Shown here piece by piece: positions 1-34,351 of a stretch of DNA of 34,351 nucleotides. The translations under genes were made by a program, and so were the position numbers. How positions within the stretch are numbered: position 1 is the stretch's first letter; each line of letters begins with the position of its first letter. This DNA comes from Niabella sp. Lineage in GTDB: Bacteria > Bacteroidota > Bacteroidia > Chitinophagales > Chitinophagaceae. A model generated the notes under the pieces. It did no database searches, was not told the origin of the DNA, and saw only the letters and a list, made by a program, of their open reading frames with translations. Location of the stretch: contig JAGIAQ010000040.1 in assembly GCA_017744795.1 (NCBI GenBank), forward strand, positions 17,226 to 51,576, written 5' to 3'.

Positions 1-209
1 GCGGTTAAGAATAAAAACTTTCTTTGTGGCCCGCAGAATACGCAGATCATCGCCATGGCGAGGCGCAGACGAACTCAGTCCTTCTGCGGCAGTCTGCGAG
101 ATCAGCGGGAGGACTACGCCGAATCGACGTAAAATCAAAAAAAAATCTTTGCCGGATACCTGGACTAGTCATCAGGGGGCGGCATTTTGGTATGCCCTTC
201 TATAGTTTT
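1..209. repeat. Intergenic repeat-word region, no gene seen
   Basis: I see no convincing gene here. The stretch 31-110 carries loosely inverted words, cccgcagaatacgcagat on the left and tctgcgagatcagcggg on the right, which could fold. A 64-codon open frame at 24-218 has a composition unlike a protein and runs through these words, so I do not call it. Similar degenerate words fill most other gaps in this window. Confidence 0.4.
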
Positions 210-241
210 TTTGGATAATAAGTGTACTCTGTCTATTTTTG
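210..241 (+). promoter_or_regulatory. Bacteroidota-type promoter of the asd leader transcript
   Basis: TTTG at 210-213, a 20-nt spacer, then TATTTTTG at 234-241 match the Bacteroidota consensus TTTG-N19-21-TAnnTTTG exactly. The predicted start of transcription is about 246-249, just ahead of a short leader ORF at 259. Confidence 0.7.
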
Positions 242-258
242 CCACAATGACAATTAAG

Positions 259-294
259 ATGAAACATACAAAAACTACCAAAAAGTGTCCTTAA
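259..294 (+). CDS. Thr/Lys-rich leader peptide of asd (attenuator)
   Basis: This small ORF encodes MKHTKTTKKCP and stops at TAA 292-294. Four codons are Lys (262-264, 271-273, 280-282, 283-285) and three are Thr (268-270, 274-276, 277-279), so 7 of 11 residues are end products of the aspartate pathway to which the next gene, asd, belongs. It sits about 12 nt after the predicted transcription start and is followed by mutually exclusive hairpins ending in an intrinsic terminator. This is the layout of a ribosome-mediated attenuator such as the enteric thr leader. The ORF and codons are read directly; translation and regulation are inferred. Confidence 0.65.
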   Translation: MKHTKTTKKCP

Positions 295-345
295 CGGAGG
301 GTCGTGGTGTTTGTGTGGTCAACATAAATTTTAACAGGCCTTCCG
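287..345 (+). promoter_or_regulatory. Predicted antiterminator and protector pairings of the asd leader
   Basis: Bases 295-303 (cggagggtc) begin right after the leader stop codon and can pair over 9 bp, including two G-U pairs, with 337-345, which is the 5' arm of the terminator. Bases 287-292 can instead pair with 297-302 around a 4-nt loop, giving a weak protector hairpin that would leave the terminator free. A ribosome at the stop codon would cover 295-303 and favour termination; one stalled at the Thr/Lys codons would leave it free and favour read-through. Confidence 0.55.
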
Positions 346-367
346 GATTTTCGGAAGGCTTTTTTTT
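338..367 (+). terminator. Intrinsic terminator upstream of asd (attenuator)
   Basis: gccttccg at 338-345 pairs perfectly with cggaaggc at 352-359, leaving a loop of about 6 nt, and is followed directly by eight T at 360-367. It lies only 22 nt before the asd start codon and after the promoter, so it would act on the asd transcript itself rather than end an upstream gene. Confidence 0.8.
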
Positions 368-389
368 AACATAAAAGGCGTAAAAAATA

Positions 390-1397
390 ATGAAAGTAGC
401 CGTTGTGGGTGCCACTGGTTTAGTAGGTACCAAAATGTTGCAGGTTTTGGCGGAAAGAAATTTCCCTGTATCCGAATTGATCCCCGTTGCATCAGCAAAA
501 AGTGTTGGTAAAGAAGTTGCTTTTAAAGGCAAACAATATAAAGTGGTAGGCATGGAAGATGCCATTGCTGCAAAACCGGATGTAGCATTGTTTTCAGCAG
601 GTGGCGGCACTTCTACTGAATGGGCTCCCAAATTTGCAGCGGCAGGCATAACGGTTATTGATAACTCCTCCGCATGGCGCATGGACCCTAAAGTGCCCCT
701 GGTGGTTCCTGAGATAAATGCCGATATACTGACCAGTAATGATAAAATCATTGCCAACCCCAATTGCTCTACCATTCAAATGGTAGTGGCGCTGGCGCCG
801 CTGCACAAAGCCTACAATGCAAAACGCATCGTGGTTTCTACCTACCAGAGTGTTACCGGCACGGGCGTAAAAGCAGTGAGCCAGCTGAAAGGCGAACGCC
901 AGCAGGAGGTAGCGGGTGGCGCAGCCGATTATGAAATGGCTTATAAATACCCCATCGATCTGAATGTGATCCCGCAGATAGACGTGTTCGTGGATAACGG
1001 CTATACCAAGGAAGAGATGAAGATGGTGAACGAAACCAAAAAGATCATGCGCGATGATTCCATCCGGGTAACGGCAACCACCGTTCGCATTCCCGTAATG
1101 GGCGGCCACAGCGAAGCAGTGAATATTGAATTTGAAAATGAATTTGACCTTGCCGACGTGCGCAACTTGCTGGAAACGGCACCGGGGGTAGTGGTGGTAG
1201 ACGACCTGGCCAGCCAGCAATACCCGATGCCAAAGGATGCGCACGAAAAGGATGAAGTATTTGTTGGCCGTATCCGCAGAGATGAATCGCAGCCCAAAAC
1301 CCTTAATCTGTGGGTAGTGAGCGATAATTTACGCAAAGGCGCCGCTACCAACGCCGTACAGGTGGCAGAGTACCTGGCAGCGAGCAATCTGATTTAG
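390..1397 (+). CDS. asd: Aspartate-semialdehyde dehydrogenase
   Basis: Reduces aspartyl phosphate to aspartate semialdehyde with NADPH, the branch step to Lys, Thr, Met and diaminopimelate. The 335-residue protein opens with the nucleotide-binding GATGLVG (residues 7-13). It carries the NPNCST motif with the catalytic Cys126, and the acid/base His in GGHSEA at His240 with Arg233 nearby. Length is normal for the family. The ATG at 390 begins directly on the Rossmann strand, as expected, so the start is secure. It follows a predicted Thr/Lys attenuator that fits its pathway role. Downstream genes are on the same strand, but a 128-nt repeat-filled gap separates uppS. Confidence 0.96.
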   Translation: MKVAVVGATGLVGTKMLQVLAERNFPVSELIPVASAKSVGKEVAFKGKQYKVVGMEDAIAAKPDVALFSAGGGTSTEWAPKFAAAGITVIDNSSAWRMDPKVPLVVPEINADILTSNDKIIANPNCSTIQMVVALAPLHKAYNAKRIVVSTYQSVTGTGVKAVSQLKGERQQEVAGGAADYEMAYKYPIDLNVIPQIDVFVDNGYTKEEMKMVNETKKIMRDDSIRVTATTVRIPVMGGHSEAVNIEFENEFDLADVRNLLETAPGVVVVDDLASQQYPMPKDAHEKDEVFVGRIRRDESQPKTLNLWVVSDNLRKGAATNAVQVAEYLAASNLI

Positions 1398-1500
1398 TTC
1401 ATAGTCTATAGTTCATGGTTCATAGTTCGTCAACGCTAACAGACTATGAACTATGGACTATTGACTATTCACCATTGACTATTGACTGTAAATTGTCGCC
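1398..1500. repeat. Degenerate inverted repeat words between asd and uppS
   Basis: The gap is made of variants of gttcatagtctatag and actattgactattg. catggttcatagt and the later actatgaactatg are reverse complements apart from one position (a G-U pair in RNA), so a 13-bp hairpin with a loop of about 16 nt is possible. It may weaken read-through from asd into uppS. No T-tract follows it, so I do not call a terminator. Confidence 0.5.
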
Positions 1501-1525
1501 CGATCTTCGTTACTTTGTAACTGCT

Positions 1526-2272
1526 ATGTCAGACTTATTGGAGAAAATAGATAAAAATCATTTACCCCGTCATATTGCCATTATCATGGATGGTAACGGG
1601 CGGTGGGCACAGGAGCAGGGGCAGGATCGCCTGTTTGGGCATTACCACGGGGTTGAAAGTGTGCGGGATATTGTGGAGGGCTGCGCCGAACTGGGCATCG
1701 GCTACCTTACTCTTTATGCTTTCAGCACGGAAAACTGGGACCGCCCGCAATACGAGGTAACAGGATTGATGGAATTACTGGTGTCTACCATCCGGAAAGA
1801 AGCGGAAGTGCTCCATAAAAACAATATTCGCCTGCATGTGATCGGGGATATGGGCATGTTGCCGGATTACGCCCGTCAGGAGCTGAATGAGGCATTAGAA
1901 ATGACGGCGGGGAACAAAGGACTCAATCTGGTAATGGCCTTAAGCTACAGCGGTCGCTGGGAACTCCTCAACGCAGTAAAGGAAATAGCGGGAGAAGTGC
2001 GCAACGGGCACCTGAGCCTGGAAAACATTACCCAAAACACCCTGCAGCACCATCTTTGCACCAGCGCCTTCCCGGACCCGGAACTGATGATCCGGACCGG
2101 CGGTGAATACCGGATCAGCAATTTCTTATTATACCAGCTGGCTTATGCCGAACTCCACTTTACCGAGGTGCGCTGGCCCGATTTCAGGAAGGCAAACCTT
2201 TATGAGGCGATCGTTGATTATCAAAACCGCGAGCGCAGATTTGGCAAAACATCGGCTCAGGTAACAGAATAG
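1526..2272 (+). CDS. uppS: Isoprenyl (undecaprenyl) diphosphate synthase
   Basis: cis-Prenyltransferase that condenses isopentenyl diphosphate onto farnesyl diphosphate to make the lipid carrier for peptidoglycan and other glycans. Visible motifs are MDGNGRWA with the catalytic Asp22, HYHGVESV, STENWDRP, and the C-terminal RTGGEYRISNFLLYQ. From ATG 1526 the protein is 248 residues, the usual family length. The frame is open back to 1415, but those 37 extra codons are translated intergenic repeat words, so I reject the longer start. No Shine-Dalgarno is visible, as usual in Bacteroidota. It precedes bamA and two ompH genes, a common envelope-biogenesis order in this phylum. Confidence 0.95.
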   Translation: MSDLLEKIDKNHLPRHIAIIMDGNGRWAQEQGQDRLFGHYHGVESVRDIVEGCAELGIGYLTLYAFSTENWDRPQYEVTGLMELLVSTIRKEAEVLHKNNIRLHVIGDMGMLPDYARQELNEALEMTAGNKGLNLVMALSYSGRWELLNAVKEIAGEVRNGHLSLENITQNTLQHHLCTSAFPDPELMIRTGGEYRISNFLLYQLAYAELHFTEVRWPDFRKANLYEAIVDYQNRERRFGKTSAQVTE

Positions 2273-2448
2273 GACCCAATTTGTTTACTAAAAGCTATCA
2301 TTACCACAAATACAGGTTCTTTTTAACATACAGTTTCCAAATTTTACCGTTAATTTGCCGCCGCAATGGGGTGGAAGGGTTGAATGAGAAATTGGTAGAC
2401 TCCTGCTTTGCACAACAAAATTGATTACCGTAATACTTTAACCTTTAT

Positions 2449-5181
2449 ATGCGCTTTTTTATTTACAGAATTTGCATTTTATCTATATCTATTTTTGCGG
2501 CTAATCATGCTTTTTCACAGGTTGATTCCACTCCGGTAACCTCAGTTGACCCCAGAATTGACGAGTTTCTCCGAAATTCACAGCAAAAGGAATATACTTT
2601 ATCGGATGTAAAGATCACCGGTGTAACCTACCTGGACTCCACTATTGTTCAATCAGTTGCGGGCATCCAGAAAGGACAAAAATTTGTGTACCCGGGGTCC
2701 GACATCTTTGCCCGGGCCATTAATAACCTCTGGAAACAAAAGCTTTTTGCTAACGTGGAGGTGTATATTACCAGTGTCAATAATGATAAAGTAGGGGTGG
2801 AAATAGCCATTACCGAACGTCCGCGCCTGGGCAGCTTTAAATTTGAAGGCGTTAAAAAGACGGAAATAGAAGAGCTTACTAAAAAAATAGGACTGGTAAA
2901 ACAATCGATCCTTTCTGAAAATACCCGGCAGAACATTAAACAGGTGGTAAAAACGTATTTTAGTGAAAAAGGTTTTTACGATATCAATACCACACTGGTG
3001 GAAACGCCTGACCCTGTCTATAAAAATTCCAGCTCGCTCACTATTAAAATAGATAAGGGCACCAAAGTAAAAATTGATGAGATCAACTTTTTTGGCAATG
3101 AAAATGTAGAGTCAGCGAAGCTGAAAAAGCAAATGAAAGGTACCAAGGAAATGACGCGAATGTCGCTTTATCCTTCCACGTATGTAAGTCCCTATGGCGC
3201 CAAACAAATTTATTCTTTCAACCAGTACATGCAGGATTGGGGTTTTTTAACCGGTACCAAAACCCTGAAGGTGCTGGATCCTTATTTCCGGTTTAAATTT
3301 TTCAGCTCTTCTAAATTCAACCCCAAGAAATATGATGAGGACAAGGATAAGGTGCTGAAGTACTTTAATTCCAAGGGCTATCGCGATGCCCAGATCCTTG
3401 CAGATACCCAGGTGATCCAGAACAATAAAATGTATGTGGATCTGAAAGTAACCGAAGGGCATAAATACTATTTTGGGGACATTACCTGGAAAGGAAATAA
3501 AGAGTATAGTGATACCGTGCTGAACGCGATCCTTAAGATCAACAAAGGCGATATTTACGACGCTACCATTTTGAACAAGCGCCTGGGTATTGAGGCCAGT
3601 CAGGATCAATATGATATTACCACGGCGTATAACGATAAAGGATATCTTTTCTTTAACGTAACGCCGGTGGAAACAAAGATCTATAATGATACGATCGACT
3701 ATGAGATCCGCATTGTGGAAGGACCCATTGCCCGGATCAAGAACGTAAATATCATGGGAAATGAGCGCACCAAGGATCATGTGATCCGCAGGGAACTACG
3801 GACGATCCCGGGTGAATTGTTCAGCCGTACGGACCTGATGCGTTCTATCCGTGAGCTGAATACCCTGAACTTCTTCGAACAGGAATCGATCAACCCGCAG
3901 CCGGTACCGAACCAGGCAGACGGAACGGTTGACATCAACTGGAAGCTGAAAGAAAAATCATCTGACCAGCTGGAGCTTTCTGCCGGATGGGGCGGCGGTA
4001 TTGGTTTGACGGGTACTCTGGGGGTAACCTTCAATAACTTTTCCATCCGTAATATCTGGAAAAAAGAAGCCTGGGATCCGTTGCCGGTGGGGGATGGACA
4101 AAAACTGAGCCTGCGCGTTCAGTCGAACGGTAAAATTTACCGCTCCTACAACGCTTCGTTTACCGAACCCTGGCTGGGCGGAAAGAAAAGAAACTCGCTG
4201 ACGATATCTTATAATAACAGTAAGTACCACATGGGTGGGTATGATTACAGTACCAACCGCTATATCTTTTCCGATACTTCTTCTTTAACCGTGAACGGGA
4301 TCAGCGTAGGCCTGGGTAAACAATTAAAATGGCCCGATGACTTTTTCACGATCAACTACATCGCCTCTTTTACACGATATGATGTGAAGAATATGGGCTT
4401 ACAGTATGGATTACCCTTTCAAACGGGTAAATCCAACAACCTGAGCTTTAAAATTATGCTGACCCGTAATTCCGTATCGGATCCCATCTTCCCCAGGAGT
4501 GGTAGTGAGCTGACGGCAAGCGTGCAGGCAACGCCTCCGTACTCTTTGTGGGGCGGCTCCTATAAAGCAGGGCGCGAATACGAAAATGTAGAATACCACA
4601 AATGGCGTTTCGGTGCCACCTGGTACGTTCCGCTGGGACGGCCTAAAGGCGATGATAAAAACCGGCAGTTTGTATTGAAACTGGCCGCCAAGTATGGTTT
4701 TATGGGCCGGTATAACAAAAACCTGGATTACTCGCCGTTTGAGCGCTTCCAGTTGGGAGATGCGGGTATGAATACCACGTATTCTTTAACAGGGTTCGAT
4801 ATCATTGCCCTGCGCGGTTACCCGATCTTTACCAACTCGGATCCCCGTGTAAATCCGGATAACGGAAGCTCCAGCATCTATAATAACCTGTTTACCATCT
4901 TTAATAAATACCAGGCAGAGTTGCGGTACCCGCTGGTTACAAACCCCAGCAGTACCATTTACGGACTGGCATTTTTTGAAGCGGCAAATGGCTGGCGCGA
5001 TTATAAGGATTATAACCCCTTCCGTCTGCGTCGTGCCGCCGGTTTGGGTATGCGTTTTTACCTGCCGATGTTTGGCTTGTTAGGGTTTGATTATGGTATC
5101 GGGCTGGATCGTTTAACACCGGGCCAGGGACTTAAAAACGCCGGTAAGTTTACCTTTATGCTTGGATTTGAGCCGGAATAA
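2449..5181 (+). CDS. bamA: Outer-membrane protein assembly factor BamA
   Basis: Omp85-family insertase that folds beta-barrel proteins into the outer membrane. The protein has 910 residues: a signal peptide to about residue 23 (ending AFSQ), a periplasmic POTRA region to about residue 500, and a 16-strand-type barrel from about residue 506 (DQLELSAGWGGG) to the end. The conserved L6-loop motif appears as LRGYP, with R789, G790 and Y791. It is about 100 residues longer than the E. coli protein, mainly in the POTRA part. Chaperone-like ompH genes follow directly, consistent with a barrel-assembly operon. A one-mismatch -7 box (TTAATTTG, 2350-2357) may give it its own promoter. Confidence 0.95.
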   Translation: MRFFIYRICILSISIFAANHAFSQVDSTPVTSVDPRIDEFLRNSQQKEYTLSDVKITGVTYLDSTIVQSVAGIQKGQKFVYPGSDIFARAINNLWKQKLFANVEVYITSVNNDKVGVEIAITERPRLGSFKFEGVKKTEIEELTKKIGLVKQSILSENTRQNIKQVVKTYFSEKGFYDINTTLVETPDPVYKNSSSLTIKIDKGTKVKIDEINFFGNENVESAKLKKQMKGTKEMTRMSLYPSTYVSPYGAKQIYSFNQYMQDWGFLTGTKTLKVLDPYFRFKFFSSSKFNPKKYDEDKDKVLKYFNSKGYRDAQILADTQVIQNNKMYVDLKVTEGHKYYFGDITWKGNKEYSDTVLNAILKINKGDIYDATILNKRLGIEASQDQYDITTAYNDKGYLFFNVTPVETKIYNDTIDYEIRIVEGPIARIKNVNIMGNERTKDHVIRRELRTIPGELFSRTDLMRSIRELNTLNFFEQESINPQPVPNQADGTVDINWKLKEKSSDQLELSAGWGGGIGLTGTLGVTFNNFSIRNIWKKEAWDPLPVGDGQKLSLRVQSNGKIYRSYNASFTEPWLGGKKRNSLTISYNNSKYHMGGYDYSTNRYIFSDTSSLTVNGISVGLGKQLKWPDDFFTINYIASFTRYDVKNMGLQYGLPFQTGKSNNLSFKIMLTRNSVSDPIFPRSGSELTASVQATPPYSLWGGSYKAGREYENVEYHKWRFGATWYVPLGRPKGDDKNRQFVLKLAAKYGFMGRYNKNLDYSPFERFQLGDAGMNTTYSLTGFDIIALRGYPIFTNSDPRVNPDNGSSSIYNNLFTIFNKYQAELRYPLVTNPSSTIYGLAFFEAANGWRDYKDYNPFRLRRAAGLGMRFYLPMFGLLGFDYGIGLDRLTPGQGLKNAGKFTFMLGFEPE

Positions 5182-5221
5182 TTTCCTTTTAACGATTTTT
5201 TATCGAAAATTGTATTTGTAT

Positions 5222-5734
5222 ATGAAACAACTGTTTACGCTGCTTATTGGATTGGCTGCATTTGCGACATCAGCCACCGCGCAAAAATATTTTATCATCG
5301 ATACCCGTTATATTTTTGATAAAATGCCCGAATATAAACCGGTACAGGACGCTGTGAACACCGCTGCAGCGGGCTGGCAAAAAGAGATTGACGCCAAACA
5401 AGCCATCCTGGATAAAGCTTACGATGAATATGATTCCCAACAAAGTATGCTAAGCGCTGATGCCAGAAGAAAAAAGGAATTAGACCTGCTGAATAAGGAA
5501 AAGGAGTTGCGTGGGCTGCACCAAAAATATTTTGGTTTTGAAGGAGAGCTGTTTAAGAAACGTCAGGAGCTGATGCAGCCGTTACAGGAGAAGGTAAACA
5601 GGGCGGTACAAAAATTGGTTATGGATAATGGCTATGATCTTGTTTTGGATAAAAGTGAGGGAAAATCTATTATATTTGCCGACCCAAAATTGGATAAAAG
5701 TGACGCTGTGCTGAAATTATTGACAGGAAAATAG
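5222..5734 (+). CDS. OmpH/Skp-family periplasmic chaperone, first copy
   Basis: Skp-like chaperones hold unfolded outer-membrane proteins in the periplasm and hand them to BamA. The 170-residue protein starts with a signal peptide ending ATAQ at about residue 20. It continues with a short beta stretch (KYFIIDTRYIF) and a long charged coiled-coil of Lys, Glu, Gln and Ala from about 50 to 130, and closes with a strand region (YDLVLDKSEGKSIIF). I chose ATG 5222 because the frame's earlier codons overlap bamA and are not hydrophobic signal sequence. It starts 40 nt after bamA ends, so the two are probably co-transcribed. Confidence 0.9.
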   Translation: MKQLFTLLIGLAAFATSATAQKYFIIDTRYIFDKMPEYKPVQDAVNTAAAGWQKEIDAKQAILDKAYDEYDSQQSMLSADARRKKELDLLNKEKELRGLHQKYFGFEGELFKKRQELMQPLQEKVNRAVQKLVMDNGYDLVLDKSEGKSIIFADPKLDKSDAVLKLLTGK

Positions 5735-5784
5735 GCAACGCTTCCTTTGGTTCGATCATCATTAAAAACAACAAAAATTATAAA

Positions 5785-5812
5785 CCCGTCCGCTCTGCAA
5801 TAACGGGGCGGG
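5785..5812 (+). other. Hairpin between the two ompH genes
   Basis: cccgtcc at 5785-5791 can pair with ggggcgg-type bases at 5806-5812 over 7 bp with one G-U. An A-rich stretch, not T, follows on the + strand. It is therefore not a terminator for these genes but may shape mRNA stability ahead of the second ompH gene. Confidence 0.35.
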
Positions 5813-5829
5813 CAAACAAAAAAAAGTAA

Positions 5830-6414
5830 ATGAAAAGAATTAAAGTTCTTGCTTTAGCAGCAGGGTTGGTTATCACAGGCTTATCAGCTTCAGCACAAAA
5901 GATCGGCGCCGTGGATATAGATGGTTTGGTGTACAGCCTGCCTGAAATTCAGGATATACAAAAGCAAATGCAGACCTTTTCCCAGGATTCAATCGGCGGC
6001 GAATATACCCGTTTGTCCAAGGAATTTCATGATAAAGACAGCATAGCCAAAGATCCAAAAACATCAGCATCTGTTAAAGCTACCTTGCAAAATGAGCTGC
6101 AGCAGTTACAGAGCACTTTAATGGGCTGGGAGCAGATCGCAACTAACGCAGGTCAGCAGAAACAGCAACAATTATTAGCGCCTTTATATCAAAAAGTGCA
6201 TCAGGCTATTACAACTGTGGCAAAAGAAAAAGGGTATACCTATGTTTTGCAGGCAGGTGCTTTTATTATTGCCCCTCAGGCAGATAATATTTCCGTTGAC
6301 GTAGCAAAGAAACTGGGCATTAAGGTTGACCAGGGCGGTGCTGGCGCTCCTGCTGGTGGTGCAGCCCCTGCAGGTGGTACCAAAGCTCCGGCGAAAGCCC
6401 CGGCAAAAAAATAA
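5830..6414 (+). CDS. OmpH/Skp-family periplasmic chaperone, second copy
   Basis: This second Skp-like protein has 194 residues with a signal peptide ending SASAQ at about 22. Its start (KIGAVDIDGLVYSLPEI) resembles the typical OmpH N-terminus, and a Gln-rich coiled-coil runs from about 40 to 120. It differs from the first copy in a C-terminal tail of about 25 residues rich in Gly, Ala, Pro and Lys (PAGGAAPAGG, then KAPAKAPAKK). That tail is probably disordered and positively charged, possibly binding peptidoglycan or lipopolysaccharide; this is a guess. A strong terminator follows, so it is the last gene of the uppS-bamA group. Confidence 0.9.
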   Translation: MKRIKVLALAAGLVITGLSASAQKIGAVDIDGLVYSLPEIQDIQKQMQTFSQDSIGGEYTRLSKEFHDKDSIAKDPKTSASVKATLQNELQQLQSTLMGWEQIATNAGQQKQQQLLAPLYQKVHQAITTVAKEKGYTYVLQAGAFIIAPQADNISVDVAKKLGIKVDQGGAGAPAGGAAPAGGTKAPAKAPAKK

Positions 6415-6443
6415 CCGGTTAAAATAGTATTTTAAATATAGCG

Positions 6444-6479
6444 ACCCCGCACTGGTTTCAGGTGCGGGGTTGTTTTTTT
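6444..6479 (+). terminator. Intrinsic terminator after the bamA-ompH operon
   Basis: accccgcac at 6444-6452 and gtgcggggt at 6462-6470 form a perfect 9-bp stem with a 9-nt loop, followed by tgttttttt at 6471-6479. It ends the rightward transcript. Confidence 0.9.
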
Positions 6480-6509
6480 AAAATGTAGAATAAAAAATAC
6501 TGAATAAGG

Positions 6510-6671
6510 AATGTAAAAGTAGCAGTAGTCAGTGGTCAACGGTCAATAGTCAATCAGAGATCCGTTATGCGTTGCGCATTACGCGTTCAGCACAGAATAA
6601 TCAATGTAAAAGTAGACGGGGTCTTAAGAATGAGAAATTCTAATCTATCGTAATGTCCTTTCTCATTTCTT
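6510..6671. repeat. Intergenic repeat words and inverted repeat at the RND gene stop
   Basis: The gap holds aatgtaaaagtag twice (6510-6522 and 6603-6615), gtcaacggtcaatagtcaat, and ttatgcgttgcgcattacgc. Separately, aagaatgagaaa at 6626-6637 is the reverse complement of tttctcatttctt at 6659-6671 apart from one extra T. The right arm of that inverted repeat reaches into the RND gene's stop codon (6670-6672), so it may protect or end the leftward transcript. Confidence 0.5.
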
Positions 6672-9048
6672 ATTTCCCCTGTTGTTTTTTAGAGAAGCTG
6701 ATCAGCAGCGCTGGTAACAGGATCAAATTGGTAAAAGTGGCAGTGATCAGTGTTAATGAAGTTAACCAGCCCAGCGCCTGGGTGCCCCCGAAATTGCTAA
6801 AGCAAAAGATGATGAATCCGGCGATTAACACCATGGAGGTATATAAAATACTAATGCCGGTACTGTGGATCGTTTGCACTACGGTGGCCTCAATCTGATT
6901 TTGGTGATTGGGTAATTCCTGTTTGTAGTTCACCAGAAAGCGGATGGTGATGTCGATGGCAATTCCTAAAGCAACGCTGAAAATAAGAACGGTACTGGGT
7001 TTTAGCGGAATGCCCACCCAGCCCATAACACCGGCAGTGATCGCCAAAGGAATAATATTCGGGATCAGCGAACAAAGAAGGATCCGTACCGATTTAAAGA
7101 GGTACAACATACACAATGCGATCAGCAGGAAGGCCCAAAGAATACTTTCTTTTAACCCGTTGATGATAAATTGCCCGCCTTCAAGAAACGTGATAGTAGT
7201 GCCGGTAAGCGTCACCTTGTATTTATCGGAGGGGAATAATTCATTGATCCGCTTTTTTATACCATCCATCAGACCCGGCAGTTTATGCGATCCTACATCC
7301 GCCATGTTTACACTGATGCGGGCCTCCTGTTTGGTACTGTCCATAAAGCTGGACAATAATTTTGTAAAAGTGGAACTGCCCTTGCCTGTTGCATCCGGAC
7401 TGTTATTCATATTAAGATATTCTGCAAGTCCCGGTAGGTCAAATTCTGAAGGCATGGAGTAGTTAGCGCTATCGCCTTCGTAAAACGCCTGTTTGGCAAA
7501 TTTTAATCCCTCCGTAATGCTTAAGGGGCGCGCTATTTCAGGCTGTGCTGCCAGGTATTGCGATAAAGAGTCGATTTTAACCAGGTTGTTAAAGTTTCGT
7601 GTTACACCAAACTTTTTGCGGGTATCTACGAGGATTTCCAGGGGCATAACCCCTTTGAAATTGTTTTCAAAGAATTTGAGATCGGTATAGATCTTATCAT
7701 TGTGCGGCACATCATCCACCATATGCGCATTGCTTTGCAACCGGAAAATGCCCATCGTTGCAATGACCAGAATGACTACGGTTGCAGCATAAATGGTTTT
7801 GCGGTTGTGGATAGACCATTTTTCCAGCCGGTCCAGCCACCGGTTTAACCGGGCATTGTACAAGTATTTTGTGTGTTTGGTCTTGGGCGCCGGGAGGAAG
7901 CTGAGCACCGCAGGGATCAGTAACAGGGAAATAAAAAACAGCAGCATGATATTGATCCCGGCAACCGCGCCAAATTCCTGCAGGATCTCGCTCTTGGTAA
8001 GGGCAAATACCGCAAAACCCACGGCAGCGGCCAGGTTGCAGAAAAGCGTTACGATGCCCATTTTGCTTACCATATGCTCCAGTGCCTGCATTTTGAGGGC
8101 ATTTCTATTCGTCCGGATGACTTCATCGGACAACCCTTCTGTTAGTTCATTCCAGCTGGTATGAAATTTATTGAGAAAATAAATACAGTTGGGAATGCCG
8201 ATAACCACGATCAGCGGGGGGATTAACGCTGTTAATAAGGTAATACTATACCCGAATAAGTGCATCGTTCCCAGGCTGAACAATACCCCAATGATCACTA
8301 CGGAAAGTGATAACAGCATAGAGCTGAAGGAACGGAAAAATAAAAGCAGGATGATGGCAGAAAGTACGATGGATGCGATCAGGAAATAACGCATCTCATG
8401 GGCAATACGGGCCGCCAGCACCGTGCGTATATAGGGGAGGCCGCTTAGTTTCACATCAATACCCGTGTCCGTAGTAAAAGCGGTTACTTCCTTTTTTACC
8501 GCTGCAATTGCAGCGTCACGCGCGCCGGAATTAATGACTTGCTTGTTCATGCGCAGTCCCATCAGGTAGGCATGGGTTTCCGGGTTGTATAAAAATCCCC
8601 GGTAAAAGGGGAAACGCTGAAACAGGGCTGCGGCAGAATCGATCTGTGCGGGCGCCAGGGCTCCCTGGGGAAATATTTTACGAACCGTTAGTTTTTGCGA
8701 TGCCACATCTTTTACGAGCGCTATTGCGTTCGGTACGCTGATGATATCTTCTACCCCCGGTATTTTTTTTAAATTTGTTTGTAAGGCCTGATACCGGTTA
8801 AATATTTTTTCTGAAAAAAGCTGATCCGTCTGCACCCCGACTACGAGCATATTGCCATCCTCGCCATATTTCTTTTTAAATTCCTGGTAGGCTATGTTTA
8901 CGGGGTGGTTAGTAGGAATTGCTTTTGAAAATTCATAGCTTAAGCCAACTTTACTGGCCCAGTAGCCGGAAAAACCGGTTACAATTGCCAATAATATTAA
9001 TAAAATGACCCTGTTTTTAAGAATAAAACGGCCGATACGCTTCCACAT
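6670..9048 (-). CDS. RND-superfamily (MMPL / HAE3-type) inner-membrane transporter
   Basis: A proton-driven RND exporter. HAE3/MMPL relatives move lipids, hopanoids or other hydrophobic molecules to the periplasm or outer membrane; the substrate here is unknown. The 792-residue protein shows the typical duplicated layout. Each half has one membrane helix (about 12-32 and 405-425), a large periplasmic domain, then five helices. Conserved helix motifs are GIPNCIYFLNKFH in the first half and ALGIAIDITIRFL in the second, the latter with an intramembrane Asp. I start at ATG 9048; the longer frame begins at a TTG that overlaps a -7-like box. No membrane-fusion or TolC gene lies nearby, which fits the HAE3 type. 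Confidence 0.87.
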   Translation of the reverse strand: MWKRIGRFILKNRVILLILLAIVTGFSGYWASKVGLSYEFSKAIPTNHPVNIAYQEFKKKYGEDGNMLVVGVQTDQLFSEKIFNRYQALQTNLKKIPGVEDIISVPNAIALVKDVASQKLTVRKIFPQGALAPAQIDSAAALFQRFPFYRGFLYNPETHAYLMGLRMNKQVINSGARDAAIAAVKKEVTAFTTDTGIDVKLSGLPYIRTVLAARIAHEMRYFLIASIVLSAIILLLFFRSFSSMLLSLSVVIIGVLFSLGTMHLFGYSITLLTALIPPLIVVIGIPNCIYFLNKFHTSWNELTEGLSDEVIRTNRNALKMQALEHMVSKMGIVTLFCNLAAAVGFAVFALTKSEILQEFGAVAGINIMLLFFISLLLIPAVLSFLPAPKTKHTKYLYNARLNRWLDRLEKWSIHNRKTIYAATVVILVIATMGIFRLQSNAHMVDDVPHNDKIYTDLKFFENNFKGVMPLEILVDTRKKFGVTRNFNNLVKIDSLSQYLAAQPEIARPLSITEGLKFAKQAFYEGDSANYSMPSEFDLPGLAEYLNMNNSPDATGKGSSTFTKLLSSFMDSTKQEARISVNMADVGSHKLPGLMDGIKKRINELFPSDKYKVTLTGTTITFLEGGQFIINGLKESILWAFLLIALCMLYLFKSVRILLCSLIPNIIPLAITAGVMGWVGIPLKPSTVLIFSVALGIAIDITIRFLVNYKQELPNHQNQIEATVVQTIHSTGISILYTSMVLIAGFIIFCFSNFGGTQALGWLTSLTLITATFTNLILLPALLISFSKKQQGK

Positions 9049-9075
9049 AGGACTCCAATACTTTAAAATGAGCTG

Positions 9076-9083
9076 CAAAGAAA
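9076..9083 (-). promoter_or_regulatory. -7-like box upstream of the RND transporter gene
   Basis: On the minus strand TTTCTTTG matches TAnnTTTG at 7 of 8 positions. It would start a transcript near 9068, giving a leader of about 20 nt before ATG 9048. It also argues against the upstream TTG start at 9078. Confidence 0.45.
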
Positions 9084-9114
9084 CAAAAAATAGACGGTTT
9101 GGGGCGCATCAATT

Positions 9115-9215
9115 TGTTACAGGTTACAGGTTTCAGGTTCCAGGTTCAAAGTTCACGGTTGCATTCTGCATTTTACATTGGGCGTTGGGTTTTATGCGTT
9201 GTGCATTTAGCCCCC
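9115..9215. repeat. Degenerate repeat words upstream of recO
   Basis: This stretch carries ttacaggttacaggtttcagg, ccaggttcaaagttcac and ttatgcgttgtgcattt-like words in a run of related 6-8-mers. It keeps the recO frame open upstream of the true start, which explains the apparent long N-terminus. No gene is seen here. Confidence 0.5.
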
Positions 9216-9250
9216 TCGTTTCTGCCTGTAAAAAACCTACCTTGCAGTGC

Positions 9251-10003
9251 ATGACGGATCTGCTGCATAAAACAAAGGGACTGGTGTTGAAAACGGTTAA
9301 ATATGGGGAAACCAGCGTAATTATTTCCGTTTATACCGAGCTTTTTGGCCTGCAATCCTACCTGGTGAACGGTGTTCGAACGGTTTCAAAAAAGGGAAAC
9401 ACTAAGGCTAATTTTTTTCAGCCCGCGGCATTGCTGGACCTGGTGGTTTATTATAACGAATTTAAACAGCTGAACCGTGTAAAAGAATATAAATGGGTGA
9501 CCGTTCATGCCAACCTGTTCACCGATGTATTGAAGAACGGCGTAGCCTTATATATGACGGAGCTACTGACGAAATGCCTGAAGGAGCCGGAAAATAACCC
9601 TGATCTTTTTGCTTTTATTGAGGACAGCTGGAATCATCTGAATGATTGTTCTGATGCTGTTATGGCCAATTTCCCTGTGTTCTTTGCTGTTCACCTGACG
9701 AACTTTTTTGGTTTTATGCCGCGGCAACTGGATGCCGGGGAGCAAGCTGAAGCGCTGTTTGATCTGCAGGATGGCGTTTTTACCACGGCCCTGCCGGCGC
9801 ATCCGTTTTACCTGGAGCCCCGGTACGCACAGGTGGTAGCCGAACTACTGCGGGTACGCCGCCCGGAAGAACTGACGGAAATACAAATAAACGCGTTGGT
9901 GCGCGGGCATATACTGGCGACGCTGGAACAGTATTATTCACTGCATATACCGGATTTTGGGCGATTGAAGTCGTTGCCAGTGTTGAGGGAGATCTTGCGG
10001 TAG
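9251..10003 (+). CDS. recO: DNA repair protein RecO
   Basis: RecO anneals single strands and, with RecR, loads RecA onto SSB-covered DNA. The 250-residue protein begins MTDLLHKTKG and shows the N-terminal OB-fold signature: GLVLKTVKYGETSVI, then YTELFGLQSYLVNGVR. A mostly helical C-terminal domain follows. I do not see the CxxC pairs of the zinc site found in some RecO proteins, which are often absent in this phylum. The frame is open back to 9005, but those codons are intergenic repeat words, and ATG 9251 gives the family's usual length and N-terminus. The RND gene lies divergently upstream. Confidence 0.9.
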   Translation: MTDLLHKTKGLVLKTVKYGETSVIISVYTELFGLQSYLVNGVRTVSKKGNTKANFFQPAALLDLVVYYNEFKQLNRVKEYKWVTVHANLFTDVLKNGVALYMTELLTKCLKEPENNPDLFAFIEDSWNHLNDCSDAVMANFPVFFAVHLTNFFGFMPRQLDAGEQAEALFDLQDGVFTTALPAHPFYLEPRYAQVVAELLRVRRPEELTEIQINALVRGHILATLEQYYSLHIPDFGRLKSLPVLREILR

Positions 10004-10047
10004 CATGCTGAATGCTTAACGCCGAACGCATAATGCTATCACCTTTT

Positions 10048-10464
10048 TCAGATGAATTGTTCCAACTCACGGATTTGCCGGCCAATAGTAATAATTCCGG
10101 CGGCGATCTTATCGTTTTGCTCCCGCCTGGGCTTCCGGTGGCCGGTGAGGTAATGGCTTAGTTGCTTTTCATTGATGCCGGTTACGCGGGACAGTGCTGA
10201 CCGAGTAATAAGTCCATCGGCCAGATGCAACATGGCGGAAGCTTGCAGGGTATAATTCAATTTAAAATGGCCTTTAAGAATATACGCTGGTAGCAGCTCC
10301 CTATCCTGAATTGCAGTTTCTATATGAAAATTAAAGGCCGATTCGAATTGGTGTTTTACTTCGTTGAGGTCTTTCCCTGTAGCAAATACAGCCCCGTTTA
10401 TTTCACCGGTACCGGCGCTAAAATTATCGCCGGACCATTCTATTAGTACATCTACTTTTTTCAC
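10048..10464 (-). CDS. hicB: HicB-family antitoxin with C-terminal HTH
   Basis: Antitoxin that neutralises the neighbouring HicA mRNA interferase and represses their operon. The N-terminal part of the 138-residue protein (MKKVDVLIEWSGDNFSA, then a GAVFATGKDLNEVKHQF stretch) is the partly degraded RNase-H-like HicB fold. Residues about 88-125 form a helix-turn-helix of the Xre type (SALSRVTGINEKQLSHYL, then GHRKPR), which would bind the promoter. The gene follows hicA after an 18-nt gap, the usual toxin-first order. It is close to full length for HicB proteins with an HTH, and nothing suggests decay. Confidence 0.87.
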   Translation of the reverse strand: MKKVDVLIEWSGDNFSAGTGEINGAVFATGKDLNEVKHQFESAFNFHIETAIQDRELLPAYILKGHFKLNYTLQASAMLHLADGLITRSALSRVTGINEKQLSHYLTGHRKPRREQNDKIAAGIITIGRQIRELEQFI

Positions 10465-10482
10465 TTTATATTTTTTTTACGT

Positions 10483-10680
10483 CTATCTCCAACCTGCCTG
10501 TTTAAATATACTATTCAGCAATTCCTGCGATAATGTGTCACTTGGTTTGCCATTTATGGTCACCTTTCCCGACTTTGTTCCATGCTTGAATTGCCTGTGG
10601 CTTGTGCCCGAATGATTTGCAAGGTACCATCCCTCAGCCTTTAGCAAATCGATTACCTCTTTTACTTTGAATCGCTTCAC
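10483..10680 (-). CDS. hicA: HicA-family mRNA interferase toxin
   Basis: Small toxin of the double-stranded-RNA-binding-domain-like fold that cleaves mRNA when free of HicB. The 65-residue protein has all the family landmarks: MKRFKVKEVIDLLKAEGW, then GTSHRQFKHG with the catalytic His28, then KVTINGKPSDTLSQELLNSI and the terminal Trp near the end. It is the first gene of a two-gene operon with hicB, with a well-placed promoter directly upstream. The catalytic His and full length suggest an active toxin. Confidence 0.92.
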   Translation of the reverse strand: MKRFKVKEVIDLLKAEGWYLANHSGTSHRQFKHGTKSGKVTINGKPSDTLSQELLNSIFKQAGWR

Positions 10681-10702
10681 TGGTGTTTTTCATTTGTTGG
10701 AA

Positions 10703-10734
10703 TAAAGGTAGAATTTTTTCTATCAAAATTCAAA
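10703..10734 (-). promoter_or_regulatory. hicAB promoter
   Basis: On the minus strand TTTG (10734-10731), a 20-nt spacer and TACCTTTA (10710-10703) fit the Bacteroidota promoter with one mismatch in the last base of the -7 box. It lies 23 nt before the hicA start codon. Confidence 0.6.
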
Positions 10735-10748
10735 TATTATTCCCGTCT

Positions 10749-10796
10749 TATCGCTAAAAGCGATAGAATAAGGCTTCGAGACTATAAGTCTCGAAG
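10749..10796. repeat. Two adjacent hairpins upstream of hicA
   Basis: tatcgct (10749-10755) and agcgata (10759-10765) form a 7-bp stem with a 3-nt loop. cttcgagact (10774-10783) and agtctcgaag (10787-10796) form a perfect 10-bp stem with an ata loop. They are followed by repeat words (10798-10853) that run up to the stop codon of the amidohydrolase gene. They could be the amidohydrolase terminator region or short palindromic repeats; there is no T-tract, so I favour the second. Confidence 0.6.
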
Positions 10797-10853
10797 AGCG
10801 CAGATGAACGCCAAACGCATAATGCAGAACGCTCAATGTTCGAACCTGAAACC

Positions 10854-11999
10854 TTAGTAAATCCTGTTGATTTGATTGTCCGCTATTTGAACCACCCCCG
10901 GATTTTTCCCTTTTTCGAAGCTGCCGTACCGATGGTCAATTTTCAGTGCGCGGGCGCCGTTTATGGTAGCCCAGGGCAGCATTTGGCCGATAGTAAGCTC
11001 TGGGAAATGCTTTTGTATGCGCAGCAGCTCGCTCCAGATATTTAAATCGTAGTTGGAGGCCAGACTATCTGTTCCTAAAACCAGGGAAGCCTGTTGTTCT
11101 ATGAACATTGGAATATCGGGCAGGCGGTTGCTGATATAATAGTTGGCATTGGGGCACAAACACCAGAACGCAGCAGGGAAGCGGCTTTTGGCATACTGAA
11201 TATCTTCCGCAGTTGTAAAAACGTTATGGATGAACAGCAGTTGCTGCTCTTTTTTTAAATAGCCTCCATAGGTTTGCAAACTTGTTTTGCCCGAAGGAGC
11301 AACGGGTGCTTCTTTGAGTTGCAGGCGTTCATACAACTCTTTAAATCCTCCGGTGCCGCTGCGGAACCACTCATCTTCGTCTTCCGTTTCCTGGTTGTGG
11401 ATACTGAGCAGCCGGTTTCCCGGAAAATCGCTTAGCAGCTCCCATAACGGTGTTGCAACCGAGTAGGGGGCATGCGGGGTTAAGGAAAGTTGCAAGGGAT
11501 CGAACACCTGCTGATAATCGTCGTAAATTTTTTTATAGGCCTGAAAATTTTCTGCTGCCTGTGCAGGCTCAAACCCGATGACCTCTATAAAATTGTGATA
11601 ATAGAGATTGCGTTTTGCTTTTTGAAACAGGGTATCGGTCGTATTGCAAATATCACCCACTGCCACGATCCCGTTTTTGATCATGGTCGCTTCTGCCTGC
11701 TCAATGGCTGCGGGAATTTGCTCCGGATGCGTATTTCTTTGTCTAACAACCTGGTTTACAAACTTTAATAATCCGGTATGCTCCTCAATCATTCCTTTCA
11801 TGTGGCTCAGTTCCAGGTGGCAATGGCAATTGATAAAACCCGGGCTCAATAGTCCGTCTAATTTTTTAATAGCGTCGCCGGCTTCGGCAGTGGGAATTAT
11901 TGCTTCTATCGTTCCGTCGTTGGTTACTATCAAAACGGTATTTTCTTTAAAGCCGTACCCGTCGAAGATGGTATCTGCTGTTAATTTTATATAGTCCAT
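10854..11999 (-). CDS. Amidohydrolase-superfamily deaminase-like protein (COG0402 type)
   Basis: Metal-dependent hydrolase of the amidohydrolase superfamily, subgroup of chlorohydrolases and nucleoside or aminofutalosine deaminases. The 381-residue protein has the first-strand metal motif H59-C-H61 in PGFINCHCHLELSH. It also has TPHAPYS for the next metal or substrate His, IHNQETEDE with the His-x3-Glu arrangement typical of deaminases, and GTDSLASN with the metal-binding Asp. It fits a deaminase of adenine-like substrates; an aminodeoxyfutalosine deaminase (MqnX) of the menaquinone pathway is one possibility, but nothing in the neighbourhood confirms it. It stands alone on this strand, divergent from prfA. 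Confidence 0.75.
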   Translation of the reverse strand: MDYIKLTADTIFDGYGFKENTVLIVTNDGTIEAIIPTAEAGDAIKKLDGLLSPGFINCHCHLELSHMKGMIEEHTGLLKFVNQVVRQRNTHPEQIPAAIEQAEATMIKNGIVAVGDICNTTDTLFQKAKRNLYYHNFIEVIGFEPAQAAENFQAYKKIYDDYQQVFDPLQLSLTPHAPYSVATPLWELLSDFPGNRLLSIHNQETEDEDEWFRSGTGGFKELYERLQLKEAPVAPSGKTSLQTYGGYLKKEQQLLFIHNVFTTAEDIQYAKSRFPAAFWCLCPNANYYISNRLPDIPMFIEQQASLVLGTDSLASNYDLNIWSELLRIQKHFPELTIGQMLPWATINGARALKIDHRYGSFEKGKNPGVVQIADNQINRIY

Positions 12000-12015
12000 T
12001 AAAAGTATTTTTTAG

Positions 12016-12078
12016 GCCGGGAAGGCGGGAAAACGGTAAAGAAAAAATGAAAACTTCCCGTTTTCCCGGCTTCCCGGC
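12016..12078. repeat. 20-bp imperfect inverted repeat between amidohydrolase and prfA
   Basis: Bases 12016-12035 (gccgggaaggcgggaaaacg) pair with 12059-12078 with one mismatch around a 23-nt loop. No T-tract follows on either strand in the right place. The rest of this 227-nt gap holds only a likely prfA promoter. Confidence 0.65.
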
Positions 12079-12188
12079 TAATTGTTGTTTAATCAGCTCC
12101 CCTATATTCTACAGTTGAAGAGCTTGCGAGGCAAGGAAGCTGCCATATATTCTGCTGCTGGTATTCAATTAATACCCCTCTTTTTAGC

Positions 12189-12196
12189 TAACTTTG
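12189..12196 (+). promoter_or_regulatory. -7 box of prfA
   Basis: TAACTTTG followed by C matches TAnnTTTG exactly and lies 30 nt before the prfA ATG. I see no clear TTTG at the -33 distance. Confidence 0.6.
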
Positions 12197-12226
12197 CGCC
12201 CTGTTTATCAAAAATAAACTTTTCTG

Positions 12227-13291
12227 ATGTTAGATAAATTAGAAGCGATTAAAGCGCGGTACGATCAACTGGGGGTAGCGCTGACGAACCCCGAAATTGT
12301 GGGTAATAATAAAAAGTTTGCGGCTACCAGTAAGGAATACCGCAGCCTGGAAAAGATCGTTATTGCGTATAATGACTATAAAAGATTGCTGGACGACCTG
12401 GCTTTTAATAAGGAGGCCCTGAACGGGGATGATGAGGAATTGCGCGAGCTGGCGAAGGAAGAAATGACCGGCCTGGAAGAACGGAAGGTAAGCATGGAAG
12501 AGCATATACGGCAATTGCTGATCCCGAAAGACCCGCAGGATGAGAAAAATGTGATCATGGAAGTGCGTGCCGGAACGGGTGGTGATGAGGCCAGCCTGTT
12601 TGCGGGCGACCTGTTGCGGATGTATATAAAATACTGCGAACGGCATGGGTTTAAAACAGCGGTGCTGAGCGAGAGCGAGGGAACCGTGGGCGGCTATAAG
12701 GAAGTGCAGCTGGAAGTAACGGGAGATGATGTATATGGCACGCTTAAGTTTGAAAGCGGTGTGCACCGGGTGCAGCGCGTGCCCAATACGGAAACGCAGG
12801 GCCGGGTACATACTTCGGCGGCTACAGTTGCAGTGATGCCGGAGGCGGAGGAGATCGATTTTGAACTAAGGGAGAGCGATGTGAAGATGGAAACTTCCCG
12901 AAGCGGGGGCGCCGGCGGACAGAATGTAAATAAAGTGGAAACCAAAGTGATGCTGACGCATATTCCAACCGGAACTGTGGTTATTTGTCAGACCGAACGT
13001 ACCCAGCTGGGCAACCGTGAAAAGGCCATGCAGATGATGCGGACCAAATTATATGAGGAGCAGGTGCGCAAACAGGAAGACGAAATATCCCGCCACCGGA
13101 AAAGCCTCGTAAGCTCCGGCGACAGAAGCGCCAAGATACGGACCTACAACTATCCGCAGGGCCGGGTTACGGACCACCGCATTAACCTGACCTCCTATAA
13201 CCTGGATGCTTTTATGAACGGCGAGATCCAGGAGTTTATTGATAAGCTGCAGTTTGCAGAGAATTCAGAGAAGTTGACGAAACAGGAGTAG
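12227..13291 (+). CDS. prfA: Peptide chain release factor 1
   Basis: Recognises UAA and UAG stop codons and triggers release of the finished peptide. The 354-residue protein has the peptidyl-transfer GGQ motif at 230-232 in [11 protein letters not shown], where the Gln is normally methylated by PrmC. The stop-codon-reading loop holds P186-N187-T188 in [14 protein letters not shown]; it corresponds to the PxT of RF1 rather than the SPF of RF2. Length is typical. The start ATG 12227 has a good -7 box upstream. No prmC or hemA neighbour is present, so it appears to be a single-gene unit. Confidence 0.96.
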
Positions 13292-13324
13292 GGGAAGCAA
13301 TGTGGAATTTTATTTAACCGCCAG

Positions 13325-13338
13325 GGCGCGAAGGCGCC
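13325..13338. other. Short GC hairpin in the convergent prfA/barrel gene gap
   Basis: ggcgc and gcgcc enclose a gaag loop, within repeat words (ccgccagggcgcgaaggcg). It lies between the convergent ends of prfA and the barrel gene. It could hinder read-through but lacks a T-tract. Confidence 0.35.
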
Positions 13339-13379
13339 AATTAATTAAAACCCTCGCTTCTTTGATTAGCGGTGTTGGC

Positions 13380-16208
13380 TTACCACACCTCCTTGTTTGT
13401 TTTTTTCTGAAGGGTCGTTTTGCCAAATTTCCTTGGATAATAAGAGAACGTCAGCATAAAAAATTGCTGTAACCCGTTGGTGATGCGGGTGGTAGTTCCC
13501 TGTGCATCTACGCTATTGGTAATGTTTTGATACTGTTTTAAAATATCCATTGCGGAAAATTTCAATTCTCCCTGTTGTTTCATAAACCGGTAACTGGCAA
13601 AAGCGTTCCAGAGTGTGGTGGCTTTGTCCAGGTTTGAATTATGAACAATATTAAGCGTGCTGCTGAAAGTAACATCCTTTGGATAGTTTAACGTTAACCC
13701 GAATTTTGTTGTGTTGCTATTGTTTTGGAAGGATGTAAGTCCCTTTCCTGTTTGCCGGGTCCGATAGGTTTGAAACATTTCACCGGCATTGAGGATGAGC
13801 AGTGATTGCAATGAAAATTGCAGGGTGAACTGGTTGGATAAACTATTGCTGTGACTTAAGGTGTACACGGTATCAATATAGCCGGGGGTAAGACCGTTAT
13901 TGAAATAGCCGTTATACATCAGCTGTATCTTGTTTTTGTTTAACCGTTTGGAGATGTTGAAATTGTAGTTGAAATTTATATTGTTGCTCTGATCCCCGTT
14001 GATCGTATAGTAACTGCGTTTACCTGATTTTTCGTTAATGATGCTGTCCACTATAGGGTTCAACGATTTTACATAACCGCCATTTATGGATCCGTTGATG
14101 GAATAGGGCGATTTTTGATTTTCTGTATTAAAGTCGGCGTACATACTTACCCGGTGATTGATCTTGTTTTTTAGATCCGGGTTGCCATAGCGGATGCTGT
14201 AGGCATTAATATCATCAACAATGGTATAGAGCTGGTCAATAGAAGGGTAGTCGAAGTTTTTGGTATAGGAAATAGATCCATACGTGCGGTAGCGCTCCCG
14301 CTTTGAATAGAAGTAGCTGACATTACCTTCATACCGTAAAAACTGAAAAGAGCGATCCAGGTTTCTTTCGGCTATGGAGGAACTGTTTTTTTCTTCCTTC
14401 AGATCATTCGATACCTTGAACGCAAAATTATAGTTTCTGGAATAATTGTTCCGCCACTTAAAAATTGTTTTTGACAGAGAAAGGTAAGGTGTGTACTCAA
14501 TGGTTTCTTTAGTATTAGTATTGGAAAGATGGCTGTTGGGGATGTGCATATGCGTAAGGCTGTCATAGTCGGTCACCAGATTTGTGCCCTTATTCCGGGT
14601 ATAATTAAACCATTGTCCAAAGCTCATTCTAATGTTGAACAGGTTATAGCGCCTCAGCAATAATCTTTTAAAACCCCCATAATCCAGCGTTCCGCCGATA
14701 TTGATACCATCGCTGCTGGTACGATACCTGCGATTATAGGAAGTGTCTTTACCTGCTTGTGTGTAGGAATTAAAAATGCTTTGAACCTCCCTGTCGGTTA
14801 TGGCGCTGTTCCTGCGGCCGTTTACCTGGAGATTAAAACTTTTTATCGGGTTTTCTTCATCTGATTTTGCAAAACTTATATCGACTGATTCATTGTCGCT
14901 CCTATTGGTTTGCATACCCTTTACCTTATTTGAACTTTGGAGCTGACCCGAACTATCACGCACTTCTGTAAAACGCTGCGAGGCATTGGTGCCGTTATTG
15001 AATTCAGTATTGCTGTTAACGGTAAAATTGTCGTTATAGCTATTTGTTTTTACATAGTTTACCCCCACCTGGTGTTTGTCGGAATGGTTATTCTGGCTGC
15101 CCTCGGTTTTTACAAATTGCGGGTTGTCGACAGCGGTGGTGTTTTGCAGCGTCAGATCAGTGATGGAAGCGTCCGTCCCGGATTTATTATAATTCAGCGT
15201 GATGCGGTTGTTCTGCCGGCTGTTGGTTACATCATTGAATTCATGCGTGTATACCCCGCCGATGGAATGATTCCGGTTGATACCACTTGCGCCGAATTGC
15301 CCCACATTATACAGATTGGGATTGTAATTGCGGTAGGTGTTGTTTTGAAAAAGTTCCTGCAGGTTGCCGATGCTTTTATTAATATTATTTAACCCGCCGC
15401 CAATACCAAAACTCGTTTTTTTATTATACAGCTGAAAGGAAAGATCCGATTCGTAGCGATTATCCGTTCCATAACCGATTCCTGCTTTACCAAAATAGCC
15501 CTTCTTGCTATCTTCCTTTAGTTTGATGTTCATCGTTAGGGTTGAATCCTGCGGCTTTCGTTCTTTGCTGATATTGCTGCGATCGTATTCCTGGTACAGC
15601 TGGATCTTATCAATGGCTGTTTTCGGCAGGTTTTGTGTGGCCACGCGCGGGTCCGTTGATCCCATAAACGGCTTGCCATCCACAAAAAGATTTTGCACTT
15701 TTTTCCCGTTTACCGTTATGGACCCGTCGGACCAAATGGTGATGCCGGGGACCTGGTTCAGTAATTCTTCCACTACCGCATCTGATTTCATTTTGAAAGC
15801 GGCAGGGTTGATCTCCAGTGTGTCGCCGTTCATTTTTACAGGTATTATTGCTGTTACGGTAACCGCGTTGCTATCATTAAAATTTGGTGACAAGACAATA
15901 TTTAAGGTATCCGTTTTCGTGGCGTTGAGTTGCAGTTGCTTACTATATGCCGTATAACCTGTATAGCTGATATTTAATATCAATGGCTCATGAACCGGTA
16001 GTTTTTCAAAAAAGAACTTTCCGTTTTTATCACTAAGCTGATAAGTTACCATACTGGAATCTTTTCTAAAAAATGCTACGGTGGCTGATTCCAACGGGAG
16101 GTTGCTTAAAGAATCTGTAACGGCTCCTGTTAATTTCCCGGACTGGCCGCAGGCGTATGACGCAACAAATACATGCGCCAGAAGCAGCAAAATAATTTTG
16201 GTTCTCAT
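13380..16208 (-). CDS. Outer-membrane beta-barrel protein (TonB-receptor-like), copy B
   Basis: A 942-residue outer-membrane barrel of the Oar-like/OMP_b-brl_3 kind. It has a signal peptide to about 21 (ACGQ), a carboxypeptidase-regulatory-like beta-sandwich (about 25-108, with SYTGY), a plug-like domain (about 120-225, VPGITIWSDGSITVNGKKV, then LFVDGKPF), and a Tyr/Asn-rich barrel. It is a clear paralogue of the upstream barrel gene: PVKMNGDTLEINP, TVNGKKV, ATQNLPK, KKGYFGK and FFMLTFSYYPRKFG recur in order. Its ATG overlaps the stop codon of the propeller gene (TGATG), so translation is coupled. The substrate is unknown; transport, surface display or peptide secretion are all open. Confidence 0.82.
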   Translation of the reverse strand: MRTKIILLLLAHVFVASYACGQSGKLTGAVTDSLSNLPLESATVAFFRKDSSMVTYQLSDKNGKFFFEKLPVHEPLILNISYTGYTAYSKQLQLNATKTDTLNIVLSPNFNDSNAVTVTAIIPVKMNGDTLEINPAAFKMKSDAVVEELLNQVPGITIWSDGSITVNGKKVQNLFVDGKPFMGSTDPRVATQNLPKTAIDKIQLYQEYDRSNISKERKPQDSTLTMNIKLKEDSKKGYFGKAGIGYGTDNRYESDLSFQLYNKKTSFGIGGGLNNINKSIGNLQELFQNNTYRNYNPNLYNVGQFGASGINRNHSIGGVYTHEFNDVTNSRQNNRITLNYNKSGTDASITDLTLQNTTAVDNPQFVKTEGSQNNHSDKHQVGVNYVKTNSYNDNFTVNSNTEFNNGTNASQRFTEVRDSSGQLQSSNKVKGMQTNRSDNESVDISFAKSDEENPIKSFNLQVNGRRNSAITDREVQSIFNSYTQAGKDTSYNRRYRTSSDGINIGGTLDYGGFKRLLLRRYNLFNIRMSFGQWFNYTRNKGTNLVTDYDSLTHMHIPNSHLSNTNTKETIEYTPYLSLSKTIFKWRNNYSRNYNFAFKVSNDLKEEKNSSSIAERNLDRSFQFLRYEGNVSYFYSKRERYRTYGSISYTKNFDYPSIDQLYTIVDDINAYSIRYGNPDLKNKINHRVSMYADFNTENQKSPYSINGSINGGYVKSLNPIVDSIINEKSGKRSYYTINGDQSNNINFNYNFNISKRLNKNKIQLMYNGYFNNGLTPGYIDTVYTLSHSNSLSNQFTLQFSLQSLLILNAGEMFQTYRTRQTGKGLTSFQNNSNTTKFGLTLNYPKDVTFSSTLNIVHNSNLDKATTLWNAFASYRFMKQQGELKFSAMDILKQYQNITNSVDAQGTTTRITNGLQQFFMLTFSYYPRKFGKTTLQKKTNKEVW

Positions 16209-17464
16209 CAGTTAGCTTTAAGTGTGAATACTGCGATGACGGCCTCATTAGCAGATTTTGTTTTTATAATATTTTCCAGCGCTTTGGGAGTGGCTTTGGC
16301 TGCGTTGGGCTTAAAATCCCGGCGAATGGCATCCGCACTGAACAAGGTATAAAACAGGCTGTCTTCATAGATGGTATTGTAATCCGGAAACACTTTTATG
16401 CCAAAGGAGCTACTGTCGGCTTTTATTTTCCTGATATCATAAATTGTTTTGTTCTTTTTACTATAAATATAATTGCCGGAGTTAGATTGGAATCCGACTA
16501 TAAATAATATATGACTCCTGGTTTCAATCCAATTGTAGATCTGGTTCAGCAGCCAGCCATTGTTCCGCTGGAAATTCTCGCGCTCTGTTTTATTTTTAAA
16601 CGGCGTTGTAAAAAAATAAGGCGGCAAAGTATTTTCGAGTGGTAATATAATTTGATATGCAGGTGATATGCTGTCTTTTGTAAGTACATAGATAGTATCA
16701 TTATAAGGCCTTGTAACAAATCGTTGATGTGGATTGTCGGATTTTGGTGCGCTAACATAGTTTGTGGTATATAAATACCGGGGCTCTTTAATATGGTTAT
16801 AAGGGAAATATTGTTTTATTAGTGTGCTGTTTTTATATAGTTTAAGTTCGTAGTCGATACTGTCCTTATATAAATTGCTGGTTGTTATTTTATTTTGGGA
16901 ATAATAGTCGTCATCAAAAAGATAGGAGATGCCGCTAATGTCATTTGTAGTTGGGGTGCTTTTTTTAAGAGTAAAGCTGGTGTCATTCAAATCGATTACG
17001 TATTTTTTATAATATTTCCTGTTTTTAGGATTGTCAGGATCTAATTCAATTTTTATATTATCTTTCTGAGTAAGCGTATAATTTTTATTCTGCCCAGTGA
17101 AGGTAATTTGGTTGCCCTTTTCGTTATAGAAAGGATAGAAGTCCACAAAGCCATTGCCCAATTTTTTATAGGATACTTGCTTTACAAATGTTCCATCCTT
17201 TTTATAAAACAACAACTTTTTTTTGAGGTACTGAACAATTATAAAATAAGATTTTGCAATGGTAAGATTATCCGATTCGTCGATGTTTACATTATCCGGC
17301 TTTTGCAATGAAATAAACCGGAGCGAATCAATGAACTTAGACTGACTTTCTCCCCCGGCGGCTTTCGGGTTCAAATATATTTTTTGTACTTGCCCCTGAA
17401 CAATGCAATTCAGCAATAGACTGAGCGCAAGGGCAGTGGTATGGCATAGTAATTTATTTCTCAT
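16208..17464 (-). CDS. Secreted 6-bladed beta-propeller-like protein, copy B
   Basis: A 418-residue secreted protein with a signal peptide to about residue 25 (IVQGQ) and no lipobox Cys, so it is probably soluble in the periplasm. Repeated strand segments such as YFIIVQYLKKKLLFYKKDG and SLRFISLQ fit the 6-bladed beta-propeller family common in Bacteroidota. It is a paralogue of the gene at 20462-21709: LPLENTLPPYFFTTPFK here matches LPIDNAVPASFFTQDFK there. It overlaps the barrel gene downstream by one base. Parts are strikingly AT-rich; 16861-16920 has 16 G+C in 60 bases. It is hypothetical in function and probably works with the paired barrel. Confidence 0.7.
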   Translation of the reverse strand: MRNKLLCHTTALALSLLLNCIVQGQVQKIYLNPKAAGGESQSKFIDSLRFISLQKPDNVNIDESDNLTIAKSYFIIVQYLKKKLLFYKKDGTFVKQVSYKKLGNGFVDFYPFYNEKGNQITFTGQNKNYTLTQKDNIKIELDPDNPKNRKYYKKYVIDLNDTSFTLKKSTPTTNDISGISYLFDDDYYSQNKITTSNLYKDSIDYELKLYKNSTLIKQYFPYNHIKEPRYLYTTNYVSAPKSDNPHQRFVTRPYNDTIYVLTKDSISPAYQIILPLENTLPPYFFTTPFKNKTERENFQRNNGWLLNQIYNWIETRSHILFIVGFQSNSGNYIYSKKNKTIYDIRKIKADSSSFGIKVFPDYNTIYEDSLFYTLFSADAIRRDFKPNAAKATPKALENIIKTKSANEAVIAVFTLKAN

Positions 17465-17513
17465 AAGATTTGGTTACGAAAACGAATTTAAGGAAAGGGA
17501 TGTTAAAGTAGCC

Positions 17514-20465
17514 TTAATGTCTGAACCGTCCCTGGCCACCGCCCATGCCTCTCATTCCTTTGGGAGCTGATGAGGGGGCTATGCCCCCCTGACCCTGCCC
17601 GCTGTTCCTTCTTCCTCCTTTTTCCTTTCCGCCAAATTTTCTTGGGTAGTAGGTTAAGGATAACATATAGAACTGCTGGAGGCCGTTCGAGATGGTAGTT
17701 CGTACCATATTGTTGTTAGCAAAATTATCTATGTTCTTGTTTTGATGCAGGATGTCGAATACGGAGAATTTTACTTCAGCCGTTTTCATTTTTAGAAAAC
17801 GATAGGTTACGGAAGCATTCCAAATGGTGGCCTTCACCGATTGATTGGTGGCCGAAATGTTATTGAGATAATTGATATTGCTGCTCAGCATAAAATTTTT
17901 GGGAACCGTGAGATTAAAATTGGCCCGGGTGCTGTAGGTTTTTGATTTTAGCGGATGCTTTTGACCTACCGTATCCGTCGTTATAGTATTGGTATTGGTG
18001 AGCGATTCGCCGATGGTAATGTTAAAAATTTCCTGTGCACTGTAAAACAGGTTTAGCGAGTTGTTGATGTTTTCGTTTGTAAAAGGAGTTTTGTAGGTGT
18101 TCAGGTATTGATAGGAAGATGTGGTGTTGTACCCCCCGTTATAGCGTACCTGGATCATATTTTTGTTGATGCGGTAGGAGGCACTGCCGTTAAGGGAAGC
18201 GTTGTAAGATGTTCTGTTATCAACGTTAATCAAAGAAGACCGGCGACCGCCATTGGGCAGAATGAAGCTGCTGTCTGAAATAGCATTTCGGGTATTGGAG
18301 TAGCCGAGATTGAGCGAGGCGGTATAAGTGTTCTTTTCATTAAATTTTTGGGTGTTATAATTTGCGCTCAGGTTGTAATTGTTGCCGAATGCGGATTTCA
18401 GGTAAGGATTGCCCTTAACGATATTATATTTATTACTACTATCTACAATTGGGTATAGCTGGTCGATAGTGGGCGCTGTAGCGCTGCTGCTCTGGTTCAG
18501 GCCAATATTGAGGTTGTATTTATTAAACCGGTTATAGCTGTAATAAAGAGAGGCTGCCGGGGTAAAGAAACTATAGTTGCGCTCTATATTCCGGTAGCTT
18601 AAGGTGGAAGTGTTTTTTTGAAATACGATCTGGTCCTGCAGGTCTACGCGGGCAGTGAGGCTTTTGTAGTACCGGTCCGAAAGGAATTTGCTAACCGTTT
18701 TAAAGAAGCTGATGCCCGGCCGGTTTTCAATATTCACCACCGAATTATTATTCGTCAGGGTGTCGTTGATCTTGTACGTATTGGTAAGCGTATCCCTGTC
18801 TGATACGATAGCATTCAGATCGGATTTGTTATACCTGAAATTATTTCTTAGCCCGATATTGATATTCCAGAAATTATAGCTACCGAAAAGCAGCGAACGA
18901 AGGCCGTTATAGCTTAGCCCAAGATTGGTGGTGAAGTTGGAATTGTCATTATGATATTTGCGGTCATATTTTTCCTCATAAACCCTTCCAACCAGTGATT
19001 CAAAATCCGTTAGTTTTTTGCTGTCGCTTTGGCTGCTGCCGTATGAAATAGAATAATTGGTTGAAAAGCTTTTCTTATTGATCCCTTCATCATAATCATT
19101 ATTGTTGAAGTATCCGTTGACGTTCAGATTATTTGAACGAGACTGGGCCACCGTGCTGCTTGTTCCGTTACTGGCGGCGGTGGTATCATTTTTGAACGCA
19201 TGTGTGACACTGTTGGAAGCCGTGTTGCCGTTGCTCCAGTTGTAACTGGCGTTTAACGAAAGGGACGTAGCCCGCTTCCGGTTATTGTAGCCGGTATTGA
19301 CAGATTGGTCAAGTGTGTTGCTAAGATTGTGTTGATTGTTATAGGTGGTCAGTTTAAAAGGTGCAGCAGCAGGATCAACGTCGGGAACGTTTTGCTGAAT
19401 TGTAGTGCTGTTGCGGGTTATATTGCCATTGCTTTCCCGCCAGCTGTAATCCCCGTTTAATGAGTTGTCGAACCTGGAATTGGTGGTTTCATTAAAACTA
19501 TGCTGGGCGTAGGCACCAAAATAATGTACCGTATTGAGCCCGTTCATACTTGCGTTAGGAGTTCCAAAATTCCGGCGGTTGTAGGAGTGAAAGGTATTGT
19601 TCTGCATGGCTTCCTGAACGCTTTGCACCGTTTTATTGGTGTTGTTCAGGTTCCCGGCAATGCCGATCTTATTTTTCTTATCGTAAAGCTGCAGGGAAAG
19701 GTCACCTTCATAACGGTTGTCTGATCCTATTCCGGCACTTACTTTACCAAAATAGCCCTTCTTTTTATCGGGGCGTAATTTGATATTCATGGTAACTGTA
19801 GAATCCAGATCGGTATTGGTAAGGTCCTGTTTGCTGTAATCCTTTTCCTTGTACACCTGTATCTTTTCAATAGCATTTTTGGGAAGGTTTTGCGTGGCCA
19901 GTTCCGGATTGTTGCCAAAGAAAGCCTTGCCGTCTACATAAACGTTGTTTACCTTTTTCCCGTTAACGGTGATGGTGCCATCGCTCCACATGGTTACGCC
20001 CGGTACCCTGAGGAGCATGTCTTCCACCACGGCGGACGAATCCATTTTGAATGCCCCGGGGTTTATTTCAAGCGTGTCTCCGTTCATTTTAACGGGTACT
20101 ACCGCTTTTACTATTACTTCTTCCAGATGTTTGGCGGTGTCTCTGAGCAGACTTATTTTTTTGAAATCGTGCAATTGTTTTAATGAGTCGAGGCGCAGTT
20201 CCCTTGAAAAATCCAGATAGCCCGTGTAGCTTACTGAAACGAGCAGCAGCGTGCCCAACGGCAGATCGCCAATATTAAATTCACCCTGGTTATTGGTGAT
20301 CTGGTAATTGATCAGTGCTGAATCTGCCTTTTTATAAATGGTCACTGTTGCCGATTGCAGGGCGAAGCGGTGCACAGAATCTTCAACGATCCCTTTTACC
20401 ACGCCCTTTTGGGCGAATAGCAGCACCGGTAATAAAATCAGCAGGGACAGGAATAGTTTTCTCAC
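17514..20465 (-). CDS. Outer-membrane beta-barrel protein (TonB-receptor-like), copy A
   Basis: A 983-residue paralogue of the barrel at 13380-16208 with the same order: signal peptide to about 19 (LLFAQ), carboxypeptidase-regulatory-like domain (about 20-100), plug-like domain (about 120-230, with TMWSDGTITVNGKKV and VYVDGKAFFG), and an Asn/Tyr-rich barrel. It starts with GTG, which overlaps the propeller stop as GTGA, a tight coupling. After the last barrel strand (LTYYPRKFGG) it has an extra tail of about 40 residues rich in Gly, Arg, Gln and Met, ending RGMGGGQGRFRH, which copy B lacks. The tail should face the periplasm. No function is recognisable beyond an outer-membrane channel or receptor. 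Confidence 0.82.
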   Translation of the reverse strand: MRKLFLSLLILLPVLLFAQKGVVKGIVEDSVHRFALQSATVTIYKKADSALINYQITNNQGEFNIGDLPLGTLLLVSVSYTGYLDFSRELRLDSLKQLHDFKKISLLRDTAKHLEEVIVKAVVPVKMNGDTLEINPGAFKMDSSAVVEDMLLRVPGVTMWSDGTITVNGKKVNNVYVDGKAFFGNNPELATQNLPKNAIEKIQVYKEKDYSKQDLTNTDLDSTVTMNIKLRPDKKKGYFGKVSAGIGSDNRYEGDLSLQLYDKKNKIGIAGNLNNTNKTVQSVQEAMQNNTFHSYNRRNFGTPNASMNGLNTVHYFGAYAQHSFNETTNSRFDNSLNGDYSWRESNGNITRNSTTIQQNVPDVDPAAAPFKLTTYNNQHNLSNTLDQSVNTGYNNRKRATSLSLNASYNWSNGNTASNSVTHAFKNDTTAASNGTSSTVAQSRSNNLNVNGYFNNNDYDEGINKKSFSTNYSISYGSSQSDSKKLTDFESLVGRVYEEKYDRKYHNDNSNFTTNLGLSYNGLRSLLFGSYNFWNINIGLRNNFRYNKSDLNAIVSDRDTLTNTYKINDTLTNNNSVVNIENRPGISFFKTVSKFLSDRYYKSLTARVDLQDQIVFQKNTSTLSYRNIERNYSFFTPAASLYYSYNRFNKYNLNIGLNQSSSATAPTIDQLYPIVDSSNKYNIVKGNPYLKSAFGNNYNLSANYNTQKFNEKNTYTASLNLGYSNTRNAISDSSFILPNGGRRSSLINVDNRTSYNASLNGSASYRINKNMIQVRYNGGYNTTSSYQYLNTYKTPFTNENINNSLNLFYSAQEIFNITIGESLTNTNTITTDTVGQKHPLKSKTYSTRANFNLTVPKNFMLSSNINYLNNISATNQSVKATIWNASVTYRFLKMKTAEVKFSVFDILHQNKNIDNFANNNMVRTTISNGLQQFYMLSLTYYPRKFGGKEKGGRRNSGQGQGGIAPSSAPKGMRGMGGGQGRFRH

Positions 20466-21709
20466 AAGTCTTCCTTGGGTTTTAATTGGATGATTACTGG
20501 GTTGTCGGCTTCCCGGGCATTTTCCAGGAACTTATTCAAAACAGGGTTGGTGCACTGAGGCGTTCTGTTCTGTATACCGGCCTTTGAGTTCAAAACAGAT
20601 TTTGCCGGAAGGCTCAGATAAATGTACTGTTTGTCGAACCCCTTTATAGTGGTTCCATACAGCGGTAAGTAACAGGTGGAGCTATCTGATGATATTTTAT
20701 TATAATCATAGATAAGCTCCAGTTTATTATCGAACACGTAGCGGTTATAACCGTTAAATAACCGCAGGTTAAAAAACAACAGGTTCCTGAACTGGATCAC
20801 ATTGTCGATTTGACTGGCATAGGAGGAATGATCCATTTTATAGGTATCCATATCTCCGCGGCTCTTGAAATCCTGGGTGAAAAAGGAGGCGGGAACCGCA
20901 TTGTCGATCGGCAATATTAATTTGTAATTTTCCTTTAGTTCTGTTGGAGTCAACGTGTATATTTCGTACCGGAAGGGGCGGGTTATAAATAAAACAGAAT
21001 CACTGTGGGTGGGCATGATGGTGCATTGCGCCGCTCCCGAAAAATAAAAAATGGATTCCGATTGTTTATTGTAAGGCAGATAGGTTTGCAGCAGTTTCTT
21101 ACTGTTGATAATTTTTAACTGATAATCCAGCGTGTCCCGGTTGTTCTTCTGGGCTTTGATAAAACTGGTGGCAAATTTATTTCCGTCAAAAAGGACCGGG
21201 TTGGTGAAAGCATACCGAAAGTCTTTGATATCCTGTGTTTTTGCCGCAGGCACATTCCTGAGAAAAAAATAAGTGGCTTTTACATATTTGGAAACATCTT
21301 TTTTTGAATCTTCCTCCAGGAAGGATTGGATCCTGACCGACGGCACGTTGTAATTTTTATTCAGACTAAAGATAAGCAGGGCATTTTTTTCATGATCCAG
21401 CTGTATATTCTGTATGCGGAATCTTTTTATTTTGTATTTATAAACAAAGGTTCCCGTTTTTGTAAAAAAGTAGATGGCGTTGGTATCGGTGTCCAGAATG
21501 ATAAAATAGTCCCGCGTAACCACCAGTTGCCTGATGGCGCCAAAGATGCACTTTTTTGTTGTTTGCAGCGGAATGAACTGCATGTCATCAAAGAGCTTTG
21601 ATGCGGGCGCGCCTATCGTTTTGGAAGGATCAATATACAGTGTTTTTGACTGAGCTATTGATCCCTGAGCCATCCATAAAGCAAAAAAAGCAATCAATAT
21701 TTTTTTCAT
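20462..21709 (-). CDS. Secreted 6-bladed beta-propeller-like protein, copy A
   Basis: A 415-residue exported protein with a signal peptide ending GSIAQ at about 20 and no lipobox. Its blades show the family's style: YFIILDTDTNAIYFFTKTG, FDDMQFIPLQ, and a C-terminal NPVIIQLKPK close to the usual NPVL-x-I-x-K-L-K end of 6-bladed beta-propeller proteins. It is the first gene of a likely four-gene operon (propeller A, barrel A, propeller B, barrel B), with a consensus -7 box 28 nt upstream. The pairing, order and overlap with the barrel gene suggest that the two proteins act together at the outer membrane. The ligand is unknown. Confidence 0.75.
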   Translation of the reverse strand: MKKILIAFFALWMAQGSIAQSKTLYIDPSKTIGAPASKLFDDMQFIPLQTTKKCIFGAIRQLVVTRDYFIILDTDTNAIYFFTKTGTFVYKYKIKRFRIQNIQLDHEKNALLIFSLNKNYNVPSVRIQSFLEEDSKKDVSKYVKATYFFLRNVPAAKTQDIKDFRYAFTNPVLFDGNKFATSFIKAQKNNRDTLDYQLKIINSKKLLQTYLPYNKQSESIFYFSGAAQCTIMPTHSDSVLFITRPFRYEIYTLTPTELKENYKLILPIDNAVPASFFTQDFKSRGDMDTYKMDHSSYASQIDNVIQFRNLLFFNLRLFNGYNRYVFDNKLELIYDYNKISSDSSTCYLPLYGTTIKGFDKQYIYLSLPAKSVLNSKAGIQNRTPQCTNPVLNKFLENAREADNPVIIQLKPKEDL

Positions 21710-21737
21710 CGTTTCTATTATCAGGGGTCGGAATTGT

Positions 21738-21745
21738 CAAAAATA
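21738..21745 (-). promoter_or_regulatory. -7 box of the propeller/barrel operon
   Basis: On the minus strand TATTTTTG matches TAnnTTTG exactly, 28 nt before the propeller A start codon. A TTTA lies 23 nt further upstream instead of a proper TTTG. Confidence 0.55.
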
Positions 21746-21799
21746 CAACTATCAGACAGATCTTATTGTAAATGGTTTAATTAAAACTCTTTAAAAAGA

Positions 21800-21825
21800 A
21801 GCCCCGCTGTAAAAACAGCAGGGCT
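21800..21825 (-). terminator. Terminator after the TonB receptor gene
   Basis: An 11-bp stem (21800-21810 with 21815-21825) with a 4-nt loop. The one mismatch on the + strand becomes a G-U pair in the minus-strand RNA. A T-rich stretch (ttcttttt) follows on the minus strand. It lies about 150 nt beyond the receptor stop, and nothing else is recognisable in 21826-21972. It separates the receptor from the propeller/barrel operon. Confidence 0.7.
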
Positions 21826-21972
21826 TTTTGATTGCTCTGTATGGATGAAGCGTTTATTTCAGGAATTCGTGCTCAATCAATTGTGCAATGTTAAAGGGTA
21901 GCGTGGCTTTATCGTTTCAAGTCTGCCGATAAGAAGCACTGGTTTATAATTAACATTAGTTAGTTACCGCCA

Positions 21973-24942
21973 TTATTTTAATAGGTTATCCAATGTAATT
22001 GTTGTGTAATAAAGTCCTCCGATCGTTGGTCCCCCGGCATATTGAAGGTAGCGGTGATTCAATAGATCACTTGCCCCCAATTTTACCGTTGCTTTTAATT
22101 TAGGAATACGAACGTTCACTTGTGCATCAACTGTGCTGAAGGCATTGATACCGCCGGTAACCAGTGGACTTTCCCACAGGAAGGCATTCTGCCAGCGCCA
22201 GGTAACATTGAACCCGAAATTTTTTATTATTTCCCTGTTGCCAAATGTGAGGTTGGTGGTCCAGTCCGGGGTGTTAAAGCCTGTAATAAAGATGTCGTCC
22301 GTTTTGTTGGCCTTCATTTTATTATAGCTGGCGTTGGCCTTCAATATAAAATTGCGCGGAAGGCTATAGGTGATGCCCAGGGCTGACCCATAGTTGATGT
22401 ATTTGTTTTTCGCATTGGTATACACCCTGTAGCGATCCTGCCCATTGCTGGCGGCCGTAGTAGCGGTGGCAGTGGTAGCATCCCGGTTGCGGTCGAGCAT
22501 TGCCAGCACGGCAGCATCTGAGCCTATCGTTTCGCCTTTGGGAACATATACCTGTACCTGTCCTAGAAATCCGTAGTACGTGTTGGTGTAGGCGTCAATA
22601 TCCACTACCACCTTATTGTCGAATAAGATGCTTTTATAGCCCACCTCAAAAGAATTTATTTTTTCCGGCGCTGCTTTGGGCAGGTTTGCCGGAACCAACA
22701 GCGTTCGATTGGCTAAGGCTGCTGCATCGGTATTCCCCTGGGCGCTTACTGCAGCGTTAAAATTAATAACCGATTGCTGCGTATAGCTATTGTCCAGATA
22801 ACCCAGTCCATCATTGATGTAGGACAGGCTTCCCACGCGTTTTACCCGCCCGTTGTTTACAAAAGACAATGCCTCAAACAATGCAGGAAAGCGGTAGCCC
22901 TGTTGATAGGTTACCCGGAAGTTATGTTTTTGATTGGCTGTATAAACGGCTGCAATGCGGGGCGTGATCTTGGGATCGAATTCGGGGTTATAGTCATACC
23001 GAAGGGATCCGAATAATTTTAACCGCTCCCCAAACAGGGTTTTTGTGACCTGGGCAAAGCCACCGAATTTTTTATAAAGCACATCCTTTCCGAAACTGCC
23101 GTCCGGCAGCGGTTTGCTGCGGTCGGCAATGGGCCGGCTGAAGTCTACAAAATTATTGCCATCGGGGATCACCGCATAAATGCGTGCGTCTGCGCCTACC
23201 AATAGATTGAAAACTTTTATTTTAGAAGACAGGTCCCATTGGGCCTCCGTATGGTAGAGCTTACTTTTTTGTACTAAGGCGGCACCTCCGGTTACCGGGG
23301 CATCGGGGATGGAAGAGGACTTTATATCCCAGTTATTAATTTTTGTGATCACATTTTTTAAGGAATCAAAATAAGGGGTGCCTGGAAGGGCGCGGCCTGC
23401 ATCCGCCTGCTGGCGGGCATAAGCGGTTGCATCTGCCAGGTTCGATGAGGTTAAGCCTCCGTGAGAAGTGCCATAAGTGGCTAAGGCATTTTTATACTTG
23501 GTGCCCCAGCTGGTTGCCGTTTTCGTATCGGACGCGCCGCCACTGTATAAGTCCAGGTTATCGGCCAGCGGTTTTACGTTGTAAGAGTTCCCTGTATTTT
23601 CTATGGAAAGATAGGAGAGCCAGGAAAAGTTTTTGTTTTTAAACTGCAGGGCGTGGTTTTGCACCACAACGCCCTGCAGCCTGATCTTATTACCGCGCTG
23701 AAACACACCGTCCATGCTTCCCACGCGATAGGTATAAGAGATCTCGGAGTTATCAGTAGGTTTATAATGCAACGACCCGTCGAATTTTATATTTTTTACC
23801 TGAGGGGAAACGAGGTCGGTTTCCCAGTAACCCGTTCTGGCCACCCGGAGTGTTTGGTTTGTTTTTCCGTCAATGGTTAGTCCGCCAACGGAAACCACAT
23901 TGCTACCTGCCAGCGCATCGTCGCCATATTTGTTCCAGCCATCAAAAGCGGCATTGGCGGTACCATTTAATGAAGGAAAGCCCGGGTTCGCACTTTTGAG
24001 GTTATTAGGATTTTGATCCAATCGTGTGTTGGAGATCCAATCCGTACCCTGCATGTAATCAAAGTTGAGTTTAAATGCAAATTTATTATTGAATGCTTTT
24101 GCATAACGGAGCGCTGTTTCTGTTAACGCAGCAGGGGAATGATCCTTTCCGTCCACATGATTCACGCCTATTTTCTGGTAAATACTCAGTCCCTGGTTGG
24201 AAAAAGGGTTCTTTGTAAGCAGGTTGGCCATGCCGTTGATGGCATTCATCCCATAAAGCGCTGAAGCCGCACCGGGCGTGATCTCCACGCTTTGAATATC
24301 CAACTCTGTAGGGCCAATGGCATTGCCCAGGGGAACGCCCAGGGTAGCGGCCTGCATGTCTACCCCATCTACCAACTGCATAAAACGAAAGTTGTTGGGG
24401 ATGTTAAAGCCCCGGGTATTGGGCACTTTGAAGGTCAGACTTGAAGTAGTCATCTGTACGCCTTTCACATTTTCCAATGCATCATAAAAGCCCGGTGCGG
24501 CGGATTCTTTTATAGCCCTTATATCAAGTTTTTCAATAGCCACAGGGGATTTTAGAATACTTTCCGATACACGCGAAGCTGTTACCACCACTTCATTGCC
24601 CAGGACGGTGCGCGTGGTTAATGCAATATTTAAATTGGAACCGGTACCTTTTACAACAATTTCCCGGGCATCGTAGCCCACCGATGAAATAACTAAAGTA
24701 AAAGGGATCCGCGCCCTTATGCGCAATATAAAGTTACCGAGGGAGTCCGTTGTAGTGCCCTCATTGGTGTTTTTTATCTGTACACTGGCTGCAGATAAGG
24801 GTTCGTGTTTTTGATCGTCTGAGATCTGCCCGCTTATCTGGAGTATATTGGTTTCCTGGGCGCGAGCGGCGAAGTTGTTTATAATAAAAAAGCCGGTTAG
24901 CAGTAAGTATAAAGAAATAGCTTTTGATTTAAGTTGCGACAT
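21973..24942 (-). CDS. TonB-dependent outer-membrane receptor, probable sulfur-source importer
   Basis: A 989-residue receptor with a signal peptide to about 28 (AARAQ), a carboxypeptidase-regulatory-like domain (about 35-112, VQIKNTNEGTTTDSLGNF), a plug (about 120-240, VVVTASRVSESILKSPVAIEKL, then GVDMQAATLG and AALYGM-like SALYGMNAING), and a 22-strand-type barrel closing with YYTTITLDNLLK. The plug sequence is standard for transport receptors, unlike the two barrel proteins further left. It lies directly downstream of the sulfate-reduction cluster but has its own promoter, a Cys-codon-rich leader ORF and palindromes shared with cobA. From that context I infer that it imports an organosulfur compound or a related nutrient; the sequence itself does not reveal the ligand. 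Confidence 0.88.
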   Translation of the reverse strand: MSQLKSKAISLYLLLTGFFIINNFAARAQETNILQISGQISDDQKHEPLSAASVQIKNTNEGTTTDSLGNFILRIRARIPFTLVISSVGYDAREIVVKGTGSNLNIALTTRTVLGNEVVVTASRVSESILKSPVAIEKLDIRAIKESAAPGFYDALENVKGVQMTTSSLTFKVPNTRGFNIPNNFRFMQLVDGVDMQAATLGVPLGNAIGPTELDIQSVEITPGAASALYGMNAINGMANLLTKNPFSNQGLSIYQKIGVNHVDGKDHSPAALTETALRYAKAFNNKFAFKLNFDYMQGTDWISNTRLDQNPNNLKSANPGFPSLNGTANAAFDGWNKYGDDALAGSNVVSVGGLTIDGKTNQTLRVARTGYWETDLVSPQVKNIKFDGSLHYKPTDNSEISYTYRVGSMDGVFQRGNKIRLQGVVVQNHALQFKNKNFSWLSYLSIENTGNSYNVKPLADNLDLYSGGASDTKTATSWGTKYKNALATYGTSHGGLTSSNLADATAYARQQADAGRALPGTPYFDSLKNVITKINNWDIKSSSIPDAPVTGGAALVQKSKLYHTEAQWDLSSKIKVFNLLVGADARIYAVIPDGNNFVDFSRPIADRSKPLPDGSFGKDVLYKKFGGFAQVTKTLFGERLKLFGSLRYDYNPEFDPKITPRIAAVYTANQKHNFRVTYQQGYRFPALFEALSFVNNGRVKRVGSLSYINDGLGYLDNSYTQQSVINFNAAVSAQGNTDAAALANRTLLVPANLPKAAPEKINSFEVGYKSILFDNKVVVDIDAYTNTYYGFLGQVQVYVPKGETIGSDAAVLAMLDRNRDATTATATTAASNGQDRYRVYTNAKNKYINYGSALGITYSLPRNFILKANASYNKMKANKTDDIFITGFNTPDWTTNLTFGNREIIKNFGFNVTWRWQNAFLWESPLVTGGINAFSTVDAQVNVRIPKLKATVKLGASDLLNHRYLQYAGGPTIGGLYYTTITLDNLLK

Positions 24943-24958
24943 AAATATATGGTTATTT

Positions 24959-24978
24959 GTCTACTGATTTAGTAGACT
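24959..24978. promoter_or_regulatory. Operator-like palindrome just before the TonB receptor start
   Basis: gtctact (24959-24965) and agtagac (24971-24977) are perfect inverted arms around gattt. On the + strand it reads tctac-N6-agtagact, exactly the layout found upstream of cobA at 32050-32068. It lies 17 nt upstream of the receptor ATG. It could be a repressor site or an RNA hairpin that affects initiation. Confidence 0.55.
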
Positions 24979-25001
24979 AATTAGATAAAAAAGGGGATTG
25001 A

Positions 25002-25055
25002 TCAGGAGCGGCTGCTACAACAGGCGGCTGCAGGGCATATAGCGCCACTACACAT
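25002..25055 (-). CDS. Cys-rich leader peptide upstream of the TonB receptor
   Basis: A 17-codon ORF, MCSGAICPAAACCSSRS, starts about 50 nt after the predicted transcription start and ends 59 nt before the receptor ATG. Four codons are Cys (positions 2, 7, 12 and 13, the last two adjacent) and four are Ser, the precursor of Cys. Such enrichment in a short ORF next to sulfur genes suggests a cysteine-sensing leader, as known for polycysteine leader ORFs in mycobacteria. I see no good intrinsic terminator after it, so the control mechanism could be Rho-dependent or translational. Translation is not proven. Confidence 0.5.
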   Translation of the reverse strand: MCSGAICPAAACCSSRS

Positions 25056-25108
25056 GATTCCGCGGGGATTGTTAAATTGTACTGTATCCATACTTTAAAT
25101 TGAGAGTG

Positions 25109-25139
25109 CAAATATAGGGGATAATATTAGTCTACCAAA
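25109..25139 (-). promoter_or_regulatory. Promoter of the TonB receptor transcript
   Basis: On the minus strand TTTG (25139-25136), a 19-nt spacer and TATATTTG (25116-25109) followed by C match the Bacteroidota consensus perfectly. The transcript would begin near 25103, giving a leader of about 160 nt that contains the Cys-rich ORF. Confidence 0.75.
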
Positions 25140-25147
25140 AAGATAGA
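25129..25147. promoter_or_regulatory. Operator-like palindrome overlapping the -33 box
   Basis: On the + strand AGTCTAC, a 7-nt spacer and ATAGA match the minus-strand reading of the 24959 site (AGTCTAC-N7-GTAGA) with one difference. It covers the -33 element of the receptor promoter, where a bound protein would block RNA polymerase. Confidence 0.5.
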
Positions 25148-25182
25148 GTAATATTTTTATAAAATCAGTTTTCCTTTACTTT

Positions 25183-26757
25183 TTATAAAAACACCGCCTT
25201 GTAAATCGTAATCAAGCTCATTGTAATTACCAGCACTCCCACTACAACGAACATTTTTCGGGTGGGTAATTTTGAGGTGAGCATGGCGGAAAAAGGAGCA
25301 GTAACAATGCCGCCGATCAACAGGCCGGCAACGATATTCCAATGCTGCACGCCCAATGTGAAAACAAAAGTGATGGCGCTGGAAACGGTCAAAATAAATT
25401 TGGCTACAGTAGAGCTGCCGATCACATAACGGGGCGTTCTGCCGTTTTTAATAAAAGTGCCGGTTACTAATGGTCCCCAGCCGCCGCCGCCGAATGAATC
25501 AATAAAACCACCGGCGAGCCCTAATGCCGTGATGTTTGTTTTTTTGGCGGTGCTTTTTTTCTTCTTTTTTTTATTGAAGGTGTTCATTAAGATGCGTACG
25601 CCCAGGTATAGTGTATAAGCGGCTATGAATGGTTTGGTGATCCGCGCATCCTTTTCTCCTAAATAGGAAAGTGCCAGTGCGCCGATAACCGCGCCGATAA
25701 CTGCCGGTATGGCCAGGGCTTTGGTTAGTTTTTTATTTACATTTCCCAGTTTAAAGTGACTGATACTTCCGGCGGCTGTGGTAAAGGCTTCAGCGGAGTG
25801 AATGCTGGCGCTTACAATGGGCGGCGCTACATTCAACATCAATAAAATTGAAGTGCAAATAACACCATAGCCCATCCCCATGGAACCTGCAACAATCTCA
25901 GCTAAAAAACCCACCAGCAGCATCCAGTAAAACAAATGATTGTCTTTGCTCAAAAAATGGACGATGCTGTCTGAAAAACCGAAGGCATAAATAATGTAAA
26001 CGGCAAAAGCGATGATCAAAAATAAACCGATCCCGATCAAATAAGGGGTACTGCGCCGGGTGGCGCTGGCCAGTAAAGCCGCGCTTTCCACCACTTCACT
26101 TTCAGGTGGATTATCAATGTTATACTCCCCATCGCTGTTGATACCGTTTGCAGCAAACTCTTTCGTGATATGATTCAGCACTTTTACTTTATGATCCAGA
26201 TTGCCGGACAGCTGGTTGCGGATGTTCTGCATGTTGTCCAGCAGTTCATCCATCTCGTCGGGAATAGCGGCCGTCAGTGTTTCGCGTAAACGTTTCGCAA
26301 TGGTGGGTGATTTTCCGTTAGTGGAAATGGCGATCTTCAAATGCCCCTTTTTTACAACAGAGCCCAGATAAAAATCGCAAAGCTCGGGCTTGTCTGCAAT
26401 ATTGATGAGCTTTTTTTCTTCTTCCGCAGCCGCTTTTATTTCTTTGGCCGTTGCAATATCATTTACCGCGGCAATAACCAGGTCTGCATTGCGAATATCT
26501 TCGGCAGTGTAGCCTCTTTCTTCAATATGAAGACCTGTATATTGGGTTGGTAACTCCTTTATTGCGGGCACCACCGTTTTGCCCACCAGGCTGATCTGTG
26601 TTGCCGGCGCATTTCCCAGCACGGCCTGCAGCTTCTCCAGGGCAATGTTACCGCCGCCGATAATCAACAATTGCAGCTCTTCCAGTTTTAAGAATACGGG
26701 AAAAAGGTTGTTGCCTTCCTGTACAACAGTGCCGTCTGTATGTGTGTCGTTGTTCAC
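25183..26757 (-). CDS. Siroheme synthase (precorrin-2 dehydrogenase/ferrochelatase) fused to TSUP permease
   Basis: The 524-residue protein joins two activities. Residues about 18-200 are the CysG-N/Met8-type enzyme that oxidises precorrin-2 and inserts iron to give siroheme. It has the NAD-binding LLIIGGGNIA (31-39), Asp122 in INIADKPELCDF aligned with the catalytic Asp of CysG, and AISTNGKSPTIAKRLR. After a polar linker come about eight to nine membrane helices (from 238 to the end) of the TSUP/TauE-SafE family, which moves sulfite, sulfonates or sulfoacetate. The two halves share one uninterrupted frame. It is the last gene of the cysteine cluster and follows cysE by 74 nt. Siroheme serves the sulfite reductase encoded upstream. 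Confidence 0.88.
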   Translation of the reverse strand: MNNDTHTDGTVVQEGNNLFPVFLKLEELQLLIIGGGNIALEKLQAVLGNAPATQISLVGKTVVPAIKELPTQYTGLHIEERGYTAEDIRNADLVIAAVNDIATAKEIKAAAEEEKKLINIADKPELCDFYLGSVVKKGHLKIAISTNGKSPTIAKRLRETLTAAIPDEMDELLDNMQNIRNQLSGNLDHKVKVLNHITKEFAANGINSDGEYNIDNPPESEVVESAALLASATRRSTPYLIGIGLFLIIAFAVYIIYAFGFSDSIVHFLSKDNHLFYWMLLVGFLAEIVAGSMGMGYGVICTSILLMLNVAPPIVSASIHSAEAFTTAAGSISHFKLGNVNKKLTKALAIPAVIGAVIGALALSYLGEKDARITKPFIAAYTLYLGVRILMNTFNKKKKKKSTAKKTNITALGLAGGFIDSFGGGGWGPLVTGTFIKNGRTPRYVIGSSTVAKFILTVSSAITFVFTLGVQHWNIVAGLLIGGIVTAPFSAMLTSKLPTRKMFVVVGVLVITMSLITIYKAVFL

Positions 26758-26831
26758 GAAATAGTTAATAATTACTGATCATAGCTTATGGATCATAGTA
26801 TACAGTTAGTGGGGATCATGAGCCGGAGCGA

Positions 26832-27677
26832 TCAGTTTGATGTTTTGAATATTTTTTCCACGGAATCTTTATAAGAAAAATTTTGTTTTGCCACTACTTC
26901 ACTTTTATGATATACGAGTGAGCCGGGTGGTACGCTAAAGGTGATCCAGGCGTTGCCGCCAATAATGCTGTCCTTGCCAATGATGGTATCGCCACCCAGT
27001 ATAGTAGCACCGGAATAGATGACCACATTATCTTCCACAACAGGGTGCCGGCGTTTGTCTTTCTTGCTTTTTGAAGAGTTTAATGCGCCAATGGTAACCC
27101 CCTGGTAGATCTTTACTTTTTCACCTATAACCGCTGTTTCGCCAATAACCACGCCGGTTCCATGGTCAATAAAAAAAGCATCGCCGATGGAGGCGCCGGG
27201 ATGAATATCGATGCCCGTTTTGCTGTGCGCGTATTCCGTGAAAATGCGGGGCAACACCCCGATGCCGGCTTTCCAAAGAGCATTGGAAATGCGGTACACG
27301 GCAATGGCATAAAACCCCGGGTAGGCATGCAGTACCTCTTCTTTATTCAACGCTGCGGGATCATTTGCTATAAAAAATGAAGCGTCTCTCTGAAGGGCCT
27401 CATAGATACCCGGCAATTCTCCAAAGAACTGGTCCGAAAGATTTTGCGCTTTGGCTCCATCGCTTACCACATCATATATTAATGTGGTTAAATGGCTTTT
27501 TAAGGAAAACCATCCTTTTTCAAGATCGCTTTCTTTTTGATTGACCCCGGTTTTGGGCACAAACAAAAATTCAAAAATATCGTCGATAAACTGATGGCTC
27601 AGGTCCTTGTCCGGGATGTTGCCACTATGTTTTTTATTATGCTTTTGCAGCAGGCTTAAAAAATCTTTATCAGTCAT
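26832..27677 (-). CDS. cysE: Serine O-acetyltransferase
   Basis: Makes O-acetylserine from serine and acetyl-CoA, the acceptor for sulfide in cysteine synthesis. The 281-residue protein has a helical N-terminal domain and a C-terminal left-handed beta-helix of hexapeptide repeats (GIDIHPGASIGDAFFIDHG, then VVIGETAVIGEKVKIYQGV). The catalytic Asp171-His172 pair lies in IDHGTGVVIGE. I start at ATG 27677; the open frame runs further upstream to 27764, but that part overlaps the sulfite reductase gene and a palindrome. The C-terminal tail lacks a final Ile like that used by E. coli CysE to bind CysK; it ends FKTSN. It is co-directional with the sulfite reductase gene. Confidence 0.93.
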   Translation of the reverse strand: MTDKDFLSLLQKHNKKHSGNIPDKDLSHQFIDDIFEFLFVPKTGVNQKESDLEKGWFSLKSHLTTLIYDVVSDGAKAQNLSDQFFGELPGIYEALQRDASFFIANDPAALNKEEVLHAYPGFYAIAVYRISNALWKAGIGVLPRIFTEYAHSKTGIDIHPGASIGDAFFIDHGTGVVIGETAVIGEKVKIYQGVTIGALNSSKSKKDKRRHPVVEDNVVIYSGATILGGDTIIGKDSIIGGNAWITFSVPPGSLVYHKSEVVAKQNFSYKDSVEKIFKTSN

Positions 27678-27697
27678 TGGGTTTGTTTTTGAGATGT

Positions 27698-27730
27698 AAA
27701 CCTGTGAGGTCTTTAAGACCTCACAGGTTT
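27698..27730. repeat. Perfect 33-nt palindrome overlapping the sulfite reductase stop
   Basis: Two 16-nt arms starting aaacctgtgagg and ending cctcacaggttt are exact reverse complements around a single central T. The right arm supplies the last two codons (Asn, Leu) and the TGA stop of the sulfite reductase gene. It then spans most of the 43-nt gap to cysE. No T-tract follows, so it is more like a dispersed palindromic element or an mRNA-stabilising hairpin than a terminator. Confidence 0.85.
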
Positions 27731-29391
27731 GGTTGGATCCATTTCCGCTGTGAAAAATCACCAAAGGTCTCTTCCGGTGCTCTTTCTTTTACGTAAACCC
27801 CAAAGAGCTCGTCCAGCGTTTCCAGGATCTGTGTTTCGTTCAGACTGTCTTTATATTTTGTATTCAGTCGTTCTCCCAGGCGGTCGCCGCCAATATGGAG
27901 GTTGTATTTTCCGAGCGAAGTGCCCACAAAACCGATCTCTGCATTGGGAGAACGGCCGCAGCCATTGGGGCAGCCGGTCATTCTGATAATAATATCATCC
28001 TGTTCCAGCTCATGTTTTTGTAGCACAGGTTCCAGCTTTGTGATCAGTGTTGGAAGATAACGCTGTGCTTCTGCCATAGCTAAACCACAGGTGTTCAACG
28101 CCACGCAGGCCATCGAGTTTCTACGGGCGGGGCTGGCTTCTGAAGTGGTTTTGATGATCTGGTGCTCTTTCAGGATGGCTTCTATTGCTGCCTTGTCGGT
28201 ATCCAGGATATCGCTGATGATTAAATTCTGATTACAGGTAAAACGGAAATTGGCTTTTCCTGTTTCTGCTATTTTTAACAAGCCTGTTTTTAAGGGGTAA
28301 TTATTTTCATCAACTACCCGTCCGTTTTCGATAAACAGGGTATAGTACCATTTGCCTTCATGGTTTTGCGACCAGCCAAAGGCGTCTTTTCTGCTGGTAA
28401 ACGCATAAGGACGCGCCGGTTCAAATTTAAAGCCGCAGCGTTTTTCCACTTCTTCTTTATACTGTTCCACACCCATTTTGTCGATGGTGTATTTTATGCG
28501 GGCCTGCTTCCGGTCGCTCCGGTTGCCAAAGTCGCGCTGCACGGTAATGACTTCATAAATGGCTTTAAAAATATTTTCTTTTGGAACATAACCCAGCATG
28601 CTTCCCAGCCGGGCATAGGTAGCCGCATTACCATGTGTAGAGCCCAACCCACCGCCGGCAGCGAGGTTAAAGCCTTTTAATTTTCCATCCTCAATGATCG
28701 CAATTAATCCTAAATCATTAATGAACACGTCCACATCGTTATTAGGAGGAATGGCGATGCTTATTTTAAATTTCCTGGGAAGATAACGATCCTGGTACAG
28801 GGGGTCTTCTTCGGTGGTCTCCACCAGTTTTTCTGCGTCCATCCATATTTCATAATAACCGCGGCTTTTAGGCAGATGGCGCGCACTGATCTCCCGCGCC
28901 AATTGATACAACTCTTCATGCAGCGGCGATTCTTTGGGATGCGAAGCGCAGGTAACATTACGATTCACATCGCCGCAGGCGGCAATAGAATCGAGATGCA
29001 GCGTATTAAACGAACTGATGGTTGGTTTAATATGCGATTTTAAAATACCGTGCAGCTGGATGGTTTGCCGGGTGGTGATCTTGATGGTGCCCGTGGAATG
29101 CTTGCCGGCTATATGATGCAGGCCGATCCACTGTTCCGGCGTCATAAAACCTCCGGGGAGCCGCAGCCGGATCATATACATATAGTAAGGCTCCAGTTTT
29201 TTCTGACTTCTTTCTTCGCGGCGGTCTCGGTCATCCTGCATGTACATGCCATGAAACTTGACCAGCGCCTGATCGTCTTCCCGGATGGCACCGGTATAAT
29301 CGTCTTTCAGACTTTCTTTCAAGGTACCCCGCAGCCCCTGACTGGCCATTTTTATCTTCTCGGTACCCGATAAATTATTTTTCTCGCTCAT
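27721..29391 (-). CDS. cysI: Assimilatory sulfite reductase haemoprotein (CysI type)
   Basis: Reduces sulfite to sulfide with six electrons, using siroheme coupled to a 4Fe-4S cluster. The 556-residue protein has the duplicated sulfite/nitrite reductase fold. The four cluster Cys are C429-x5-C435 (ACVALNTCG) and C474-x3-C478 (GCPNGCGRS). Basic substrate and siroheme residues are seen in IKITTRQTIQLHG, and CGDVNRNVTC is also present. Because a CysJ-like flavoprotein gene lies just upstream, the CysI type (NADPH via CysJ) is favoured over a ferredoxin-dependent enzyme. Its stop codon lies in a perfect palindrome. The 82-nt gap to cysJ holds repeat words. Confidence 0.93.
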   Translation of the reverse strand: MSEKNNLSGTEKIKMASQGLRGTLKESLKDDYTGAIREDDQALVKFHGMYMQDDRDRREERSQKKLEPYYMYMIRLRLPGGFMTPEQWIGLHHIAGKHSTGTIKITTRQTIQLHGILKSHIKPTISSFNTLHLDSIAACGDVNRNVTCASHPKESPLHEELYQLAREISARHLPKSRGYYEIWMDAEKLVETTEEDPLYQDRYLPRKFKISIAIPPNNDVDVFINDLGLIAIIEDGKLKGFNLAAGGGLGSTHGNAATYARLGSMLGYVPKENIFKAIYEVITVQRDFGNRSDRKQARIKYTIDKMGVEQYKEEVEKRCGFKFEPARPYAFTSRKDAFGWSQNHEGKWYYTLFIENGRVVDENNYPLKTGLLKIAETGKANFRFTCNQNLIISDILDTDKAAIEAILKEHQIIKTTSEASPARRNSMACVALNTCGLAMAEAQRYLPTLITKLEPVLQKHELEQDDIIIRMTGCPNGCGRSPNAEIGFVGTSLGKYNLHIGGDRLGERLNTKYKDSLNETQILETLDELFGVYVKERAPEETFGDFSQRKWIQPNL

Positions 29392-29473
29392 TTTTTTTGT
29401 TTCTGGTTTTTGGTTTCTAGTTCCTGGTTGTATTCAAGCAATGAACTATAAACCATAAACAATAAATTTATTT
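29392..29473. repeat. Repeat words inside the operon between cysJ and cysI
   Basis: Words such as gtttctggtttttggtttc and aatgaactataaaccataaac fill the gap, the same style as at 1398-1500 and 9115-9215. No promoter or terminator is clear. Confidence 0.45.
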
Positions 29474-31168
29474 CTAGTAAACATCCTTCGAATAACGCCC
29501 TTCTTCTTCTAATTGTACCAAATAATTGCGTGCGTCTTCTGCTGATTTTCCTTTGCCCTGCAACAACCCAACCAGCGTGGCTTCTACATCGGAGCACATG
29601 GGATCTTTTGCACCGCAAATATAGAGATGGGCACCATTGTTCAGCCATTCGATCACCTGGTCGCCTTTTTCTTTAACACGGTGCTGTACATAAACTTTCT
29701 GATCGGTATCGCGTGAAAAGGCAAGATCCAGGTTGTTTAAAACACCGGTTTCGAGGTAGCTCTGGATCTCGGTTTGGTAAAGGAAGTCGCTGATAAAATG
29801 CTGCTCTCCAAAAAACAACCAGTTCTTACCGCTGGCTCCGGTGGCATCACGTTCTGCCAAAAAGGAACGAAAGGGCGCTACGCCCGTGCCGGGGCCGATC
29901 ATGATGATATCTTTATTTTCTTCAGGAAGTTTAAAGTGTTTTGCTTTCTGAATGAAAAATTCTATTTCATGTCCTTCGTCGAGATCTGATAAAAACTCGC
30001 TGCACAAACCATAACGCTCTTCATCTTCGACGGTAAACAGGTTCTTTGAAACGGTAATATGGATCTCATTTTCGCCGTGCGCGTTGGGGGAAGAAGAAAT
30101 AGAATAAAGCCTGGGCGACAGTGGCGTTAATAATTTGATCACTTCTTCAAATTGTGCAGCATCCTTAACCGGGTAAATGCGCAGCAGGTCATACAGGCTC
30201 ATCCGGGTATCCGGGATCTGCTGTTTGGTAAGCTCTGCATATTTTTTGACGGTTGATTTCAGCAAATAACAAATATTCAAATGCTGGCTCAACAGGTCGC
30301 GTACGTTGGCGGTTGTTTTTTCGGTCTGAATTTCTTTTTCCGGATCGATGCCGGTAATGCCAATGATCTTATTGATCATGTTCTGTTTGTTGGTAGGCAC
30401 AATACCCAGGGCATCGCCCGGCTGATAGGCAATCGGTTCTTCTGTTGCAATTTCGATATGAAAGGTTTGCTTATTAGACCCGCGGTCATTCAGATTAATA
30501 TTGGTAATGACCTTGCCCATGTAATATTTTTTCCCCTGGGGTTTTGTTTCAGCCGGTGCTGTTACGGTTGCTGTTGCCGTAGTTGATTGCAACGCCGCAG
30601 TAACATTATCTAACCAGTGCAGCGCATCGGTTTCATAATCTACATCGCACTTTTTCAACGGTAATACCCGGTGAGCGCCGAGCGCCTCGAAACGGGCGTC
30701 CACGTCTTCGCCTGTTTTGCAGAACTCCGGATAGGAGCTGTCTCCCAGGCCCAGCACGGCAAATTTCAGCTTGCCCAGGTTCAGCTGGTTTTCATGAATA
30801 TAATCATAGAATTTTTTTGCCAGCAGCGGCGGCTCTCCTTCCCCCTGGGTGCTGATCACCACAAAGAAATATTCTTCTTTGGGAAGGTCTGCAATGCGGT
30901 ACTGATCCAGCCCGGTCAGTTTTACAGTAATGCCTTTCTTCTTGGCAATGCCTGCTAATTGTGTGGCCAGTTTTTTTGCGTTGCCGGTTTCGGTTCCATA
31001 TACCAGCGTTATTTTTTTGGATACGGTTGGTACTGCAGTAGCCACTTCCTGTCCGCCGGCGGTGCCTTGAGCCAGCCCGGCAAAAAAGCCGCTTGCCCAA
31101 AGCAATTCATCTCTTGAAAGCGTTGGGGCCAGCGTTTTTATGGCGCCCAATTTTGCATCAGATAGCAT
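29474..31168 (-). CDS. cysJ: NADPH-dependent sulfite reductase flavoprotein
   Basis: Passes electrons from NADPH through FAD and FMN to the sulfite reductase haemoprotein. The 564-residue protein has an N-terminal flavodoxin domain (FMN loop YGTETGNA at 57-64, then STQGEGEPP and GLGDSSYPEFC). After a Thr/Ala-rich linker it has an FAD domain with RLYSISSSP, an NADPH domain with GPGTGVAPFRSF, and the classic C-terminus EGRYSKDVY with the aromatic residue stacking on FAD. The start ATG lies 11 nt inside the end of cobA, which suggests translational coupling. It is slightly shorter than the E. coli protein, mostly at the N-terminus. Confidence 0.95.
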   Translation of the reverse strand: MLSDAKLGAIKTLAPTLSRDELLWASGFFAGLAQGTAGGQEVATAVPTVSKKITLVYGTETGNAKKLATQLAGIAKKKGITVKLTGLDQYRIADLPKEEYFFVVISTQGEGEPPLLAKKFYDYIHENQLNLGKLKFAVLGLGDSSYPEFCKTGEDVDARFEALGAHRVLPLKKCDVDYETDALHWLDNVTAALQSTTATATVTAPAETKPQGKKYYMGKVITNINLNDRGSNKQTFHIEIATEEPIAYQPGDALGIVPTNKQNMINKIIGITGIDPEKEIQTEKTTANVRDLLSQHLNICYLLKSTVKKYAELTKQQIPDTRMSLYDLLRIYPVKDAAQFEEVIKLLTPLSPRLYSISSSPNAHGENEIHITVSKNLFTVEDEERYGLCSEFLSDLDEGHEIEFFIQKAKHFKLPEENKDIIMIGPGTGVAPFRSFLAERDATGASGKNWLFFGEQHFISDFLYQTEIQSYLETGVLNNLDLAFSRDTDQKVYVQHRVKEKGDQVIEWLNNGAHLYICGAKDPMCSDVEATLVGLLQGKGKSAEDARNYLVQLEEEGRYSKDVY

Positions 31169-32033
31169 GTTTTAAATTATTTTGTTGATGTATAGCGTTC
31201 ATTTCTTCTGTAACGGGCTTAAAGTAATGCTGATTAACGCTGCTGTTCTGTAACCATTTGAACTGTTCGTGCAGCGCCACCACTTTCCCGATGACTACAA
31301 GGCTGGGAGAGACAAAATCTGTTCCTTGTAGTTGTTGTTTATAGTCATACAAACTACAGGTATGCACCCGCTGAAAACAGGTTGTGGCCTGCTCTATAAC
31401 GGCCAGCTGTTTTTCAGCAGCTATATTATTGTGCACCAGTTTTTCAATCACCTGGTCCAGCGTGCCCGATGACATATAAAACACCAGGGTGTCGTCCGTT
31501 GCCGCAAGTTCTTTCCAGTGGGTATCTGTTACAGTGTCAGCTTTATAATAGGTCATAAAGCGAACGGCGGTAGCATAACCTCTTGCTGTAAGGGGCATGC
31601 CGGAATAGGCAGCGGCGCCCAATGCAGCCGTTACGCCCGGTATAATTTCGTAGGAGATATTATGCTCCGTAAGTATTTGCAGCTCGTCCAAAATATTGGA
31701 GAATATGGAAGCATCGCCGCCTTTCAGCCGCACTACAAATTTTCCCTGCAGCGCGTGTTCCACCAGCAGCGCATTGATCGAGGGTTGCGGCGTGGATCTT
31801 TTTTTACTGCATTCTTTTCCTACATGAATAATTGCTGCTTCCGGTGCAACATAACGATGCAGGATCACATCGCTTACAAGCCGGTCCGCCAGCACCACAT
31901 CGGCTTTCCGGAGCGCTTCTGCCGCCTTAACCGTGATCAGGTCCGGATCACCGGGGCCTGCACCTGCCAATACCACTCTCCCTGCTCCGGCGGAAGGCTG
32001 TTTTGTAGTGCGTTGTTGATGTTGAAGAAGCAT
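31158..32033 (-). CDS. cobA: Uroporphyrinogen-III C-methyltransferase
   Basis: Methylates uroporphyrinogen III twice with S-adenosylmethionine to give precorrin-2, which the CysG-N domain encoded further along the cluster turns into siroheme. The 291-residue protein shows LAGAGPGDPDLIT (22-34), RLKGGDASIF (102-111, where most relatives have a Pro after GGD), YEIIPGVTAALGAAAYSGMP (from 128) and PLTARGYA. About 40 residues follow the usual end of the fold (VVIGKVVAL) as a polar tail (KPVTEEMNAIHQQN). The operator-like site at 32050 and a -7-like box lie just upstream. The 3' end overlaps cysJ. Confidence 0.93.
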   Translation of the reverse strand: MLLQHQQRTTKQPSAGAGRVVLAGAGPGDPDLITVKAAEALRKADVVLADRLVSDVILHRYVAPEAAIIHVGKECSKKRSTPQPSINALLVEHALQGKFVVRLKGGDASIFSNILDELQILTEHNISYEIIPGVTAALGAAAYSGMPLTARGYATAVRFMTYYKADTVTDTHWKELAATDDTLVFYMSSGTLDQVIEKLVHNNIAAEKQLAVIEQATTCFQRVHTCSLYDYKQQLQGTDFVSPSLVVIGKVVALHEQFKWLQNSSVNQHYFKPVTEEMNAIHQQNNLKHAI

Positions 32034-32049
32034 TTTTTATTTTATTTAT

Positions 32050-32068
32050 TCTACCTGAAAAGTAGACT
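32050..32068. promoter_or_regulatory. Operator-like palindrome upstream of cobA
   Basis: tctac-N6-agtagact on the + strand, the same layout and arms as the site before the TonB receptor at 24959-24978. It overlaps a -7-like box (TACTTTTC on the minus strand, 32064-32057) located 24 nt before the cobA ATG. An ATTG about 21 nt further upstream is a poor -33. Confidence 0.55.
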
Positions 32069-32076
32069 TTTTGATC

Positions 32077-32119
32077 AAAAAAAATCAATGGAGCGGCACC
32101 GGTTGAGCACCAGTGCCGC
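32077..32119 (-). terminator. Hairpin after cysN, possible terminator
   Basis: Bases 32119-32109 pair with 32103-32093 over 11 bp (one G-U) around a 5-nt loop. In the minus-strand RNA eight T follow, but only after an 8-nt spacer (32084-32077). It would partly separate cysDN from the cobA-cysJ-cysI-cysE part. Confidence 0.45.
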
Positions 32120-32127
32120 CGCATCGA

Positions 32128-33369
32128 TCAATTCAACAGCACGGCAGCTACTGTGCTGTTGCTGGTTTCGTCTATTAAAATTGCGTTGCCGTAATCACTG
32201 AGTGACGCAAAATCATCGTACACCAATGGCGCGGCGGTTTTGATTTTTGCGCGTACAATTTCGTTCAATTTAACACCATCTTCGGCGGGGATACGTTCTA
32301 ATGTATTTACATCCAGTTTGTATTCTACTTCGCGCACGATTGTTTTTATTAAACGGCTCTTATGCTGCAGAAAATATTTGTTGCCCTGGATCAATGGTTT
32401 ATTGTCCAGCCAGCAAAGGACTACTTCTATTTCATTTGCCACTTTAGGCAGGTTATCCGCGCGGGCAAAAGTATCGCCGCGGCTGATGTCGATATCGTCT
32501 GCAATATGGAGTACAGCTGCTTGCGGTGCAAATGCCTCCTGCACTTCCACGCCACCTACTTCAATTTTTGTAATAGAGGAGGCAATACCTGCGGGCAGAA
32601 TTTGTATTTTATCGCCTACTTTATAAACCCCGCTGATCACCTGACCGGCATAACCGCGGTAGTCGTGCAGTTCGGTGGTTTGCGGACGAATCACGTATTG
32701 CACCTGGAAGCGGGGGTCTTCGTGGTTGATATCCGTATCGATCTGAACCTCTTCTAAAAACTCCAGTAAAGGACTTCCTTTGTACCAGGGCATGTTTTTA
32801 GAAGGCTCCACGATATTATCTCCCAGCAACGCCGAGATGGGCGTATAGCTGATATTTTTTAATTGCAGTTGTGCGGCTACTTTTTCATAGTCGGCTTTTA
32901 TTTCATTATACCGCTCTTCTGAAAAATCAACCAGGTCCATTTTGTTAATGGCTACCACTACGTGAGGGATCTTTAACAGGGAAGCGATAATAGAATGGCG
33001 ACGGGTTTGCTCAATAACGCCCGCGCGTGCATCGATCAGGATCACGATCAGGCTTGAGTTGGAAGCACCGGTGATCATATTGCGCGTGTACTGCACATGG
33101 CCCGGGGCATCAGCGATAATGAATTTTCTTTTTGGAGTAGAAAAATAACGGTATGCTACATCAATCGTAATGCCCTGCTCTCTTTCAGCCCTTAAACCGT
33201 CTGTAAGTAAAGCCAGATCAATACCATCGGCATTTTTGTTTTTCGATTGTTTTTCCAGGGCCTCCAGTTGGTCTACCAGGATGCTTTTGCTATCGTATAA
33301 CAATCTTCCGATCAGGGTGCTTTTGCCGTCGTCTACGCTGCCCGCGGTTATGAATCTTAGTATATCCAT
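32128..33369 (-). CDS. cysN: Sulfate adenylyltransferase subunit 1, GTPase
   Basis: GTPase subunit that couples GTP hydrolysis to APS formation by CysD. The 413-residue protein has the translation-factor GTPase motifs: P-loop GSVDDGKST (10-18), switch region EREQGITIDVAYRYF, DAPGH (87-91), NKMD (142-145) and SAL. Two beta-barrel domains follow. It ends without a C-terminal APS kinase, so it is CysN alone rather than the NodQ/CysNC fusion. The gene starts on the conserved MDILRFITAGSVDDG. It is separated from cysD by an inserted four-helix-bundle gene. Confidence 0.96.
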   Translation of the reverse strand: MDILRFITAGSVDDGKSTLIGRLLYDSKSILVDQLEALEKQSKNKNADGIDLALLTDGLRAEREQGITIDVAYRYFSTPKRKFIIADAPGHVQYTRNMITGASNSSLIVILIDARAGVIEQTRRHSIIASLLKIPHVVVAINKMDLVDFSEERYNEIKADYEKVAAQLQLKNISYTPISALLGDNIVEPSKNMPWYKGSPLLEFLEEVQIDTDINHEDPRFQVQYVIRPQTTELHDYRGYAGQVISGVYKVGDKIQILPAGIASSITKIEVGGVEVQEAFAPQAAVLHIADDIDISRGDTFARADNLPKVANEIEVVLCWLDNKPLIQGNKYFLQHKSRLIKTIVREVEYKLDVNTLERIPAEDGVKLNEIVRAKIKTAAPLVYDDFASLSDYGNAILIDETSNSTVAAVLLN

Positions 33370-33373
33370 TTTT

Positions 33374-33408
33374 AGTTGATAAGTTTAAAAGTTTAAAAGT
33401 TGATAAGG
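33374..33408. repeat. Left repeat of the four-helix gene insertion
   Basis: AGTTTAAAAGTTGATAAGG at 33390-33408 recurs exactly at 33835-33853. Next to it, agttgataagtttaaaag at 33374 is a partial further copy. Confidence 0.75.
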
Positions 33409-33430
33409 GGATCTGTTCTGTTAACTACAA

Positions 33431-33805
33431 TCACTTTTCTTTTGCCTTCCGCTCCAGGTAAGCGATATATCCGTTTAATAACTTTTCAACTTCTGTAATT
33501 CTTTGTCTAAATATTTCTAATGCACTTTCAGTAATAAAATCTTCATCCAGCGCATCAATTAAATGGTTTAATGTCTCACTTAAAGAACCTCTCGCTATAA
33601 TACAAAACCGAATTCTATCCGGGTAGGTTTGTCTCCCATGTCCTTCCGATATCTGTGAGCCGATTGATCTGGTACTTCGTTTTAGCTGATCGATCAGACG
33701 ATATTTTTCTTCTTCGGGGAAACCCTTAACAAGAACTGAAACCTCTTTCTTCAATAACCTCGCTCGTTTCCAAACCTCTAATTCCTCAAAACTCTGATAA
33801 GGCAT
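33431..33805 (-). CDS. Four-helix-bundle protein (23S rRNA intervening-sequence protein family)
   Basis: A 124-residue helical protein of the family first seen in 23S rRNA intervening sequences (TIGR02436-like; related to the Avd proteins of diversity-generating retroelements). Typical features are FEELEVWKRARLL at the start, FPEEEKYRLIDQLKRSTRSI with GSQISEGHGR, and RFCIIARGSLSETLNHL near the middle. Its role is unknown; the family binds nucleic acid through a basic pentamer. The gene interrupts the cysD-cysN pair and is bracketed by exact 19-bp direct repeats, so it may have been inserted as a unit. It is not in an rRNA gene, and no reverse transcriptase is visible. Confidence 0.88.
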   Translation of the reverse strand: MPYQSFEELEVWKRARLLKKEVSVLVKGFPEEEKYRLIDQLKRSTRSIGSQISEGHGRQTYPDRIRFCIIARGSLSETLNHLIDALDEDFITESALEIFRQRITEVEKLLNGYIAYLERKAKEK

Positions 33806-33834
33806 GGTTGGTTTTTTAGGTTAACATGTTTATG

Positions 33835-33891
33835 AGTTTAAAAGTTGATAAGGAGGCCCTGTAAACCTATCAACTTATAAACCTGTCAACT
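33835..33891. repeat. Right repeat of the four-helix gene insertion, with inverted copy
   Basis: The second exact copy of the 19-bp repeat (33835-33853) is followed by aacctatcaacttataaacc and ctgtcaact, which are inverted variants of the same words. The stretch ends at the cysD stop codon (33890-33892). Confidence 0.7.
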
Positions 33892-34351
33892 AGAAGTATC
33901 CACCTTTCTTCCGGTCTTCCATCGCGGCCTCGGTCACTCTGTCATCGATCCTTGTTTCGCCTCTTTCAGAGATACGGGTAGCCATAATTTCATTAACGAC
34001 TTCATCTAAGGTAGAAGCGTTAGACTCAACGGCAGCGGTACAGGTCATATCGCCTACCGTGCGGTAACGTACTTTTTTTGTAGCAATGACATCCGTTTCA
34101 TCAATAGTGATATAATCGGAAACGGCGATCAGTTGCCCTTCGTGCTCGATCACTTCGCGGTCATGCGCAAAATAAATAGAGGGGAGGCCGATGCCTTCTT
34201 TTTTAATATAACTCCATACATCCAGTTCCGTCCAGTTGCTGATCGGGAACACGCGTACATTCTCGCCTTTATGAATGCGGCCGTTGTAAATATTCCACAA
34301 TTCGGGACGCTGCAATTTAGGTTCCCACTGACCAAATTCGTCTCTCACTGA
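33890..34351 (-). CDS. cysD: Sulfate adenylyltransferase subunit 2 (C-terminal part, cut by window end)
   Basis: Catalytic subunit that forms APS from sulfate and ATP with CysN. Only the last 153 residues are in the window; the frame is open to base 34351 and begins SVRDEFGQWEP, a well-conserved internal stretch of CysD. Further landmarks are VFPISNWTELDVWSYI, GLPSIYFAHDREVI, RYRTVGDMTCT and the characteristic end KKGGYF. The true start lies to the right of the window. It is the first visible gene of the cluster, followed by a four-helix-bundle gene before cysN. Confidence 0.95.
   Translation of the reverse strand, partial: SVRDEFGQWEPKLQRPELWNIYNGRIHKGENVRVFPISNWTELDVWSYIKKEGIGLPSIYFAHDREVIEHEGQLIAVSDYITIDETDVIATKKVRYRTVGDMTCTAAVESNASTLDEVVNEIMATRISERGETRIDDRVTEAAMEDRKKGGYF

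Follow-up and report, generated by a model that had tools for sequence, protein, structure and literature searches.

Upstream of asd in Niabella sp., a short reading frame rich in Lys and Thr codons is followed by an intrinsic terminator, which raises the question of whether the gene is controlled by a ribosome translating this leader and, if so, which amino acid is sensed. The element is very probably a transcription attenuator that works through the ribosome and responds mainly to the supply of charged lysyl-tRNA, as judged from the sequence of the window (the whole 34,351-nucleotide stretch of DNA that was analyzed) and from related genomes. Its features are collected in Table 1.

Table 1. 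Features of the asd leader region, in window coordinates.
Feature	Position	Strand	Details
Bacteroidota-type promoter	210..241	+	-33 TTTG 210-213, 20-nt spacer, -7 box TATTTTTG 234-241
Leader ORF MTIKMKHTKTTKKCP	247..294	+	ATG 247 in frame with ATG 259; stop TAA 292-294
Protector 5' strand	265..272	+	CAUACAAA, within leader codons; pairs with 310-317 in the fold
Putative control codons AAA AAG (Lys-Lys)	280..285	+	Aligned codons are Lys in 82/95 and 79/95
Antiterminator 5' strand	295..305	+	CGGAGGGUC 295-303 plus 304-305; directly after leader stop
Protector 3' strand	310..317	+	UUUGUGUG; covariation of family stem
Antiterminator 3' strand	334..345	+	337-345 common with terminator 5' arm
Intrinsic terminator	336..367	+	11-bp stem 336-346/351-361, loop 347-350, T-run 360-367
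asd, aspartate-semialdehyde dehydrogenase, presumed regulated gene	390..1397	+	NCBIfam NF011456 467 bits, TIGR01296 441 bits, both over cut-off

The original prediction, made from the letters of the window, had proposed a promoter, a Lys/Thr leader MKHTKTTKKCP, a strong terminator, and a 9-bp alternative pairing, and all four were found in place. The promoter is borne out as one of Flavobacterium type, absent from the calls of an E. coli-type scan: its TTTG and TATTTTTG match the Flavobacterium sigma-A pattern, in which a TAnnTTTG -7 box is placed at -12 to -5 (PMC9723704). From this placement, transcription is predicted to start near 246. The 11-codon leader form starts at ATG 259-261, a start at the in-frame ATG 247 gives MTIKMKHTKTTKKCP, and the Thr codons lie at 268-270 and 274-279. 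The terminator T-run ends 22 nt before the asd start, and the pairing of 295-303 with 337-345 is present in the minimum-energy fold of 247-346, together with 304-305 paired to 334-335. A weak protector hairpin that had been drawn at 287-302 fared less well; the leader-end hairpin is weak across relatives, and the pairing of 265-272 with 310-317 is the better candidate.

Folding energies for these parts depend on the segment chosen. The fold of 247-346 is unremarkable (z -1.5, matched by 15 of 200 shuffles), the segment 296-346 alone reaches -21.4 kcal/mol (z -4.5), and the full-length element gives z -2.9. Terminator-like sites are not rare, with 2 found against 3.3 expected by chance in 3 kb.

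Regions upstream of asd were sampled from 80 named loci and 130 genomes of the family (L081-L210). A search of 147 genomes gave an asd match in 143, of which 13, mostly low-identity matches, were left out, so the 93 of 130 family upstreams that carry the terminator pattern may overstate the family share; the other 37 lack the motif as defined by that pattern. With 25 of the 80 named loci (two of which have fewer than 120 nt upstream), 118 elements fit a pattern that was widened after misses were inspected and is therefore fitted to Chitinophagaceae; the leader is not part of it. A model-based search added L011 as a carrier beyond the pattern. Named carriers include Niabella, Flavihumibacter, Niastella, Limnovirga, Filimonas, Sediminibacterium, and Parafilimonas, and neither pattern nor model matched upstream of asd in the records of Mucilaginibacter, Pedobacter, Sphingobacterium, Dyadobacter, Spirosoma, Hymenobacter, and Algoriphagus among the 80 loci.

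Model R1 finds a match in 95 of 144 family genomes; at least G094 and G099 have theirs on a gene other than asd. It also matches all 17 genomes searched from the window's own genus (E 6.3e-7 or better; position beside asd checked for G000, G022, and G119). Locus L241 is not independent, because its relative L009 (100% asd identity) is in the model. In two Pedobacter loci (L023, L034) the attenuator element is absent, and strong terminator-like hairpins of other sorts lie 131-164 nt upstream of asd; these may terminate upstream genes or exert a different form of control. In family f100, the asd matches of two genomes contain one in-frame TGA each (G541:C8:503224-504195 and G530:C7:131234-132208), for which a frameshift, a pseudogene, or recoding may be responsible.

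Relatives keep the leader with the terminator, as the original prediction required: an ATG leader ORF ends before the terminator in 111 of 112 non-identical elements, and the sole remaining one (L137) seems to start at GTG. The leader consensus is approximately MxxMKHTKRTKKxS, and the leader MTIKKHTKIKKHP is common to a genome of the same genus (L082) and Niabella ginsengisoli (L001). Against a background of 247 long-ORF starts from the named loci, in which asd itself is included many times, and with the ORF richest in Lys plus Thr chosen where an element has several (as also in the geometry test), Lys makes up 24.8% of leader residues versus 10.0%, Thr 12.7% versus 7.2%, Met 5.0% versus 1.2%, and Ile 8.6% versus 6.6%. 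Lys occurs 3 to 6 times in every one of the 111 leaders. Thr is missing from eight, one of them (L009) from another family, and in the 11 distinct asd leaders of other families Lys reaches 29.0%, Met 8.1%, and Thr 2.2%, with Thr absent from 8 of 11. The core Lys codons keep their first two bases and vary between A and G at the third (AAG 71, AAA 11; AAA 59, AAG 20), so the conservation is codon-like.

The promoter recurs as well. In 86 of 110 elements, a TAnnTTYG box ends no more than 12 nt upstream of the leader ATG, versus a mean of 1.8 in mononucleotide shuffles, and the 89 elements whose box lies within 20 nt have a predicted leader 5' UTR of median 4 nt. The leader messages therefore appear to be nearly leaderless, and the window's own 5' UTR would be about 1 nt if translation started at 247. 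Leaderless messages account for 5.5% in Flavobacterium psychrophilum (PMC9723704). The leader-peptide message of Sinorhizobium meliloti trpL is likewise leaderless; it differs in its amino acid, tryptophan, and its phylum (PMC10117765).

Covariation was measured on an alignment of 95 elements with 500 shuffles, and supports the three stems to different degrees. The terminator is paired in 95.8% of cells with 45 double-change cells (13.2 in shuffles), the antiterminator in 84.8% with 16 (6.9), and the protector in 75.1% with 66 (31), and no shuffle of 500 reached the observed double-change count of any stem. In the protector, 9 of 11 pairs of the family stem show changes on both sides. When partners were slid by 1-3 columns, the terminator and protector dropped on every measure, save that the protector tied at slide +3 in its number of pairs with a double change. 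For the antiterminator, slid partners gave at most 68.3% paired cells versus 84.8% and a covariation score of at most 0.137 versus 0.153, but slides of -3, -2, and +3 gave more double-change cells (24, 19, and 17) than the real 16, and its four double-changed pairs were matched by 174 of 500 shuffles. The compensatory changes that had been called for in both stems are thus clear in the terminator, as they are in the protector, and less so in the antiterminator.

Because column covariation in the antiterminator is modest, its support rests more on single elements and concerted changes. The antiterminator match beats dinucleotide shuffles at p < 0.05 in 86 of 111 single elements; it does not in 25, and fails outright in L130 (p 1.0). 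Both strands have changed in concert to GGAAAGG with CCTTTCC (L091 and L121), GAGAAG with CTTCTC (L010), GGGAGGG with GCCTCCC (L169), and GGGGC with GGCCCC (L011). RNAalifold on the whole alignment recovered only the terminator.

The distance from leader codons to the antiterminator strand was measured in 110 of 112 elements; L169, for which the script found no stem, and L137, which has no ATG ORF, were left out. In E. coli, the leading edge of the ribosome lies 15 nt past the first P-site base, and this value was assumed. A ribosome starved at the last Lys codon before the antiterminator strand would stop a median of 2 nt short of it, and this gap falls within -2 to 5 nt in 104 of 110 elements, versus a mean of 41.4 and a maximum of 56 in 500 shuffles of leader residues. 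The other candidate residues are not placed this way: Thr is at the switch position in 16 of 102 elements versus 28.8 expected from shuffles, Met in 8 of 73 versus 14.3, and Ile in 19 of 83 versus 20.1. In the window, a ribosome with the second Lys codon in its A site would reach about 1 nt into the strand (-1 nt, slightly tight). A ribosome at the stop codon covers at least half of the strand in all 110 elements. Where the stop codon ends differs among elements, between 3 nt before and 18 nt past the strand's start, whereas the Lys codon holds its position.

Folding with the ribosome masked gave a median antiterminator probability of 0.99 at the Lys stall and 0.00 at the stop. The protector covaries, yet folding without a ribosome favors the antiterminator (median 0.85; 0.99 for the window's own element), and only 42 of 110 elements gain more than 0.3 in antiterminator probability from the Lys stall. 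The classical picture of attenuation would not predict an antiterminator that wins without a ribosome; the folding model, which ignores co-transcriptional folding, does not account for how a leader without translation would terminate.

Sequence comparison supports the original assignment: an attenuator before asd that works through the ribosome and whose terminator and antiterminator exclude each other. A short ORF carries regulatory codons for a product of the pathway, an intrinsic terminator lies between this ORF and the gene, and the antiterminator excludes the terminator and is kept in relatives, with compensatory change that is modest against slid controls. The spacing is such that a stalled ribosome would free the antiterminator strand and a finishing ribosome would cover it.

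The same architecture was found before other genes when model R1 was run on 39, 295, and 144 genomes. Elements precede dapA in 7 of 144 family genomes from five genera (G002, G024, G029, G036, G085, G102, G121), lysA in G001 (E 0.0026), an aspartokinase gene in G099 (E 2.0e-4), and an aminotransferase gene in G094 (E 1.9e-4), and related elements precede thrA and hisG in other families. In G001, G094, and G099 the asd element is absent by the pattern, and the lysA, aminotransferase, or aspartokinase element is present instead. The last-Lys gap is 3-5 nt in the seven dapA leaders, 3 nt for lysA, 1 nt for the aspartokinase, and 3 nt for the aminotransferase. In two dapA leaders (L269, L361) a Thr at 2 nt stands nearer the switch point than the last Lys, and in two others, from two genomes of one genus (L285, L362), Lys is kept and Thr is absent. 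DapA is on the route to diaminopimelate and lysine, and LysA serves lysine alone; the simplest signal common to them is therefore lysine.

NCBIfam or Pfam matches identified the genes at L269, L361, L363, L232, L254, L251, L365, and L364; the remaining dapA genes were assigned by a dapA search or by reading the protein, and L261 by reading. Most of the dapA and thrA genes examined in the family lack such an element: a terminator with a Lys leader was seen in 4 of 30 dapA upstreams, including G036 (L295, recovered as L368), and candidate leaders in 2 of 30 thrA upstreams (L301, L302). Weak R1 matches are common (155 of 295 genomes of the class at E 0.05) and most are presumably plain terminators; a weak match was accepted only after its leader and gene had been read, as for lysA (E 0.0026) and the L261 thrA (0.0012). 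Of the 22 matches read, 17 combine a leader with a suitable gene (asd in 12, thrA in two, and hisG, lysA, and dapA in one each). Five matches without both (L233, L256, L258, L260, L270) were rejected, as were L366 and L367 among eight further stretches, and nine further scored loci lie outside the set that was read (L234, L259, L262-L268).

Several of these elements differ in stem sequence or in the amino acid encoded. The Lys-leader elements before the aminotransferase and aspartokinase genes (L364, L365) have stems of GGTAGGC/GCTTACC type. In other Bacteroidia families, thrA-type aspartokinase genes follow Thr/Ile leaders of like geometry, MYNSTIIITIIITTGRNLAEE (L254, 1501-1621) and MTINNTIITTIITTGIKDGGR (L261, 1501-1633), with last-Thr gaps of 5 and 1 nt; by sequence, these resemble the enteric thr attenuator within Bacteroidota. 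For the candidates L301 and L302, codon placement does not fit or is ambiguous. A hisG gene follows the leader MKQFTHIHHHHTFP (L251, 1501-1621), which has the same switch geometry using His, with a last-His gap of 3 nt. At L255 the script mis-picked the antiterminator strand.

Joint sensing of Thr and Lys, proposed originally because asd serves both amino acids and taken here as about equal for the two, is a possible but distinctly less likely reading than sensing mainly of lysine. The Lys half of the proposal stands, with Lys in every leader and precisely placed. Thr is enriched and is commonest at the third (70 of 95) and sixth (49 of 94) codons of the core, and in the examples inspected, the folding model keeps the antiterminator available when the ribosome stalls at a codon before the last Lys as well. 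Against an equal role, Thr is dispensable in the asd leaders of this and other families, is not placed at the switch point, and is absent from two of the dapA elements, which keep Lys; conservation of the ACA codon is, moreover, confounded by its pairing in the protector.

A general sensor of the aspartate family (Lys, Thr, Met, and Ile, all derived from the Asd product) is improbable. It would account for the excess of Met, especially in other families, and the slight excess of Ile; neither residue is concentrated at the switch point, and second ATGs in the leaders may be alternative starts.

A metabolite-binding riboswitch or T-box is very improbable, even though covarying stems do precede the terminator. 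An Rfam scan of all 34,351 bases gave no match at gathering score, T-box and other cis-regulators included, and the lysine riboswitch RF00168 (L-box) was found in none of 60 family genomes, with four control genomes matched. Codon-like third-base variation at Lys codons and a Lys position that holds while the stop varies also argue against it. Low Rfam scores on the leader (19 rows, including trpB and Phe_leader) were below gathering scores and were set aside. The enteric Thr_leader RF00506 has no match in the window and exceeds its cut-off in 0 of 40 genomes; its below-cut-off matches in 25 of the 40 (the window's own included), often on both strands of one place, were taken as terminator noise. 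That the terminator simply ends a co-directional pfkB-type kinase gene, which stops 72 nt before the window, with the ORF and pairing due to chance, is scarcely credible given that a promoter and leader ORF lie in between and that leader, spacing, and second pairing recur in relatives.

The preferred reading is thus a lysine-responsive attenuator, whose start site, ribosome stalling, termination, and lysine response can be inferred from parts, conservation, covariation, and spacing that sequence and comparison establish. Transcription would start near 246, and a ribosome would translate the leader from an almost leaderless message. With sufficient lysine, the ribosome would reach the stop codon and cover 295-305, the terminator stem 336-361 would form, and polymerase would stop near 367. 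When lysine is short, the ribosome would wait at the Lys-Lys codons with its leading edge at the start of the antiterminator strand, which would then be free to pair with the 5' arm of the terminator and allow transcription of asd. In Chitinophagaceae, Thr shortage at the two Thr stretches may contribute, although this is uncertain.

The thr operon leader of enterics (thrL, RF00506) and the trp, his, leu, and ilv leaders form the leader-peptide class. Like these, the asd element has a leader ORF rich in end-product codons and a terminator and antiterminator that compete, with ribosome position proposed to decide between them; its assignment, by parts and logic, to this classical class as a lysine-responsive attenuator of Bacteroidota is well supported by sequence. 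It differs from enteric thrL in its target (asd, also dapA and lysA, rather than thrA), in Lys as the placed codon, and in the lack of an RF00506 match over cut-off. The L-box binds lysine directly, in contrast to a leader peptide, and was not found in the window or the 60 family genomes. Both would sense lysine supply for the same pathway; the L-box is described as controlling lysine genes, and attenuators as controlling histidine, threonine, and phenylalanine operons (PMC1262725).

In Sinorhizobium, the translated sORF SEP5 has six codons for Thr and three for Lys and is described as a possible leader peptide in the 5' UTR of a gene that the source names aspartate dehydrogenase (PMC10117765). 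It shares with the asd leader its Thr/Lys codons, its 5' UTR location, and a proposed leader-peptide role, but it belongs to an Alphaproteobacterium, is conserved only in Sinorhizobium, and holds more Thr than Lys; the description used for this comparison mentions no terminator, antiterminator, or covariation (PMC10117765). The original remark that such a leader is not a textbook case is fair, with the qualification that a Thr/Lys leader had already been proposed there (PMC10117765). In 2010, the authors of PMC2965389 wrote that, before their own Firmicutes case, leader-peptide systems were known to them only from Proteobacteria and Actinobacteria. Within Bacteroidota, sORFs reminiscent of leaders are mentioned in Bacteroides (PMC7366714), and clues to leader-peptide attenuation are noted upstream of amino-acid operons of F. 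psychrophilum, which share the phylum and the presumed mechanism, with no asd or lysine case named in the relevant passages (PMC9723704). No lysine leader-peptide case was found in the portions of PMC11109978 and PMC8632094 covered, nor was a lysine leader-peptide attenuator found among the titles and abstracts of the matches listed, in which subscription journals are thinly covered.

Chitinophagaceae and neighboring Bacteroidota families probably run a leader-peptide lysine regulon, in which one mobile, near-leaderless architecture is set on asd and, by lineage, on dapA, lysA, aspartokinase, and aminotransferase genes, with a Lys codon at a fixed distance from the antiterminator. This would be the first lysine-specific family of leader-peptide attenuators and would replace the lysine riboswitch. 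If true, it would illustrate one pathway swapping its sensor, and the fixed distance between Lys codon and antiterminator gives a simple rule, open to testing, for finding and naming other Bacteroidota leaders.

Downstream of asd are a prenyltransferase gene and a gene for a POTRA-repeat protein. Directly after asd, at 1395-1487, ATAGTCTATAGTTCATGG-like units are arranged as a long, imperfect palindrome, accompanied by GACTATT in a 7/21-nt tandem array; this region may mark where the asd message ends or belong to a repeat family. Further along the window, a 24-nt tandem repeat occupies 17250-17310 in 2.5 copies.
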